Shown piece by piece: positions 1 to 64,000 of a stretch of 64,000 bases of DNA; position 1 is the first letter of the stretch, and every line of letters begins with the position of its first letter. The notes below the pieces were generated by a model. That model was not told the DNA's origin. It searched no databases and saw only the letters and a list, made by a program, of their open reading frames with translations. This DNA comes from Acinetobacter sp. LoGeW2-3. Lineage in GTDB: Bacteria; Pseudomonadota; Gammaproteobacteria; Pseudomonadales; Moraxellaceae. A program made the position numbers and the translations under genes. The stretch lies in assembly GCF_002688565.1 (NCBI RefSeq), contig NZ_CP024011.1, positions 1,116,001-1,180,000 of the forward strand, in the 5' to 3' direction.

Positions 1-270
1 GGCTTACTTAACTTTGGCAATGATTATCAACCCTTAAAAGGTGAAGTCGCACCGATCACCCTGGAAATGCGTAAAGCAAATCCAAAAATTGATTTCTTTG
101 AAACCATGAATCCAACCTGGCATTTGGGTACAGAATTACCATGTATTGGGCGTTTTGGATGGTCTGATCTAGCACGATATCCAATACGTCTCATGACTAA
201 GCCACCAAGTAAAGGTCAATCTCCACTGGTGGCTCAAATGAAGTCTGCGGGTCAGGGTCTACCCTCATGA
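1..270 (+). CDS. 3' end of an unrecognised protein (partial)
   Basis: The frame is open from the first base of the window and ends in TGA at 268-270, giving the last 89 residues of a longer protein. I do not recognise the family. The tail is soluble-looking, with a Pro/Gly/Trp-rich stretch around TMNPTWHLGTELPC and no membrane segment. Its stop codon overlaps the ATG of the next gene (ATGA), which implies translational coupling and one operon with the GH3-like, TolC-like and GNAT-like genes downstream. The most that can be said is that it probably belongs to the same biosynthesis/export function as those genes. Confidence 0.7.
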   Translation, partial: GLLNFGNDYQPLKGEVAPITLEMRKANPKIDFFETMNPTWHLGTELPCIGRFGWSDLARYPIRLMTKPPSKGQSPLVAQMKSAGQGLPS

Positions 271-1856
271 TTTTGAACTCAGCCCTTACCTTTGCATCAC
301 ACCAGATCCTCAGGAAATGGTGTGATCAGCAGGATCAGCATTTTCAAAATAATCTGACCCGTTTAGAGCAGATCCAGCGTGCCAAACTGAATAAAATTTT
401 GAAAAGTTCGACCTTTGCAACCCAGCAAAATATTCAAGACTACGCGAGTTTTACAGCGGCTTTTCCTGTATCGCGTTATACAGATTGGAAAAATGCGATT
501 TTAGCCAGTCGCGATGGAAAACAGCATTTATCAACTAGTCCATTGGTGCGTTTCCAGCCCACCAGTGGTTCGAGTGAGCAAATTAAATTTATTCCCTACA
601 ACAAAATGTTTTTAGAGGAATTAGACAGCGCGATCGCATCCTGGTTATCGAGTATTTATCGCAAATGTCCTGAGCTGGTCTATGGAACCCACTATTGGTC
701 AGTCTCCTGGTTGCCAGAAAGTCAGCGTGAAGTTTTAAAAGATGACAATCTCAATGACGATAGTGCATTACTTGGTTTTGGTAAGCGGATCTTGTCTAAA
801 TTTACTCAAGCCGTTTCAGGCGATGTCTCTTTTGCAGCACAAGCGGAAGATGCCATTTTTGCCACGCTGTGCTATTTGGTTGCCGATAAAAATCTGGCCA
901 TGCTTTCGGTATGGAGTCCGACCTTTGCGATTCAACTGCTAGAGAAACTTGAACAATATCGACATGAAATTATTCAGGTGCTAGATACAGGAAACTGGGG
1001 CAAACGTGCTGAATCCCTGCAGCAAATGAAAGCGCCGAAAAATAAGAAACGTGTGATTCAGCTGATTCGTAGCCAACAGAATGGTCAGTTGCAATTGCAA
1101 AAGTTGTGGCCAAGATTGAAGTTTTTATCCAGTTGGGACACGGCTGGTTCACAACAGTGGGCATCGGTCTTACAAGAAAAAATTCCATTTGCACTGTTTG
1201 AGGGTAAAGGACTATGGGCAACCGAAGGTGTGGTCACGATTCCTTATGATGGACATTATCCCTTGGCCTATCACAGTCATTTCTATGAGTTTGAATATCT
1301 TGAAGGCGAACAGATTGGTCAGGTCATTCCATCGTGGCAGTTAAAACTCGGTGATGTGGTCAGTCCGATTATTACGTCGGGTAATGGTTTATTACGTTAT
1401 AGCCTGGATGACAGTTTGTTGGTCACAGGTTTTATGGGCGATGTCCCATGTTTTGAGTTCCAGGGACGCCGTTTTGGAGTGGATTTGGTCGGTGAAAAGC
1501 TCGCACCCGATACCGCAATGCAAATTTTAAATCACTTATCCCATGAGAATTTCAAAGCAGTATCGCTGTTGGCAGTCGATACCGGATTATCTGAAAAGCC
1601 GTATTACAGTGTGCTGTTCGAAGGCAAGCAACCTGCTTCATTTAACCCTGAACAGATTGATCAGTTATTACGCGGCAATTTCCATTATGACCTTGCACGA
1701 GATTTGGGGCAGTTAGATGCAGCGCAGTTTCATTGCACCCAAGATGGTTGGCAGGCGTATAAAACACTGGTGATGCATGATGGAATGATTGAAGGAAATA
1801 TAAAACCCGAACCTTTAAAAAAGATCCGTTCAGAAAGCTTGAAGTTACTGGCTTAA
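267..1856 (+). CDS. GH3 auxin-responsive promoter family protein (acyl-adenylating enzyme)
   Basis: A 529-residue protein of the GH3 family, whose plant members adenylate a carboxylic acid and conjugate it to an amino acid. The length is close to the family norm. The ATP-binding signature PTSGSSE is visible at residues 98-104, with the usual preceding region ending in FPVSRYTDW (residues 66-74), and a later part with YLEGEQIGQVIPSWQLKLGD. No signal peptide or membrane segment, so it is cytoplasmic. The start codon overlaps the stop of the upstream gene, and the TolC-type gene follows within 40 bases. In bacteria GH3 proteins occur in scattered biosynthetic clusters and their substrates are mostly unknown; with an exported product likely here, an acyl-amino acid or siderophore-like conjugate is an inference only. 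Confidence 0.8.
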   Translation: MILNSALTFASHQILRKWCDQQDQHFQNNLTRLEQIQRAKLNKILKSSTFATQQNIQDYASFTAAFPVSRYTDWKNAILASRDGKQHLSTSPLVRFQPTSGSSEQIKFIPYNKMFLEELDSAIASWLSSIYRKCPELVYGTHYWSVSWLPESQREVLKDDNLNDDSALLGFGKRILSKFTQAVSGDVSFAAQAEDAIFATLCYLVADKNLAMLSVWSPTFAIQLLEKLEQYRHEIIQVLDTGNWGKRAESLQQMKAPKNKKRVIQLIRSQQNGQLQLQKLWPRLKFLSSWDTAGSQQWASVLQEKIPFALFEGKGLWATEGVVTIPYDGHYPLAYHSHFYEFEYLEGEQIGQVIPSWQLKLGDVVSPIITSGNGLLRYSLDDSLLVTGFMGDVPCFEFQGRRFGVDLVGEKLAPDTAMQILNHLSHENFKAVSLLAVDTGLSEKPYYSVLFEGKQPASFNPEQIDQLLRGNFHYDLARDLGQLDAAQFHCTQDGWQAYKTLVMHDGMIEGNIKPEPLKKIRSESLKLLA

Positions 1857-1891
1857 GAATGAGGCAGGGATATAAAAAATCAGGGATAGAT

Positions 1892-3169
1892 GTGAAAAAA
1901 TTATTATTTTGTCTTATCTGTAATTGTATCAGTATTCATGCAGCCTATGCCTTGTCATTGGATGAAGCAATTGATGCAAGTTTACATTATGAAAGTCAGC
2001 TCAAACTTAAACAGCTTAGCTTAAATCAGTCTGAGGCAGTACTCGAGCAGGCGAAAAAAAGTCATGGCTTGAATGTAAATATTCAGGGGCAATATGACTA
2101 TGAACGGGTTAATACGCCGTCGGGTGTGATGTTCCCGACATCAGGCAACCGACATGGGCGAGCAGTTCAATTACAGTTTGATTATCCAATTTATACTTCC
2201 GGTCGTCATCAGTTAGGTGTCGATGTTGCTGAGTCTCAACGTGCTGCACAGCGGCAGTCTTTTTTAGACAGTAAAGCAGACACGATTGTACAGACTGTAA
2301 TGGTATATACCGAAGTGTTGAAGAAACAGGCAATTTTAAAGCTGAGAGAAAACGTTTACCAAAACCTGGAACGCGCATTATATGAAGCACAGAAAAAATT
2401 TGCGGCAGGTGTGATTACCCGTGCAGATTTGGCACAAGTTGAAGCGCAACTTGCACAAGGTTTTGCGGACATCACCCAAATGCAGTCTGAACTTAAAATT
2501 AGCATGACACAGTTTGAGCAAGTCACTGGAATTCGCCCTCAGCAACTGCAAACCGTTAGTAAAGTTCCCAGCTTACCCATAACGCTTGAAGATATGCTGT
2601 TGCATGTAGAGCGACATCCTGCATTGAAACAGGCAATCCTAGAAAAAGAGGCCTTTGACAGTCAGTACAAACTCACTCAACGAGAACTGAAACCGTCCGT
2701 ATTATTATTAAGTCGAATCTCGAAGCAAAATGAAGCGACGTATATCGGTTCAGAAAGTGACAATTACTTAGTCGGTTTGCAGGTCAATCTGCCCCTCTAT
2801 AATGGTGGGTTAAATAAAGCCAATTTGAAAAAGGCCAGCGCCGATATTGAAGTTGCACAGCAGCGGATTGAGGTGATTCAACGCCAGTTGTCAAAACAAT
2901 TACAAGACACCCATGCACGCTTGCAATCGATTCAGCAAAACAAAAAAGCCATCGAAATGAACATTCATTCAGCATCTATGGCGTTGGATTACATTCGTAA
3001 AGAACTCGAATTTGGGACCAAAACCACCTACGATTTATTAACGGCTGAACAGAAATTAGCAGACGTTAAAACGCAGCAAATTGTAAATAATCAAGATGAA
3101 ATTTTATTGACCTATCAACTTTTAGAACAAATGGGTCTTTTAGATACTACACTCGCAAAAACACAATAA
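1892..3169 (+). CDS. TolC family outer membrane efflux protein
   Basis: Outer membrane channel of the TolC/OEP superfamily (425 residues from the chosen start). It begins with a signal peptide (MKKLLFCLICNCIS, cleavage after HAAYA) and then shows the two related OEP halves, rich in long amphipathic helices such as QAKKSHGLNVN, DTHARLQSIQQNK and the LLTAEQKLADVKTQQ segment near the end. An upstream ATG at 1859 is in frame, but the GTG at 1892 is preceded by AGGGATAGAT and starts exactly at the signal peptide, so I prefer it. It is the third gene of the operon at the left edge. The inner-membrane transporter and adaptor that it would serve are presumably further left, outside the window. Confidence 0.85.
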   Translation: MKKLLFCLICNCISIHAAYALSLDEAIDASLHYESQLKLKQLSLNQSEAVLEQAKKSHGLNVNIQGQYDYERVNTPSGVMFPTSGNRHGRAVQLQFDYPIYTSGRHQLGVDVAESQRAAQRQSFLDSKADTIVQTVMVYTEVLKKQAILKLRENVYQNLERALYEAQKKFAAGVITRADLAQVEAQLAQGFADITQMQSELKISMTQFEQVTGIRPQQLQTVSKVPSLPITLEDMLLHVERHPALKQAILEKEAFDSQYKLTQRELKPSVLLLSRISKQNEATYIGSESDNYLVGLQVNLPLYNGGLNKANLKKASADIEVAQQRIEVIQRQLSKQLQDTHARLQSIQQNKKAIEMNIHSASMALDYIRKELEFGTKTTYDLLTAEQKLADVKTQQIVNNQDEILLTYQLLEQMGLLDTTLAKTQ

Positions 3170-3186
3170 AAATAAGGATGGACACT

Positions 3187-4353
3187 ATGCAACAGGCTGC
3201 ACAAAAACATATATATGACGAACGCCTTACAATTCGAGGCACGGTTGATCAGGATGATCTAAAGCTTAGAGAAATTATTAATATTCCGCTAACCACCAAA
3301 GGGGTTTTACTCAGCTTTCAACGAGAGCCAAGTTATTTCCAAGCCTCTAAAGTCATTTATAAAAACAATGATCATTCTGTTGTAGAGGACGACCAAAACA
3401 GAATGATTGCCTGTTTTAGTAATGGTTCACGTCCCTGTTATGTCAATCAAGAAATTAAGCCTTTACGTTATGCCTGCGATTTACGGGTAGTCTCTGCACA
3501 ACGTGGAAAAGCCGTACTTAATCTGGTGGCAAAACGTATGCGTGAAACCATGCAAAATCCAGATTTTGCACAAAACATCATTTTTGATGACAACCATGCT
3601 GCCCGAACGGCGATTCAGACTTCAAAATTTGGTTTACCACAATATTATGCAGAAGGTGCAGTACAAACCTTAACGCTCACTGGGTTTCAATCCGAGAAAA
3701 AAATTCAGGCATTCTTCGGGCAGCAATATCAGGCAACAGATATCAATAAGATCCGATCCTGTGTGGCGGAACCAAAACATATTGAGCAAATGAATCAATT
3801 CGTTAAGGAAATGGCGCAGTTCTATAACTTTATTCCTGCCTATGACTTTAATGAACTGCTACAGTCACATCCCTATTTTTTAGGCTTAAAGTTAAACGAT
3901 TTCCACTTGTACTTCGATGAGCACAATGTGCTTGTAGGTATGTTTGGGCTATGGGATCAGCACTCATTTAAGCAAAGCAAAATTGTCGATTATGGAAAGA
4001 TCATTGGTTTTGCTCGTCCTTTTTATAACGTGTATTCCAAAGTCACAGAGAAAATGACCTTACCGAAGCGTGGACAATCCTTCCATTATCATGCTTTGCA
4101 TTCTTTACTTTGTCATCCTGCTCAGCTCGCGCTTCATCATCGTATGCTGAAAGATGCATTACGCTTATCCAAGCAAAAAGGCATTGATAATGTTTGCTTT
4201 ACTTTATCTAAACGGGATCCGCGTTATCAGCTGAATCAGTTTTATAAGGGTGAAATATTGTCAGGGACCCATGGTTATGTCAGCTTCAATAGCGATCCAC
4301 GCCCGAGTATTGATGAAGCCTATATTCCATATTTTGAAGTCGGTCGAATTTAA
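3187..4353 (+). CDS. GNAT-like N-acyltransferase domain protein
   Basis: A 388-residue soluble protein. Near residues 90-120 it has a GNAT motif A-like stretch (CDLRVVSAQRGKAVLNLVAKRM: beta strand, then R-G-K-x-V and a helix), which normally binds acyl-CoA. The C-terminal half (around YALNHLYFDEHNVLVGMFGLWDQ and later HHRMLKDALRLSKQKG) could be a second degenerate GNAT fold. The start at 3187 is chosen over the ATG at 3178 because AAGGA at 3174-3178 lies 8 bases upstream of it. It follows the TolC gene by 17 bases and is the last gene of the operon. It probably acylates an amine in the product handled by the GH3 enzyme, but that is inference. Confidence 0.6.
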   Translation: MQQAAQKHIYDERLTIRGTVDQDDLKLREIINIPLTTKGVLLSFQREPSYFQASKVIYKNNDHSVVEDDQNRMIACFSNGSRPCYVNQEIKPLRYACDLRVVSAQRGKAVLNLVAKRMRETMQNPDFAQNIIFDDNHAARTAIQTSKFGLPQYYAEGAVQTLTLTGFQSEKKIQAFFGQQYQATDINKIRSCVAEPKHIEQMNQFVKEMAQFYNFIPAYDFNELLQSHPYFLGLKLNDFHLYFDEHNVLVGMFGLWDQHSFKQSKIVDYGKIIGFARPFYNVYSKVTEKMTLPKRGQSFHYHALHSLLCHPAQLALHHRMLKDALRLSKQKGIDNVCFTLSKRDPRYQLNQFYKGEILSGTHGYVSFNSDPRPSIDEAYIPYFEVGRI

Positions 4354-4732
4354 AATAGCATTTTCTATAATTTTAAGGCGCTCAACCGGCTTAAAGCTTT
4401 AATTTATGATCTTCACTAAGTTGATGCTTACTTTTAGATGTCTTTGATGGATTGTATGAAATATTATTTTATGTTCCACATGAAACATAAACGATATGAT
4501 TTAAATACAGCTAAAAAAACTCGCCTGCTATTTGATACAAATACGGCCAAAATAATCAAAACACTAAGTCAGGATTCAGGCTGAAAACATCATGCTATTG
4601 ATTTCAGCCCTTTTAACTGCACGCTTTTAAAGATTGAAAATATTTAAATCAAAGATAGGATGTAGTGGATTAGTGAGATAAAAAAGCGGTCAATCATCTT
4701 GCTGTAAATAGATGAAGATATTTAGTGATAAA
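4354..4732. other. intergenic region, AT-rich, no gene seen
   Basis: 379 bases between two convergent genes without a convincing open frame. It holds a near-consensus ParB site (4472-4487) and an imperfect terminator-like hairpin, GGCTGAAA (4579-4586) pairing with TTTCAGCC (4602-4609) followed by CTTTT, which may end the left-hand operon. Confidence 0.5.
4472..4487. other. near-consensus parS (ParB-binding) site
   Basis: TGTTCCACATGAAACA differs from the general parS consensus TGTTTCACGTGAAACA at two of sixteen positions. It may be a weak site. A second near-match lies 1.5 kb away at 6009 and a perfect one at 43323. Confidence 0.35.
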
Positions 4733-5002
4733 TCAACCATAACGCTTTAACAGTTTTAAAAATTCCTGCAAGTCCTGTTCACTGACTGCTTCCGGGTCTT
4801 TAATCACATGCTCTCTGAGATGTTCCTCAATCAGTTCATTCATCAGGCCATTCACGGCACCTTTGATGGCAGCAACTTGTTGTAGTACTTCAATACAGCT
4901 CGGTTCTGGCTGAGTCAGTGATTCTTCTACTGCATGAATCTGACCCTTCAAGCGCCGTACCCGATTTAATATTTTTTTATCTTCATGCAAATGACTCACC
5001 AC
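4733..5002 (-). CDS. CsoR/RcnR-family metal-sensing repressor (DmeR-like)
   Basis: An 89-residue DUF156 protein: three-helix tetrameric repressor that releases DNA on binding metal. The RcnR nickel/cobalt ligand pattern is visible: His4 near the N-terminus, Cys36, His61 and His65 (RcnR uses His3, Cys35, His60 and His64). Key family text includes RRLKGQIHAVEESL and AAIKGAVNGLM. It lies divergently from a DmeF-like cation efflux gene, with an RcnR-type operator between them, which fits a DmeR that represses both genes until Co or Ni accumulates. A formaldehyde-sensing FrmR role is less likely given the neighbouring transporter and the extra His ligands. Confidence 0.85.
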   Translation of the reverse strand: MVSHLHEDKKILNRVRRLKGQIHAVEESLTQPEPSCIEVLQQVAAIKGAVNGLMNELIEEHLREHVIKDPEAVSEQDLQEFLKLLKRYG

Positions 5003-5020
5003 AAGTCTCCAAAAATAAAT

Positions 5021-5037
5021 ATACTAAGGGGGAGTAT
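5021..5037. promoter_or_regulatory. RcnR/DmeR-type operator (TACT-AAGGGGG-AGTA)
   Basis: The interval between the divergent repressor and efflux genes contains ATACTAAGGGGGAGTAT: inverted TACT/AGTA arms flanking a G tract. RcnR operators have the form TACT-G6-AGTA, so this is a convincing binding site. It sits 19-35 bases upstream of the efflux gene start and 19 bases from the repressor start. Confidence 0.75.
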
Positions 5038-5055
5038 ATAAATAAGACCACTTGA

Positions 5056-6000
5056 ATGCAAAAGAATACCGTTCCACAGCACACCCATCAGTTTGATGAA
5101 GGCAATCCGCTGGCACAGAAAAAAATACTGCTTGCCACGATCCTCACGGCTGTGATGATGGTATTTGAAATCATGGGCGGCTGGATCTTTCAGTCCATGG
5201 CCTTACTGGCAGATGGCTGGCATATGAGTTCCCATGTCCTGGCATTGGGTCTTGCCTTCGCAGCCTACAAAGCAGCACGGCATTATGCCGATGATCCGCG
5301 TTTTAATATGGGGACCTGGCGTATTGAAATTCTGGCAGGTTATAGCAGTGCGATATTACTGCTGGTGATTGCGGGTTTCATGGCCTTTCACTCTTTTGAA
5401 CGTCTGTTTTTCCCGGTCGAGATTCACTATAACGAAGCTATTCCGATTGCAATTCTGGGCTTATTAATCAATCTGATCTGTGCCTGGTTGCTGCATGATG
5501 GTGGACACGCACATTCTCATGGGCATGACCATGATCACGATCATAGCCATTCCCATGAACATCAGCATGACCTGAATCATCAGGCGGCATTTATGCATGT
5601 GGTGGCAGATGCCCTGACTTCCGTTTTTGCCATCATCGCCCTGTTTGCTGGCAAGTATTTCGGCTGGGATATTCTGGATTCGTTACTTGGGGTTGTCGGT
5701 TCGATCCTGGTAGCACGTTGGTCGATTGGCTTATTGAAACAGACCGGTAAAACCTTACTGGATGCCGATATGGATGCACCAGTGGTGGAAGAAATCCGCG
5801 AAGTGATGGCAGAATTTGGCCCGGCAGTAAAATTGACTGACCTGCATGTTTCACGTGTTGGTAAAGGCAAGTTTGCCTGCTTTGTGGCAATTGATACTTC
5901 TCTGGACATCAGTCCTGATCAGATCCGCGAAGCCATTTCTATTCATGAAGAAATCGTGCATATTTCTGTAGAGATCAATCCAGTTATTTCTGTTTCATAA
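5056..6000 (+). CDS. cation diffusion facilitator, DmeF-like Co/Ni efflux
   Basis: A 314-residue cation diffusion facilitator that exports divalent metal in exchange for protons across the inner membrane. Six membrane segments are visible. The metal site residues fall in TM2 (ADGWHMSSH, Asp53 and His56) and TM5 (HVVADAL, His181 and Asp185). Between TM4 and TM5 lies a long histidine-rich loop (about residues 150-174), followed by a C-terminal cytoplasmic domain. The HMSSH variant and the His-rich loop are typical of DmeF-type transporters. The adjacent RcnR-type repressor and operator support cobalt/nickel rather than zinc, although cadmium or zinc cannot be excluded. Confidence 0.85.
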   Translation: MQKNTVPQHTHQFDEGNPLAQKKILLATILTAVMMVFEIMGGWIFQSMALLADGWHMSSHVLALGLAFAAYKAARHYADDPRFNMGTWRIEILAGYSSAILLLVIAGFMAFHSFERLFFPVEIHYNEAIPIAILGLLINLICAWLLHDGGHAHSHGHDHDHDHSHSHEHQHDLNHQAAFMHVVADALTSVFAIIALFAGKYFGWDILDSLLGVVGSILVARWSIGLLKQTGKTLLDADMDAPVVEEIREVMAEFGPAVKLTDLHVSRVGKGKFACFVAIDTSLDISPDQIREAISIHEEIVHISVEINPVISVS

Positions 6001-6008
6001 GAACTTCA

Positions 6009-6024
6009 TGTTCCACGTGAAACA
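6009..6024. other. parS-like (ParB-binding) site, one mismatch
   Basis: TGTTCCACGTGAAACA differs from the consensus TGTTTCACGTGAAACA at one position. It begins 8 bases after the stop of the efflux gene. ParB sites normally cluster near the replication origin. Confidence 0.6.
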
Positions 6025-6126
6025 GTAAAAAATTAAGTGGACTAGAGCACTACATAAATCATCTGATTTTTCTGCATGAAACGCATAGAATCAGCACTAC
6101 TTTACTCTGAAATGAGCGGGAGATTC

Positions 6127-6828
6127 ATGCTGAAACCTACCCTACTGCTGGCCATCCCTGCATTGGCTTCCAGCCTTAGCTTTGCCAATATTGATACGGT
6201 AAAAGCCAACCTGGCCAAGAATAGCCCAGACCTGAAAATTGAAAATCTTCAAAGCACTGAAATGAAAGGCATCTATAGTGGCTCTATGGATGGACAGGTG
6301 GTTTACTTAAATGAAGATGCGAAACATCTGATTGGCGGTTCGATGATTCGTCTTGCCGACAAGCAGAATCTGACCCGTGATCTGGTGCTGAAACAGAACA
6401 GTATTGACTGGAAAAAGCTGCCTTTACAGGATGCCTTGAAATCAGTACGAGGAACAGGTAAGCGTCAGCTTGCGATATTTTCTGACCCCAATTGCCCGTA
6501 TTGCAAACAGCTTGAAGTAGAACTGAAAAAGCTCAATGACGTGACCATTTATACTTTTGTTCTGCCATTGAAAGCGCAGTCGATAGCCCCTTCTCGACAG
6601 ATCTATTGTGAAAAAAATCCGGCTCAAGCCTGGGATGATCTGATTAGCAAAGGCATTCAGCCAAAATCCACTAAACGCTGTGCCAATCCGGTGGATCGTA
6701 ACTTGGCTTTGGCTAAATCTCTGAATGTTCAGGGTACACCGGCGATTATTTTCTCGAATGGCTTTAAAGTGATGGGTGCCTATCCAGCTGAGCAGATTGA
6801 AAAGATTCTGACTGAACTGGGTCTCTAA
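6127..6828 (+). CDS. dsbC: DsbC-like periplasmic thiol:disulfide isomerase
   Basis: A 233-residue secreted thioredoxin-fold protein. It has a signal peptide (MLKPTLLLAIPALASSLSFA), an N-terminal dimerisation domain (about 21-95) and a thioredoxin domain with the active site PNCPYC (Cys123 and Cys126). A second cysteine pair (IYCEK and KRCAN) matches the structural disulfide of DsbC, and a cis-Pro is present in GTPAII. It would rearrange wrong disulfides in periplasmic proteins. An in-frame start at 6076 exists, but the ATG at 6127 follows GGGAG and begins the signal peptide, so I use it. DsbG-type function is possible. A bidirectional terminator follows. Confidence 0.85.
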   Translation: MLKPTLLLAIPALASSLSFANIDTVKANLAKNSPDLKIENLQSTEMKGIYSGSMDGQVVYLNEDAKHLIGGSMIRLADKQNLTRDLVLKQNSIDWKKLPLQDALKSVRGTGKRQLAIFSDPNCPYCKQLEVELKKLNDVTIYTFVLPLKAQSIAPSRQIYCEKNPAQAWDDLISKGIQPKSTKRCANPVDRNLALAKSLNVQGTPAIIFSNGFKVMGAYPAEQIEKILTELGL

Positions 6829-6903
6829 TCTCAACTTCATTCCAGTTTTTTAAAATGGATTTTGAGCAGACAATCTGAATTAAATTTTAAAAAGCCAGCG
6901 CCA

Positions 6904-6931
6904 AAAAAAGCACCCAATCGGGTGCTTTTTT
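6904..6931. terminator. bidirectional intrinsic terminator
   Basis: GCACCC-AATC-GGGTGC stem (6910-6925) flanked by an A run and a T run, between the convergent dsbC-like and GlsB-like genes. Confidence 0.85.
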
Positions 6932-6962
6932 AATGCAAAACAGAGATTATTCAATTGAATAG

Positions 6963-7220
6963 TTAGACCGTTTTGCGTTTGCTGACCATATTATAAATAA
7001 ACAGAATGATAATGGCACCAATCACCGAAGCAATAAAGCCTGCAGCTGAACCTTCATCGTAAAGACCCAGCATACGACCACCGTAAGTGGCAAGTAATGA
7101 ACCGGCAATCCCCAGAAGGGTTGTCATAATGAAGCCTGCCTTGTCATCTCCAGGATGGATCGCACGGGCAATTAAACCTGCGATAAAACCAATAACAATT
7201 GCAACTATCAGTGACCACAT
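6963..7220 (-). CDS. GlsB/YeaQ/YmgE family stress-response membrane protein
   Basis: An 85-residue, strongly hydrophobic and Gly-rich protein of the transglycosylase-associated family (YeaQ/YmgE/GlsB). Three membrane segments are visible: SLIVAIVIGFIAGLIARAI, FIMTTLLGIAGSLLATYGG and AGFIASVIGAIIILFIYNMV. The hallmark G-x-I-A-G-x-x-A-R pattern is in the first. The start at 7220 is chosen because GGAG lies 7 bases upstream; the ATG at 7226 would be only one base from it. Members are often induced by general or envelope stress; the biochemical role is not established. Confidence 0.85.
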   Translation of the reverse strand: MWSLIVAIVIGFIAGLIARAIHPGDDKAGFIMTTLLGIAGSLLATYGGRMLGLYDEGSAAGFIASVIGAIIILFIYNMVSKRKTV

Positions 7221-7351
7221 ATGCATACTCCTTTCTTATCATGTCTTTGTTTTTAAGTCATGTTCAGGAATAATCATCGGATAAATCAAGTCTTTAATCT
7301 AGAAAAGTCCTGAAACGGAATGTTAGCTTTTTGTTCATGTGAAGCAGGCAT

Positions 7352-7378
7352 AAAAAAAGTGGCTCATCGCCACTTTTT
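7352..7378 (-). terminator. terminator of hpt
   Basis: GTGGC-TCATC-GCCAC hairpin 14 bases beyond the hpt stop, followed on the minus strand by seven T. Confidence 0.8.
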
Positions 7379-7391
7379 CAAGTTTAGTCTG

Positions 7392-7919
7392 TTAAAGACC
7401 AATTTCACCAATAAATGGAATATGGCGATATTTCTGGTCGTAGTCTAGGCCATACCCAACAATAAATTTATCTTCGACTTCAAAGCCCAGGAATTTTACT
7501 TCTAGCTCAATTTCACGACGTGAAGGTTTGCTGACCAAAGTACATAACTGGATCGAGTTGGGTGCACGAGTTTGCAGAATTTCTAGAACCTTACTCAGAG
7601 TATTACCTGAGTCGATGATGTCTTCTACCACAAGGACATCTTTACCACGGATTTCACCGTCCAAATCTTTCAGGATTTTGACATCACGGCTCGATATCGT
7701 ACCGCCGCCGTAGCTGGATACAGTCATGAAATCGAGTTCATGCGGTTTGTTAATGGCACGACATAAGTCCGCCATGAAGATCACTGAACCGCGTAACAAA
7801 CCGATGAGCACAAGCTCTTTGTCACTATTGGCATAGTGTGCATCGATTTGAGCACCAAGCTCTTTGACTTTAGCTTGAATTTCTTCAGCGGAAATCATTA
7901 CGCTCATTTGAACGGTCAT
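7392..7919 (-). CDS. hpt: hypoxanthine phosphoribosyltransferase
   Basis: A 175-residue type I phosphoribosyltransferase that converts hypoxanthine (and guanine) with PRPP to IMP (GMP) in purine salvage. The PRPP-binding loop [14 protein letters not shown] is intact, and the PPi loop [12 protein letters not shown] and the base-binding region [20 protein letters not shown] are those of Hpt. The frame extends further upstream, but the ATG at 7919 preceded by AGGTATCTACCC gives the normal length. An intrinsic terminator lies just upstream (7953-7977), so it is probably transcribed separately from the guanine deaminase gene, with which it shares the salvage pathway. Confidence 0.93.
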
Positions 7920-7952
7920 GGGTAGATACCTAAAAAGTAAAAATAGCAAAAT

Positions 7953-7978
7953 AAAAAAGGTGTTGACCTGCAACACCT
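7953..7978 (-). terminator. strong terminator 34 bases upstream of the hpt start
   Basis: GGTGTTG (7959-7965), loop ACCTG, CAACACC (7971-7977), read on the minus strand and followed by TTTTTTATTTT. It ends transcription coming from guaD and the small frame downstream of it, or acts as an attenuator for hpt. Confidence 0.8.
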
Positions 7979-8043
7979 GATATATCAGCAATTTTAATAC
8001 ATCCGGCAGGCAGATGCACCTGTTTTGCCCTGTGTTAATGTAA

Positions 8044-8169
8044 TCATTTTTTCGGCAATTGTGAATCACGCCTGAGTAAAAAAGCACAGCCAATCGCTAC
8101 CGCAGATAGCATGAACCATGTGCGACGGTGTGATTTTTCAGGCTTTTTCCTCAGCTGTTTCTTTGACAT
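8044..8169 (-). CDS. possible 41-residue single-span membrane protein
   Basis: A short frame, in a different reading frame from guaD, starts inside its last codons (32-base overlap). TGGAG lies about 9 bases before its ATG. The product begins [18 protein letters not shown], a very basic N-terminus, followed by one hydrophobic segment [14 protein letters not shown] and a basic tail RRDSQLPKK. That layout (positive tail, single span) is common for small inner-membrane proteins. The terminator at 7953-7978 lies just downstream and would end a guaD plus small-gene transcript. No homologue is known to me, so it is only a candidate. Confidence 0.45.
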
Positions 8170-9472
8170 AAACCGCTTCTCCAAAAACATAGGTCGCTGC
8201 AATATTACGGTCATCACCCAGCATGATCAGTGCAAAAAATGCATCTTCAATGTTCTTAGCTCTGCTTTGACGCAGCTGTTGTAGCGCCGTTGCATTCAGA
8301 TCCAGCACTACGAAATCGGCTTCTTTACCGATATTAAAATTACCTAAGCGGTCATCCATACTCAAGGCTTTGGCTCCACCCAGTGTTGCATGATAGAGCG
8401 ATTCAAAAGCAGACAATTTATCGCCTTGCAGTTGTTGTACCTTATATGCTTCATTCAGGGTTTGCAGCTGGTTAAATGAAGTGCCAGCACCGATATCGGT
8501 ACCGAGTCCGACTTTCACCTGCTTGTCCCAAGCTTTTTTCAATGGGAATAAGCCGCTGCCCAAGAACAGGTTAGAAGTCGGGCAGAAAGCAATGGCGGAG
8601 TCGGTCTGATGCATGCAGTCCCACTCTCCTTCTTCCAGATGCACACAATGCGCAAATATCGATTTAGAACCAGTCAGGCCATAGTGATGGTAAACATCCA
8701 GATAACCCTGACGTTCCGGGAACAGTTCTTTGACCCAAGCAATTTCATTCTTGTTTTCACTGAGATGGGTATGCACATACACATCTGGGTATTCGGCTTT
8801 GAGCTTACCGGCTTGTTCTAGTTGTTCTGGGGTCGAAGTCGGTGCAAAACGTGGTGTAATTGCATACAGGTTACGACCCTGACCATGCCATTTTTCAATT
8901 AGGGATTTAGAGTCGTGGTAAGCCGACTCTGCTGTATCGGTGAGTGCTTCAGGGGCATGACGGTCCATGAGCACCTTACCGGCAATCAGGCGCATATTAC
9001 GCGCGGTCGCTGCATTAAATAAGGCATCTACAGACTGAGGATGAACCGTACAAAATACCAGTGCGGTAGTGGTCCCGTTTTTAAGTAATTCTTCTACAAA
9101 AAAATCAGCAATTTTTTCTGAATAATCTGGATCCTGGAACTGGATTTCAGTCGGGAAAGTATAGGTATTTAGCCATTCCAGTAACTGTTCACCATAAGCT
9201 CCGACCATCTCGGTTTGCGGGAAATGGATATGCGTATCAATAAAACCCGGCACAATCAGCTGTTCAGGATAATGCGTTACTTGCACCCCTTCTGGTAGAT
9301 GCTGCTGTCCTTCTTCCCAGCTGCCAAACCATTGAATCTCACCATTCTGGCTGATGAGTAAGCCATCTTCTACATATCGCACTTGGTCGTGAATTTCACG
9401 CGCTTGGGCAACCGTATTCTTGATATCCAGGAAGCGACCGCGTACTGCCGTCGTTGCAATGATAGAAGACAT
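8138..9472 (-). CDS. guaD: guanine deaminase
   Basis: A 444-residue amidohydrolase that deaminates guanine to xanthine. Zinc ligands and catalytic motifs are in order: PGFIDTHIHFPQTEM (about residues 76-90), HTHLSENKNE (about 235), FAHCVHLEE (about 273) and GLGTDIGAGTS (about 322). The FPQTEM text after the HxH motif is characteristic of guanine deaminase rather than of other amidohydrolases such as TrzN/AtzA relatives. It is transcribed towards hpt, another purine-salvage gene. Confidence 0.92.
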   Translation of the reverse strand: MSSIIATTAVRGRFLDIKNTVAQAREIHDQVRYVEDGLLISQNGEIQWFGSWEEGQQHLPEGVQVTHYPEQLIVPGFIDTHIHFPQTEMVGAYGEQLLEWLNTYTFPTEIQFQDPDYSEKIADFFVEELLKNGTTTALVFCTVHPQSVDALFNAATARNMRLIAGKVLMDRHAPEALTDTAESAYHDSKSLIEKWHGQGRNLYAITPRFAPTSTPEQLEQAGKLKAEYPDVYVHTHLSENKNEIAWVKELFPERQGYLDVYHHYGLTGSKSIFAHCVHLEEGEWDCMHQTDSAIAFCPTSNLFLGSGLFPLKKAWDKQVKVGLGTDIGAGTSFNQLQTLNEAYKVQQLQGDKLSAFESLYHATLGGAKALSMDDRLGNFNIGKEADFVVLDLNATALQQLRQSRAKNIEDAFFALIMLGDDRNIAATYVFGEAVYVKETAEEKA

Positions 9473-9698
9473 TTAAAACCTGCACTTTGTTATTTTTTCG
9501 ATTGATTGTACCTGATCTTTTTCACTTAAACTGTATTGTGTTTATGGCGTCCTAATTTGGTTAGGAAACTGCAAGAAGTTATAGGGAAAAGAGCATCAGA
9601 TTCGGAATGGCATTCATCATATGTTTGCCTTTTTGCTGCATATAGGTAGATGCAATTTCTTTGCCAGCCGGTCAAAATAGAGATAATGATCGATATAC

Positions 9699-9723
9699 AA
9701 AAGCCCTCCAGAGGGAAGGCTTT
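9699..9723 (-). terminator. probable terminator of the TerC gene
   Basis: AAAGCC ... GGCTTT hairpin enclosing a CTCC/GAGGG core, 27 bases past the TerC stop. The T tract on the minus strand is short. Confidence 0.5.
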
Positions 9724-9749
9724 GTCTTGGTTTTGAACTGTGTAAATAC

Positions 9750-10715
9750 TTAGAGTTTTTGGATATTGTATTTCTTGTTGTGACGGATCGACAGGAATGC
9801 CGTGATGGTGAGTACCAGTATAATCACACTTAAAGACATCCAGATTGGCATATGGAAAACATCCAGCATCAACATCTTGAAGCCAATGAACACCAGAATG
9901 ATTCCCAGACCATAAGGTAGGTAATACATTTTCGATGCTGCACCCGCTAGCAGGAAAAACATGGCACGTAAGCCTAGAATGGCCATCAGGTTCGCGGTCA
10001 AGACAATAAATGGATCCGTAGTCACTGCAAAGATCGCAGGAATCGAATCTACGGCAAAGATTACGTCTGATGCCTCGACCAGAATCAAGACCAGAAACAG
10101 CGGCGTTGCCCATAACAGGCCATCTTTACGCACAAAGAATTTATCGCCTTCCATTTGCGGGGTCAGGCGCAAGTGTTTACGCAGCCATTTTAAGATCGGC
10201 ATGTCTTCAATATTGCTGGGCTCATCATTATGACCGCGCAGAAACTTAAAGCCGGTATAAACCAGGAATGCGCCAAACAGATACAGAACCCAGGAGAACT
10301 CCTGTACAAACCATGCACCAATAAAGATGAAAATGGTTCTGAGGACAATCGCACCCAGTACGCCATAGAGCAGTAGCTGACGTTGTAACGCAGGTGGAAT
10401 TGCAAAAGCAGCAAAGATCATCAACCAGACAAAGACATTATCAATTGCCAGTGATTTTTCCAGTAGATAACCGGCAAAGTATTCCATCACCTTCTGATTG
10501 GCAATAACCGCCCCTGCCGTCTGTTCCAGATACAGCCATAAACCGCCACCAAACAGAATTGCCGTGGTTACCCAGGCAATGCTCCAGTAGGCTGCAGTCC
10601 GGACTTTAACTTCCTTGCCATGCTGATGTTTAAAGCCAATGAAATCGACTGTCAGCATGACAGCGACAATTCCGAAAAAAACAAGATACAGCCACAGCGT
10701 ACCAATTGTTTCCAT
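9750..10715 (-). CDS. TerC/Alx family membrane protein, probable manganese exporter
   Basis: A 321-residue polytopic protein of the TerC family with about nine membrane segments. The family signatures are clear: ESLAIDNVFVW-like SLAIDNVFVWLMIF (near residue 85) and VEASDVIFAVDSIPAIFAVT (near residue 215), both carrying the conserved acidic residues proposed to bind metal. E. coli Alx, a relative, exports Mn2+ and is controlled by a yybP-ykoY riboswitch; the same RNA element lies directly upstream here. The start at 10715 follows GGAG by 7 bases; an in-frame ATG further upstream falls in the leader. Tellurite resistance is the historical name and need not apply. Confidence 0.88.
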   Translation of the reverse strand: METIGTLWLYLVFFGIVAVMLTVDFIGFKHQHGKEVKVRTAAYWSIAWVTTAILFGGGLWLYLEQTAGAVIANQKVMEYFAGYLLEKSLAIDNVFVWLMIFAAFAIPPALQRQLLLYGVLGAIVLRTIFIFIGAWFVQEFSWVLYLFGAFLVYTGFKFLRGHNDEPSNIEDMPILKWLRKHLRLTPQMEGDKFFVRKDGLLWATPLFLVLILVEASDVIFAVDSIPAIFAVTTDPFIVLTANLMAILGLRAMFFLLAGAASKMYYLPYGLGIILVFIGFKMLMLDVFHMPIWMSLSVIILVLTITAFLSIRHNKKYNIQKL

Positions 10716-10796
10716 GTGTATTCTCCACATCGGACAATTGGCCATAAAAAAACCTCGACCAGTTGTCTGATGAAAAACATCCATAACAACATGATC

Positions 10797-10949
10797 AAGG
10801 TCTTGCCTACATCGTACTGTTTCAATTTTGCATGAATACAGTGACGATGCTCAGATACCGACTTTTTGCAAAGTGTAATGACGATATTCTGACACGTTTA
10901 AATCTCTCAGTAGAGATCTTTAAACGTTTGGAGGAGGCTACTCCCCTTG
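10797..10949 (-). promoter_or_regulatory. yybP-ykoY manganese riboswitch
   Basis: On the minus strand the TerC leader starts AAGGGGAGTAGCC (10949-10937) and ends GTAGGCAAGACCTT (10810-10797). These are the two conserved strands of the yybP-ykoY class: AAGG/CCTT and GCC/GGC pair, leaving the conserved GGAGTA and AAGA loop bases. Between them lie a hairpin (AAACGTTTAAAGATCT... region) and CGTCATTACACTTTGC, resembling the conserved internal loop. The class binds Mn2+ and controls alx, mntP and other metal exporters, which fits the TerC gene 80 bases downstream. A GACAACTGG/CCAATTGTC pairing just before the ribosome binding site may be part of the expression platform. Confidence 0.8.
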
Positions 10950-11043
10950 TTCAAACTAAAATTCTTTTTGAGCCAAAGCTCAATGTTAATTCAGCATGAC
11001 AGATTTTAATCTGACATACAATTTTATTTACAAATATCATCTA

Positions 11044-12228
11044 CTAAGCTTTGATAAAATCAGTACGGCGTACCAAGTACAAACTCAGTACAAACCCAAA
11101 AATCGCCAATAAACCACCAACCCAACCAATACTAATCAAGCCAATTTGTGCTGTCACGATCCCGCCGAGTAAAGCACCCCCACCAATGCCGACATTGTAT
11201 AAACCTGAAAAGATCGCCATGGCGACATCGGTCGCATCTGATGCGAGGTTTAGGGTCTTGGCCTGTAACGCCAGACTAAAACCAATAATGCTGACGCCCC
11301 ACATGAGGCTCAGACTTTTTAAGCCAAACAGACTTGCAGACATTGGCAAGAGCAAGAGCATGGAGAGGCCAAGTCCTAAAGTGAAAAATGGAATAGTGAG
11401 CTTTGGAAATTGTGGTGCAAATTTGCCAAACAGGTAAGAACCCAGGAAGCCTGCTCCACCATAGATCAGCAGTAAGGTGGTGGTCTGTGCAGAGCTGAAA
11501 TGTGCCACGTTCAGGGCAAAGGGTTCGATATAACTATAAGCGGTGAACTGGGCACTAATCACCAATACTGTCAGCGTAAAGACCAACATCAAGCTAGGTC
11601 GTTTGATCAGGCTTTTCAGGCTGCTAAAGGAACCTGAATTAATGCTCGGTAAACGTGGCAAAGTCTTGATGAGAATCAGGCAGACTAACGTGGCAATCAC
11701 CGCAATCAGCCCAAAACTGTTACGCCAGCCATAGGCCTCGCCAATCATCCGACCAAAAGGAATCCCAAGCACCATTGCCATCGCAGTACCGGTAGACAGC
11801 AGGCCCAAGGCTTGAAATTCTTTTCCTTTCGGTGCTACACGTACGGCAAGTGATGCGGTGATTGACCAGAATAGTGCATGAGCCACTGCAATCCCGATTC
11901 GACTCATGACCAGAACTTCGAAACTCCAGGCAAAATAAGACAGTACATGACTGATGATAAAGACAATAAACAGTAGCGTGAGCAGGAAACGCCGTTCAAT
12001 ATTTTTGGTGAGCAGCATGATGGGTAAAGACAGCAATGCCACGACCCAGGCATAAATGGTCAGCATCAGCCCGACTTCTGTCGGAGACATGGCAAAGCTT
12101 TTTCCTATATCGCTCAGAAGGGCTACTGGAATAAACTCGGTCGTGTTAAAAATAAAGGCGGCACAGGCCAAGGCAATCACACAGATCCATTGGCGTGTGA
12201 CAGAAAGAGAGTGAGCAGAAGCGGACAT
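11044..12228 (-). CDS. MFS transporter, SotB (sugar efflux) type
   Basis: A 394-residue, 12-segment major facilitator. The N-terminal text ([27 protein letters not shown]) and the TM2-TM5 region ([61 protein letters not shown]) match the DHA1 subgroup with SotB/YdeA, which exports sugars or IPTG-like compounds; arabinose-type efflux is the family label. The true substrate is unknown. It sits upstream of the TerC leader with no obvious shared promoter. Confidence 0.8.
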
Positions 12229-12382
12229 GAGAGATGATCAATACAGGATCGGCACATTCTATGCTTTTGCCAGAAAATTTCACATGAGGCTGGCTGTAAT
12301 TTAACTCGGCGGAATTAAAAAAATTGCAACATTGTAAAGCTGAGGACTATGGCAGTCTGACTTAAAATCTTGAGGTAAACCT

Positions 12383-12664
12383 ATGCAGATTGAACACCAG
12401 GAACAAGGCAGTAAAGGTGAATGGTATGTGGCGCAGGAAGACAAGCGCCTGGCAGAGATGACTTATTCCCGGGCAGGTGATGATAAGTTCATTATTGACC
12501 ATACCTGGGTGGATGACAGCTTACGCGGGCAACGCGTTGGCCAGCAACTGGTTGAAGCCGCGGTTAACTTTGCCCGAACACAGGGTCTGAAAATTATTCC
12601 GCTCTGCCCTTTTGCCAAATCAGTGTTCGATCGAAATGAGAGCATACGGGATGTACTTCAATAG
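12383..12664 (+). CDS. small GNAT-family N-acetyltransferase (COG2388 type), copy 1
   Basis: A 93-residue minimal GNAT protein of the YidJ/NATD1 type. The core TWVDDSLRGQRVGQQLVEAAVNFARTQGLKIIPLCPFAKSVF (about residues 47-88) holds the acetyl-CoA-binding R-G-Q-x-V-G loop and the conserved PLCPFA motif. The ATG follows GAGGT by 6 bases. A paralogue lies 106 bases downstream. Substrates of this family are not known. Confidence 0.8.
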   Translation: MQIEHQEQGSKGEWYVAQEDKRLAEMTYSRAGDDKFIIDHTWVDDSLRGQRVGQQLVEAAVNFARTQGLKIIPLCPFAKSVFDRNESIRDVLQ

Positions 12665-12770
12665 GACTTCATCTAACTCGAAGATGGGAAACACCATCGA
12701 CAGGATGTTTAATGGATGAGGATATGACGAGATAACAGGTTAATCCTGGATTAGAACAACAGGTAAGAAA

Positions 12771-13064
12771 ATGAGCAACATCAAACATCAGGACTCAAAG
12801 CGCGGCGGTGTATTTTATATGGAAGACCAAGGTCAGCGCGTGGCAGAAATTACCTATCAGTGGCGGGAACCGGACACGATTGTTGCCGACCACACCTGGG
12901 TTTCGCATGCACTGCGTGGCCAAGGTGTGGCCCGTAAAATGCTGGATATTCTGGTCGAATTTGCGCGTCAGAAACACCTGAAAATTATTCCGCAATGCTC
13001 CTACGTGCATGTCATGTTTAAGCGTGATCGGAATTTGCATGACGTAGCGACTTTAGCTTTTTAA
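12771..13064 (+). CDS. small GNAT-family N-acetyltransferase (COG2388 type), copy 2
   Basis: A 97-residue paralogue of the preceding gene. The matching core reads HTWVSHALRGQGVARKM, then LVEFARQKHLKIIPQCSYVH; the acetyl-CoA loop is R-G-Q-G-V-A. The conserved Cys in IIPQCSY is kept. It presumably arose by tandem duplication, with clear divergence (roughly half the residues differ). Its last 47 bases overlap the 3' end of a convergent membrane protein gene. Confidence 0.8.
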   Translation: MSNIKHQDSKRGGVFYMEDQGQRVAEITYQWREPDTIVADHTWVSHALRGQGVARKMLDILVEFARQKHLKIIPQCSYVHVMFKRDRNLHDVATLAF

Positions 13065-13401
13065 GCCATTCCGTTGGAATAAGCAGATCCAGATTGATCA
13101 GAGACAATAAGCCCTGTTTATGGGCTTGTGGCAGTCTATACAGCAAAATGCCACTGAATAGTCCCAGTCCCATCCATAAAATCTGCTGATACTGCTGCAG
13201 CATGATCAAAATAGCGATCATCAGGAAGATGCTGGTCTGAAAAAAGACACGGCGATCTACACACTGCAGCAGTGTCCAGGTTAATAGAATAGTACTGATC
13301 AGCACGTTAATCTCAGGTTGCAAGCCCCAGCTATGCAGCAAGATGACGAGTGCGAAACACAGACATAACAAGCTTAACGTGATGAAAAGATCTCTTAGCA
13401 T
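13018..13401 (-). CDS. hypothetical membrane protein
   Basis: A 127-residue protein that I do not recognise. Four hydrophobic stretches are visible: LFITLSLLCLCFALVILLHSW, INVLISTILLTWTLLQCV, VFFQTSIFLMIAILIMLQQY and ILWMGLGLFSGILLYRL, followed by a basic cytoplasmic tail (TEWLKKLKSLRHANSDHA). GAGG lies about 10 bases before the ATG. It overlaps the 3' end of the convergent GNAT gene by 47 bases. The regular span pattern and the ribosome binding site argue that it is real. Confidence 0.65.
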   Translation of the reverse strand: MLRDLFITLSLLCLCFALVILLHSWGLQPEINVLISTILLTWTLLQCVDRRVFFQTSIFLMIAILIMLQQYQQILWMGLGLFSGILLYRLPQAHKQGLLSLINLDLLIPTEWLKKLKSLRHANSDHA

Positions 13402-13594
13402 GATGTTTCATCCTCATTAAAAGCATTATGATTTGAATAATTATTTTTCAATAATGTCTCTTTAATTTTTAATAATTTATCTACAAAATGCAAACTGAAA
13501 ACAGTGTAGGAAATAGCTGATAATTGCTTAAAAAATAACCTAAACCCAATGTTTTGACTTTAAAATCAATACTTGTAATTTGAAGGAATCATCC

Positions 13595-14065
13595 ATGCTA
13601 CAACTCTGTTATGCCAGTGAGCGTATCGAAACAGAACAAGATCTATTACAGGATCTGAGTGATATTCTCGCTATTGCACGCAAGTTCAATCATGAGCATC
13701 AGATCTATGGGGCGTTGTACTATGCACAGGGGAAATTTTTCCAGTGCCTGCAAGGTGAAGCTGAGGTTGTAGAGCAGCTTTTTCAAAGTATTTCGAAAGA
13801 CCGACGACATCAGCAAGTCTATCGTTTTGCTGATACGACTGTGGACACACCAAGCTTTGCGGAGTGGTCAATGAAATATGTACATAAGCATAGCGAGATT
13901 GCTGCGTTCTTTTCCAAGCTGGGTTATAGCACCTTTCAGCCGCATTATCTGAACTCTCAGGATCTGGATGGCTTGTTAGAGATTCTGTACCGGGTGGATG
14001 AAAACCATCAACAGCTGGTTTCACCACAGGGTTATAAACAACGTGGTTATGTGCCCTACTTCTAA
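13595..14065 (+). CDS. BLUF-domain blue-light sensor (BlsA-like)
   Basis: A 156-residue short BLUF protein that binds FAD and senses blue light. Key residues are present: Tyr6 (MLQLCY), Asn32 (FNHEHQ), Gln50 (FFQCLQGE) and the Trp91-Ser92-Met93 strand. No output domain follows, so it must act by protein contact, as does BlsA of A. baumannii, which it resembles throughout (LLQDLSDIL, VVEQLF, SISKDRRHQQ). BlsA controls motility, biofilm and iron or metabolic genes by binding repressors. The start at 13595 follows AAGGA by 7 bases. It stands alone with a terminator behind it. Confidence 0.88.
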   Translation: MLQLCYASERIETEQDLLQDLSDILAIARKFNHEHQIYGALYYAQGKFFQCLQGEAEVVEQLFQSISKDRRHQQVYRFADTTVDTPSFAEWSMKYVHKHSEIAAFFSKLGYSTFQPHYLNSQDLDGLLEILYRVDENHQQLVSPQGYKQRGYVPYF

Positions 14066-14079
14066 AATTAAGCTGTATG

Positions 14080-14108
14080 AAAAAGCCCGCAATGCGGGCT
14101 TTTATTTT
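14080..14108. terminator. bidirectional intrinsic terminator
   Basis: AAAAGCCCGC-AAT-GCGGGCTTTT between the convergent BLUF and alcohol dehydrogenase genes. Confidence 0.85.
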
Positions 14109-14129
14109 GAAAACTAAATACGTCTGCCT

Positions 14130-15212
14130 TTAGTAATCAATCATCACTTTTAAGGCTTTCTCATCAGAAGCATGCTTAAACACATCATAGGCCTTTTCAA
14201 ATTGATCAAATTTAAAGTGATGGGTCGCCAGTTTTTCCAGTGGCAGTTTTCCAGAACAACAAGTCTTCAGTAGCATGCCAGTGGTGTTGGTATTCACTAG
14301 ACCGGTGGTAATGGTCAGGTTTTTGATCCAGAGCTTGTTCAGCTCAAAATTCACTGATTTACCATGCACGCCGACATTGGCCAGATGTCCGCCTTCTTTG
14401 ACGATGTGCTGGCAAATATTCCAGGTCGCTTCCAGACCGACCGCTTCAATGGCACAATCCACTCCTCGCCCATCAGTCAGATCCAGCACACGTTGAATGG
14501 CATCTTCTGTGGCTGAATTCACGGTATGGGTGGCACCAACGGTTTTGGCAAACTCTAGTCGGTTGTCATCAACATCAACCATGATGATATTAGCTGGAGA
14601 GTAAAACTGCGCGGTGAGTAAGGCACTCATCCCAATTGGGCCAGCACCGACAATCGCGACATTGTCCCCTGGTTTGACATCACCATATTGCACGCCAATT
14701 TCATGTGAGGTGGGCAAGATATCAGACAGGAACACCGCCACATCTTCATTTAACCCTTCAGGCAAATGATACAGCGAGGTATCGGCAAATGGGGTACGCA
14801 CATATTCGGCATGGGTGCCATCAATCATATAGCCCATGATCCAGCCGCCTTCATTACGACAGTGCGCATAGAGTTGTTTCTGGCAGTTTTCACAGGTTCC
14901 ACAGCGGCTGACACAGGAAATAATCACCCGATCGCCCTTTTTGAAGTTTTTAACTGCTGAACCGACTTCTTCAATGATCCCAATACCTTCATGGCCGAGA
15001 ATCCGGCCATTAAAGCTGCCAGTTTTTTCTTTTGCCACCTCTTCAATTTCCGGGTTTTTACCTTTCCAGATGCCGAGATCTGTCCCGCAGATGGTGACTT
15101 TGGTTAATTTAATAATGGCATCATCAGGCTGCAGGATTTTCGGGATGGGACGTTCTTCAAAACGGATGTCATTGGCGCCATAGTAAACCATTGCTTTCAT
15201 TGTATTCGACAT
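14130..15212 (-). CDS. zinc-dependent alcohol dehydrogenase family protein
   Basis: A 360-residue medium-chain dehydrogenase. The catalytic zinc ligands are Cys42 (ICGTDLG) and His74-Glu75 (GHEGIG). Four structural-zinc cysteines follow at 104, 107, 110 and 118 (CGTCENC and HC). The Rossmann motif GAGPIGMSALL starts near residue 188, with Asp in VDVDDNRLE favouring NAD. The overall text resembles bacterial secondary alcohol or isopropanol-type dehydrogenases. Substrate not determinable from sequence. The start follows AAGGATAGTTGCC. Confidence 0.82.
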   Translation of the reverse strand: MSNTMKAMVYYGANDIRFEERPIPKILQPDDAIIKLTKVTICGTDLGIWKGKNPEIEEVAKEKTGSFNGRILGHEGIGIIEEVGSAVKNFKKGDRVIISCVSRCGTCENCQKQLYAHCRNEGGWIMGYMIDGTHAEYVRTPFADTSLYHLPEGLNEDVAVFLSDILPTSHEIGVQYGDVKPGDNVAIVGAGPIGMSALLTAQFYSPANIIMVDVDDNRLEFAKTVGATHTVNSATEDAIQRVLDLTDGRGVDCAIEAVGLEATWNICQHIVKEGGHLANVGVHGKSVNFELNKLWIKNLTITTGLVNTNTTGMLLKTCCSGKLPLEKLATHHFKFDQFEKAYDVFKHASDEKALKVMIDY

Positions 15213-15379
15213 GGCAACTATCCTTCTTCGTGATTATTGTGGAGGATTGGCAGTCGTTTTAGCTTTGACGACTGTCAGCTGAGAAATACGCAATGGCTTT
15301 AAGCTAGCAAGGCTTCAGTAGAAGTTCATTGGCAAAATAGTTAATCCCTTAAAAAATGTAAGTATTTTTTTGAAACGTT

Positions 15380-15412
15380 AAAAAAAGGATCGCAGACTTA
15401 TGTCTGCGATCC
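15380..15412 (-). terminator. terminator of mpl
   Basis: Perfect 11-base stem GGATCGCAGAC / GTCTGCGATCC with loop TTAT, followed by seven T on the minus strand. Confidence 0.85.
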
Positions 15413-15453
15413 TTGAGAAGTCTTATGAAATAAAGACTAGAATGGTTTAGGGG

Positions 15454-16818
15454 TTAGGCTTTTAATGCAGCAATCAGTTTTTGGTGCAGACCACCAAAAC
15501 CGCCATTGGACATGATCACTACAGCATCGCCCTCGCCTGCTTCCGCAGTAACAGTTTGAATGATTTCATCCAAAGTACGTGCCACAACCGCTTTATTTGG
15601 CGCCGCCTCAATCACGGGTTGTAGATCCCAATCCAGACCTTCAGGTTGATACCAGATCACTTCATCGGCCAGACGTGCTGAATGCGCTAAACCATCTTTA
15701 TGGCTACCCATACGCATGGTATTGGAACGCGGTTCAATGATCGCCCACAGTTTGCGCTCACCCAAACGTTTGCGTGCGCCGTCAAGCGTAGTATCAATTG
15801 CTGTCGGGTGATGGGCAAAGTCATCATAGACTTCAATGCCACGTATGGTATCTAACAGCTCCATACGGCGTTTGACTCCACCGAAATTGGATAATGCTTC
15901 ACAAGCTGTTTCAATAGAGACACCGACATGCTCGGCCGCCGCAATGGTTGCCAGTGCATTGGCTACACTATGCTGACCGGTCATATTCCATTTCACTTCA
16001 CCTTTGACTACGCCATGCTGTAGCACCTTGAAGTGTGAACCATCAGCAGACAATTGTTCTGCATACAGTTCAGCTTTTTCATTAACATCTAGTGAGGTAC
16101 GAACCACTGGTGTCCAGCAGCCCTGCTCTAGCACTTCATCAATATTCGTTTCAGTAATTGGCGCAATGATGCGGCCTTCACTTGGAATGGTACGTACCAG
16201 GTGATGGAACTGTTTTTGAATCGCCGCCAGATCATCAAAGATATCGGCGTGATCAAATTCCAGATTATTCAGAATCGCGGTTTTGGGATGGTAATGCACA
16301 AACTTGGAACGCTTATCGAAGAAAGCAGAATCGTATTCATCCGCTTCAACACAAAAGTATTTGCCACCACCTAAACGCGCACTTTCAGAGAAGCCCAGTG
16401 GTACACCACCAATCAGGAAGCCCGGCTCTAAACCAGCTTGATCCAACACCCATGCCAGCATGGTAGTGGTTGTGGTTTTACCATGCGTACCAGCAACACC
16501 AAGGACATGTTTGCCTTGCAATACGTGATCGGCCAGGAACTGCGGACCTGAAATATAAGGTAGGCCTTCATTCAGCATGTATTCCACAGCATCAATACCA
16601 CGTTTCATGGCATTGCCGACAATTATTAGATCTGGATGCGGTTGTAGATGGCTACGGTCATAGCCCTGCATTAGTGTAATGCCTGCATTTTCCAGTTGGG
16701 TCGACATTGGCGGATACACGTTCTGGTCTGAACCTGTCACCTTATGTCCAAGGTCTCGCGCGAGTAAGGCCAGCGAGCCCATAAAGGTGCCACAAATGCC
16801 CAAGATATGCAGATGCAT
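15454..16818 (-). CDS. mpl: UDP-N-acetylmuramate:L-Ala-D-Glu-meso-DAP ligase
   Basis: A 454-residue Mur ligase that joins recycled murein tripeptide to UDP-MurNAc in cell-wall recycling. The N-terminal nucleotide motif HILGICGTFMGSLALLARDLGH, the ATP P-loop GTHGKTTTTT (about residue 110), and VEADEYDSAFFDKRSK and DFAHHPTAI are typical of Mpl rather than MurC. The anmK gene 5 kb away works in the same recycling route. Confidence 0.92.
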   Translation of the reverse strand: MHLHILGICGTFMGSLALLARDLGHKVTGSDQNVYPPMSTQLENAGITLMQGYDRSHLQPHPDLIIVGNAMKRGIDAVEYMLNEGLPYISGPQFLADHVLQGKHVLGVAGTHGKTTTTTMLAWVLDQAGLEPGFLIGGVPLGFSESARLGGGKYFCVEADEYDSAFFDKRSKFVHYHPKTAILNNLEFDHADIFDDLAAIQKQFHHLVRTIPSEGRIIAPITETNIDEVLEQGCWTPVVRTSLDVNEKAELYAEQLSADGSHFKVLQHGVVKGEVKWNMTGQHSVANALATIAAAEHVGVSIETACEALSNFGGVKRRMELLDTIRGIEVYDDFAHHPTAIDTTLDGARKRLGERKLWAIIEPRSNTMRMGSHKDGLAHSARLADEVIWYQPEGLDWDLQPVIEAAPNKAVVARTLDEIIQTVTAEAGEGDAVVIMSNGGFGGLHQKLIAALKA

Positions 16819-17036
16819 CTACTTCACTCCATTCTGTACTGACACATCACTTTGTTTTCTGTGCTGTTGTCATGATTTATTCGATTTACCGGCAACGATA
16901 GCAAGGCTTTGCGGGAAAAGATAGGCATTCTGGCGTGATTTTTTATGTGAAGAAACGATGCTGAATGCGATAAAAAACCAAGCTTCACGATTATCTTTTA
17001 CTACAATAATCCGTAAAATATCCGGTAAATTTTCTA

Positions 17037-17390
17037 ATGGCATCCGCTATGTTCTGGCCCCTGCTTCTGCTTGTTTGTGCAAACTGCTTTATGACGTTGG
17101 CCTGGTATGGTCATCTGAAATTTTTGCCGCATGATGCACCGATGTGGCAGATTATTCTATTCAGTTGGCTGATCGCGCTGTGTGAATATAGCCTGATGAT
17201 TCCAGCGACCCGATTGATGGCACAACATGGTCTGGCGGTCGGTCAGATGAAGATTACCCAGGAAGTGGTGACCTTATTGGTCTTTGTGCCCTTTATGCTG
17301 TTCATGTTTAAACAGCCGTTTAAACTGGATTATCTCTGGGCAGGATTATGCCTGTGTGGCTGTGTCTATTTCGTGTTCCGTAGCCCCTAA
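17037..17390 (+). CDS. DUF486 (DMT) family membrane protein
   Basis: A 117-residue protein with four membrane segments (LLLLVCANCFMTLAWYGHL, IILFSWLIALCEYSLMI, VTLLVFVPFMLFMF, YLWAGLCLCGCVYFVF). The FMTLAWYGHLK and PATRLMAQHGLAVGQMKITQEV motifs are diagnostic of DUF486, distantly related to small multidrug transporters. Function unknown. It lies between mpl and purE without obvious operon links. Confidence 0.85.
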   Translation: MASAMFWPLLLLVCANCFMTLAWYGHLKFLPHDAPMWQIILFSWLIALCEYSLMIPATRLMAQHGLAVGQMKITQEVVTLLVFVPFMLFMFKQPFKLDYLWAGLCLCGCVYFVFRSP

Positions 17391-17587
17391 TATCACTGAA
17401 GTCGTGTACATCCCTATTTTTATTCCAGATTTTAATATTTCATTAAAAAAATAAGAAAAATCGAGCCTTGCTTTGACCGTTAAATTTTATGAAGCTGAAT
17501 TTTCAGTCTATAATATGCCTTCCCATTAAAGCTTGGCTCTCTCGTCGAGATTTATCTTCTCTTACTTTAATCTCTGGAAACATTGCA

Positions 17588-18100
17588 ATGAATGCGGCTG
17601 CTGCACAAGATGCTCCTCTAGTAGGTATTATCATGGGTTCTCAATCAGACTGGGCAACTCTCGAACACACTGCCAATATGCTTAAGCAGCTTGGTGTCCC
17701 ATTTGAGGCCGAAGTCGTTTCCGCACACCGTACTCCTGACCGTCTGTTTGAATATGCAGAACAAGCGCGTGATCGTGGTATCCAGGTGATTATTGCTGGT
17801 GCTGGCGGTGCAGCGCATTTACCAGGTATGTGTGCCGCGAAAACTGATCTGCCAGTATTAGGCGTGCCAGTAAAATCTTCGATCTTAAATGGTGTGGATT
17901 CATTGCTTTCAATCGTGCAAATGCCAGCGGGTATTGCAGTGGGCACTTTGGCGATTGGTCCTGCAGGTGCAACTAACGCAGCAATTATGGCAGCGCAAAT
18001 TCTAGGTCTGACTCGTCCAGATATCGCGAAAAATGTTGCCGATTTCCGCGCTGCTCAAACGGATAAAGTGGCAAGCAACAATATTCCAGGTCAACAGTAA
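17588..18100 (+). CDS. purE: N5-carboxyaminoimidazole ribonucleotide mutase
   Basis: A 170-residue class I PurE, which converts N5-CAIR to CAIR in de novo purine synthesis. Conserved motifs: [10 protein letters not shown] (near residue 16), [15 protein letters not shown] with the catalytic His, and [11 protein letters not shown]. The frame is open upstream, but the ATG at 17588 gives the family length. A TATAAT box at 17509-17514 is a likely -10 element for the purEK transcript, with a poor -35. purK follows after 29 bases. Confidence 0.93.
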
Positions 18101-18129
18101 CACCAAGCTTAAATACGGGACAAAACACA

Positions 18130-19251
18130 ATGGATAAAACCATCGGTATTTTTGGTGGCGGTCAGCTGGGTCGTATGATGGCGCAAGCGGCATTGCCTTT
18201 AAACATTCAATGTACTTTTTTTGAAGCGAGTACAGACTGTCCTTCGGCCGCTTTGGGTCCAGTATTTTCGACCAAAGCTGAAAATGGTCTGCAAGACTTT
18301 ATCAATAGTGCAGATGTGTTCAGCCTTGAGTTTGAAAACACGCCATTGGCAGATGTCGATGTTTTGACAAAAAACAAAGATCTGCATCCACCACGTCAGG
18401 CTTTAGCGATTGCACAGCATCGTCTGTCTGAAAAGGCTCTGTTTGATGAGCTTGAGATTCCAGTTGCACCTTATAAAGCCGTGACTTCACTGGAAAGCTT
18501 AACAGCAGCTGTTGCCGAGCTTGGTTTACCAATCGTATTGAAAACCTCTCGTGGCGGTTATGACGGTAAAGGACAATTTGTTCTACGTTCAGCAGATCAG
18601 ATTGATCAGGCTTGGGCTGAATTGGGTCCTGCAGGCGAACTGATCGCAGAAAGCTTTGTAACTTTCTCACGTGAAGTATCTATTATTGCGGTACGTGGCC
18701 AAAATGGTGATGTAAAAACTTGGCCATTGGCTGAAAACCATCATCACAATGGCATTCTGTCGCACTCGATTGTTCCCGCACCTAACAGCACGGATCTGCA
18801 GCCAGTCGCGCAAGACTACATCACTCGCCTGCTCAATCACCTGAACTATGTTGGTGTATTAACGCTTGAGCTGTTTGTGACTGACAAAGGCTTATATGCG
18901 AATGAGATGGCACCACGTGTACATAACTCAGGTCACTGGTCAATTGAAGGTGCGATCTGTTCACAGTTTGAAAACCATGTTCGCGCCGTAGCTGGCTTGC
19001 CATTGGGTTCAACTGCTGTAGTACGTCCAACGGTGATGGTCAACATCATCGGTCAGCATCCAAAATCTGAAGATGTTTTGGCTTTAGAAGGCGCGCATCT
19101 GCATCTGTATAACAAGTCAGAACGTGAAGGCCGCAAAATTGGTCACATCACTTTGATGCCAAATGACAGCGCACAATTGACTACGCTTTGTCGTCAACTG
19201 GCGAAGATTTTGCCAAATCCATTAGCATTGAGCGAAGATATGACCATCTAA
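18130..19251 (+). CDS. purK: N5-carboxyaminoimidazole ribonucleotide synthase
   Basis: A 373-residue ATP-grasp enzyme that makes N5-CAIR from AIR, ATP and bicarbonate, the step before PurE. It starts with IGIFGGGQLGRMM, has the ATP-grasp text PIVLKTSRGGYDGKGQF (about residue 135-152), then EVSIIAVRGQNG and the metal-binding ANEMAPRVHNSGHWSIEG. It forms the purEK operon and is followed by an intrinsic terminator. Confidence 0.94.
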   Translation: MDKTIGIFGGGQLGRMMAQAALPLNIQCTFFEASTDCPSAALGPVFSTKAENGLQDFINSADVFSLEFENTPLADVDVLTKNKDLHPPRQALAIAQHRLSEKALFDELEIPVAPYKAVTSLESLTAAVAELGLPIVLKTSRGGYDGKGQFVLRSADQIDQAWAELGPAGELIAESFVTFSREVSIIAVRGQNGDVKTWPLAENHHHNGILSHSIVPAPNSTDLQPVAQDYITRLLNHLNYVGVLTLELFVTDKGLYANEMAPRVHNSGHWSIEGAICSQFENHVRAVAGLPLGSTAVVRPTVMVNIIGQHPKSEDVLALEGAHLHLYNKSEREGRKIGHITLMPNDSAQLTTLCRQLAKILPNPLALSEDMTI

Positions 19252-19267
19252 GCTTTAACTTGCTGAT

Positions 19268-19302
19268 AAAAAAAGCGATCACACCCGTGGTCGCTTTTTT
19301 AT
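19268..19302 (+). terminator. terminator of purEK
   Basis: AAAAGCGATCAC-ACCC-GTGGTCGCTTTTTT, 17 bases past the purK stop. Confidence 0.85.
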
Positions 19303-19698
19303 TTGTCTGGATTCAGGCATGATTGCGCCTCTTTGAAAATGCCACACCATTTATCGGATTATTTTCAAAATCAATTGCTTATAAAACGTACAATCATTTA
19401 TAGATAATTGATGAAAATTTAATCTTTTGCTGCATTATTTCATCTATCCAGATTTAAATTTAAATGAATTTAAAACATGTAAAGTGGACTTTGAATTTAA
19501 ATTCATAAGAATAAATTCAAATTTAAATACGGTTATTTGAATTCAAATCGGGCTTTTGAATTTAAATTCAAAACAATAAATTCAAAACTAGAGAAATGAA
19601 TTCAAAGTTTTGAATTTAAAAATAACACTCATATTTTATAAATGAATTTAAAAGCTAAGTTGCTGAATACCTCTATTTCTGTGGTTAAACACTTATAG

Positions 19699-19707
19699 TT
19701 ATCCACA
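19699..19707 (+). promoter_or_regulatory. DnaA box 1 (TTATCCACA)
   Basis: Perfect match to the high-affinity DnaA box, within the AT-rich repeat cluster. Confidence 0.7.
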
Positions 19708-19793
19708 CTGCTACTTTTGAATTTAAAAGCCTTATTGTGCAGGTTTTGAATTTAAATTTAAAAAGTAGGTTTAAATTTGAATTTAAAACATCT

Positions 19794-19802
19794 TGTGGAT
19801 AA
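19794..19802 (-). promoter_or_regulatory. DnaA box 2 (TTATCCACA, reverse)
   Basis: TGTGGATAA on the plus strand, a perfect box in reverse orientation, 86 bases after box 1. Confidence 0.7.
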
Positions 19803-19882
19803 GTTTTTAAATTCAAAACTTACAAATAAATTTAAAAATGAAGAAAATATGAATTTAAATTTTACGTATTCACGCTTTAATT

Positions 19883-19891
19883 TTATCCACA
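19883..19891 (+). promoter_or_regulatory. DnaA box 3 (TTATCCACA)
   Basis: Perfect box at the right edge of the cluster, 53 bases before the start of the lytic transglycosylase gene. Confidence 0.7.
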
Positions 19892-19943
19892 AGCTGATAA
19901 GGTGATTAGGAACATAATTCGAAATATAAGATTTAAGGGTCCT

Positions 19944-21233
19944 ATGCAACGGCTTGCACTTTTTCTTGGCTCAATCGTTTTGGCTGCCTCTCAGGCAAAT
20001 GCTGAACTGATTATTAATGGACAGCGTGTAAACGCGTCAGAATTGCCTTCGAGTCCGAGCGTCTATACGCCGAGTTCCAGCTCATTTCAAAATTGTCTGG
20101 CTGGGTTGAAATCCCAGGCATTGGCTAAGGGTGTCTATACAGCGTCTTATGATCGCTATACGCAAAATCTCACGCCTGATTATTCCGTGATTGAAAAACT
20201 CAACTATCAGCCTGAATTTTCAACGCCGATTTGGGATTATCTGTCTGGTCTGGTGGATGAAGAACGGGTGCAGCAGGGCCGTCAGAAATTACAGCAGCAT
20301 GGTGATGTGTTAAATCGCGTCAGCGCTGCTTATGGTATTCCAGCGGAAACGGTGGTGGCAGTCTGGGGTGTGGAAAGTAATTATGGGGATATTTCCGGTA
20401 AATATCCTTTATTACAGGCGCTTGGTACTTTGAGCTGTGAAGGTCGTCGCCAAAGCTATTTCCGTGGTGAGTTCTTTACCACTATGAAACTGTTGCAGCG
20501 CGGTGATGTCTATGAAAATCAACTGAAAGGTTCATGGGCAGGGGCATTTGGTCATACTCAGTTTATGCCATCAACCTATGATGAACTAGCGGTCGATTTT
20601 GATGGGGATGGTCGTCGTGATCTGGTGGGCAGTGTTCCGGATGCATTAGCTTCTACCGCCAATTTCCTGAAAAAACGCGGCTGGCAAACGGGTCAGCCGT
20701 GGGGCTTTGAAGTCAAACTGCCTTCTGGTGTTTCAACCGCTGGTGAAAGCCGTACCAATAAAAAGCCGTTAAGTCACTGGATGGAACGTGGTTTGGTGCG
20801 TGCTGATGGTTCGTCTTTACTGCAAGCTAATCTGTCTGAATCTAGTCAAGCAGGTTTAATTGCCCCGGCAGGGCAAAACGGCCCAGTATTCTTAGTATTT
20901 AAAAATTTTGATGCCATTTATAGTTATAACGCTGCGGAAAGTTATGCCTTGGCGATTGCCCATTTATCCGACCGTTTACAAGGCAAGGGTAATTTTCTGA
21001 CTGCGTGGCCAACTGAGGATCCAGGAACTTCACGTGCCGAACGTCGTGAAATTCAGCAATTCTTGCTGTCCAAAGACTATGATATTGGTGAAGCGGATGG
21101 TTTGATTGGGGATAAAACTCGTCAAGCGATCCAACAGGAACAGATGCGTCTGGGACTAAATCCAACCGGTCGAGCGGGGCAGCAGATTTTAAAAGCATTC
21201 CGTGCTGAAAAAGCGCGGAATATGCTACGCTAA
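19944..21233 (+). CDS. lytic murein transglycosylase (MltB family)
   Basis: A 429-residue secreted enzyme that cleaves peptidoglycan to 1,6-anhydro-MurNAc products. It has a signal peptide (MQRLALFLGSIVLAASQANA), an MltB-type SLT domain with catalytic Glu in VWGVESNYGD and the WAGAFGHTQFMPSTYDELAVDFDGDG signature, and a C-terminal peptidoglycan-binding domain (REIQQFLLSKDYDIGEADGLIGDKTRQAI). No lipobox, so it is a soluble MltB-like protein. The start at 19944 follows AAGGG; an upstream in-frame codon at 19902 precedes the signal peptide. AnmK, encoded convergently, processes the anhydro-MurNAc that this enzyme releases. Confidence 0.88.
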   Translation: MQRLALFLGSIVLAASQANAELIINGQRVNASELPSSPSVYTPSSSSFQNCLAGLKSQALAKGVYTASYDRYTQNLTPDYSVIEKLNYQPEFSTPIWDYLSGLVDEERVQQGRQKLQQHGDVLNRVSAAYGIPAETVVAVWGVESNYGDISGKYPLLQALGTLSCEGRRQSYFRGEFFTTMKLLQRGDVYENQLKGSWAGAFGHTQFMPSTYDELAVDFDGDGRRDLVGSVPDALASTANFLKKRGWQTGQPWGFEVKLPSGVSTAGESRTNKKPLSHWMERGLVRADGSSLLQANLSESSQAGLIAPAGQNGPVFLVFKNFDAIYSYNAAESYALAIAHLSDRLQGKGNFLTAWPTEDPGTSRAERREIQQFLLSKDYDIGEADGLIGDKTRQAIQQEQMRLGLNPTGRAGQQILKAFRAEKARNMLR

Positions 21234-21261
21234 TGATTAGTTGCTTTGAAATCTAATTTTC

Positions 21262-21291
21262 AAAAAAAGGTCTGCATATGCAGACCTTTTT
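21262..21291. terminator. bidirectional intrinsic terminator
   Basis: AAAAAGGTCTGCATATGCAGACCTTTTT, a fully symmetric stem between the convergent transglycosylase and anmK genes. Confidence 0.8.
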
Positions 21292-21315
21292 CATACCTCT
21301 ATATAGTTATCATTT

Positions 21316-22443
21316 TTACATGGCAGTAATGGTGCCAAGAACACGGTAACCAGATGCACCAGTCACCGCAGGCAGGTTGCCACTTTGATGATTCATGAAG
21401 CGCATGGCTAGCCAAGCAAAAGCGGTGGCTTCTACCCAGGTCGGGCTTAAACCTAAATCGGCTGTGGTCTGTACGCTCCATTGATGTTTGCGTAAACGCC
21501 AGCGGAGTTGTTCCAGTAAGTGTGAATTATACGCACCGCCACCACAGACATAGACTTCACCGGTATCTAAGCCAGAACGGTAAATGGCTTTCTTGATCGC
21601 GCGGGTCGTGAGCTTCATTAAAGTCGCCTGAACATTTTCAGGATTATCTTCCAGCTCGTCATATTCTAAAGAACTGCGCCAGTCGGCAATCTGTTCGTCC
21701 AGCCATTCCAAGTTAAAGTCTTCACGGCCGGTACTTTTTGGCGGCTCTTTAGAAAAATATTCGTGTTCTTGTAAACGATCCAGCAGGCTGCGGATCGGAG
21801 TGCCATAAGCCGCCCAATTACCATTTTCATCATAGGGTTGGCCGGTATAGCGTTCACACCAGGCATCCATCAGAATATTAGCCGGACCAGTATCAAAGCC
21901 ATACACCTGATCTGGCTGACCTGCAGGCAACATGCTGACATTGGCAATACCGCCTAAATTCAGAATCACACGGTTGATATTGTCATGCTGGAAAATATCT
22001 TGGTGAAAAGCAGGCACTAAAGGTGCGCCCTGGCCGCCAGCCGCTAGATCACGACGACGAAAATCGGAAATGGTCGGAATCTGGGTAATTTCAGTAATAA
22101 TATTTGGATCGCCGATCTGCAGGGTAAAGCCATGTTCCGGACGGTGACGAATGGTCTGTCCGTGTGAGCCAATAGCTTTGATTTGCGAACGATCCAGATT
22201 ATTTTTTTCAATCAGCTCATTAATCCCATGACCAATCATCTGCGCCAGTGCAACATCGGCCTTACCCATACGGTCAATTTCATTATCACCCGGCAACGTG
22301 AGTGCCATCAGTTCATCACGAAGATCATGATCAAAAGGCAAGGTGAGGGTGGCATGAAGCTGAAGTGGATCAAAAGAAGCAGCAACAATATCGACACCAT
22401 CCATGCTTGTGCCGGTCATTACCCCAATATAGATCGCTGTCAT
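21316..22443 (-). CDS. anmK: anhydro-N-acetylmuramic acid kinase
   Basis: A 375-residue sugar kinase that opens and phosphorylates anhydroMurNAc during murein recycling. The start MTAIYIGVMTGTSMDGVD carries the diagnostic GTSMDG motif; IGSHGQTIRHRPE, LNLGGIANVSMLP and FDTGPANILMDAW follow in order. The frame extends 17 codons further upstream, but the ATG at 22443 places the family's N-terminus correctly. It is divergent from tyrS. Confidence 0.93.
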   Translation of the reverse strand: MTAIYIGVMTGTSMDGVDIVAASFDPLQLHATLTLPFDHDLRDELMALTLPGDNEIDRMGKADVALAQMIGHGINELIEKNNLDRSQIKAIGSHGQTIRHRPEHGFTLQIGDPNIITEITQIPTISDFRRRDLAAGGQGAPLVPAFHQDIFQHDNINRVILNLGGIANVSMLPAGQPDQVYGFDTGPANILMDAWCERYTGQPYDENGNWAAYGTPIRSLLDRLQEHEYFSKEPPKSTGREDFNLEWLDEQIADWRSSLEYDELEDNPENVQATLMKLTTRAIKKAIYRSGLDTGEVYVCGGGAYNSHLLEQLRWRLRKHQWSVQTTADLGLSPTWVEATAFAWLAMRFMNHQSGNLPAVTGASGYRVLGTITAM

Positions 22444-22524
22444 GGTTATTCTTAAGCCTGCAATGTGCTGAAAAAGTGTTAGTATATCGCACAAATTGAA
22501 TAACTGATGTATTTGGGTTTTGTG

Positions 22525-23739
22525 ATGTCAAATTTCCTGCCGGCTGAAGAACAACTTGCCCTCATCCAACGAGGCACACACGAAATTATTTCTGAAGAAG
22601 ATCTTCTGAAGAAATTAAAGCAGAATCGTCCGCTAAAAATTAAAGCGGGTTTTGACCCAACTGCACCTGATTTGCACTTAGGTCATACTGTACTGATCAA
22701 TAAACTCAAAGTGTTCCAGGACCTGGGTCACGAAGTTTTCTTCCTGATTGGTGACTATACTGCAATGATCGGTGACCCAACCGGCAAGAGCGCAACACGT
22801 CCACCATTATCACGTGAACAAGTTTTAGAAAACGCAAAAACTTATCAAGAACAAGTATTTAAAATTCTTGATCCAAATAAAACCAAGGTTGTATTCAACT
22901 CTGAATGGTTTGGCAAAAAAACTGCAGCAGATTTGATCCAGTTAGCATCTCAGCAAACTGTAGCGCGTATGTTAGAGCGTGATGATTTCACCAAGCGTTA
23001 TAACAACCAGCAACCGATTGCGATTCATGAATTCCTGTATCCGTTGGTACAAGGTTATGACTCAGTGGCACTTGAAGCAGACGTAGAGCTGGGTGGTACA
23101 GACCAAACCTTTAACCTGTTAATGGGTCGTACCCTTCAAGGTCGTTATGATCAAGAAGCGCAAGTCTGTATTACAGTACCCATTCTTGAAGGTTTAGACG
23201 GTGTGAATAAAATGTCTAAATCTTTGGGTAACTATATTGGTGTATTTGATGCCCCAGGTGCGATGTACCAGAAAGTCCTGTCTATGCCGGACTCACTGAT
23301 CGAGCGTTACTTTGATCTGCTCAGCTTCAAATCTGTAGAAGAAATTCAGGTATTGCTGAAAGAAATTGAAGAAGGTCGTAATCCACAAGAAGTGAAACGT
23401 ATCCTTGCGCTGGAACTGGTTGAACGGTTCCATGGTGCCGAAGCTGCTGCTCATGCACATAAAGGTGCGGGTAATATCATTACGGAGGGTGAACTTCCTG
23501 AAGGTACGCCTGAAGTGACTATTTCACTGGGCGAGTTTGGTGGTGAAATCTTTATCACTTCGATTCTGCGTGAAGCGGGTCTGACTAAAAACTCGGCACA
23601 AGCCAAAGATGCGCTGGGTCGTGGTGCTGTAAAAGTAGACTGGAAACTGGTTGATGCAACTTTTTCTGTGAAAGAAAACGTGACTTTGATTGTTCAAGCG
23701 AGCAAGAAAGCTATTGCAAAAGTGACCTTTGTTGACTGA
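22525..23739 (+). CDS. tyrS: tyrosyl-tRNA synthetase
   Basis: A 404-residue class I synthetase that charges tRNA-Tyr. The HIGH motif is HLGHT (within [14 protein letters not shown]), and KMSKS is present as [12 protein letters not shown]-terminal S4-like RNA-binding domain ([26 protein letters not shown]) completes it. The HLGH form and length match the TyrRS subgroup common in gamma-proteobacteria related to Pseudomonas and Acinetobacter. The frame begins at 22507, but [17 protein letters not shown] at 22525 is the usual N-terminus. Confidence 0.94.
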
Positions 23740-23762
23740 GTGACTTTCTAAGTTATTGAATT

Positions 23763-23790
23763 AAAAGCAGGCTTCGGCCTGCTTTTTTTT
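23763..23790 (+). terminator. terminator of tyrS
   Basis: AAAAGCAGGC-TTCG-GCCTGCTTTTTTTT with a stable UUCG tetraloop. Confidence 0.9.
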
Positions 23791-23871
23791 ATGGGCTTCT
23801 ATATTCAAAATTCAAATAAGCAAATTCAAAAAAAACCTTATGAAAACAAGAGTTAAATTTTCCCAAATCCC

Positions 23872-23900
23872 TTGCGTTTCCCCATTATTATGTATAAGAT
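23872..23900 (+). promoter_or_regulatory. candidate sigma-70 promoter of a small RNA
   Basis: TTGCGT (23872-23877), a 17-base spacer and TAAGAT (23895-23900), with transcription expected to begin near 23906. No open frame follows before the terminator at 23975. Confidence 0.4.
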
Positions 23901-23905
23901 TTATT

Positions 23906-24000
23906 CATCTAGAGAATTCGCTTTAAGCACATCTAGAGGGTAGTGGTAATAACAAATAACTCCACAACTTATATAGTCTCTTCCCCAAGAGACTTTTTTT
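23906..24000 (+). ncRNA. candidate small RNA, about 95 nt
   Basis: Between a promoter-like sequence and a perfect terminator lie about 70 bases with no start codon-led frame of any length. The segment carries a direct repeat CATCTAGAG (near 23917 and 23930) separated by GAATTCGCTTTAAGCA-type sequence. Its 3' end is the hairpin AGTCTCTT-CCCC-AAGAGACT followed by T7. I do not recognise a known RNA family. An unread 5' leader of the downstream gene is possible, but the terminator would cut it off. Confidence 0.4.
23975..24000 (+). terminator. intrinsic terminator of the candidate small RNA
   Basis: AGTCTCTT (23975-23982), loop CCCC, AAGAGACT (23987-23994), then TTTTTT. There is no gene just upstream, so it implies a non-coding transcript. 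Confidence 0.8.
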
Positions 24001-24061
24001 AAGATACTGCAGCGAATAACTATAATAATGACATACTGGATCGGGTAAAGATTCAATTCCG

Positions 24062-24097
24062 AGGGAGAGATTTTGGGAGAGATCTCTTCCTTTTTTA
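24062..24097 (+). terminator. second intrinsic terminator in the tyrS-24276 gap
   Basis: AGGGAGAGA (24062-24070) pairs with TCTCTTCCT (24083-24091, one G-T pair), followed by a T run. A TATAAT box at 24021-24026 lies just upstream, so a second short transcript of about 60 nt is possible. Confidence 0.6.
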
Positions 24098-24275
24098 TTT
24101 CCTAAATTTCACTTTTCCTTTCTATATTTTCTTTTAACAATCACATTTTTGATTTGCTTTAAATACAGCGAAGATTGCCCGATAGATACTGACATCCAGA
24201 AAATTATCAGTATGCTGATCAGATGAGGTCTCAAAGAAGATCCGTAAATTTAAAATAAGAGGGTAAACAGCGTTT

Positions 24276-24569
24276 ATGTACCATTATCAGACTCAGGATA
24301 TTTTCGATCAGGAAATCGATTTCATTTTGCGTTTTCTATTTGAATACGATACGCCTGAACAAAAACAGAAATCCTTTGATCAAGCACATGCTTTATTGCA
24401 GCAACTCGATCTCGCCTCACACTATCTTCTATTCTCCTTGGTCAAGGAGCGTTTACCACGCCGGGCTAAATTGTTATTTGCCGCTGAGGACTATACAGGT
24501 AAGAACGAAGTGATTGAGGAAGTCATGCATCACTGGGTAGGACATCATAATTCCCAATACGCAGCTTAA
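24276..24569 (+). CDS. hypothetical protein, 97 residues
   Basis: A small, mostly helical, acidic soluble protein (DIFDQEIDFILRFLFEYDTPEQKQKSFDQAHALLQ...). I recognise no family. GAGGG lies about 13 bases before the ATG, a little far but acceptable. The regular helical pattern, sensible codon use and isolated position between terminators and the rRNA operon suggest a real gene. No function is proposed. Confidence 0.65.
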   Translation: MYHYQTQDIFDQEIDFILRFLFEYDTPEQKQKSFDQAHALLQQLDLASHYLLFSLVKERLPRRAKLLFAAEDYTGKNEVIEEVMHHWVGHHNSQYAA

Positions 24570-25301
24570 GTCGTTTTAACATCCTACCGAACTTTATATA
24601 GCTACTAAATTAGGTGTCATAACTTATATAAAGCTGAATAAAGAGGATTTACTGATTTTTTACGCTTTAAAATCTGGAAGTAAAAAGAAAAGCCAGTATA
24701 AAAATAGCAGAATGGCTTTGCTGATCTGGTCTATATCTATAAGTTGGATAGAAAACAGTAAAATATGTAAGCTGATATAAGAAAGTTTTAGAAAATTCTG
24801 GATACAGCGCTGAAATTCTAAGGACTTATCAAAAATTATTGCCTTTTTGAGAGCTATTAGGTCTTAATAAAAATCACTATTAAAAAATGAATTGCAGTGA
24901 ATACAGCTTTTATTTCAGAAAAATGCTCAAAATTTAGATAAAAAAGCGATTTTTTCATGATTTTCGTAGAAAAAAGATACATACGTGAAAAATATAGTGA
25001 ATTGGGGGTTGCAATGATTCTGAAATCCTCTAGAATGCACCCATACCGACGAGATACACGGTGATGAACGAAGCGGATCGCTGAGTTGTCTAGTGTTTTG
25101 AGTCCAGCTTCTAGCATTGACGAGATGTTAGAAAGATCATTAAGAGATTATGAAGAACAACTTGTGTGGATTTTTACTGGTTGATCGATCGAAATTATTT
25201 TCATTGATTGATGGTAGAAATTACTCGAAGTTTATTTGAGAAATATTTGTCAGAAAATTGATGAGCCAAGATTGGTACCCTTTAAAGGTACTACTGATTT
25301 T
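24570..25301. other. rRNA operon upstream region
   Basis: 732 bases without a convincing gene. The first 440 bases are AT-rich, and the last part carries the rRNA promoter (25009-25036) with an A/T-rich upstream element (about 24950-25000) and a 260-base leader to the 16S gene. Confidence 0.6.
25009..25036 (+). promoter_or_regulatory. rRNA operon promoter
   Basis: TTGCAA (25009-25014), 16-base spacer, TAGAAT (25031-25036), followed by a GC-rich start region GCACCC as expected for a stringently controlled promoter. A/T tracts lie immediately upstream, suitable as an UP element. Confidence 0.55.
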
Positions 25302-26840
<1,539 letters not shown>

Positions 26841-26902
26841 ACGAAAGATTGACGATTGGTAAGAATCCACAACAAGTTGTTCTTCATGACGATGTATCTG
26901 AG

Positions 26903-26978
<76 letters not shown>

Positions 26979-27035
26979 CTACTGACGAAGCAATTCATAC
27001 AGAAACGGAACGGTACATTGACTTATTGATAAGCT

Positions 27036-27111
27036 GGGGACTTAGCTTAGTTGGTAGAGCGCCTGCTTTGCACGCAGGAGGTCAGGAGTTCGACTCTCCT
27101 AGTCTCCACCA
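27036..27111 (+). tRNA. tRNA-Ala (TGC)
   Basis: Acceptor GGGGACT pairs with AGTCTCC (one wobble), followed by A and encoded CCA. The anticodon loop is TTTGCAC on stem CCTGC/GCAGG, giving TGC. The T arm contains GTTCGACTC. Confidence 0.96.
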
Positions 27112-27546
27112 CGAATTAATTTAAAAGCACTGCTTTTTAAATTAATGAGGTTGAATGATTACACTGTAATCAAACAATACTGGAAAGAGCTAAGAAATAA
27201 GCGATCAAGTGCTTAGGTTATAGAGCTTAGTGATAAAGAGGCGTATTATTCGCTTCGTTGTTATTAACCTCTGTGATTTATCACAGTAATGCAGTCCGAC
27301 GAGGATGCATTAAATCATTAACAGAATATATTTGAGTTGAAATAATTTGTTCATACTCGTTGAAAGCAACACAGGTAACTGTGAAGTGATTAAATGAGTA
27401 CTAGCGATTAAACTGAATCAAGCGTTTTGGTATATGAATCTAATTGAAGCTGTACAGTGATTAAGTTCATGAAACTCTAACTGTGGCGATTAAGTTCGCA
27501 ACGCGAAGTACTACTTGTAGGTACGAGCGACTGTTTGGGGTTGTAT

Positions 27547-30440
<2,894 letters not shown>

Positions 30441-30653
30441 ACAACACCCAAGCAGTTGTATACGAACTTCGAAAGAAGTGAGCATCAATTGATTTCATAT
30501 TGATCTAACGATCAGACAAAAACTTGATTTAGTGAACGCTAAAGCGCAAACTACGACAACTCAGATACATCTGTTAATGAATTCTATTTGAAGAAAGCTA
30601 GGCACGAAGAGCACTGCTCTGAGAGAAGACCATAGCGAGTAAGCATACCAGTT

Positions 30654-30770
30654 GTGCTGGCGACCATAGCAAGAGTGAACCACCTGATCCCTTCCCGAAC
30701 TCAGAAGTGAAACCTCTTAGCGCTGATGGTAGTGTGGGGTTTCCCATGTGAGAGTAAGTCATCGCCAGCT
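30654..30770 (+). rRNA. rrf: 5S ribosomal RNA
   Basis: About 117 bases with CTGGCGA pairing to TCGCCAG at the ends, and the conserved CCGAACTCAGAAGTGAAAC and GATGGTAGTGTGGGGT segments. Ends approximate. Confidence 0.93.
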
Positions 30771-30779
30771 CATTATTCC

Positions 30780-30810
30780 AAAAGCCCCCTGCTAGCCAGG
30801 GGGCTTTTTT
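30780..30810 (+). terminator. rRNA operon terminator
   Basis: AGCCCCCTG-CTAGC-CAGGGGGCT followed by T6, 10 bases past 5S. Confidence 0.92.
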
Positions 30811-30904
30811 ATGCGTGGAATAATGATTCGTCTAAAAAATAAACTTAATTTGATATAATCATGATCTTAATAAACTGAAATATAAAAATAAATTTGGAAA
30901 AAGC

Positions 30905-31237
30905 ATGCAGATTCTTTTCATTTTAATTGTTCTATTGGCTTTGATTTACTTTCCAACCAAATACGTTGCTGAATACTTCGGGGCAGAGCGAACTGGTTTT
31001 TGGGCGATTTTGTTGACCTTAATTATTAATGGCTTCATTACCCAAGCTGTAGGATCATTTATCGATAATAAACTGATTACTTTTGTGATCATGCTAGGCA
31101 TTGGTGGCTTACTGTTTCAACATATCCTGTCTGCTGCCAGCTACAGACAAGGATTTGTTATCTCATTATTAAGTCAGGTTGCTATTCTGGTCTGTTTCTT
31201 GGTGTTTGCTGGTACATATAGTGTTGTGGCTACTTAA
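30905..31237 (+). CDS. hypothetical membrane protein, 110 residues
   Basis: Four hydrophobic segments are visible (MQILFILIVLLALIYF, FWAILLTLIINGFITQAV, LITFVIMLGIGGLLFQHIL, FVISLLSQVAILVCFLVFA), so it is an inner-membrane protein. I do not recognise the family. GGA lies about 8 bases before the ATG. It follows the rRNA terminator by 95 bases and is probably transcribed alone. Confidence 0.7.
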   Translation: MQILFILIVLLALIYFPTKYVAEYFGAERTGFWAILLTLIINGFITQAVGSFIDNKLITFVIMLGIGGLLFQHILSAASYRQGFVISLLSQVAILVCFLVFAGTYSVVAT

Positions 31238-31581
31238 TGGTTGGAATAGATCTAGTCATTTATTAATCCTAATTTCAAAATACCTTCTGAACTTCATAAG
31301 GTGTTTTTTATATATGACCCAAATAATTGCTGTTTAAAACAAGAATATTCATGTAATACCTTCATTTACCTGTTATTAAATTGATTAAAAACTGGACTAC
31401 TGGGTCTAGCTTTTTGCACCATTCTGCGACCTTTGTATAGTATTTGAGCAAAGTTAAGCATGCTCAACTAAGGCTGTTGCGAAAGCATGGCGGGATAAAT
31501 CAATAAAAATAAGATTAAAGAGTTAATTGTCATGTGTCGCGGTTCAAAACAATGAAATTGAAAACTCACAGGAGGTGAGAC
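31238..31581. other. intergenic region upstream of the first MFS carrier
   Basis: 344 bases with no gene. A promoter-like pair TTGCAC (31414-31419), 16-base spacer, TATAGT (31436-31441) is the best candidate start site, leaving a leader of about 130 bases. Confidence 0.5.
31414..31441 (+). promoter_or_regulatory. candidate promoter of the first aromatic-acid carrier
   Basis: TTGCAC, 16-base spacer, TATAGT; the only good sigma-70-like pair I see in this interval. Confidence 0.4.
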
Positions 31582-32940
31582 GTGACAATGAATACAGTCA
31601 ATGTAAATGACGTCATCGATAAGGCCAAATTTACCCCATTTCACTTTAATGTGGTGTTCTGGTGTTTGCTGATTATTTTATTTGATGGCTATGACCTGGC
31701 GATTAATGGTGTGGCTTTGCCGCTGTTAATGCAGGAATGGTCTTTAAGCGCAGTACAGGCTGGTATGCTGGCGAGTACTGCACTTGCAGGCATGATGTTC
31801 GGTGCCATGCTGTTTGGAACCTTAGCAGACAAAATTGGCCGTAAGAAAGTTATTATGATCTGTGTGGTGCTATTTAGCGGCTTTACCTTTGCTGGTGGCT
31901 TTGCATCTAACCCGACAGAATTCGGTCTATTACGTTTCCTGGCTGGTTTAGGCATTGGTGGTGTAATGCCAAACTTGGTAGCGCTTACTTCTGAATATGC
32001 ACCGCAGCGCTTACGTGCCACCTTAGTTACTACCATGTTCAGTGGCTATGCGGTAGGGGGTGTAATGGCAGCTTTATTGGGTGCTTGGTTTACACCTAAT
32101 TTTGCTTGGCAAATCATGTTCTTTATTGCAGGTGTGCCATTACTGTTATTGCCGCTAATCTGGAAATTTTTGCCTGAATCCCTGACCTTTTTGGTAAAAG
32201 CACAGAAGAACGACAATGCCCGTCAAATCATGCAGCGTTTAGATGATCAGCTGAGTTTAAATGCACAGACTCAATTGGCTTTAAGCGAGATCAAAATTGC
32301 TGAACCTGCTTTTGTCAGCAGCCTGTTTAAGCAGGGGCGTACAGCAAGCACATTACTGTTCTGGCTAGCCTTCTTCATGTGTTTGCTGACGCTATATGCA
32401 TTGGGCAGCTGGTTACCGAAACTGATGATGGCAGCAGGCTATTCCTTGGGTAACAGTCTAATGTTCCTGCTAGCAATGAATATTGGCGCAGTGATTGGCA
32501 CTGTAGGCGGCGGTATTTTGGCGGATAAGTTCCACTTAAAACCGGTGATCATCACCTTATGTTTATCCGGTGCAGTGGCATTATCCCTATTAGGCTTTAA
32601 GTCACCTCAGCCTGTGATTTACTTCCTGGTTGCTGTAGCGGGTGCTTCAGCGATTGGTGGTCAGATTCTGCTGTACAGCTATGTAGCACAATACTATCCA
32701 TTAACTGTTCGTTCTACTGGCATTGGTTGGGCTTCAGCAGTAGGGCGTAGTGGTGCAATTGTTGGTCCTATCTTGATCGGTATGCTACTCGGTATGGAAT
32801 TACCGCATCAGTTGAACTTCATGGCTGTCGGCTTGCCAGTGGTGATTGTAGCCATTGCTGTATCACTGATTGTGCGTAAAGACCGCGTGGTTGATGTAGA
32901 TCCAGTCGCAGAGCAGAAGCTTAAAGCTGTCAAGGCTTAG
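31582..32940 (+). CDS. MFS aromatic acid:H+ symporter (benzoate/4-hydroxybenzoate type), copy 1
   Basis: A 452-residue, 12-span carrier of the AAHS family, which includes BenK, PcaK and MucK of Acinetobacter. The signature LFDGYDLAINGVALPLLM in TM1 contains the essential Asp of this family. The MFS motif GTLADKIGRKKVI and GGGILADKF follow. A GTG at 31582 is the likely start: AGGAGGT lies 5 to 6 bases upstream, and it gives the same N-terminal length as the paralogue at 33294; the ATG at 31588 is an alternative. No aromatic-degradation genes are visible nearby, so the exact substrate is open. Confidence 0.85.
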   Translation: MTMNTVNVNDVIDKAKFTPFHFNVVFWCLLIILFDGYDLAINGVALPLLMQEWSLSAVQAGMLASTALAGMMFGAMLFGTLADKIGRKKVIMICVVLFSGFTFAGGFASNPTEFGLLRFLAGLGIGGVMPNLVALTSEYAPQRLRATLVTTMFSGYAVGGVMAALLGAWFTPNFAWQIMFFIAGVPLLLLPLIWKFLPESLTFLVKAQKNDNARQIMQRLDDQLSLNAQTQLALSEIKIAEPAFVSSLFKQGRTASTLLFWLAFFMCLLTLYALGSWLPKLMMAAGYSLGNSLMFLLAMNIGAVIGTVGGGILADKFHLKPVIITLCLSGAVALSLLGFKSPQPVIYFLVAVAGASAIGGQILLYSYVAQYYPLTVRSTGIGWASAVGRSGAIVGPILIGMLLGMELPHQLNFMAVGLPVVIVAIAVSLIVRKDRVVDVDPVAEQKLKAVKA

Positions 32941-32983
32941 TGACCCACCGGTTCTTATATTCATTTTTAGTCTTTAAAAACCG

Positions 32984-33010
32984 TGAAACCCCTTCAAATA
33001 AGGGGTTTCA
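32984..33010 (+). terminator. hairpin downstream of the first carrier
   Basis: Perfect 11-base stem TGAAACCCCTT / AAGGGGTTTCA with loop CAAAT; no strong T tract, so termination may be partial. Confidence 0.55.
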
Positions 33011-33293
33011 GCGTTTAAATTCATAATTTTCCGCAGAAATCAAAATATATTTTTCCGCAGTCAAAATCACTAAAAAACATAGTTAAAAATAGATTTTAAA
33101 TATATAAAACAAGTATTTAAATATTAATAATAACGTGATAAATCACATAAAAGTATGTTTCTTAAGATTTAATTTACCTTAACTATGGTCTTATTGTGAC
33201 GCAAAAACCGCTTCAGTATATTCGCTCGAACTGGCTGTTTTGTCGTAATGGTCAGTAGGATTTATGGACAAGTACTCATGGGAGATGAGAACG
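33011..33293. other. AT-rich region between the two carriers
   Basis: No gene seen between the hairpin and the second carrier. It holds a promoter (33194-33222) about 70 bases upstream of the second carrier gene. Confidence 0.5.
33194..33222 (+). promoter_or_regulatory. candidate promoter of the second aromatic-acid carrier
   Basis: TTGTGA (33194-33199), 17-base spacer, TATATT (33217-33222). Confidence 0.45.
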
Positions 33294-34643
33294 ATGACAA
33301 CGGAAAAAATAGATGTTAATTCTGTAGTCGATAATGCGAAATTTACGCCTTTTCACTTCAATGTAGTTGCTTGGTGTTTACTCATTATCTTATTTGATGG
33401 CTACGATTTAGCAATTAATGGTGTGACGCTTCCACTCTTAATGCAAGATTGGGGCTTAAGCGCAGTACAAGCAGGTATGCTGGCCAGTACAGCACTTGCA
33501 GGCATGATGTTTGGTGCCATGATTTTTGGTTCACTGGCAGACAAGATTGGCCGTAAAAAAGTCATCATGATCTGTATCGTGCTATTTAGTGGTTTAACTT
33601 TCGCGGGCGGCTTTGCCTCTAACCCGACTGAATTTGGTATGTTACGTTTCCTTGCTGGTTTAGGCATTGGTGGGGTAATGCCAAACCTGGTAGCACTGAC
33701 TTCTGAATATGCGCCACAAAAGATGCGTAGTACCTTAGTAACCACAATGTTCAGTGGCTATGCCGTAGGTGGCGTAATGGCTGCTTTACTCGGCTCATGG
33801 TTTACCCCAGATTTTGGCTGGCAAATCATGTTCTTTATCGCAGGTATTCCTTTATTTTTACTGCCTGTGATCTGGAAATTCCTACCTGAATCTTTGTCAT
33901 TCATGGTGAAGGTAAATAAACAGCCTGAAGCACGTCGTATCGTGCGTCGCCTGGCACCGAATGTAAAAGTAACAGACAATACTGTATTCACTTTACCTGA
34001 AGAAAATGTACCTGAAGCTGCGAACGTGGTCAGCCTGTTCCGTCGCGGTCGTGCAGTAAATACCTTACTGTTTTGGGTAGCATTCTTCACCTGCTTACTG
34101 ACGATGTATGCACTCAGCAGCTGGTTGCCAAAATTGATGATGGCTGCGGGCTACTCAATGGACAACAGTCTGATGTTCATGATGGTCATGAACGTAGGTG
34201 CAGTGGTTGGTATCGTCGGCGGTGGTATTCTGGCTGACCGTTTCCACCTGAAACCAGTACTGATGTTCCTGGGTATTATGGGAGCGATTGTGATGAGCTC
34301 AATGGGCTTTGCAGCGAACCAGTTCTTACTTTACATCTTGGTGTTCCTGGCTGGTGCAGCGTCAATCGGTTCGCAAATGTTGCTATACAGCTATGTAGCG
34401 CAGTACTACCCACTGGCAGTACGTTCTACAGGTATTGGTTGGTCTTCTGCGATCGGTCGTATGGGTGCAATTGTAGGTCCAATCCTGATTGGTGGCTTAC
34501 TGGGTATGAATCTGCCTGCACACTTCAACTTTATGGCAGTTGGTTTACCGGTACTGATTACAGCGATTGCTGTTGCACTGATCATGCATGAAAATGAAGC
34601 TGACAAGATTGGTTCAGCGGATACAGTTGCAGCAAAAGCTTAA
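33294..34643 (+). CDS. MFS aromatic acid:H+ symporter, copy 2
   Basis: A 449-residue AAHS-family carrier, obviously paralogous to the gene at 31582: TM1 FDGYDLAINGVTLPLLM, GSLADKIGRKKVI, FASNPTEFGMLRFLAGLGIGG and YSYVAQYYPLAVRSTGIGW are nearly the same in both, whereas the central cytoplasmic loop and C-terminus differ. The start at 33294 follows GGGAG; an upstream ATG at 33264 is less likely. It has its own promoter and a terminator. The two copies may differ in substrate or regulation. Confidence 0.87.
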   Translation: MTTEKIDVNSVVDNAKFTPFHFNVVAWCLLIILFDGYDLAINGVTLPLLMQDWGLSAVQAGMLASTALAGMMFGAMIFGSLADKIGRKKVIMICIVLFSGLTFAGGFASNPTEFGMLRFLAGLGIGGVMPNLVALTSEYAPQKMRSTLVTTMFSGYAVGGVMAALLGSWFTPDFGWQIMFFIAGIPLFLLPVIWKFLPESLSFMVKVNKQPEARRIVRRLAPNVKVTDNTVFTLPEENVPEAANVVSLFRRGRAVNTLLFWVAFFTCLLTMYALSSWLPKLMMAAGYSMDNSLMFMMVMNVGAVVGIVGGGILADRFHLKPVLMFLGIMGAIVMSSMGFAANQFLLYILVFLAGAASIGSQMLLYSYVAQYYPLAVRSTGIGWSSAIGRMGAIVGPILIGGLLGMNLPAHFNFMAVGLPVLITAIAVALIMHENEADKIGSADTVAAKA

Positions 34644-34663
34644 AACCAAGTTTGAAATAAGAG

Positions 34664-34686
34664 GCCTCCGAAAGGGGGCTTTTTTA
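34664..34686 (+). terminator. terminator of the second carrier
   Basis: GCCTCC-GAAA-GGGGGC followed by T6; GNRA tetraloop. Confidence 0.75.
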
Positions 34687-34802
34687 TGACAAAAGAAAAA
34701 TAGTCATATAGCGTGTTTAAATATTTATAAGCACTTTATATTTAACATTATAATTGGCATAAATATTTTTAAAATTATAGAGATTTTACTAGAGGGGACG
34801 TA

Positions 34803-35537
34803 ATGGAATTAATTGAGCAGATTGCTGAAGTTCTTAGAGAAGCTAAAAAAGAAATGCATGTTGATGCAATCGCTGAAGCAATTGTAGAAAAGTATCCACA
34901 TACACGTGCACCTCTGTATGAATTATCTAAAAAAGTATCATCGTTATTAGCAAAAGACATTGCAAAGAAAAAGACGAAATCAGATTTTGTAAAACCAAAA
35001 AATTCTAAAGGTGCTCCTAGAAGAGGAATGTACCGAATTAAAATTAAAAGAGTTACTCCTGAAATTGTTCCTCCTCCTCCAATTGTAAATGTGCTTTATA
35101 CAGGGAAAGCAGGCGAATTTGCTGTAATGTCTGAATTACTTTTCTTTGGTTTTAATACCTCATTTATGACTGTAGATGATGGAATTGATATCGTAGCGAC
35201 TAAAGATAATAAATATTTTCATATCCAAGTTAAAACGGCAAATATCTCTGAATCAAACAACCAGTATAAATTTACTATTAATCAGAGATCATATGATTCA
35301 AAAGATGCCTCTTCAACTTTCTATATTTTTGTTTTGAGATCAGCTTCAGGACCGTCATTTGTAAATAACTATATTATCCTCCCGAATAGTGACATTAGCC
35401 GATTAATAGAATCTGGAATAATCACACAAGGTAATAAGTTATCTATTAGAATTGAAAAAGATACGACAGGAAAGTATTTATTGAACTCTAAAGAAGATGT
35501 CAAATATGCATTGAACCGGTTTGATAAGATACGTTAG
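34803..35537 (+). CDS. HARE-HTH plus PD-(D/E)XK nuclease-like protein
   Basis: A 244-residue protein with two parts. Residues about 3-82 (ELIEQIAEVLREAKKEMHVDAIAEAI ... YRIKIKR) match the HARE-HTH winged-helix domain, found in restriction enzymes and chromatin proteins. Residues about 100-240 begin GKAGEFAVMSELLFFGF, then DDGIDIVATK and HIQVKTAN, the order E...D...QxK seen in Mrr-like PD-(D/E)XK nucleases. A strong GAGGGG ribosome binding site precedes the ATG. The gene is visibly more AT-rich than its neighbours and the preceding interval is too, suggesting transfer. No methylase lies next to it, so a stand-alone modification-dependent or defence nuclease is possible. The function is inferred. 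Confidence 0.7.
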   Translation: MELIEQIAEVLREAKKEMHVDAIAEAIVEKYPHTRAPLYELSKKVSSLLAKDIAKKKTKSDFVKPKNSKGAPRRGMYRIKIKRVTPEIVPPPPIVNVLYTGKAGEFAVMSELLFFGFNTSFMTVDDGIDIVATKDNKYFHIQVKTANISESNNQYKFTINQRSYDSKDASSTFYIFVLRSASGPSFVNNYIILPNSDISRLIESGIITQGNKLSIRIEKDTTGKYLLNSKEDVKYALNRFDKIR

Positions 35538-35629
35538 TAAGAAAAAATCTATTACTTTTATTAGATTTATATAAAGATTAATTTAAGGCAATATTCTTCA
35601 AGATAAAGATATTTTTTAGGTAGAAAATT

Positions 35630-35959
35630 ATGGAATTCAATTCTATCTCCCCAATCCCTGAAGATGATGAAGAACTTCATCTTCCTGAACTGGTGTACTG
35701 GGCTTCAGTCGGTGACGTTGAACAGGTCGAGCAGGGCTTACAAGAAGGTCTGGACGTCAACTCTGCCGATGAAGAAGGCTATAGCGCTTTACAGGCCGCT
35801 GCTGAAAATGATCATCTTGAAGTGGTGAAGCTGCTGGTGAGCAAAGGCGCAGATGTCGATCATCGCAGTACCTATACCGCTTTAGAGCTGGCTGAAATGG
35901 CAGGCAATAAAGACGTTGTGGAATATCTAAAAAGCCTGAAAGGCAGTATTCCCAAATAA
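35630..35959 (+). CDS. ankyrin-repeat protein, 109 residues
   Basis: Contains about two and a half ankyrin repeats: DVEQVEQGLQEGLDVNSADEEGYSALQAAAENDHLEVVKLLVSKGADVDHRSTYTALELAEMAGNKDVVEYL, written here only as its pattern of G-x-T/S-A-L and L-L-x-x-G-A-D-V motifs. It is acidic, cytoplasmic and presumably a small protein-binding module. Partner unknown. It has its own ribosome binding site (AGGTAGAAAATT) and a terminator, so it is a single-gene unit despite following the nuclease gene. Confidence 0.85.
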   Translation: MEFNSISPIPEDDEELHLPELVYWASVGDVEQVEQGLQEGLDVNSADEEGYSALQAAAENDHLEVVKLLVSKGADVDHRSTYTALELAEMAGNKDVVEYLKSLKGSIPK

Positions 35960-35969
35960 GAAAGAATAA

Positions 35970-36000
35970 AAAGAAACCCCACAAGTTGGGGTTTCTTTTT
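35970..36000. terminator. bidirectional intrinsic terminator
   Basis: AGAAACCCCA-CAAGT-TGGGGTTTCT with T run, between the ankyrin gene and the convergent PfpI-type gene. Confidence 0.85.
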
Positions 36001-36015
36001 AAAGGCAGTTTGGAA

Positions 36016-36576
36016 TTACGGAATAATATCCATATCCGCTTCCAATTCTTCGACAATCGCGGTATTAAAAGCAGGTAAATCGTCCGGATTACGTGAAGTA
36101 ATCAGTACCCAGCCATTGGTATTGCAGCGGTGTACTTCTTCATCGACCCATTTTGCACCGGCATTCTGCAGATCCAGTTTAATACTCTTATAAGAAGTCA
36201 GGTGTTTGTCTTTGACCCGACCTGCATCGATCAATGCCCATGGACCATGACAGATCGCTGCAATCGGTTTCTGGTTATCGGCAAAGTACTGAATAATGCG
36301 TTGGGCATCTTCATTAATCCGTAATTTATCGGCATTTACTGTACCGCCAGGAATCACCAGAAGATCATAATCTTCAACATTGACTTCATGCAGTGTGGTA
36401 TCGGGTGTGTATTGTGCACTTTGCTTTTCATCACTTTCTACGGTTTGAACATCTTCATTTTTTTCTGCAGCATGAATGACTAGGAAGCCTTTTGATTGCA
36501 GGAAGTCCAGCGGTTGAACCAGTTCATCGTGTTCAATACCCGAGTTTGAAGTAATAATCAGAACTTTCTTGACCAT
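36016..36576 (-). CDS. PfpI/YhbO type DJ-1 superfamily protein
   Basis: A 186-residue class I glutamine amidotransferase-like protein. The nucleophile elbow AAICHGPWAL is intact (Cys near residue 107), and VIPGGTVNADKLR and the VHRCNTNGWVLITSRNPDDLPAF segments match the PfpI/YhbO group. Members act in stress protection, as deglycase/glyoxalase or chaperone-type proteins, and true activity varies. The start at 36576 is the first ATG; the frame begins five codons further with TTG. Confidence 0.85.
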   Translation of the reverse strand: MVKKVLIITSNSGIEHDELVQPLDFLQSKGFLVIHAAEKNEDVQTVESDEKQSAQYTPDTTLHEVNVEDYDLLVIPGGTVNADKLRINEDAQRIIQYFADNQKPIAAICHGPWALIDAGRVKDKHLTSYKSIKLDLQNAGAKWVDEEVHRCNTNGWVLITSRNPDDLPAFNTAIVEELEADMDIIP

Positions 36577-36950
36577 AATTTTATATCTCAATATCTGCAG
36601 GGGTCTTTAGCTTAGCAATAAGGCATTTTTTGCAATGTTGCTTTTTTAGCCGAGGACTGTAAGCATTTATAGAAGAAAAGCCTGATAGAACAACAGAGAA
36701 AAACAATAGATGGAAAAAAGCCCCGATATCCTATCGGGGCTTTTCCGTATTTCGTGCTCTAGGTATAACTCCTGTCGTACCTCACGTCCTGGTGTATCTG
36801 CTTATTCTTGTTTTTATGTTTCGGAGCATCCTGCTCTCTATGTGTTTAAGATACTGCAGCTTGATTAAGCTCGAAAGACGTAGATGACAGCTTATGTTGT
36901 ACGCCTAGGCTTACAGGATTTAAGCTAATTTCTGTAAGCCATTCTTTTCA
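36577..36950. other. intergenic region with minus-strand terminator and candidate RNA
   Basis: 374 bases without an open frame. The strong terminator at 36714-36745 has its T run on the minus strand. Transcription reaching it from the right is either the 200-base 3' end of the outer-membrane protein mRNA or an independent small RNA (roughly 36870 to 36714). Close to the omp stop the hairpin GGCTTACAG/CTGTAAGCC lies at about 36910-36945. Confidence 0.45.
36714..36745 (-). terminator. strong intrinsic terminator
   Basis: GCCCCGATA-TCC-TATCGGGGC stem with TTTTTT on the minus strand and TTTT on the plus strand. Confidence 0.8.
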
Positions 36951-37643
36951 TTAAAAGTGCATATCTAGACCGATATAAGGACCTTTAAATTCGAGCTGAA
37001 GATCTGGTGCATTATTTTGCTCGGCATCCATTTTCATGATGCGATAACCCACTTTGGCACCAACGTCCACTAGCAGATTGTCAACAAAGTCGTATTGAAG
37101 TTCAGCCTGGACATCAGTCTTTTTAGTATCGCTACCATGGCTATAAACGGCTTCAGCTTTGGCACTCATACCGGTAAATGGCAGTTTGACACCCGCCGTT
37201 GCATAGAGCAGTGGGCTGTATTCATCCAGATCGTACTGGGTCGCAACACCAGCATTCAGGTTTCTCACCGTACCATCCAGATTAGTTAAGCCGACACCGA
37301 CATCGGCATGTACAACGGTATCCAGCAATTCGTAATACAGAATATAGTCGATATTGTTCAGCTCGATATCTGAAGCGTTAAGCAAAGTGCTTTGCTCGCT
37401 GTTGCTGTCGAGATTTACGTATTTAATTTTTGCATTTGGCAACAATGGCACTGGATGTTCCAAAGCTACAGACAGCTGCACCGTCCCTTGACGATCCAGA
37501 TCATGTTTGCTGGCATTACCAGACTGGCTATAACCGTCAAAATTCCAGTAGCTGGCATCTGCTTTTAGACCAATGACATCGGCATGGCTGATTGTAGTGA
37601 ACGCCAGTCCACATAATAGGGTATTAATGATTCTTGCGTACAT
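36951..37643 (-). CDS. outer membrane beta-barrel protein (TIGR04219 type)
   Basis: A 230-residue protein with signal peptide (MYARIINTLLCGLAFTTISHA), then alternating beta strands and a C-terminal aromatic residue (PYIGLDMHF), the normal signature of an outer-membrane beta-barrel. The text LKADASYWNFDG, LEHPVPLLPNAKIKY, DYILYYELLDTVVHADVGVG and VKLPFTGMSAKAEAVYSH is typical of the TIGR04219 family. Function unknown. AAGGA lies 10 bases before the ATG. Confidence 0.82.
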   Translation of the reverse strand: MYARIINTLLCGLAFTTISHADVIGLKADASYWNFDGYSQSGNASKHDLDRQGTVQLSVALEHPVPLLPNAKIKYVNLDSNSEQSTLLNASDIELNNIDYILYYELLDTVVHADVGVGLTNLDGTVRNLNAGVATQYDLDEYSPLLYATAGVKLPFTGMSAKAEAVYSHGSDTKKTDVQAELQYDFVDNLLVDVGAKVGYRIMKMDAEQNNAPDLQLEFKGPYIGLDMHF

Positions 37644-37945
37644 AGGTTTAATTTCCTTGTGCTTAACTCAAATTGCGCAGTTTTATGACCTAAATCCATA
37701 TTTTTAATATTTCTGGCTAGCTGCATCATATAGATAATTTTCAAAATGTATATGGCAGGAAATAGGGGATCATTTGGTCAGGTTGCACTTCATTTTTTTA
37801 TTTTATTTTGTCGTATCTGAGGTAATTGTAGAGCAGGCTTTTCAACCATCTACACCATGGTCTACATTTTAAAAACGCATGTCACTGGATCTTAGGCATA
37901 TAATGAATTATATCGAAATATTGCGTGACCCTGAAAGGACGTGAC
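37644..37945. other. intergenic promoter region
   Basis: 302 bases between the divergent outer-membrane and aldehyde dehydrogenase genes. A TATAAT box at 37900-37905 is a likely -10 for the dehydrogenase; the -35 is poor. Nothing else recognised. Confidence 0.4.
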
Positions 37946-39388
37946 ATGACCAAAATCCGAGCAGTAATAGACTATCCGCTTTATGTTGCAGGTAAGCCTG
38001 TGGAAACTTCAGAATGGCTTGAGGTTCAGGATAAATATACGCATAAGGTCTGCGCACGTGTGTCACTGGCAGATGCCAAAATTCTGGAAAAAGCCATTAA
38101 AGCGGCAGTGAAAGCCGAAGCGGAAATGGCGGCTTTGGAGCCTTATCAGAAACAGAAAATCCTGCTGCACTGTGTGAAGCGCTTTAATGAAATTCGTGGT
38201 CAGTTGACCGAGATTCTGATTGCAGAAGGTGGCAAGCCACGTAAAGCTGCAGCAGCGGAAGTAGAACGTCTGATCAATACCTTCCAGATCGCTGCAGATT
38301 CTGTGAGCCAGATCGATTCAGGCCGCATGATTCCATTGGCAGTCACCGCCGCTGCATCAGGCTATCAGGGCTTTGTGAAACAGGTTCCGATTGGCGCCGT
38401 ATCACTAATTAGTCCTTTTAATTTCCCACTGAATTTGACCGCGCACAAGATTGCACCTGCGATTGCCGCAGGTTGTCCATTTGTCTTAAAACCTGCCAGT
38501 CTGACACCGGTATCTGCCTTAAAAATTGCGGAAATTCTGGCAGAAACCGACTTGCCGCCAAATGCATTCTCGGTATTGCCATGTCCACGTGAACTGGCGG
38601 ATGTACTGGTGACAGATGACCGCTTCAAAATGCTCAGCTTTACCGGTTCCGATGTGGTCGGTTGGGATATGAAAGCACGGGCTGGGCGTAAGAAAGTTAC
38701 GCTGGAACTCGGTGGTAACGCCGCGGTGATGATCGAGCCAGATACTGAAATTACCGATGCGCTGATTGATCGTCTAATTGGTGGTGCTTTTGGTCATGCC
38801 GGACAGGTCTGCATTAGCGTGCAGCGCATTCTGGTACATCAGGATATCTACGCTGATGTGAAGAAAAAACTGGTGGCTAAGCTGAAAAAACTCAAACCAG
38901 CCGATCCTGATCTGGATACGACTTTGATCGGCCCAATGATCAAGGAAGCTGAAGCCAAGCGTCTAAAAAAATGGCTGGATAAAGCCGTAAAGAAAGGCGC
39001 GAAAGTTCTCAGTGGTGGCAAACTGGATGGTGTGATGTTTGAGCCGACTTTACTAGAAGATGTCGACCACGGTCTGGAAGTGTATAAGGACGAAGTCTTT
39101 GGTCCGATGGCTATTCTGGAAAAATACAGTGATTTTGAGGCTGGGGTCGAATGCATCAACAGCAGCCGTTTTGGTTTGCAGGCAGGTGTCTATACCCAGA
39201 ATCTGAACAAGATGATGTATGCCTGGAACCAGTTACATGTTGGGGGCGTGATCATCAATGACATTCCATCTTTCCGTGTCGACAACATGCCGTATGGTGG
39301 TGTGAAGGATTCGGGTCTGGGCCGTGAAGGTATCCAGTCTGCAATTCGTGATATGCAGGAAGAGCGAATGCTGGTGATTAAAGCCTGA
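37946..39388 (+). CDS. aldehyde dehydrogenase family protein
   Basis: A 480-residue NAD(P)-dependent aldehyde dehydrogenase. NAD-binding text SPFNFPLNLTAHKIAPAIAAG with KPAS, catalytic Glu in VTLELGGNAAV, catalytic Cys in FGHAGQVCISVQR, and C-terminal DEVFGPMAILEKY and PYGGVKDSGLGREG are all in place. The start at 37946 follows AAGGA by 7 bases. The substrate cannot be named; relatives include phosphorylating-independent glyceraldehyde-3-phosphate and lactaldehyde types. Confidence 0.87.
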   Translation: MTKIRAVIDYPLYVAGKPVETSEWLEVQDKYTHKVCARVSLADAKILEKAIKAAVKAEAEMAALEPYQKQKILLHCVKRFNEIRGQLTEILIAEGGKPRKAAAAEVERLINTFQIAADSVSQIDSGRMIPLAVTAAASGYQGFVKQVPIGAVSLISPFNFPLNLTAHKIAPAIAAGCPFVLKPASLTPVSALKIAEILAETDLPPNAFSVLPCPRELADVLVTDDRFKMLSFTGSDVVGWDMKARAGRKKVTLELGGNAAVMIEPDTEITDALIDRLIGGAFGHAGQVCISVQRILVHQDIYADVKKKLVAKLKKLKPADPDLDTTLIGPMIKEAEAKRLKKWLDKAVKKGAKVLSGGKLDGVMFEPTLLEDVDHGLEVYKDEVFGPMAILEKYSDFEAGVECINSSRFGLQAGVYTQNLNKMMYAWNQLHVGGVIINDIPSFRVDNMPYGGVKDSGLGREGIQSAIRDMQEERMLVIKA

Positions 39389-39403
39389 TCATTGCAAAAA
39401 GAG

Positions 39404-39448
39404 AAAAGCGGATTTTGGAGAACAAATCTTTAAGATCCGCTTTTTTTT
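39404..39448 (+). terminator. terminator of the aldehyde dehydrogenase gene
   Basis: AAAAGCGGAT (39404-39413) pairs with ATCCGCTTTT (39435-39444), then T run; loop of 21 bases. Confidence 0.75.
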
Positions 39449-39863
39449 AAAGCTGTACTATCTAATCTGGGTGGGAATAGACTGATTTTCAGATCTCATC
39501 AAGAAATACTTAAAAAACAATATATTCCAAAAAGTTTTTAAATATATAACCTTGTAAATTAGTGTAAATTTGTAGAAATATTGAACGCTTGCACGCGATA
39601 GATTATAAAAAGTAAATATTTGAAGCAGAATTTACAGAAATTCCATTTAAAACTCAGTATTGTTGAATCCATATGCAGGAACAGTATGTGCAAGATGCTT
39701 TTATCCGGGATTTGACATGCTTGACCGTAGGCTGATTAGAGGCTGAAGCTCACAAGGCGCGGCTCTGATTTAAGCACCCAAAAATATTTTAATTGGTACT
39801 TTTTTTGCTCGCGCGATAACCACAATAAGCAGCATCTAAAGAGGCCTAAAGTTTAGGTGTTCT
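39449..39863. other. intergenic region with promoter and long leader
   Basis: About 415 bases with no gene. It holds a promoter at 39581-39609, which implies a 5' leader of about 250 bases ahead of the sodium symporter gene. The leader shows modest inverted repeats (for example around 39740-39770, AGAGGC/GGCTCT) but no riboswitch class that I can name. Confidence 0.45.
39581..39609 (+). promoter_or_regulatory. candidate sigma-70 promoter of the sodium symporter operon
   Basis: TTGAAC (39581-39586), 17-base spacer, TATAAA (39604-39609). Confidence 0.5.
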
Positions 39864-41339
39864 ATGACAGATACTCGAGAAAACTGGTCAGCACGATCAG
39901 GATTTATTATTGCAGCCATTGGTTCTGCAGTAGGGTTGGGGAATATTTGGCGTTTTCCATACGTTGCCTATGAAAATGGCGGCGGGGCTTTCCTGATTCC
40001 TTATCTGATTGCGATTTTCGCAGCCGGTTTGCCACTACTATTTTTAGATTATGCAGTCGGACACAAGTTCCGCAAAGCACCGCCGATGGCCTACAAAAAA
40101 CTCATGAATGCAGAATCTCTGGGTTGGTGGCAGGTGATGGTGACCCTGATTATCGGGATTTACTATGCCAGCGTGTTGTCTTGGGCCGGCAGCTATATGT
40201 TCTATTCCTTCGGACAGCAGTGGGGCACAGATACGCAAGCCTTCTTCTTCAATAGCTACCTGCAAAATGGTGAGGGCCTGACCTTCGGTTTTGTCCCTGT
40301 ACTGTTCTTTGGCTTAGTAGTTGTTTGGGCTGCAGTGATGCTGATTCTTTACGGTGGTGTACGCCGTGGGGTAGAACTGGCAAATAAAATCTTTATGCCA
40401 TTGCTGGTGATTTTGTTCACCATTCTGGTGATTCAGGCGGTACGTTTACCGGGTGCAGTAGATGGCTTAAATGCTTTCTTTACCCCGAACTGGGAAGCCA
40501 TGACCAACTATAAAGTCTGGCTGGCAGCTTTTGGTCACATCTTCTTCTCACTGTCGGTGGGCTTCGGGATTATGTTGACCTACTCATCTTATTTGAAACG
40601 TAAAACTAACCTGACTGGTTCAGGCGTCGTGGTGGCATTGGCCAACTCGTCGTTTGAAATTCTGGCAGGTATTGGTGTCTTTGCAGCGCTTGGTTTTATG
40701 GCGTTCAGTTCAGGTGCCAAAGTTGAAGATGTAGTCTCTGGTGGTATCGGTCTGGCCTTTATTGCCTTTCCGAAAATCATTTCCAGTTTAGGCGCAGGCG
40801 GTGACCTGTTTGGCTTCCTGTTCTTTGCGTCATTGACAGTGGCAGGTATTACCTCCATGGTCAGTATCCTGCAAGTGCCAATCGCGGCATTCCAAGACAA
40901 ACTGGGCTGGTCAAAGAACAAGTCAGTAACCATTATTGCCGGTGGTTCGGCAGTGGTTTCAACCTTGATCTTCTCGACTCATAGTGCGATTACTTTTGTC
41001 GACATCATTGACTACTTTGCCAATAACATCGGTATTGTTGGTGGTGGTCTGTTATCGATTATTTTACTGTCCTGGTTCCGCCGTCCATTGATGAAAGAGC
41101 TGGAAACGCATGTGAACGAGTTTGCCAGTCTGAAGCTGGGTGGCAGCTGGAAGTTCATGCTGACTTTGATCACGCCATTGTCTTTATTATTGGCATTGGC
41201 TTTAACCCTGAAATCAATCATGGCAGAAGGCTATGGCGGTTATCCTGCAAGCACGTTATGGCTGATCGGTGGGGGCACCATTGCATTCTTTATTCTGGGC
41301 GCCATTCTGTTGAGCCTAGTGAAAGACCGTCATAGTTAG
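39864..41339 (+). CDS. sodium-dependent NSS-family amino acid transporter
   Basis: A 491-residue neurotransmitter:sodium symporter homologue with 12 membrane segments. TM1 SAVGLGNIWRFPYVAYENGGGAF holds the unwound region and Na+ ligands typical of LeuT and MhsT. It ends close to the start of a short membrane protein of the MetS type, so the pair resembles the MetPS methionine/alanine importer of Corynebacterium. AGG lies 7 bases before the ATG. The substrate may be methionine, alanine or another amino acid. Confidence 0.87.
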   Translation: MTDTRENWSARSGFIIAAIGSAVGLGNIWRFPYVAYENGGGAFLIPYLIAIFAAGLPLLFLDYAVGHKFRKAPPMAYKKLMNAESLGWWQVMVTLIIGIYYASVLSWAGSYMFYSFGQQWGTDTQAFFFNSYLQNGEGLTFGFVPVLFFGLVVVWAAVMLILYGGVRRGVELANKIFMPLLVILFTILVIQAVRLPGAVDGLNAFFTPNWEAMTNYKVWLAAFGHIFFSLSVGFGIMLTYSSYLKRKTNLTGSGVVVALANSSFEILAGIGVFAALGFMAFSSGAKVEDVVSGGIGLAFIAFPKIISSLGAGGDLFGFLFFASLTVAGITSMVSILQVPIAAFQDKLGWSKNKSVTIIAGGSAVVSTLIFSTHSAITFVDIIDYFANNIGIVGGGLLSIILLSWFRRPLMKELETHVNEFASLKLGGSWKFMLTLITPLSLLLALALTLKSIMAEGYGGYPASTLWLIGGGTIAFFILGAILLSLVKDRHS

Positions 41340-41349
41340 GAGAATGAAT

Positions 41350-41460
41350 ATGAATACATCTGCATTGATTATGATGATTTTCTCCATCGTTTTATTATGG
41401 GGTGGTCTGGTACTGTCTGTTATTCATCTGGCAAAAAATCCAGAAGAACCAGAAGACTAA
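41350..41460 (+). CDS. MetS-type small subunit of the NSS transporter
   Basis: A 36-residue protein: MNTSALIMMIFSIVLLWGGL, then VLSVIHLAKNPEEPED. It has one membrane span and an acidic tail, which is the form of the MetS small subunit family that accompanies NSS transporters. It begins 10 bases after the transporter stop, with GGAG 7 bases upstream; an ATG at 41344 in the same frame is too close to that site. MetS was shown to be needed for methionine uptake by MetP in C. glutamicum; the same role here is inferred from context. Confidence 0.85.
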   Translation: MNTSALIMMIFSIVLLWGGLVLSVIHLAKNPEEPED

Positions 41461-41494
41461 CAATCTTCACATAAACTGATTGTTGCTCTAAATG

Positions 41495-41530
41495 AAGGCC
41501 ATTATCATCTTTGGTGATAATGGCTTTTTT
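41495..41530 (+). terminator. terminator of the NSS operon
   Basis: GCCATTATCA (41498-41507) / TGATAATGGC (41515-41524) followed by T6. Confidence 0.85.
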
Positions 41531-41543
41531 AATGGGCTGATTT

Positions 41544-42359
41544 ATGGATATTGCTCCCGTTAGTGATGCACAAGTCTATACAGCCTTTGCCGTGACTTTA
41601 TTTGCCGGCTTGGCCACCGTCGTCGGTGGGGGGCTGGTGCTATTTTTAAAAAAGCCCAACCTGCGTGTCATGTCTTTCGGTCTGGCCTTTGCTGCCGGGG
41701 CGATGATCTATGTATCTCTGACTGAAATCCTGACCAAATCTATTGATTCCTTCAGTGTGGCTTATGGCGCGAAAATGGGCTATGCCTGGGGAACATTCGC
41801 CTTATTGCTGGGTGCGGTGTTGGTATTATTACTGGATCATTTAGTCCCCAATCCACACGAAACCCTGGAGAAGAATAATGCCCAAGATCTAGGACAGGAA
41901 CAGCTGCTACGTACTGGCTTACTGACCTTATTTGCCATCACGGCACATAACTTGCCGGAAGGTATGGCAACTTTTTTTGCGACTCTGGAAAGTCCGATGC
42001 TGGGTGCGCCGTTGGCGGTCGCAATTGCCATTCATAATATTCCTGAAGGTGTTGCGATTGCCTTGCCGGTATATATGGCCACGCATCGGCAATCTTATGC
42101 TCTGCTTGCCAGTTTAGTCTCTGGCCTGGCAGAACCTTTGGGGGCCGCCTTGGGCTATTTCATTCTGGCACCGTATCTGAATACCACCATCTATGGCATC
42201 ATTTTCGGTCTGATTGGTGGCGTGATGGTCTATCTGGCACTGGATGAAATGTTGCCAACCGCCAAGCGTTATTCCAAAGGTCATGAAACGGTGTATGGCC
42301 TAATTAGCGGGATGGCTGCGCTTGCCAGCAGTCTGGTGATTTTTAAATTTTTGCAGTAA
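41544..42359 (+). CDS. zupT: ZIP-family metal transporter ZupT
   Basis: A 271-residue ZIP transporter for zinc and other divalent metals, with eight membrane segments. The metal-site signatures are TAHNLPEGMATF (near residue 135) and AIHNIPEGVAIALPVY (near residue 163), both H-N-x-P-E-G. The start MDIAPVSDAQVYTAFAVTLF is at 41544, 13 bases past the previous terminator. Confidence 0.92.
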   Translation: MDIAPVSDAQVYTAFAVTLFAGLATVVGGGLVLFLKKPNLRVMSFGLAFAAGAMIYVSLTEILTKSIDSFSVAYGAKMGYAWGTFALLLGAVLVLLLDHLVPNPHETLEKNNAQDLGQEQLLRTGLLTLFAITAHNLPEGMATFFATLESPMLGAPLAVAIAIHNIPEGVAIALPVYMATHRQSYALLASLVSGLAEPLGAALGYFILAPYLNTTIYGIIFGLIGGVMVYLALDEMLPTAKRYSKGHETVYGLISGMAALASSLVIFKFLQ

Positions 42360-42370
42360 AACTCAAATAT

Positions 42371-42403
42371 AAAAAAGGCAGCCGAAGCTGCCTTTTTCTT
42401 TTT
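42371..42403. terminator. bidirectional intrinsic terminator
   Basis: AAAAAGGCAGC-CGAA-GCTGCCTTTTT between the convergent zupT and rsmB genes. Confidence 0.88.
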
Positions 42404-42413
42404 AATAAATCAA

Positions 42414-43718
42414 TTAAGCTGTTTTTTCAATTCGGCAATAGAAGAAGCCATCGCCTTGACCTGCTTTGGGTAGTAGCTGACGACCGTGAATCTGCTCAAT
42501 GCCCCAATCGGCTTCGATCTTGATTTCTTTAGCATCCACATGGGTGTTAAAGAATTCAACCATCTGCTGTTCGTTTTCTGCTTTCAGAATTGAACAGGTG
42601 ATGTAAAGCAACGTGCCGCCAACTTTCAGCTGTTGCCACATATTTTCCAGAATCTGCTTTTGCAGTTCGACAGTCTGGACAATATCAGTTGATTGACGCA
42701 GCAGGCGAATATCTGGATGACGACGCATCACACCAATGGCAGAGCAGGGTGCATCCAGCACGATACAGTCCGGTTGTTCCGCTGCCTGCCAGGTGATCGC
42801 ATCAGCAGCAACGATTTCAATATTTTCGCCTTCAAGCAGCAGACGCTCCAGATTTTCCTGCACGCGCAGCAGACGCTTCGCGTCCTGATCCAGAGCAATC
42901 AGTTTTTTAGGGCTGTATTTTTCCAGAATATGCGCCGTCTTACCACCCGGCGCCGCACATGCATCGACCACATATTTGTTATTCAAATCTTGCAATAAAG
43001 TCGCACAAAGCTGAGCATGTTCATCCTGTACCGAAAAACCGCCGACATCGAAGCCAGGCAGATGTGGAACATGGATGCCATCATCCAGCACGATGCCAAC
43101 TTTGGAAATACTGCAGGCATGTGCAGCGATGTCATGCTCATCCAGAATTTCCAGATATTCATCACGGCTAACCTGACGTTCATTTACACGTAAGGTTAAT
43201 GGAGCCACCTGTTTCAGTTCAGTGCTTAGATCCACGAGCTGTTCAGGCCAGTCTTTCTTCAGGCGCTTGTAGAGCCAGCTTGGTAAACCATGTGCCTGTT
43301 TTAATGCAGTCTGAAATTCAGGTGTTTCACGTGAAACACGGCGCAGGATGGCATTGACTACACCACTTAAAGCCTGATAACCCAGCTGTTTTACCGCAGT
43401 TACGGTTTCAGAAATTGCAGCATGAGGAGCGATACGAGTTTCTAGCAACTGGTACAGACCAACATACAGGCAGGTTTCTACCGTATCGTTATTAATCGGT
43501 TTTACCAGTAGCGGTAAAGTTACGCTTTTTAGCGCATACCATTGACGCAGGGTACCAAGAACCAGTTCATGGAAAAGGGCGCGGTCACGCTCTGCGACTT
43601 TGCCTAAATGTTGTGGCAAAACACTGGCAAGTGATTGCCCTTGCTGTACCGCGAGCAGGGTGCGAATCACCTGGGCACGTAAATTCAGGTGTGATGTGCC
43701 GGCTTCGTAATGACTCAT
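42414..43718 (-). CDS. rsmB: 16S rRNA (cytosine967-C5)-methyltransferase
   Basis: A 434-residue RsmB (Sun/Fmu). It has an N-terminal NusB-like RNA-binding domain (about 10-140) and a C-terminal SAM-dependent methylase with VDACAAPGGKTAHILE, the catalytic DAPCSAIGVMRRHPD, and YITCSILKAENEQQ with the second catalytic Cys. Its start overlaps the stop of fmt by four bases. A perfect parS site lies within its coding sequence at 43323-43338. Confidence 0.94.
   Translation of the reverse strand: MSHYEAGTSHLNLRAQVIRTLLAVQQGQSLASVLPQHLGKVAERDRALFHELVLGTLRQWYALKSVTLPLLVKPINNDTVETCLYVGLYQLLETRIAPHAAISETVTAVKQLGYQALSGVVNAILRRVSRETPEFQTALKQAHGLPSWLYKRLKKDWPEQLVDLSTELKQVAPLTLRVNERQVSRDEYLEILDEHDIAAHACSISKVGIVLDDGIHVPHLPGFDVGGFSVQDEHAQLCATLLQDLNNKYVVDACAAPGGKTAHILEKYSPKKLIALDQDAKRLLRVQENLERLLLEGENIEIVAADAITWQAAEQPDCIVLDAPCSAIGVMRRHPDIRLLRQSTDIVQTVELQKQILENMWQQLKVGGTLLYITCSILKAENEQQMVEFFNTHVDAKEIKIEADWGIEQIHGRQLLPKAGQGDGFFYCRIEKTA
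43323..43338. other. perfect parS (ParB-binding) site inside rsmB
   Basis: TGTTTCACGTGAAACA, identical to the consensus 16-base palindrome bound by chromosomal ParB (Spo0J) proteins. Sites in coding sequence near the origin are normal for parS. Confidence 0.85.
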
Positions 43719-44677
43719 GCCAGTATTTGTCCTACATGTAATTTTTGAGTTTGATTGATTTGTACCGGATTCAGCGGTTTACCGCCCGGCCATTGCAGTG
43801 AAGTCAGGCAAATAGCTTTTTGATCGCCACAAGCGACATGTACACCATGCTTATCTAACGCAAGGATCGTACCTGGTGCTTTGCCTTCTGCATTTTCCTG
43901 AGATAACAAAGAACCCCAAACGCGCAGATTATTGCTGTCATCAATAGGCGTGAAAGCAACCGGCCACGGATTAAATGCACGGATATTGCGGTCAATCGTA
44001 ACAGCACCCTGAGACCAATCGATTTTAGCTTCTGCCTTGGATAATTTATGTGCATAAACCGTAAGCGCTTCATCCTGCACTTCGCGGTTGTCGAGATAGT
44101 GCTGTAAACTTTCTTCTGATTCCAGCACTTTCACCGTTGCTTCAGCACCTTGCTGAGCCAGTTTGTCATGCAAAGATGCAGAAGTGTCTTGTGGCTCAAT
44201 CGGGCAGATGGTTTTATACATCATATCGCCCGTATCCAGACCCGCTGCCATTTTCATAATGGTCACGCCAGTCTCGGCATCACCTGTGGCAATCGCACGC
44301 TGAATTGGTGCAGCACCACGCCAGCGAGGAAGTAAAGAGCCATGAATATTCAGGCAACCATATTTCGGCGTATCTAAAACCACTTGCGGCAAGATCAGAC
44401 CATAAGCGGCTACGACCATTACATCAGCATTTAAAGTTTTTAGTTCCGCTTGCGCTGCCAGTCCTTCTTCAGTTGAAGATTTGAAATGTAGTGGTTGATA
44501 GACTGGAATGTTGTGTTCCAACGCCAGCTGTTTCACCGCAGATGCAGTGAGTTTTTGTCCGCGACCGGCTTTACGGTCCGGTTGGGTATAGACCGCCACA
44601 ATTTCATGGTCGGTTTTTAGCAGCGCAGCCAATGCAGTGGCTGCAAATTCTGGTGTGCCTGCAAAAATGATTTTCAC
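43715..44677 (-). CDS. fmt: methionyl-tRNA formyltransferase
   Basis: A 320-residue enzyme that formylates initiator Met-tRNA. The start is set to the GTG at 44677 because it gives MKIIFAGTPEFAATALAAL, the typical N-terminus; the frame extends ten codons further. SLLPRWRGAAPIQRAI (catalytic region with HGSLLPRWRG), DAETGVTIMKMAAGLDTGDM and KLSKAEAKIDW follow. fmt and rsmB overlap and form one operon, an order common in bacteria. Confidence 0.93.
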   Translation of the reverse strand: MKIIFAGTPEFAATALAALLKTDHEIVAVYTQPDRKAGRGQKLTASAVKQLALEHNIPVYQPLHFKSSTEEGLAAQAELKTLNADVMVVAAYGLILPQVVLDTPKYGCLNIHGSLLPRWRGAAPIQRAIATGDAETGVTIMKMAAGLDTGDMMYKTICPIEPQDTSASLHDKLAQQGAEATVKVLESEESLQHYLDNREVQDEALTVYAHKLSKAEAKIDWSQGAVTIDRNIRAFNPWPVAFTPIDDSNNLRVWGSLLSQENAEGKAPGTILALDKHGVHVACGDQKAICLTSLQWPGGKPLNPVQINQTQKLHVGQILA

Positions 44678-45079
44678 GGATGAAATTCCAAATAAACTTA
44701 AAGACATTATAAGGCATAAGGCAATTCGCAGCCTAATTCAGCACAGTCTTAAAGCTCGGAACAACCCATTACAGTGATAAATCACTCAAATTTTATATAA
44801 AAAAAACTCATGCAAATTGTAAAAAATATTCATGAAAGTTTTGTATTTAAACTGGAACGATAGCGGTATAGTAGTTTTTAATTAAAGATTTTAATCGTGT
44901 ATGTATTGAAACTGTCCTGAGCATATCCCAGCCTATCACCCCTATAAGCGCCTGATTCGCCGGTGACTTGGTGTATAATATGTTCAATTTTCGATTGATT
45001 TCATGCTCTCGATCAGACAGATTTCGCCAGAGTGAATGACCTCATTCACCTCAAGCACAAACTTTGTTGGAATAACACA
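44678..45079. other. divergent promoter region of fmt and ilvD
   Basis: 402 bases with no gene. Two TATAAT-like boxes (TATAGT near 44871, TATAAT near 44974) probably serve ilvD. A perfect 8-2-8 inverted repeat lies in its leader (45032-45049). Confidence 0.45.
45032..45049. repeat. inverted repeat GTGAATGA-CC-TCATTCAC in the ilvD leader
   Basis: Perfect 8-base arms with a 2-base centre, about 30 bases before the ilvD start. It could be an operator or an RNA hairpin just upstream of the ribosome binding site. Confidence 0.5.
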
Positions 45080-46909
45080 ATGCCTGACTATCGTTCAAAA
45101 ACATCGACACACGGAAGAAACATGGCGGGTGCGCGTGGCTTATGGCGCGCCACTGGTATGAAGGATGAAGACTTTGGCAAGCCAATTATTGCCGTAGTCA
45201 ATTCATTCACCCAGTTCGTTCCAGGCCACGTCCATCTGAAAGACCTTGGTCAGCTAGTGGCACGTCAAATTGAAGCGTCAGGCGGTGTAGCAAAAGAATT
45301 TAATACCATTGCGGTAGATGACGGGATCGCGATGGGTCATGACGGCATGTTGTACTCACTGCCTTCACGTGACCTGATTGCCGACTCGGTTGAATACATG
45401 GTGAGTGCACACTGTGCTGATGCTATGGTATGTATCTCGAACTGTGACAAGATCACTCCGGGGATGTTAATGGCAGCAATGCGTCTGAACATTCCTGTGG
45501 TATTCGTGTCTGGCGGTCCGATGGAAGCGGGTAAAGTAAAAATCCGTGGTAATGACAAAGCTATCGATCTGATCGATGCGATGATCGTTGCGGCAGATGA
45601 CAACTATACTGATGAAGAAGTCGCTGAATACGAACGTTCTGCATGCCCAACCTGTGGTTCATGTTCAGGCATGTTCACTGCGAACTCAATGAACTGCTTG
45701 ACTGAAGCATTGGGCCTATCACTTCCAGGTAACGGTTCAACGCTTGCAACTCACGCCAACCGTAAAAAACTGTTCGAACGTGCGGGTTCTCTCATTGTTG
45801 AACTGGCAAAACGCCATTATGAACAAGATGATTACAGCGTATTGCCACGTGCAATGGTGACTAAAGCATCGTATGAAAATGCCATGACTTTGGATATCGC
45901 GATGGGCGGTTCAACCAATACCGTATTGCACTTGTTAGCTGCTGCAAATGAAGCCGGTGTAGATTTCACCATGGATGACATTGACCGTCTGTCTCGTAAA
46001 GTGCCAGTTCTTTGTAAGGTTGCGCCTGCAAAAAATGATGTGCACATGGAAGATGTACACCGTGCTGGCGGTATCATGTCGATTCTCGGTGAACTGGATC
46101 GTGCAGGCCTGTTAGATACCTCTGTAGGTACGGTTCATGAAGCAACATTAAAAGATGCTTTGGATAAATGGGACATCATCCGTACTGAAGATGAAGACGT
46201 GTACACATTCTTCAAATCAGCACCAGGGGGTGTACCAACCCAGACTGCATTCTCACAAGACCGTTACTACTCACGTTTGGACGGCGACCGTGAAAATGGT
46301 GTGATCCGTAATGCTGAACATGCCTTCTCTAAAGATGGTGGTCTGGCTGTTCTTTACGGTAACATCGCTCTCGATGGCTGTATCGTAAAAACTGCCGGTG
46401 TAGATGAATCGATTCTTAAATTCAACGGTACTGCACGCGTATTTGAAAGCCAGGATTCAGCAGTAGATGCGATTCTGGGTGGCAAAATCACAGCAGGTGA
46501 TGTGGTTGTGATCCGTTATGAAGGTCCACGTGGTGGTCCAGGTATGCAGGAAATGCTATACCCAACCAGCTACCTGAAATCGAAAGGTCTAGGTAAGGAA
46601 TGTGCACTTCTGACTGATGGTCGTTTCTCTGGCGGTTCTTCAGGTCTGTCGATTGGTCACGTTTCTCCAGAAGCGGCTGAAGGCGGTGCAATTGGTCTGG
46701 TTGAAGATGGCGACCGTATCGAAATCGATATTCCAAACCGTACGATTCATCTGGCTGTAGATGATGCGACCATGGCAGCTCGTCGTGCAGCGCAGGACGA
46801 AAAAGGCTGGCATCCAGTGGAAGAACGTCCACGTAAGATTTCTAAAGCTCTGAAAGCGTATGCAATGCATACCACAAGTGCGGCAAAAGGTGCGGTACGT
46901 GAAATCTAA
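45080..46909 (+). CDS. ilvD: dihydroxy-acid dehydratase, E. coli (long) type
   Basis: A 609-residue dehydratase for the third common step of valine, leucine and isoleucine synthesis. Iron-sulfur ligands are Cys122 ([10 protein letters not shown]) and the CPTCGSCSG cluster with Cys189, 192 and 195, the form of the long IlvD proteins that carry a [4Fe-4S] cluster in E. coli. C-terminal [23 protein letters not shown] is present. The frame opens earlier, but [20 protein letters not shown] at 45080 follows TTGGA and is the standard start. A second, different dehydratase lies 0.7 kb downstream. Confidence 0.93.
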
Positions 46910-46929
46910 GCTATAAATTTTTTATAGCG

Positions 46930-46960
46930 AAAAAAGCACTCCAGATGGGGTGCTTTTTTT
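46930..46960 (+). terminator. terminator of ilvD
   Basis: AAAAAGCACTCC-AGAT-GGGGTGCTTTTTTT, 21 bases past the stop. Confidence 0.85.
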
Positions 46961-47108
46961 ATTTCCTAGATATTTAAGCTTAAGTAAATTGCGTGAACTT
47001 TCAATAAAACCAATCATAGCAGTACTTTAGATATTTATAACCAATAAAGGCTTAATAAAAGTAGGTGTATAGTAAAACGACAGTATCAATGCAAAAGTGA
47101 TTACACGC

Positions 47109-47312
47109 ATGTCCATGAAATTTATTAGCCGCTTTTTGGCAATTTTAGCGCTCGTTATGATTTTAGCTGCACTGAGCATTCAATTTTTCTTTGATCCGCA
47201 CTACACCATCGTCTTTTGGATTTTAGCTGTTCCCGTGATTTTGGGAACTCCGATCCTGGCGTCTGTGGTCTTGGCATCCAATGAAGAACTTGATCTTCAT
47301 CAAGTGAATTAA
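47109..47312 (+). CDS. small membrane protein, 67 residues
   Basis: Two hydrophobic segments (FLAILALVMILAALSIQFFF and YTIVFWILAVPVILGTPILASVVLA) and an acidic tail (NEELDLHQVN). I do not recognise the family. The start is uncertain: ATG at 47109 or 47115, and no strong ribosome binding site is visible. It lies between the two dihydroxy-acid dehydratase genes, with terminators on both sides. Confidence 0.55.
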   Translation: MSMKFISRFLAILALVMILAALSIQFFFDPHYTIVFWILAVPVILGTPILASVVLASNEELDLHQVN

Positions 47313-47409
47313 GCACGAATAGACTCAAAATTAGTAAAAATTGATTTTAATAGAGATGAAGATAGATTTTTCTTAGAAATCATCCCACGACTGATTCACC
47401 GTCTCAGTA

Positions 47410-47443
47410 AAAGGCCCGGCTTAAAAAGACCGGGTCTTTTATT
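47410..47443 (+). terminator. intrinsic terminator
   Basis: AAAGGCCCGG pairs with CCGGGTCTTT (one G-T pair), loop CTTAAAAAGA, then T-rich sequence. Confidence 0.75.
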
Positions 47444-47604
47444 ATTTATGGTAACTTCGTACTTCAAATGCTCATCTAGGAAAATAAAAATAAGTGAGTC
47501 TGATACACAGAGTCTTACTTTTATGTCGAGATGGCTTTCTATACAATCGGATAAAACCTAGCCAATATTTAGGCTTCACAAGAATTAGATCCAGGACGAA
47601 TAAA

Positions 47605-49290
47605 ATGAGTAAAGACAATATCCGAGAACATTCTGCGCCTGTTTATGAAGGTATTGAAAATGCACCCGCCCGTTCCATGATGCGCGCAACCGGTTTTCAG
47701 GATGAAGACTTTACTCGTCCTTTTATCGGGATTGCTTCGACCTGGGCCAATGTCACCCCTTGTAACATGCATATTGATGGTCTGGCGCGAACTGTGGAGC
47801 AGGGTGTAGATGCTGCAGGCGGTAAGGGCATTATCTTCAATACCATTACCATTTCCGACGGGATCTCGAATGGTACCGAAGGCATGAAATACTCCTTGCT
47901 ATCCCGTGAAATTATTGCTGATTCGATTGAAGCGGTAGTCGGCTGTCAGGCTTATGATGGCGTGATTGCGATTGGCGGTTGTGACAAAAACATGCCGGGT
48001 TGCATCATGGGGCTGGCACGTTTGAACCGTCCAGGTCTGTTTATTTATGGTGGTACCATCAAGCCGGGTGAAGGGCATACCGACATGATCTCGGTATTTG
48101 AAGCGGTGGGTCAGCATGCCAAAGGCGAAATCAATGCGATTCAGGTCAAGCACATTGAAGAAGTGTCTTTGCCAGGGCCGGGTTCTTGTGGCGGCATGTA
48201 TACTGCCAATTCCATGGCTTCTGCGATTGAAGCACTCGGTATGAGCCTGCCGGGTTCCTCTGCACAGGAAGCAGTCTCTGAAGACAAACAGATCGACTGT
48301 GCCCGTGCGGGTGAAGCGGTGATGAATCTGTTACGTCTAGACATTAAGCCACGTGACATCATGACTAAGGCGGCTTTTGAAAATTCGATCAAGGTCCTGA
48401 TCGCGCTGGGTGGATCTACCAATGGCGTGCTGCATCTGTTAGCAATGGCACATACGGCTGGTGTGGAACTCAGTCTGGATGATTTTGTCCGCATTGGTAA
48501 AGACATTCCAGTGGTGGCTGATGTACGCCCATCTGGTAAATATCTGATGTCGGAATTAATTGCGATTGGCGGGATTCAGCCGCTGATGAAACGTATGCTG
48601 GATGCGGGTATGCTGGATGGTTCTTGTCTGACTGTCACTGGCAAAACCCTGGCAGAAAACCTGTCTGATGTTGAAGATTATCCTGAAGGTCAGCAGATCA
48701 TTTTGCCATTCGATCAACCGGTGAAAAAAGACTCGCATCTGATCATTATGAAAGGCAACCTGTCACCCAATGGTGCCGTTGCCAAAATTACCGGCAAAGA
48801 AGGCTTGTACTTCAAAGGACCAGCCCGCGTGTTTGAGGGCGAGCAGGGTGCGATGCGCGGCATTCTGGATGGTGAAGTTCAGCCGGGTGAAGTAGTGGTA
48901 ATTCGTGGTGTCGGTCCTAAAGGCGGACCAGGTATGCCGGAAATGCTGAAGCCAACCTCTGCCATTATTGGCAAGGGTTTGGGGGATTCTGTTGCTCTGA
49001 TTACCGATGGTCGTTTCTCTGGTGGTAGTCATGGTTTTGTGATTGGTCATGTCACACCGGAAGCGTATGAAGGCGGACCGATTGGTCTGGTGCAAAATGG
49101 CGACGAGATTTCGATTAATGCCGAAACACGTGAAATGACCTGGCATGTCTCGGATGATGAAATCGCTGCCCGTCAGGCAACTTGGGTCAAACCAAAACCG
49201 AACTACACTCATGGTGCGCTGGCCAAGTTTGCCAAACTGACTTCTGGTGCAGAAACCGGGGCAGTGACTGACCTAAATCTCGAGATCTAA
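47605..49290 (+). CDS. ilvD: dihydroxy-acid dehydratase, short type
   Basis: A 561-residue IlvD/Edd-family enzyme. Three cysteines stand at 53 (NVTPCNMHI), 126 ([11 protein letters not shown]) and 195 ([10 protein letters not shown]), the pattern of the shorter dehydratases from plants, actinobacteria and many proteobacteria that hold an oxygen-stable [2Fe-2S] cluster. The CPTCGSC group of the long form is absent. [23 protein letters not shown] is intact. The start at 47605 follows AGGA. A sugar-acid dehydratase of the same family remains possible, though the sequence reads like a true IlvD. Confidence 0.88.
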
Positions 49291-49445
49291 AGTCATAGGA
49301 AACATTGATCATTTTGTCTTGAATTGATATAAGTTTTTTCACATAAAGCAGATCTAGGCGGTCTGCTATTCTGGTGAAAAAGATAGTATCCTGTAGCAGT
49401 TAGACGCTGTCATCTGCTGCGCCGTTATCTATTGAGGCTAATCTC

Positions 49446-50765
49446 ATGTCCCTGTTACGCCGTTGGTTCGATCCCATCCGATCGAGTTGGTTTTATCAAA
49501 AGCCAACCCGCCAGGCGGTGCTATCTGCTAAAGATGGCCTAACGATTTACCTGCGTCTGGATGATGTGTATAGCTATCTGGCAGTACAACTGTTGCCACA
49601 ACTGGAAGAGATCCTGAGTCCGGAACTGAAACCTTTAAAGGTGGTGATTTCCAGTCAGCGCGGGGAAGTGCCAAACCAGATGTCTTTTGAAGAATGGCAA
49701 AATTATTGTATTAATGATGCCAAAATTCTCTCCAGACAACATCGGTTCAGCTTTCATGAAACCCCAGAATTACCCACTGAAGAAGCGCTAAAACAGGCGG
49801 AAACTATTCTGCGCCGAACGCCATTGCGCGGGCAGGATTTTCTGTATTTATTAGAAGATATCTTCCATATGCTGTGGCAAAAGCAGTATGGCAAATTGCG
49901 TACCTTGCATGCCATGGCCAGTCGTCGTCAGCCACAGGATTTTCCGGAACGGGTTTTCGATAGCACGCCGGTTCTTGCCAGCTATTTTGATTTTGGTGGT
50001 CGTCAGTATCATGCCGTGGATGATCTGCTGCGTTTAACCCGCCGTCTGAAACAACAAAAACTACTCACGGGTAACCCCATTTTCCTGATCAATCATATTG
50101 AATGGCGCGAGCATCTGATCAGTGATGCAGAAGAACTCAATGAGATTCAAGGTTTAGATCCGGAACTGGATCTGTATATTGCCCTGGAAGATCCGATTTC
50201 CTGGTTATTGCTGGCCTATATCAAAGAAGAACTGGCCGATTTTTATAATATTCATTTGAATGTCTATCCATTGTCTTATCGTGGACGTGATGGTTTTGAC
50301 TGGGGACTGGCAACACGCCTATCAAAACGGACTGAAGTCGAATTTACCCCATTTTGCCGACCGACGGCACAAAGCATTTTGCCGATGGCACAGCTGTTTT
50401 ACAGCTGCCCGGAAGAAGAGCGGGTGGATGCCATGTACAGGATTTTGCAGGCGGTCTGGACCCGTGGACGTGACCTGAGTTATACCCCGCATTTCAATGC
50501 CTTGCAGCAGGAATTGGAGATTGAGCATCTGACCGAAGAAGATATTCAGGCCAAGCTCAAAGATAATGATATACTCTGTGAAATGAAGTCTCAGCCAAAC
50601 TTACCGGTGCTGGAACTTCGGATTGATAATCAAAGTTTTGTATTTAATAGCTTATATCGTGTCTGGATGATTGAAAGTATTTTCAGTAATGTGTTAGAAG
50701 AAAAGTATAAGAGTGATAATCAAACTGAAAGTGAACTGAAAAAACATGAACAAAGTAAAAGCTGA
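49446..50765 (+). CDS. tandem thioredoxin-fold protein, DsbA/HCCA-isomerase-like
   Basis: A 439-residue protein with what look like two copies of a DsbA-type thioredoxin/kappa-GST domain. The first begins near residue 32 with LTIYLRLDDVYSYLAVQLLPQLEEIL and the second near 241 with LDLYIALEDPISWLLLAYIKEELADF; both have the beta-strand, D-x-x-S-Y/W-L, long-helix pattern of 2-hydroxychromene-2-carboxylate isomerases. Neither half has a CxxC, so it is not an oxidoreductase of the DsbA kind. No signal peptide. The next gene starts within its last codons. Exact activity unknown. Confidence 0.65.
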   Translation: MSLLRRWFDPIRSSWFYQKPTRQAVLSAKDGLTIYLRLDDVYSYLAVQLLPQLEEILSPELKPLKVVISSQRGEVPNQMSFEEWQNYCINDAKILSRQHRFSFHETPELPTEEALKQAETILRRTPLRGQDFLYLLEDIFHMLWQKQYGKLRTLHAMASRRQPQDFPERVFDSTPVLASYFDFGGRQYHAVDDLLRLTRRLKQQKLLTGNPIFLINHIEWREHLISDAEELNEIQGLDPELDLYIALEDPISWLLLAYIKEELADFYNIHLNVYPLSYRGRDGFDWGLATRLSKRTEVEFTPFCRPTAQSILPMAQLFYSCPEEERVDAMYRILQAVWTRGRDLSYTPHFNALQQELEIEHLTEEDIQAKLKDNDILCEMKSQPNLPVLELRIDNQSFVFNSLYRVWMIESIFSNVLEEKYKSDNQTESELKKHEQSKS

Positions 50766-51033
50766 ATCATTACAACATGCACGTGAGCAGATTGACGCGA
50801 TTGATACAGCTTTGGTTGAGCTGATCGCTGCGCGCCAGTTTTATGTAGACCAAACCACCCGTTTCAAGAAAACTGAAACTGACCTGCAATCTCCAGACCG
50901 CATGGAGCAGGTCGTAGAAAATGTCAAAGCCCAAGCGCAAAAGCAGGGCATTGATCCCGTATTTATCGAACATCTGTATCGTGAAATGTTCCAGCATTTC
51001 ATTCAACGCGAACTGAAAGAATTTCGTCCTTAA
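50746..51033 (+). CDS. chorismate mutase-like (AroQ class) protein
   Basis: A 95-residue all-helical protein. HAREQIDAIDTALVELIAARQFYVDQTTRFKK is the first helix of the AroQ fold, with the Arg14 and Arg29/Lys-type active-site positions, then DRMEQVVENVKAQAQKQGIDPVFIEHLYREMFQHFIQRE. The length matches single-domain AroQ or PchB-like isochorismate pyruvate lyases, which share this fold, so the exact reaction is uncertain. It overlaps the previous gene by 20 bases, suggesting co-translation. Confidence 0.75.
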   Translation: MNKVKAESLQHAREQIDAIDTALVELIAARQFYVDQTTRFKKTETDLQSPDRMEQVVENVKAQAQKQGIDPVFIEHLYREMFQHFIQRELKEFRP

Positions 51034-51093
51034 GCGAGCTTCAAATAAAATCTTAGCTGGTGAGTTAGACGGTTTCTGTCCACGTATATCTTA

Positions 51094-51116
51094 AGCCTCA
51101 AGATTTGCTTGAGGCT
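51094..51116. repeat. inverted repeat AGCCTCAAG-ATTTG-CTTGAGGCT
   Basis: A perfect 9-base hairpin about 60 bases past the chorismate mutase-like gene, without a T tract. It may act as a transcript end stabiliser or partial terminator. Confidence 0.5.
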
Positions 51117-51190
51117 GTATCCTTAAAACCCTGATTTTTCTTTGTCAGTCATTTTTATAGTATTGGCCTAAATAAATTTAGGACCATTAG

Positions 51191-51928
51191 ATGATTGCTT
51201 TTGTTATTGCCATTTTTGTTCTGGCTGGTCTGATTAAAGGCACCATTGGCCTAGGTTTACCCGCAGTTTCCATGGGTTTACTAACCATTTTTATGAGTCC
51301 CTTTCAAGCGGCAACTTTACTGATCATTCCATCCATGTTGACCAATTTCTGGCAACTCTTTGCCGAAGGTCATGTACTAAAACTGATCCGCCGTTTCTGG
51401 TTGTTGTTGCTGGGCATTATCGTCGGTTCAGTATGGAGTATCTTCCCAACCTTAGGGCATTCTGAATTTCATAGCGAAGCGCTATTAGGTGGGATGCTGG
51501 CCTTATATGGCCTATATGGATTGTGTGCGAAGAAAATGCCGGATTTAAGCCGGCATGAAACCTGGCTCTCTCCAATTATGGGCTATCTGGGCGGTGCTTT
51601 AACCGTTGCTACAGGTGTGGTGGTAATTCCAGTAGTGCCTTATTTGCAGACCCTGCATTTAAAGCGTGATGATCTGGTACAGGCTTTAGGTCTGGCTTTT
51701 ACCACTTCTACTCTGTGTCTGGCGATCTTCCTGCATCGAAATCCAGTAGAAGATATGCCAATTGATTATGCCATGTCGGCAATTGCGTTAATTCCTGCCC
51801 TGATTGGCATGTGGTGTGGCAAGAAAATCCGTTACCGCATTCCCGAACAGAAATTTCGAACCGTATTTTTTATCGGTCTCATTGCCTTGGGCAGTTATAT
51901 GATGCTGCATCAGTTTGGCTGGATTTAA
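51191..51928 (+). CDS. TauE/SafE family sulfite or anion exporter
   Basis: A 245-residue membrane protein with about eight spans. The TauE/SafE signature appears at the start (FVLAGLIKGTIGLGLPAVSMGLL) and again in the middle (GYLGGALTVATGVVVIPVVPYLQ), the usual two-repeat structure. Family members export sulfite, sulfonates or other organic anions. It is preceded by AGGA and ends four bases inside the convergent LysR gene. Confidence 0.85.
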   Translation: MIAFVIAIFVLAGLIKGTIGLGLPAVSMGLLTIFMSPFQAATLLIIPSMLTNFWQLFAEGHVLKLIRRFWLLLLGIIVGSVWSIFPTLGHSEFHSEALLGGMLALYGLYGLCAKKMPDLSRHETWLSPIMGYLGGALTVATGVVVIPVVPYLQTLHLKRDDLVQALGLAFTTSTLCLAIFLHRNPVEDMPIDYAMSAIALIPALIGMWCGKKIRYRIPEQKFRTVFFIGLIALGSYMMLHQFGWI

Positions 51929-52845
51929 TTCAAAGCCTTTTGCACCTCAGCAGAAAGTAGAAACTGACTGAAGTGTTGATAGGCTGTACTCAGTTCATCA
52001 AAATTTTTCGCTGCTAATAGTAATTTGCGGTTGGCCCAATCACCAGTCAGTTGGATTTGCTTAAATGCATAGAGCTTTGCCAGACGCTGTGCAGCACGCT
52101 GCGGCATGATGGCGATGCCTACACCATTAGCTACGACCTGTGCGATCGCCGCAAAATTTGGCAATCTTAAGCGGTATTGAATCTCGCAGTTGAGTAACCG
52201 AGCTTGGGTTTCAATCGACTGTTGCAAGGAGTGATATTGCATCAAACCCACAAAGGGATAATTCAAACAGTCTGCTAATTTCAATGCTGAAGTAGAGCTT
52301 AATTCATGCTGCTGGGGACAGATCAGCACCAAAGGATCATCGGAAAATTCTAGGGTTTGTAATTGTGATGCAGGGAAAAAGCTGGAAATCAAACCCAGCT
52401 TGGCAGTGCCGTTGGCTAAAGCCGCAATAATGTCATTGCTCTCCGCTTCTTTAAGATCGATCTGAATATTAGGGTTATTCACCAGATACTTGGGCAGTAA
52501 CAGAGGAAGATATTCACTTTGTGCCGATGAATTGCACCATAAGCTGATATTGGAATTCTGTCCTTCACTAAAAGCTGCCATAGCTTGGGACAGCTGTTGT
52601 CCCTGTTGCAACAGGGTTTGCGCATGTTCGGCAAAGACCTGTCCAGCAAAGGTGAGTTTGACTCCACCAGAATGACGGGTAAACAGACTGACCTGATATT
52701 GCTGTTCCAGTTTTTTAATTCGCTCACTGGCTGCTTGCAGGGAAATTGCCGAGCACTCAGCACCCTTGGTCAGGCTGCCAGACTCAACAATATTTAAAAA
52801 TAACTGTAAATCAAATAAATCCAGACGCATCGATTGGATGCTCAT
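51925..52845 (-). CDS. LysR-family transcriptional regulator
   Basis: A 306-residue LTTR. The winged-helix domain (LFDLQLFLNIVESGSLTKGAE, AASERIKKLEQQYQVSLFTRHSGGVKLTFAGQ) is followed by a substrate-binding domain. The ATG at 52884 directly follows the T tract of the uraA terminator, so the ATG at 52845 with AGGT upstream is more likely; 52830 is another option. Its 3' end overlaps the TauE/SafE gene by four bases, and the two are convergent, so regulation of that exporter is possible but not shown. Confidence 0.85.
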   Translation of the reverse strand: MSIQSMRLDLFDLQLFLNIVESGSLTKGAECSAISLQAASERIKKLEQQYQVSLFTRHSGGVKLTFAGQVFAEHAQTLLQQGQQLSQAMAAFSEGQNSNISLWCNSSAQSEYLPLLLPKYLVNNPNIQIDLKEAESNDIIAALANGTAKLGLISSFFPASQLQTLEFSDDPLVLICPQQHELSSTSALKLADCLNYPFVGLMQYHSLQQSIETQARLLNCEIQYRLRLPNFAAIAQVVANGVGIAIMPQRAAQRLAKLYAFKQIQLTGDWANRKLLLAAKNFDELSTAYQHFSQFLLSAEVQKALN

Positions 52846-52884
52846 TGAAAAGAACCTGTCTATCTTAAACAATTCTTCTGACAT

Positions 52885-52909
52885 AAAAAAAGCAGCCTTT
52901 ACGGCTGCT
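52885..52909 (-). terminator. terminator of uraA
   Basis: AGCAGCC-TTTAC-GGCTGCT with six T on the minus strand, 22 bases past the uraA stop. Confidence 0.88.
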
Positions 52910-52930
52910 ATTAAATAAGTGATTTAGAAT

Positions 52931-54226
52931 TTATTTTTTATCGACCAGTCCAAAGAACCAGTTCAGAAATAATGCTGCAAATGTTGCAGTCCCGATTCCA
53001 CCCAAGTTGAAGTCACCAAAGGTCAGGGCAAAGTCACCAGTCCCTAAAATAATGGTCACAGCAGCAACCATCAGGTTTTTGTTTTGTGAGAAGTCGACTT
53101 TGTTTTCAATCCAGATTTTCGCACCAGCAATGGTAATCAAACCAAAGACCACGATTGAAGCACCGGTCAGGATCGCCGTTGGAATGGTATGAATCACAGC
53201 ACCAAACTTCGGTGATAAGCCAAGGAATACGGCAAATACACCAGCGACAGCGAAGATAATAGTGGAGTAAACGCGGGTGACTGCCATCACACCAATATTT
53301 TCACCATATGTGGTCATCCCCGGAGCACCCACACCACCCGCTAAAGTGGTTGCCACACCGTCAGCTAAAAAGGCTTTACCAATATGTGGATCCAGGTTTT
53401 CGCCAGTCATCGCGCCGACAGCTTTAATATGGCCCAAGTTTTCAGCCAGTAGAATCAATGCGATTGGCGCAATGATCAGCATCGCGTTTACATCAAATAC
53501 AGGGGCATGGAACTGCGGAACACCAAACCAGGCCGCTTCCTGAACCGGTACAAAGTTAATCGGGGTCCCGTGACCCATCACGTTGCTGAGCAGGTAATAC
53601 ACCGCATAAGACAGTAATAGGCCAACCAATAAAAGTAGGCGTTGCAACAGGCCCCGTGTAAATACTGCAATCGAACCCATGCACAGCACAGTGACCAGCG
53701 ACATCCACATATTAAAGGTATTGCCCATCACGTTTTTTACGGTCACAGGGGCTAGGTTCAGACCAATGATCATCACCACAGCACCGGTTACTACAGGCGG
53801 CATCAGTTTCTCAATCCAACGGGTTCCCGTTGCCATGACCAGCACACCGAAAATCGCATAGATCACGCCACAGGCCATGATCCCGCCAGCAGCGACTGCG
53901 ATATTCGGGTTCATGCCATTAGTGCCGGCATAGCCAGTCGCTGCAATCACCACCCCAATAAAGGCAAAGCTCGATCCCAGATAACTCGGTACGCGGCCAC
54001 CAGTCATCAGGAAGAATAAAATGGTACAAATACCTGACATTAAGATGGCCAGGTTTGGATCAAAGCCCATTAAAAACGGTGCCAGTACGGTAGCACCAAA
54101 CATTGCAAAAGCATGTTGTACACCCAAAATCACAGTCTGTGCGGGTGGTAAATACTCTGCGGTACCTACTGGTCGTGCATCGATACTGCCCTCATAAGGG
54201 CGCCATTTGGGAAACCAATTGGACAT
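52931..54226 (-). CDS. uraA: uracil/xanthine permease, NCS2 family (UraA-like)
   Basis: A 431-residue, 14-span nucleobase:H+ symporter. TM1 HAFAMFGATVLAPFLMGFDPNLAILMSG and the GGRVPSYLGSSFAFIGVVIAA region are those of UraA, and the family Glu is in ILLAENLGHIKAVG near residue 245, with GGVGAPGMTTYGENIGVMAVTRVYS after it. These favour uracil over xanthine. The start at 54226 gives MSNWFPKWRPYEG; the frame extends 24 codons upstream. Confidence 0.88.
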   Translation of the reverse strand: MSNWFPKWRPYEGSIDARPVGTAEYLPPAQTVILGVQHAFAMFGATVLAPFLMGFDPNLAILMSGICTILFFLMTGGRVPSYLGSSFAFIGVVIAATGYAGTNGMNPNIAVAAGGIMACGVIYAIFGVLVMATGTRWIEKLMPPVVTGAVVMIIGLNLAPVTVKNVMGNTFNMWMSLVTVLCMGSIAVFTRGLLQRLLLLVGLLLSYAVYYLLSNVMGHGTPINFVPVQEAAWFGVPQFHAPVFDVNAMLIIAPIALILLAENLGHIKAVGAMTGENLDPHIGKAFLADGVATTLAGGVGAPGMTTYGENIGVMAVTRVYSTIIFAVAGVFAVFLGLSPKFGAVIHTIPTAILTGASIVVFGLITIAGAKIWIENKVDFSQNKNLMVAAVTIILGTGDFALTFGDFNLGGIGTATFAALFLNWFFGLVDKK

Positions 54227-54478
54227 AAAATGAGCACTCAAAAGATAAATTGTGCACATCATACTCTTGTTTTTTAGAAGATTTAATCGCTGATACAAAA
54301 ATTTTGTTCAAACTAATGCTATGACTTTATTTGAAAATTTACCGTGTGGTAAAAGTTTTTTGAATTAAAAGTAAAAACAAATCAGTGTATTAATTCTGTA
54401 ATCAGAAACTAGCTTAACCTATAAATAAATCTGATTGGCTATATAAGTAAAGCATTTTTGAATTGTTGACTGATCAAT

Positions 54479-54505
54479 AAAAAAGCACATCGTGGAGATG
54501 TGCTT
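54479..54505 (-). terminator. terminator of ppc
   Basis: GCACATC-GTGGA-GATGTGC with six T on the minus strand, just past the ppc stop. Confidence 0.85.
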
Positions 54506-54525
54506 CTTCATTGTTAAAAAATTAC

Positions 54526-57210
54526 TTAGCCGGTATTACGTAAACCAGCGGCAATTCCGGCAATACTCACCATCAGCGCATGATCTACTGGGGTATGTTC
54601 AGCATTTTGTTCTACTAAGTACAGACGGCGGCGTTTCATTAGTTCAGCTTGTAATAGATGTAGCGGCAGTAAATATGGCTTACGCACGCGCATGGATTGA
54701 TCCAGTACATCATTGCTGGTCAGTAGTTTAGATTCACCTTTTAAAGTCAACAGGGTTTCTACGGCGTCTTTCAGGCGTTGACGCAGTTCTTCACCCAGCA
54801 CTTTTAGGTCGGGATCATGGGTCAGATGCGACTCATAGTACAGCGCTACATCACCATCTGCCTTAGACAGGACCATTTCCAACATATCAATCAGGGTCTG
54901 GAAGTACGGCCATTCTGCTAGCATCTCATCAAGTGTTGCACGTTGACCTTGGTCCAGCACTTCATTCAGTGCAGCGCCTGTACCGAGCCAGGCAGGCAGC
55001 ATCAGACGAATCTGAGTCCAGGCAAATACCCAAGGAATGGCACGCAGGGATTCAATGCCGCCACTGACCTTACGTTTCGCTGGACGTGAACCGAGTGGCA
55101 GCATTTGCAGTTCCAGTTCAGGGGTTACCGTGCGCAGGTATTTCACGAAGTGTGGATTTTCACGTACCGTCTGGCGATAGACCTGCACCGATAAATCGGT
55201 CATCTGATGCATCAGGTCACGCCATTCTGTTTTCGGTACAGGTGGTGGCAGCAAAGTCGCTTCCAGTGTTGCAGCCGTATAGATTTCCAGGTTTTGCAGC
55301 GCGATCGTTTCCAGACCGAACTTGAAGCGGATCATCTCACCCTGTTCAGTGACGCGAATCGCACCTGAAATTGAGCCGGGTGGTTGTGAGAATAAGGCTT
55401 GCTGGGTAGGAGCACCACCACGGCTAATTGAACCACCACGACCGTGGAATAAGGTCAATTTGACATCATGCTGTTTCGCAACCGCAGTCAGTTCCTCTTG
55501 GGCACGGTATTGTGCCCAGTTGGCAGACATAAAGCCGGCATCTTTGGCTGAATCCGAATAGCCAATCATGACTTCATGCTTGCCCTGAATATGCTGTTTA
55601 TACCAGTGCATATTGAACAGGGTCGACATGGTGCTGGCTGCACCATCAAGATCTTTTAGGGTTTCGAATAGAGGCACGACACGCAGTGCCTGTTTGATCC
55701 CAGCTTCTTTTTGTAGCAATAAAACGGCCAGTACATCACTTGGATATTCCGCCATCGAGATGATATAGGCACCAAGTGATTCACTTGGCTGTTCTGCCAG
55801 TGTACGCATGGTTGCAAAGACTTCCTGAACATCAGGATGCTCAATCAGGCTACCGGCAGGTTCATTCAGGTATTTTGGTAAAAGTGGACGCTTGCTCTGC
55901 AGTTCTTGTAATAAGAAATTCTGACGCGCCTGTTCAGTCCAGGTTTCAAAATTACCTAGGCCTAAATATTCAGTGATCGCAGAAATCGCCTGACGGTGGC
56001 GGCCTGATTCCTGACGGATATCCAGTTTCAGTAATTCTATCCCGAAGCTATTCACACGATAGATAAAGTCCAGCAGTTTGCCATTGGCAATTTCTGGCAG
56101 GTTACACTCTAGCAATGAGCGATAGCACAGCATTAAAGGCTGTAATAATTCATCTTTGGTTTTGATTACCCGGCTGTCATCAGCATCATTGCCATGCAGT
56201 TTTTCTGCCAGCCAGTTGCGCGTTGCTTTTAGGCGTTCACGGGTATCACGCAAATATTCACGATAAGGTTCCGGATGTGCGCTACCCAGTGCCTGTTGCA
56301 GTTCTTCACTGCATTGCTGGATCGACAACTCCCAACGCAGGTCTTCAATATCACGTAAATACAGATCGGCGGCTTTCCAGCGCGATAACCACAGCACTTC
56401 CTGTGTAATGTGATGGGTTACATTCGGGTTGCCGTCACGGTCACCACCCATCCAGGACGCAAAACGTACGGGCGCAACATTCAGCGGCAATGACTGACCA
56501 CATTGTTCCTGCACCATACCATCCAATTCACGGATAAATTTCGGTACCGCATTCCACAGCGTTTGTTCAATCGTCGTAAAGCCCCATTTGGCTTCATCCA
56601 CTGGGGTCGGGCGATGCTGACGGATTTCATCAGTCTGCCAGGCCGAGGTGATCAGCTGCTTCAGTTCAGCCAGTACTTCCTGGCGTTCACGCGGAGTCAG
56701 TTTCTGTTGGTCACATTTAGACAGGCAATCATTGATGCCATCATATTTTTGAATCAGGGTACGGCGGCTAACTTCAGTTGGATGTGCAGTCAGGACCAGT
56801 TCAATTTTCAGTTCACAAATCTGTTGATATAAGCTTTCAGCGGAAATTTCTTGTTGTTTGAATTTTTCAAATAGCGGAACCAGCGGATTTGGCGATTCGG
56901 CGGTTTCATCAAATTCGCTTTGACGGCGACGACGCACTACATGGTATTGCTCGGCAATATTAGCGAAGTTCAGGAAGTGGGTAAAGGCACGGGTGAGCGG
57001 AAGAATTTCATCATCTTCCAGACTAAGAAATAGCTGTTCAAGTTGTTTTTCTGCTTCAACCTGGCCGTCACGTGCACCCTTGGAAAGTGCCCGGATCTGC
57101 TCAACCTGATTAAACAAATCTTGCCCCGCATGTAACTTTAAGGTTTCACCGAGCAGATTGCCCAGTAAACGGACGTCTTCGCGTAGTGGTGCATCAATTT
57201 GTTGAGCCAT
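54526..57210 (-). CDS. ppc: phosphoenolpyruvate carboxylase
   Basis: An 894-residue enzyme that makes oxaloacetate from PEP and bicarbonate to replenish the citric acid cycle. Catalytic motifs: VLTAHPTEVSRRTL (near residue 137), ASWMGGDRDGNP (about 250), HGRGGSISRGGAPT (about 600) and the C-terminal ending AGLRNTG. The start at 57210 follows AGAGGGAATATAAAA; the frame extends 17 codons further. Allosteric sites are as in typical bacterial PEPC. Confidence 0.95.
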   Translation of the reverse strand: MAQQIDAPLREDVRLLGNLLGETLKLHAGQDLFNQVEQIRALSKGARDGQVEAEKQLEQLFLSLEDDEILPLTRAFTHFLNFANIAEQYHVVRRRRQSEFDETAESPNPLVPLFEKFKQQEISAESLYQQICELKIELVLTAHPTEVSRRTLIQKYDGINDCLSKCDQQKLTPRERQEVLAELKQLITSAWQTDEIRQHRPTPVDEAKWGFTTIEQTLWNAVPKFIRELDGMVQEQCGQSLPLNVAPVRFASWMGGDRDGNPNVTHHITQEVLWLSRWKAADLYLRDIEDLRWELSIQQCSEELQQALGSAHPEPYREYLRDTRERLKATRNWLAEKLHGNDADDSRVIKTKDELLQPLMLCYRSLLECNLPEIANGKLLDFIYRVNSFGIELLKLDIRQESGRHRQAISAITEYLGLGNFETWTEQARQNFLLQELQSKRPLLPKYLNEPAGSLIEHPDVQEVFATMRTLAEQPSESLGAYIISMAEYPSDVLAVLLLQKEAGIKQALRVVPLFETLKDLDGAASTMSTLFNMHWYKQHIQGKHEVMIGYSDSAKDAGFMSANWAQYRAQEELTAVAKQHDVKLTLFHGRGGSISRGGAPTQQALFSQPPGSISGAIRVTEQGEMIRFKFGLETIALQNLEIYTAATLEATLLPPPVPKTEWRDLMHQMTDLSVQVYRQTVRENPHFVKYLRTVTPELELQMLPLGSRPAKRKVSGGIESLRAIPWVFAWTQIRLMLPAWLGTGAALNEVLDQGQRATLDEMLAEWPYFQTLIDMLEMVLSKADGDVALYYESHLTHDPDLKVLGEELRQRLKDAVETLLTLKGESKLLTSNDVLDQSMRVRKPYLLPLHLLQAELMKRRRLYLVEQNAEHTPVDHALMVSIAGIAAGLRNTG

Positions 57211-57320
57211 TTTTATATTCCCTCTGTTGCATTTCCTGACTATACCTTGCCTGAAAAGCATTCCAAGCCCATTACAGACAAAAGTCGGACACGACCTGTC
57301 TATAAAATAGCAAGGCGAAT

Positions 57321-57352
57321 GCCAATTTGTATGAATCTGATTACAAATTGGC
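57321..57352. repeat. perfect hairpin between ppc and the tetR-type gene
   Basis: GCCAATTTGTA / TACAAATTGGC, 11-base perfect arms with a 10-base centre, 4 bases past the TetR-type gene stop. It lacks a T tract. It may protect the mRNA end or bind a protein. Confidence 0.6.
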
Positions 57353-57355
57353 AGC

Positions 57356-57976
57356 TTAGGCAGCGTAGCGCAATAAGAAAATATGAATAGCGTCCTGAAT
57401 AATTATTTGCTGTTGCGCTAGGGTAGGGATGGGAGCAACACCCAGCAGGACGTTCTGATGCCGGTTGCCAAACAGCAGTGAGAGCATTAATTCAGTTTGC
57501 CGCAACGGATCATCTTGCTGAATAAAGTGATAGGTCTGGGCCAGATGAAAGAAGTCTTGCCAGAGCTGGCTCAAGCGCTGATGCGAGGCATTAAAGAATT
57601 GCTGGGTTAATGGACTTTGCTCGGAGGCCAGTTCCATCAGCAGTAAATCTAGTTTAATCGCTTCCGGCAGATTGACCATATTCATCGACAACATACAGGC
57701 TTCATACAACGCATCACGAAAATTGCTCTCGGCATGCAGCAGTGTGGTTGGACTGGCCGGAATAAGATGCTCACAGGTGTCCTCAATCGCGCAGGTAAAT
57801 AAGGTCGCTTTATCCTGAAAATGGTTATACACCGTCAGCTTGGTTACACCCGCCGTCTGCGCAATCTGGTTCATGCTGGAACCATGATAGCCATGCTGCA
57901 GAAACAGTTGTGTGGCCGCATCCAGAATACGCCGGCGCTTTTCTAAGTCTTTGGGACGTCCTACGGGAATTTGCAC
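57356..57976 (-). CDS. TetR/AcrR-family repressor of the RND efflux pair
   Basis: A 206-residue repressor. The N-terminal helix-turn-helix (GRPKDLEKRRRILDAATQLFLQHGYHGSSMNQIAQTAGVTKLTVYNHFQDKATLF) is a textbook TetR domain; the C-terminal ligand domain is divergent. The start is set at the GTG at 57976 because TTTGGAAAAAAAT precedes it; an ATG at 58006 without a ribosome binding site is the alternative. It is divergent from the RND adaptor and pump genes, with a palindrome between, so it very likely represses them. Confidence 0.87.
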   Translation of the reverse strand: MQIPVGRPKDLEKRRRILDAATQLFLQHGYHGSSMNQIAQTAGVTKLTVYNHFQDKATLFTCAIEDTCEHLIPASPTTLLHAESNFRDALYEACMLSMNMVNLPEAIKLDLLLMELASEQSPLTQQFFNASHQRLSQLWQDFFHLAQTYHFIQQDDPLRQTELMLSLLFGNRHQNVLLGVAPIPTLAQQQIIIQDAIHIFLLRYAA

Positions 57977-58028
57977 ATTTTTTTCCAAAAAAATAAATAT
58001 GGTCATTGTTTTATGGGTGCAGTTTTAA

Positions 58029-58052
58029 TTAGTGTACCGCATGGTATATTAA
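58029..58052. promoter_or_regulatory. candidate TetR operator
   Basis: TTAGTGTACC-GCAT-GGTATATTAA, arms of 10 bases agreeing at 8 positions, between the divergent regulator and the RND adaptor gene. Size and location suit a TetR-dimer site. Confidence 0.5.
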
Positions 58053-58124
58053 TTAAAAAATAACCAATTCAATATATCGCAGACGATTGAATATAAAAAC
58101 CATTATTAGATAAGAGCGGACAAC

Positions 58125-59231
58125 ATGAGCACGATTCAGTACGTCTTGACTGGCATGATTATAGCTTGCAGTGTAACCCTGTGGGGATGCGGCAAGAATA
58201 ATGCGGCAGGAACAGAACAGGAAGTTCCCTTTGTCATGGTGACTCAGCCAAACACCTCCTATACCGAACAGAAGAGCTATGCCGGAGATGTACAGGCACG
58301 CCAGCAAACGCCACTGGCATTTCGGGTGGCAGGTCAGATCACCCAGCGCTATGTTGATGTCGGGGATCAGGTTCGAGTAGGGCAGGTACTGGCGACCTTA
58401 GATATCAAAGATGCTCAGCTACAACTCAATGCAGCGCGTGCTCAACTGGAAAGTGCCCAGTCTGCAGCTAAAATTGCTGAAGATGAACTGAACCGTTTTA
58501 AACAGCTACTACCGACCAATGCCGTGAGCCGCTCACAATATGATGCAGTCGAGAATCAGTACAAGGCTGCGATATCCAATCTGAAACAGGCACAGTCGAA
58601 TTATGATGTCAGCCGGAACCAAACCGGTTATAACCGCTTAATTGCCAATAAAAATGGCGTGATTACCGCACGTCATATTGAAGTGGGTCAGGTGGTCGCA
58701 GCGGGGCAGGCAGCATTTGAAATTGCACTCTCTGGTGATCGTGAAGTGGTGATTGGTGTGCCGGAACAGGCAATTGGCGAGATTAAAGTCGGTCAGCCAG
58801 TCTGGGTCACCCTCTGGTCGAAAAAAGATGAAAAATTCAGTGCTTATGTGCGTGAAATTTCTCCAGCGGCAGATCAGTCTAGAACCTTTACTGTTCGAGT
58901 CGCTTTGCGTGAAGGCCAGCAGTCGATCCAGCTCGGACAAAGTGCCCGGGTGTTCTTTATCAAAACTCAGGACAATGCCTTAAGCGTACCCTTATCCAGT
59001 ATCTCTGCGGTGGATGGGCAGGCCTATGTGATGGTAGTCAAGCCTGATTCTACCGTGCGTAAAGTACCAGTGCAGATTGGTGCGTATGGCCGTGATTCTG
59101 TACCTGTGATCAGTGGCCTTAAAGCTGATGATTATGTGGTGATTGGGGGTATTCACTTGCTACGGGATCGGCAAAAAATCCGTCCAATTGACCGTCAGAA
59201 CCGTAGTGTGATCATTCGAGCTGGAGGTTAA
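58125..59231 (+). CDS. RND efflux periplasmic adaptor (membrane fusion lipoprotein)
   Basis: A 368-residue adaptor. It begins with a lipoprotein signal (MIIACSVTLWGC, lipobox LWGC) that anchors it in the inner membrane facing the periplasm. A biotinyl/lipoyl-like part (AFRVAGQITQRYVDVGDQVRVGQVLATLD), an alpha-helical hairpin (AARAQLESAQSAAKIAEDELNRF and NQYKAAISNLKQAQSNY) and beta-barrel segments follow. It precedes the pump gene by two bases. No outer-membrane channel gene is present, so it probably shares a TolC protein encoded elsewhere. Confidence 0.88.
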   Translation: MSTIQYVLTGMIIACSVTLWGCGKNNAAGTEQEVPFVMVTQPNTSYTEQKSYAGDVQARQQTPLAFRVAGQITQRYVDVGDQVRVGQVLATLDIKDAQLQLNAARAQLESAQSAAKIAEDELNRFKQLLPTNAVSRSQYDAVENQYKAAISNLKQAQSNYDVSRNQTGYNRLIANKNGVITARHIEVGQVVAAGQAAFEIALSGDREVVIGVPEQAIGEIKVGQPVWVTLWSKKDEKFSAYVREISPAADQSRTFTVRVALREGQQSIQLGQSARVFFIKTQDNALSVPLSSISAVDGQAYVMVVKPDSTVRKVPVQIGAYGRDSVPVISGLKADDYVVIGGIHLLRDRQKIRPIDRQNRSVIIRAGG

Positions 59232-59233
59232 AT

Positions 59234-62200
59234 ATGAACTTTAACCTTTCAGAATGGGCGCTGAAAAATAAGGGCTTGGTGCTGTATTTCATGATCCTGC
59301 TCGGTCTGGTCGGGATTATGTCCTATTCCAAACTGTCGCAGAGTGAAGACCCACCTTTTACCTTTAAAGTCATGGTGGTACAAACCTACTGGCCGGGTGC
59401 CAGTGCACAGGAAGTTTCTCTACAGGTCACCGACCGGATTGAAAAGGAGTTGATGACCACGGGTCAATATGACCGCATCATGGCCTATTCCCGTCCAGGC
59501 GAATCTCTGGTGACCTTTATTGCCAAGGATTCGCTACGGTCCAAAGAAGTTCCTGATGTCTGGTATAACGTTCGTAAAAAAATTAATGATATCCGCCATG
59601 AACTGCCACAGGGTGTACAAGGACCCTTCTTTAATGATGAATTCGGCGATACTTTTGGCAATATCTATGTGCTGAAAGGCAAAGATTTTGATTATGCTAC
59701 GCTGAAAGAATATGCCGACCGTCTGCAGCTACAGTTACAGCGCGTCAAAGATGTCGCCAAGGTGGAACTGATTGGCCTGCAGGATCAGAAGATCTGGATT
59801 GAGATTTCCAACACCAAAGCTGCGCAGCTGGGTATTCCAGTCACGGCGATTCAACAATCTATACAACAACAGAATGCAATGAGCAATTCTGGCTTCTTTG
59901 AAACCGAATCAGACCGGATTCAAGTTCGGGTTAGTGGTGCACTCAAAAGCGTAGAAGAACTGCAGCAGATGCCACTGTATGTGAATGGTAAAACTATTCA
60001 GCTCGGCGATGTGGCGGAAGTTTATCGCGGCTTTACTGATCCAGCTCAGCCACGCATGCGCTTTATGGGTGAAAATGGCATTGGCATTGCCGTATCCATG
60101 CGTAAGGGTGGCGATATCATTGCTTTGGGTAAGAATCTGGAACAGGAATTCGCCCGCCTACAAAAATCTCTACCGCTGGGAATGGACCTGCAAAAAGTAT
60201 CGGATCAACCGGTGGCAGTGAAACGCAGTATTAACGAGTTTATGAAGGTTCTGGCAGAAGCAGTGATTATCGTGCTCTTGGTCAGCTTCTTCTCGCTCGG
60301 TTTCCGTCCAGGTCTGGTGGTGGCTTTTTCCATTCCATTGGTACTGGCAATGACCTTTGCCGGTATGCAGCTATTTGATGTTGGCCTGCACAAGATTTCT
60401 CTTGGTGCCCTGATTCTGGCACTGGGCCTGCTGGTCGATGATGCCATTATTGCCATTGAAATGATGGCAATCAAAATGGAACAGGGCTTTAGCCGACTGG
60501 AAGCTGCCGGGTATGCCTGGCGTACCACTGCATTTCCAATGTTGACCGGAACCCTGATTACGGCAGCCGGTTTCTTACCCATTGCGACTGCTGCATCCAG
60601 TACCGGTGAATATACCCGTTCGATTTTCCAGGTGGTAACGCTTGCCTTGCTGGTCTCCTGGATTGCTGCAGTGCTGTTTGTTCCGTATCTGGGGGATAAA
60701 CTTCTGCCAGATTTCAACAAAGACCTGATCCAGAAAGCGCCGTGGTATCAGCGACTCTGGGCACGTCTGCGTAAGCAGCCGGAACCGCAGCCAATGGTGC
60801 ATCATGCTGGTGAGCATCATGACCCGTATCAGACCCGCTTCTATCAAGGCTTTAGACGCTGGGTGAATACCTGCGTGACTTATCGCAAAACCGTGATTGC
60901 ATTGACTGTTGGGATTTTTGTCCTGTCGATTGTCATGTTTAAATTTGTCCCGCAACAATTCTTCCCGCCATCGAATAGGGCTGAGATTCTGGTCGATTTG
61001 AAACTGGAAGAAGGAGCATCGCTTAAGGCCACCGAAGCTGCGGTGAAAAAGGTCGAGGCGTTCCTGTCAAAACAGGAGGGGATTGATAACTATGTGGCTT
61101 ACGTCGGTACCGGTTCACCGCGTTTTTATTTGCCCTTAGATCAGCAATTGCCTCAAACCAGCTTTGCCCAGTTCGTAGTACTGGCATCTTCACTGGAAGA
61201 CCGTAATGAAATCCGTGAATCCCTAAGTAAACAGATTCGTTTGCTGCTGCCGGAAGTACGTACTCGAGTGTCTTTACTGGAAAATGGTCCACCTGTCGGT
61301 TATCCGCTGCAATTCCGTGTATCGGGCGAAGATTTAGGGTTGGTGCGTACTTGGGCGCAAAACGTCGCTGCCAAAGTGGCTGAAAACCAGAATACCACCA
61401 ATGTGCACCTGGACTGGGGCGAGCCAAGCAAAGTCATCAAGTTAGACATTGATCAGGATCGTGCCCGTCAAATGGGGATAAGCAGTAGTGATCTGGCCAG
61501 TTTCCTGAATACTTCAATTGCTGGAGCAGGACTTGATCAGTTCCGGGAAAAACGTGAGCTGATTGAAATCCGCTTACGTGGCGATCAGGCAGAACGTGTC
61601 GATGTGGCTTCCTTAAGTAGTCTGGCGGTACCGACTTCAGGGGGTAATTTTATTCCATTAGCGCAGATTGCCAAGATTGAATATAGCTTTGAAGAGGGGC
61701 TGATCTGGCATCGTAACCGTTTACCGACTATTACTGTGCGCGCTGATATTCGTAGCAGTTTGCAACCTGCAACAGTGGTTAATCAATTGGCACCTGAGCT
61801 TGAACAACTGCGAGCAGAATTGCCAAGTGGTTATTTGCTTGATGTCGGTGGAACGGTAGAAGAATCTGCACGTGGACAAAACTCAGTAAATGCAGGGGTA
61901 CCTTTATTCCTAGCTGTAGTGATGACCTTACTGATGATTCAGCTCAAGAGTATTTCACGTTCTGTGATTGTGTTTTTGACCGCACCACTCGGCATTATTG
62001 GCGTGGTCTTATTCTTATTATTGTTCAATAAACCTTTTGGTTTTGTTGCGATGCTAGGTACGATCGCACTTTCTGGCATGATCATGCGTAACTCTTTGAT
62101 TCTGATTGATCAGATCGAGCAGGATATTCTGGCAGGTGAGTCACAGTGGGATGCCATCATCAATGCGACAGTACGCCGTTGCCGTCCGATTGTATTAACT

Positions 62201-62371
62201 GCATTGGCTGCTGTACTGGCCATGATCCCACTTTCACGCAGTATTTTCTTCGGTCCAATGGCAGTTGCCATCATGGGCGGATTGATTGTGGCAACGCTAT
62301 TAACCCTGTTTTTCCTGCCGGCATTATATGCACAATGGTTTAAGGTAAAGAAAATTTCGCAATCGGTCTAA
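59234..62371 (+). CDS. RND multidrug efflux pump, AcrB superfamily
   Basis: A 1045-residue inner-membrane proton antiporter of the HAE1 family. TM1 LVLYFMILLGLVGIMSYSKL is followed by SEDPPFTFKVMVVQTYWPGASAQEV, a large periplasmic loop, then the TM4 proton-relay aspartates in LALGLLVDDAIIAIEMM. The second half repeats the plan (FGFVAMLGTIALSGMIMRNSLILIDQIEQD). Length and order are complete. The N-terminal SEDPPF text resembles TriC-like pumps more than AcrB. It is co-transcribed with the adaptor and most likely under TetR control; substrates unknown. Confidence 0.9.
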   Translation: MNFNLSEWALKNKGLVLYFMILLGLVGIMSYSKLSQSEDPPFTFKVMVVQTYWPGASAQEVSLQVTDRIEKELMTTGQYDRIMAYSRPGESLVTFIAKDSLRSKEVPDVWYNVRKKINDIRHELPQGVQGPFFNDEFGDTFGNIYVLKGKDFDYATLKEYADRLQLQLQRVKDVAKVELIGLQDQKIWIEISNTKAAQLGIPVTAIQQSIQQQNAMSNSGFFETESDRIQVRVSGALKSVEELQQMPLYVNGKTIQLGDVAEVYRGFTDPAQPRMRFMGENGIGIAVSMRKGGDIIALGKNLEQEFARLQKSLPLGMDLQKVSDQPVAVKRSINEFMKVLAEAVIIVLLVSFFSLGFRPGLVVAFSIPLVLAMTFAGMQLFDVGLHKISLGALILALGLLVDDAIIAIEMMAIKMEQGFSRLEAAGYAWRTTAFPMLTGTLITAAGFLPIATAASSTGEYTRSIFQVVTLALLVSWIAAVLFVPYLGDKLLPDFNKDLIQKAPWYQRLWARLRKQPEPQPMVHHAGEHHDPYQTRFYQGFRRWVNTCVTYRKTVIALTVGIFVLSIVMFKFVPQQFFPPSNRAEILVDLKLEEGASLKATEAAVKKVEAFLSKQEGIDNYVAYVGTGSPRFYLPLDQQLPQTSFAQFVVLASSLEDRNEIRESLSKQIRLLLPEVRTRVSLLENGPPVGYPLQFRVSGEDLGLVRTWAQNVAAKVAENQNTTNVHLDWGEPSKVIKLDIDQDRARQMGISSSDLASFLNTSIAGAGLDQFREKRELIEIRLRGDQAERVDVASLSSLAVPTSGGNFIPLAQIAKIEYSFEEGLIWHRNRLPTITVRADIRSSLQPATVVNQLAPELEQLRAELPSGYLLDVGGTVEESARGQNSVNAGVPLFLAVVMTLLMIQLKSISRSVIVFLTAPLGIIGVVLFLLLFNKPFGFVAMLGTIALSGMIMRNSLILIDQIEQDILAGESQWDAIINATVRRCRPIVLTALAAVLAMIPLSRSIFFGPMAVAIMGGLIVATLLTLFFLPALYAQWFKVKKISQSV

Positions 62372-62383
62372 AACTGTCTTAAA

Positions 62384-62427
62384 ATCAGGTGCGAAATATT
62401 AAAAATTTTAATATAGTAGTGCCTGAT
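62384..62427. repeat. nested inverted repeat downstream of the RND pump gene
   Basis: ATCAGG (62384-62389) and CCTGAT (62422-62427) enclose ATATTAAAA-A-TTTTAATAT (62396-62414). It could form a weak transcription stop after the efflux operon. Confidence 0.4.
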
Positions 62428-62503
62428 AATTTTACAATTTTAAAAAATGCGAAGTTGCCGTTTTGCCACTGCTGCAGAAACGGACAACGAGGTTGAAAGA
62501 CAC

Positions 62504-62881
62504 ATGAATCAAGAAAGTTTAACTCAAATGCGACGCTCTATAGCCCTTGCATATGTGTTCATGTTTTTAGCCTCTTTTACCGTGATTTTTGGAATTTTTT
62601 CTTACTGGTTAGCCCGTAAAGTTGCTCAGGTCGACTATGCAGAAGTCTGGTTACAGGCACAGGCACTGTGGATCATGCGTAATGTAGTGATCTATACCAT
62701 GCTCGCTGTTTTTGCAGCCCTCTGGTTTATTCCACTATTTTTCTATGCCTGGGACAGCATGTTATGGGTAAAAGCCTGTACTGTCGCTGGCGTCGTATTC
62801 AGCTTTATCGCCTTTATTTTCATGATTAATGCCTGGTTCAAAGGCGTGTCCAAGTTCTATCAAAGCAAAGCTGTTTTCTAA
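62504..62881 (+). CDS. conserved hypothetical membrane protein upstream of dnaJ
   Basis: A 125-residue inner-membrane protein with three spans (IALAYVFMFLASFTVIFGIFSYWLA, NVVIYTMLAVFAALWFIPLFFYAW, WVKACTVAGVVFSFIAFIFMI). The start at 62504 (MNQESLTQMRR) is used; the frame extends 19 codons further. I do not recognise the family. It sits 105 bases before dnaJ on the same strand. Confidence 0.75.
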   Translation: MNQESLTQMRRSIALAYVFMFLASFTVIFGIFSYWLARKVAQVDYAEVWLQAQALWIMRNVVIYTMLAVFAALWFIPLFFYAWDSMLWVKACTVAGVVFSFIAFIFMINAWFKGVSKFYQSKAVF

Positions 62882-62985
62882 ACTTTCGATTTTTTTCAAA
62901 TTCCCCCCTTGTAAAAACTGGTTTGACCCCCAATTCAGACCACAGTTGAGTATTAAATAAAATTCCGTGAGGAGCATCGCCAGAC

Positions 62986-64000
62986 ATGGCTAAACGTGAT
63001 TATTATGAGGTTTTGGGTGTCGCTAAAACCGCTAGTGATGATGAAATTAAAAAAGCCTACCGTAAGTTGGCGATGAAATATCATCCAGACCGCAACCCTG
63101 ACAATCCAGAAGCTGAAGAGAAATTTAAAGAAGCTTCAGAAGCTTATGAAGTACTGTCTGATAGCGAGAAACGCAGCATGTACGACCGCATGGGCCATCA
63201 GGCCTTTGAAGGTGGTATGGGCGGCGGTGGCGGCTTCGGCGGCGGTTTCAGCGCAGAGGATATTTTCAGCCAGTTCGGTGATATCTTTGGTGGGGCATTT
63301 GGTGGCGGTCGCCAGCAACAACGCGCGCGTCGTGGTTCTGACTTACGTTATGTCATGGAACTGAGCCTGGAAGAAGCAGTCAAAGGTGTTAAGAAGACTA
63401 TTACTTTCACTGCACCGGCACCATGTGACGCCTGTGATGGTAAAGGTTCTAAAAATCCGAATGATGTTGAAACTTGTCCGACCTGTCATGGTGCCGGCCA
63501 AGTGCGTATGCAGCAGGGCTTCTTCTCTGTACAGCAAACCTGTAGCACCTGTCGTGGTCAAGGTAAGATCATCAAGAACCCATGTAATAAATGTCATGGT
63601 TCAGGTGTATCTGACCGTCAGCAAACCCTGGAAGTTACCATTCCAGCGGGTGTGGACAATGGCGACCGTGTACGCTTGACGGGTAAAGGTGAAGCGATCC
63701 GTGACGGTCAATCAGGCGATCTTTATGTAGAAGTTGTGGTGCGCGAGCACGAAATCTTCCAGCGTGATGGTGCCGACCTGTATATGGATGTGCCGGTTTC
63801 AATTGCGGATGCAGCATTGGGTAAAGAAATTGAAATCCCAACCCTTGATGGCCGTGTCAGCCTGAAAATTCCTGAAGGCACACAAACTGGTAAATTATTC
63901 CGTCTGCGTGGCAAGGGTGTTAAACCTGTGCGTACTAGCATGACCGGTGATCTGTTATGCCGTATTGTTGTGGAAACTCCAGTAAACCTGACAGCGCGTC
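62986..64000 (+). CDS. dnaJ: molecular chaperone DnaJ (5' part, runs off the window)
   Basis: At least 338 residues, cut by the window end. The J domain ([16 protein letters not shown]..., with [10 protein letters not shown] as the HPD motif) is followed by a Gly/Phe-rich linker and four zinc-finger motifs [24 protein letters not shown] and CNKCHGSG, then the C-terminal substrate domain. DnaJ feeds unfolded protein to DnaK and stimulates its ATPase. GAGGAG lies about 12 bases before the ATG. The frame shows no break. Confidence 0.96.

Follow-up and report, generated by a model that had tools for sequence, protein, structure and literature searches.

A genus-wide array of AamA-type methylation words and DnaA boxes between purK and mltB, a candidate satellite of the replication origin in Acinetobacter

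The window analysed here is a stretch of 64,000 bases (positions 1,116,001-1,180,000 of the 3.18-Mb contig C1) from the genome of Acinetobacter sp. LoGeW2-3, and coordinates are positions in the window unless a contig is named. Between purK and the gene for an mltB-type lytic transglycosylase lies an intergenic region of about 690 bases, whose G+C content is 25.5% over 19252-19941 and 21.9% at 19440-19891, compared with 44.5% for the window. The ATG at 19944 was chosen as the start of mltB; the earliest start in the table of open reading frames is a GTG at 19902. The region carries a repeated 12-base word, called here the AamA word after the methylase discussed below, and three DnaA boxes. The features are as follows.

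18130-19251, plus strand: purK, left flank (open reading frame)
19252-19943, no strand: purK-mltB intergenic region, the satellite locus (delimited by the open reading frames)
19453-19464, no strand: AamA word TTTAAATTTAAA, exact match
19490-19501, no strand: AamA word TTTGAATTTAAA, exact match, overlapping a one-mismatch word at 19496
19536-19547, no strand: AamA word TTTGAATTCAAA, exact match
19555-19572, no strand: 18-base palindrome TTTGAATTTAAATTCAAA, two exact 12-mers (19555 and 19561) overlapping by 6 bases
19609-19620, no strand: AamA word TTTGAATTTAAA, exact match
19699-19707, plus strand: perfect DnaA box TTATCCACA, exact match
19716-19727, no strand: AamA word TTTGAATTTAAA, exact match
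19745-19762, no strand: two overlapping AamA words (19745 and 19751), exact matches
19776-19787, no strand: AamA word TTTGAATTTAAA, exact match
19794-19802, minus strand: perfect DnaA box TTATCCACA, exact match
19806-19817, no strand: AamA word TTTAAATTCAAA, exact match, 3 bases from a DnaA box
19848-19859, no strand: one-mismatch word TATGAATTTAAA (motif search), which is motif VI of PMC10483419 as given in the available text
19496, 19516 and 19770 (starts): the remaining one-mismatch words
19883-19891, plus strand: perfect DnaA box TTATCCACA, exact match, 52 bases upstream of the chosen mltB ATG
19944-21233, plus strand: mltB-type lytic transglycosylase, right flank (PF13406 and TIGR02283)
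43323-43338, no strand: perfect parS-like site TGTTTCACGTGAAACA (motif match)

The site TGTTTCACGTGAAACA was assigned by the parS consensus; a second perfect site lies 42.9 kb before the window start and a one-mismatch site at 6009. An rRNA operon begins at 25302. The first-pass annotation, made from the sequence of this DNA, had described an AT-rich repeat block with three perfect DnaA boxes between purK and the transglycosylase gene, an 18-base palindrome, an rRNA operon about 5 kb away and parS sites on either side, all of which were found again where it had placed them. It had also counted a dozen or more repeat words in both orientations, and this agrees with the 12 copies of GAATTTAAA on both strands of 19252-19941. 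In 500 dinucleotide shuffles of the region, GAATTTAAA occurred on average 0.15 times (maximum 2) and the DnaA box, present in three copies, 0.006 times (maximum 1); chance in AT-rich DNA was therefore rejected as the source of the repeats and boxes by these shuffle controls. An RNA element at the locus was likewise rejected, only rRNA and tRNA being matched in the window at Rfam's own thresholds.

The natural repeat unit is the 12-base palindrome TTTRAATTYAAA, with 11 exact and four one-mismatch copies in the purK-mltB region. The whole genome (3,357,734 bases) contains 29 exact copies, 11 of them in this region, as against nine matches to a reversed control pattern. This 12-mer was already in use in our analysis before a published methylome containing it was found. 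In SMRT sequencing of A. baumannii ATCC 17978, TTTRAATTYAAA was proposed as the target of the orphan adenine methylase AamA (Acinetobacter adenine methylase A, A1S_0222), and a deletion mutant had no methylated site of this motif (PMC10483419, available text). The first-pass annotation had considered an array for an unknown AT-binding protein, and the word does indeed have a ligand; however, that ligand is known, being the methylase AamA (PMC10483419, same text). Available parts of two other papers list TTTRAATTYAAA (PMC13227989) and report the related motifs TTTRAATTNA and TNTNAATTNAAA, with partial methylation in all the strains tested (PMC10287943). By analogy with A. baumannii, the AamA sites are probably methylated in strain LoGeW2-3 as well.

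According to the available text of PMC10483419, the densest methylated sites in ATCC 17978 are in region 1 (29 and 28 sites in two runs) and in region 2, rnpA-dnaA (9 and 9), and TATGAATTCAAA occurs once in that chromosome, within region 1. In three A. baumannii strains, which are very large records in a plasmid collection, we counted 29, 25 and 29 sites in the purK-mltB region, with a single TATGAATTCAAA in each case; oriC has nine sites in all three. In view of these totals, region 1 is most probably the purK-mltB locus. It should be noted that TTTGAATTCAAA, which accounts for two sites in each of the A. baumannii strains counted, is absent from the paper's subtype table as available, and what matches is therefore the totals, not the individual sites. 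In A. nosocomialis and A. pittii there is a further cluster of words; in A. nosocomialis it lies inside an open reading frame resembling, by eye, a SAM-dependent methyltransferase, and region 12 of the paper adjoins smtA (PMC10483419, available text). Four records of the plasmid collection (NZ_CP064203.1, NZ_CP077849.1, NZ_CP104448.1 and CP040042.1) carry both oriC and purK and must therefore be chromosomes or parts of chromosomes.

The same text (PMC10483419) reports that the aamA mutant grows more slowly and has raised expression of a gene named mltA (1.6-fold) and of dnaA, rnpA and pitA (1.5- to 2.4-fold). Complementation returned the mltA level, but neither growth nor dnaA expression. Its authors read the sites as gene-regulation switches, and noted that one site precedes dnaA and might be linked to initiation.

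The sole D12 methylase found in the LoGeW2-3 genome is a protein of 430 amino acids encoded between ribD and ribE, downstream of nrdR, in the order nrdR-ribD-methylase-ribE (gene names assigned by reading). It is 89.5% identical to a protein in the A. baumannii records, and nrdR is among the neighbours of the three methylase genes of ATCC 17978 (PMC10483419, available text). Judged by this identity and position, it is AamA, and the genome accordingly encodes the enzyme. A relative at 89-100% identity was present in 50/50 genomes, which represent 50 of the 80 purK loci described below. Among 299 Moraxellaceae genomes, a match to AamA of at least 80% identity was present in 125 of the 126 from Acinetobacter and in all four of a sister genus (g10), while other genera had relatives at no more than 56% identity, or none. 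Pairs of words within 30 bases followed the same distribution (122/126 Acinetobacter, 4/4 of the sister genus and 0/169 other Moraxellaceae, including genera g5 and g13, whose AamA relatives are at 47-56%), a co-occurrence that rests on essentially one clade; a reversed control pair was found in three of the 299 genomes, once each. In four Acinetobacter genomes with AamA (G099, G138, G250 and G340), no two words lie within 30 bases of each other. The methylase gene coordinates of G250 are those in the genome of locus L051, whose purK-mltB region has four wider-spaced words. The lone Acinetobacter genome without AamA (G349) was dropped as a case of true loss: a 3.1-kb ribD-aamA-ribE query was likewise unmatched there, although this search had no positive control and DNA divergence could account for it too.

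The available text of PMC10483419 suggests a horizontal gain of AamA and its absence from some species, from which our count within the genus (125/126) differs. A deep horizontal origin may nevertheless be kept in mind, because relatives at 54-55% identity are named from Planctomycetes (among the 120 of 4448 matches listed). AamA as a phage or plasmid gene was rejected, its patterns having no match in the viral_contigs collection; the plasmid and phage collections yielded six close matches (89.5%), every one from Acinetobacter, and the three annotated ones show ribD under the match. Neither a relative of solved structure, searched by sequence, nor an NCBIfam family was found for AamA.

In this genome, dnaA occupies C1:1,094,932-1,096,314 (minus strand). 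Seven perfect DnaA boxes, the biggest group among the 40 listed, lie in the rpmH-dnaA region. Cumulative GC skew, computed over the 184 kb read, is lowest at 1098 kb, next to dnaA; the array is at 1135 kb. A further 14 samples of 20 kb each gave negative skew at 0.1-1.0 Mb, positive skew at 1.3-2.5 Mb and negative skew again at 2.8 and 3.0 Mb. Because the skew minimum and the seven-box group coincide there, the origin is most likely at rpmH-dnaA. The purK-mltB array shares with an origin a cluster of DnaA boxes with AT-rich repeats (three perfect boxes, compared with seven at rpmH-dnaA), but not the skew minimum. The proposal of the first-pass annotation that the array could be the chromosomal origin was therefore rejected. 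Its remark that dnaA does not adjoin the block was correct, dnaA and the standard oriC being outside the window, 39.3 kb from the array.

The origin-proximal position that it had suggested also holds in relatives: the array lies 17.6-25 kb from dnaA in 12/12 hand-picked relatives, and the figure for one A. baumannii strain is 19.4 kb. The larger distance here (39 kb compared with 17.6-25 kb in the 12 relatives) suggests inserted or rearranged DNA in the lineage of the window between dnaA and the array; the stretch in question runs from the window start to 17 kb, together with the preceding 19 kb.

AamA words and DnaA boxes cluster side by side both in oriC and in the satellite. In 13/13 genomes (our own and the 12 hand-picked relatives), one to four exact words are found within 700 bases before dnaA, among four to seven perfect boxes. 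Methylase sites are thus clustered in oriC, as in the Dam/SeqA system, with a motif other than GATC. Their positions recur near -400, at -144 to -163 and, in 7/13 genomes, at -26 to -35. AamA-type sites (TNTNAATTNAAA), counted on both strands, number 44 in the 184 kb round the origin; 33 of them fall in three intergenic regions of 2.07 kb in total, namely purK-mltB (24), oriC (5) and a cluster beyond gyrB (4), and the three clusters together hold 15 of the 29 exact words of the genome. In A. cumulans, whose record begins at dnaA, all nine word pairs within 30 bases are at purK-mltB, oriC or the gyrB-side cluster; in four other genomes, the pairs at purK-mltB are 8/9, 10/11, 5/5 and 10/11.

The cluster beyond gyrB (C1:1089240-1089403, about 7 kb from oriC) has two exact and two near words and three perfect DnaA boxes. 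It is not general, exact words being present there in only four of the 13 genomes (our own, A. bouvetii, A. cumulans and Marseille-Q1618), and can therefore be regarded as a variable second satellite. Elsewhere in the genome, two words and two perfect DnaA boxes are found within 175 bases at C1:2011028-2011200, about 0.9 Mb from oriC. Four and three AamA words, with no perfect DnaA boxes among them, are found at C1:1496635-1497833 and 903173-903709, respectively. There are also inverted close pairs of perfect DnaA boxes at C1:496144-496169 and 695128-695153, and at C2:408-430 and 149721-149743 on the second contig.

The purK relatives in the 80 loci kept for comparison are all from named Acinetobacter, except one from a Moraxellaceae bacterium, and mltB is downstream of purK in 77 of them. 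The other three (L063, L081 and L099), in which the contig ends before mltB, were left out, giving 78 purK-mltB regions with that of the window. Each of the 78 contains 4-15 exact words, where Markov resampling gives an expectation of 0.03. Perfect DnaA boxes number 0-4 per region: at least one is present in 72/78, none in six, and two or fewer in 66. The first-pass annotation had named a lack of conserved boxes in relatives as grounds against its reading; instead, when the three A. baumannii strains are added, a box with at most one mismatch is present in 81/81 regions, so that the locus is, like datA, a conserved DnaA-box cluster outside oriC. The boxes are slightly nearer to the words than in random placement (49% as against 39% within 6 bases). 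Word spacings over the 78 regions, which are not independent loci, peak at 6, 14, 19-20, 25, 36-37 and 43-44 bases.

In alignments of seven clades, hand-picked and using 43 of the 81 regions, word identity was 0.84-0.96 compared with 0.55-0.79 for the sequence between in all seven, a comparison biased toward the words because they anchor the alignments; identity of the boxes was 0.98-1.0. The words were also more conserved than AT-rich non-word 12-mers in 7/7 clades, only slightly in one (0.844 compared with 0.821), and individual non-word 12-mers attained 0.97-1.0, DnaA boxes not having been excluded from the non-word set in either case.

On these grounds we propose, as the probable reading and with moderate confidence, that the array is a genus-wide, AamA-marked, candidate DnaA-binding satellite of oriC, which would help to time initiation. 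DnaA binding at the array, like every step of replication timing set out here, is a prediction. At usual bacterial fork speeds, it would take forks leaving oriC about a minute to arrive at the satellite. Replication of the satellite would double its boxes, which would bind DnaA, and about two dozen adenine sites in the satellite would turn hemimethylated together with the words of oriC. Until AamA had remethylated both the satellite and oriC, DnaA would be drawn off, and oriC and the start region of dnaA would meanwhile be unfavourable for a new start. The array, having more sites than oriC, might prolong this refractory state, either because it competes for AamA or because it attracts a putative reader protein. 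SeqA was not detected: the genome has no PF03925 match, and among 14 control genomes E. coli alone matches.

A wider claim, which we advance only tentatively, as a possibility, is that Acinetobacter evolved its own methylation-timed control of replication, independent of Dam/SeqA, in which both oriC and a satellite at a distance of 18-39 kb would bear AamA marks. The timer keeping oriC closed would then be the period over which the satellite is remethylated after fork passage, acting through a putative reader or competition for AamA.

The sites could instead serve methylation-sensitive control of transcription of mltB and, at oriC, of dnaA and rnpA, the AamA marks altering the binding of RNA polymerase or a regulator, with replication affected through the level of dnaA at most. 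The methylome's authors take a similar view (PMC10483419, available text); we consider it rather unlikely to be the main function. In 54/78 regions a word is placed 22-31 bases upstream of the inferred mltB start; one is found 26-35 bases upstream of the dnaA ATG in the 7/13 genomes mentioned above and at 33 bases in 3/3 A. baumannii strains, and the expression changes reported for the aamA mutant, with mltA restored on complementation, point in the same direction. However, it is not evident why one promoter should require 4-15 words together with conserved DnaA boxes, 24 of the 78 regions, that of the window included, have the array but no mltB-proximal word, and oriC is marked by the same words. 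Promoter control of mltB and dnaA may operate alongside the satellite function.

It is improbable, in our estimation, that the array is an element of nucleoid structure or segregation, recruiting a structural protein (of H-NS type, or for SMC/MukBEF loading) together with flanking parS, with methylation tuning the binding. Its high AT content, its steady distance to dnaA and the parS-like sites that flank it at no more than 63 kb would suit such a role, but the DnaA boxes and the sharing of words with oriC would be left unexplained, and the array is 13 and 23 kb away from the closest parS-like sites, allowing one mismatch.

The first-pass annotation had also named a DnaA-titration site like datA. 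This stands in so far as the boxes are strongly conserved (98-100% identity in the seven clades, and the 81/81 regions with a box of at most one mismatch), but not as regards the repeat words, which are the AamA motif. A plain site of DnaA titration or DnaA-ATP hydrolysis, of the datA or B. subtilis cluster type, with the words neutral or mere AT-rich DNA, appears very improbable: each word is a specific 12-mer and is conserved, there are more words than perfect boxes, and two or fewer of the latter in most regions are few for titration. That the array is a chromosomal, second or ancestral origin is hardly credible, since its AT-rich repeats beside DnaA boxes are set against a skew minimum at 1098 kb and seven perfect boxes at rpmH-dnaA, a region whose boxes and words before dnaA are kept in 13/13 genomes.

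AamA, its motif, and a site upstream of dnaA with a possible tie to initiation were already known (PMC10483419, available text). New here is that the densest AamA sites are read as a satellite of oriC, and that the enzyme, motif and layout differ from those of known methylation-marked control of initiation. No description of the array as a genus-wide, DnaA-box-bearing satellite of oriC was found in the open-licence literature searched. Methylation sites once read as promoter switches are now tied to oriC through a defined satellite, which suggests why AamA is a core gene and why cells that lack it grow more slowly and express more dnaA. The locus would bear on how Acinetobacter, with no detectable SeqA, prevents re-initiation. 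If the satellite reading is true, the array and AamA would have evolved independently as an equivalent of Dam/SeqA and datA combined.

Regions 1 and 2 of the A. baumannii methylome resemble the array and oriC in the 12-mer and in the site totals (29 and 9). They differ in how they are read, as gene-regulation switches, and the main text, as available, contains neither 'oriC' nor 'purK' (PMC10483419). The Dam/SeqA system of E. coli likewise has an orphan adenine methylase and sites clustered in oriC and near dnaA (PMC4451416 and PMC13201069, available parts). There, however, the motif is GATC, whereas here it is a 12-base motif with 29 exact copies in the genome; the off-origin array of Acinetobacter has more sites than oriC, and its genome shows no SeqA (PF03925) match. 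With datA of E. coli and the DnaA-box clusters of B. subtilis (PMC4451416, available part), the array shares a cluster of DnaA boxes outside oriC. Unlike datA, which is more than 450 kb from oriC (same source), it lies 17.6-39 kb from dnaA and combines 0-4 perfect boxes with methylase words.

As with CcrM of Caulobacter, hemimethylation could serve as a clock for fork passage. The sites of CcrM are spread over the whole Caulobacter genome, whereas more than half of the exact AamA words (15/29) are gathered at three clusters in the origin region.
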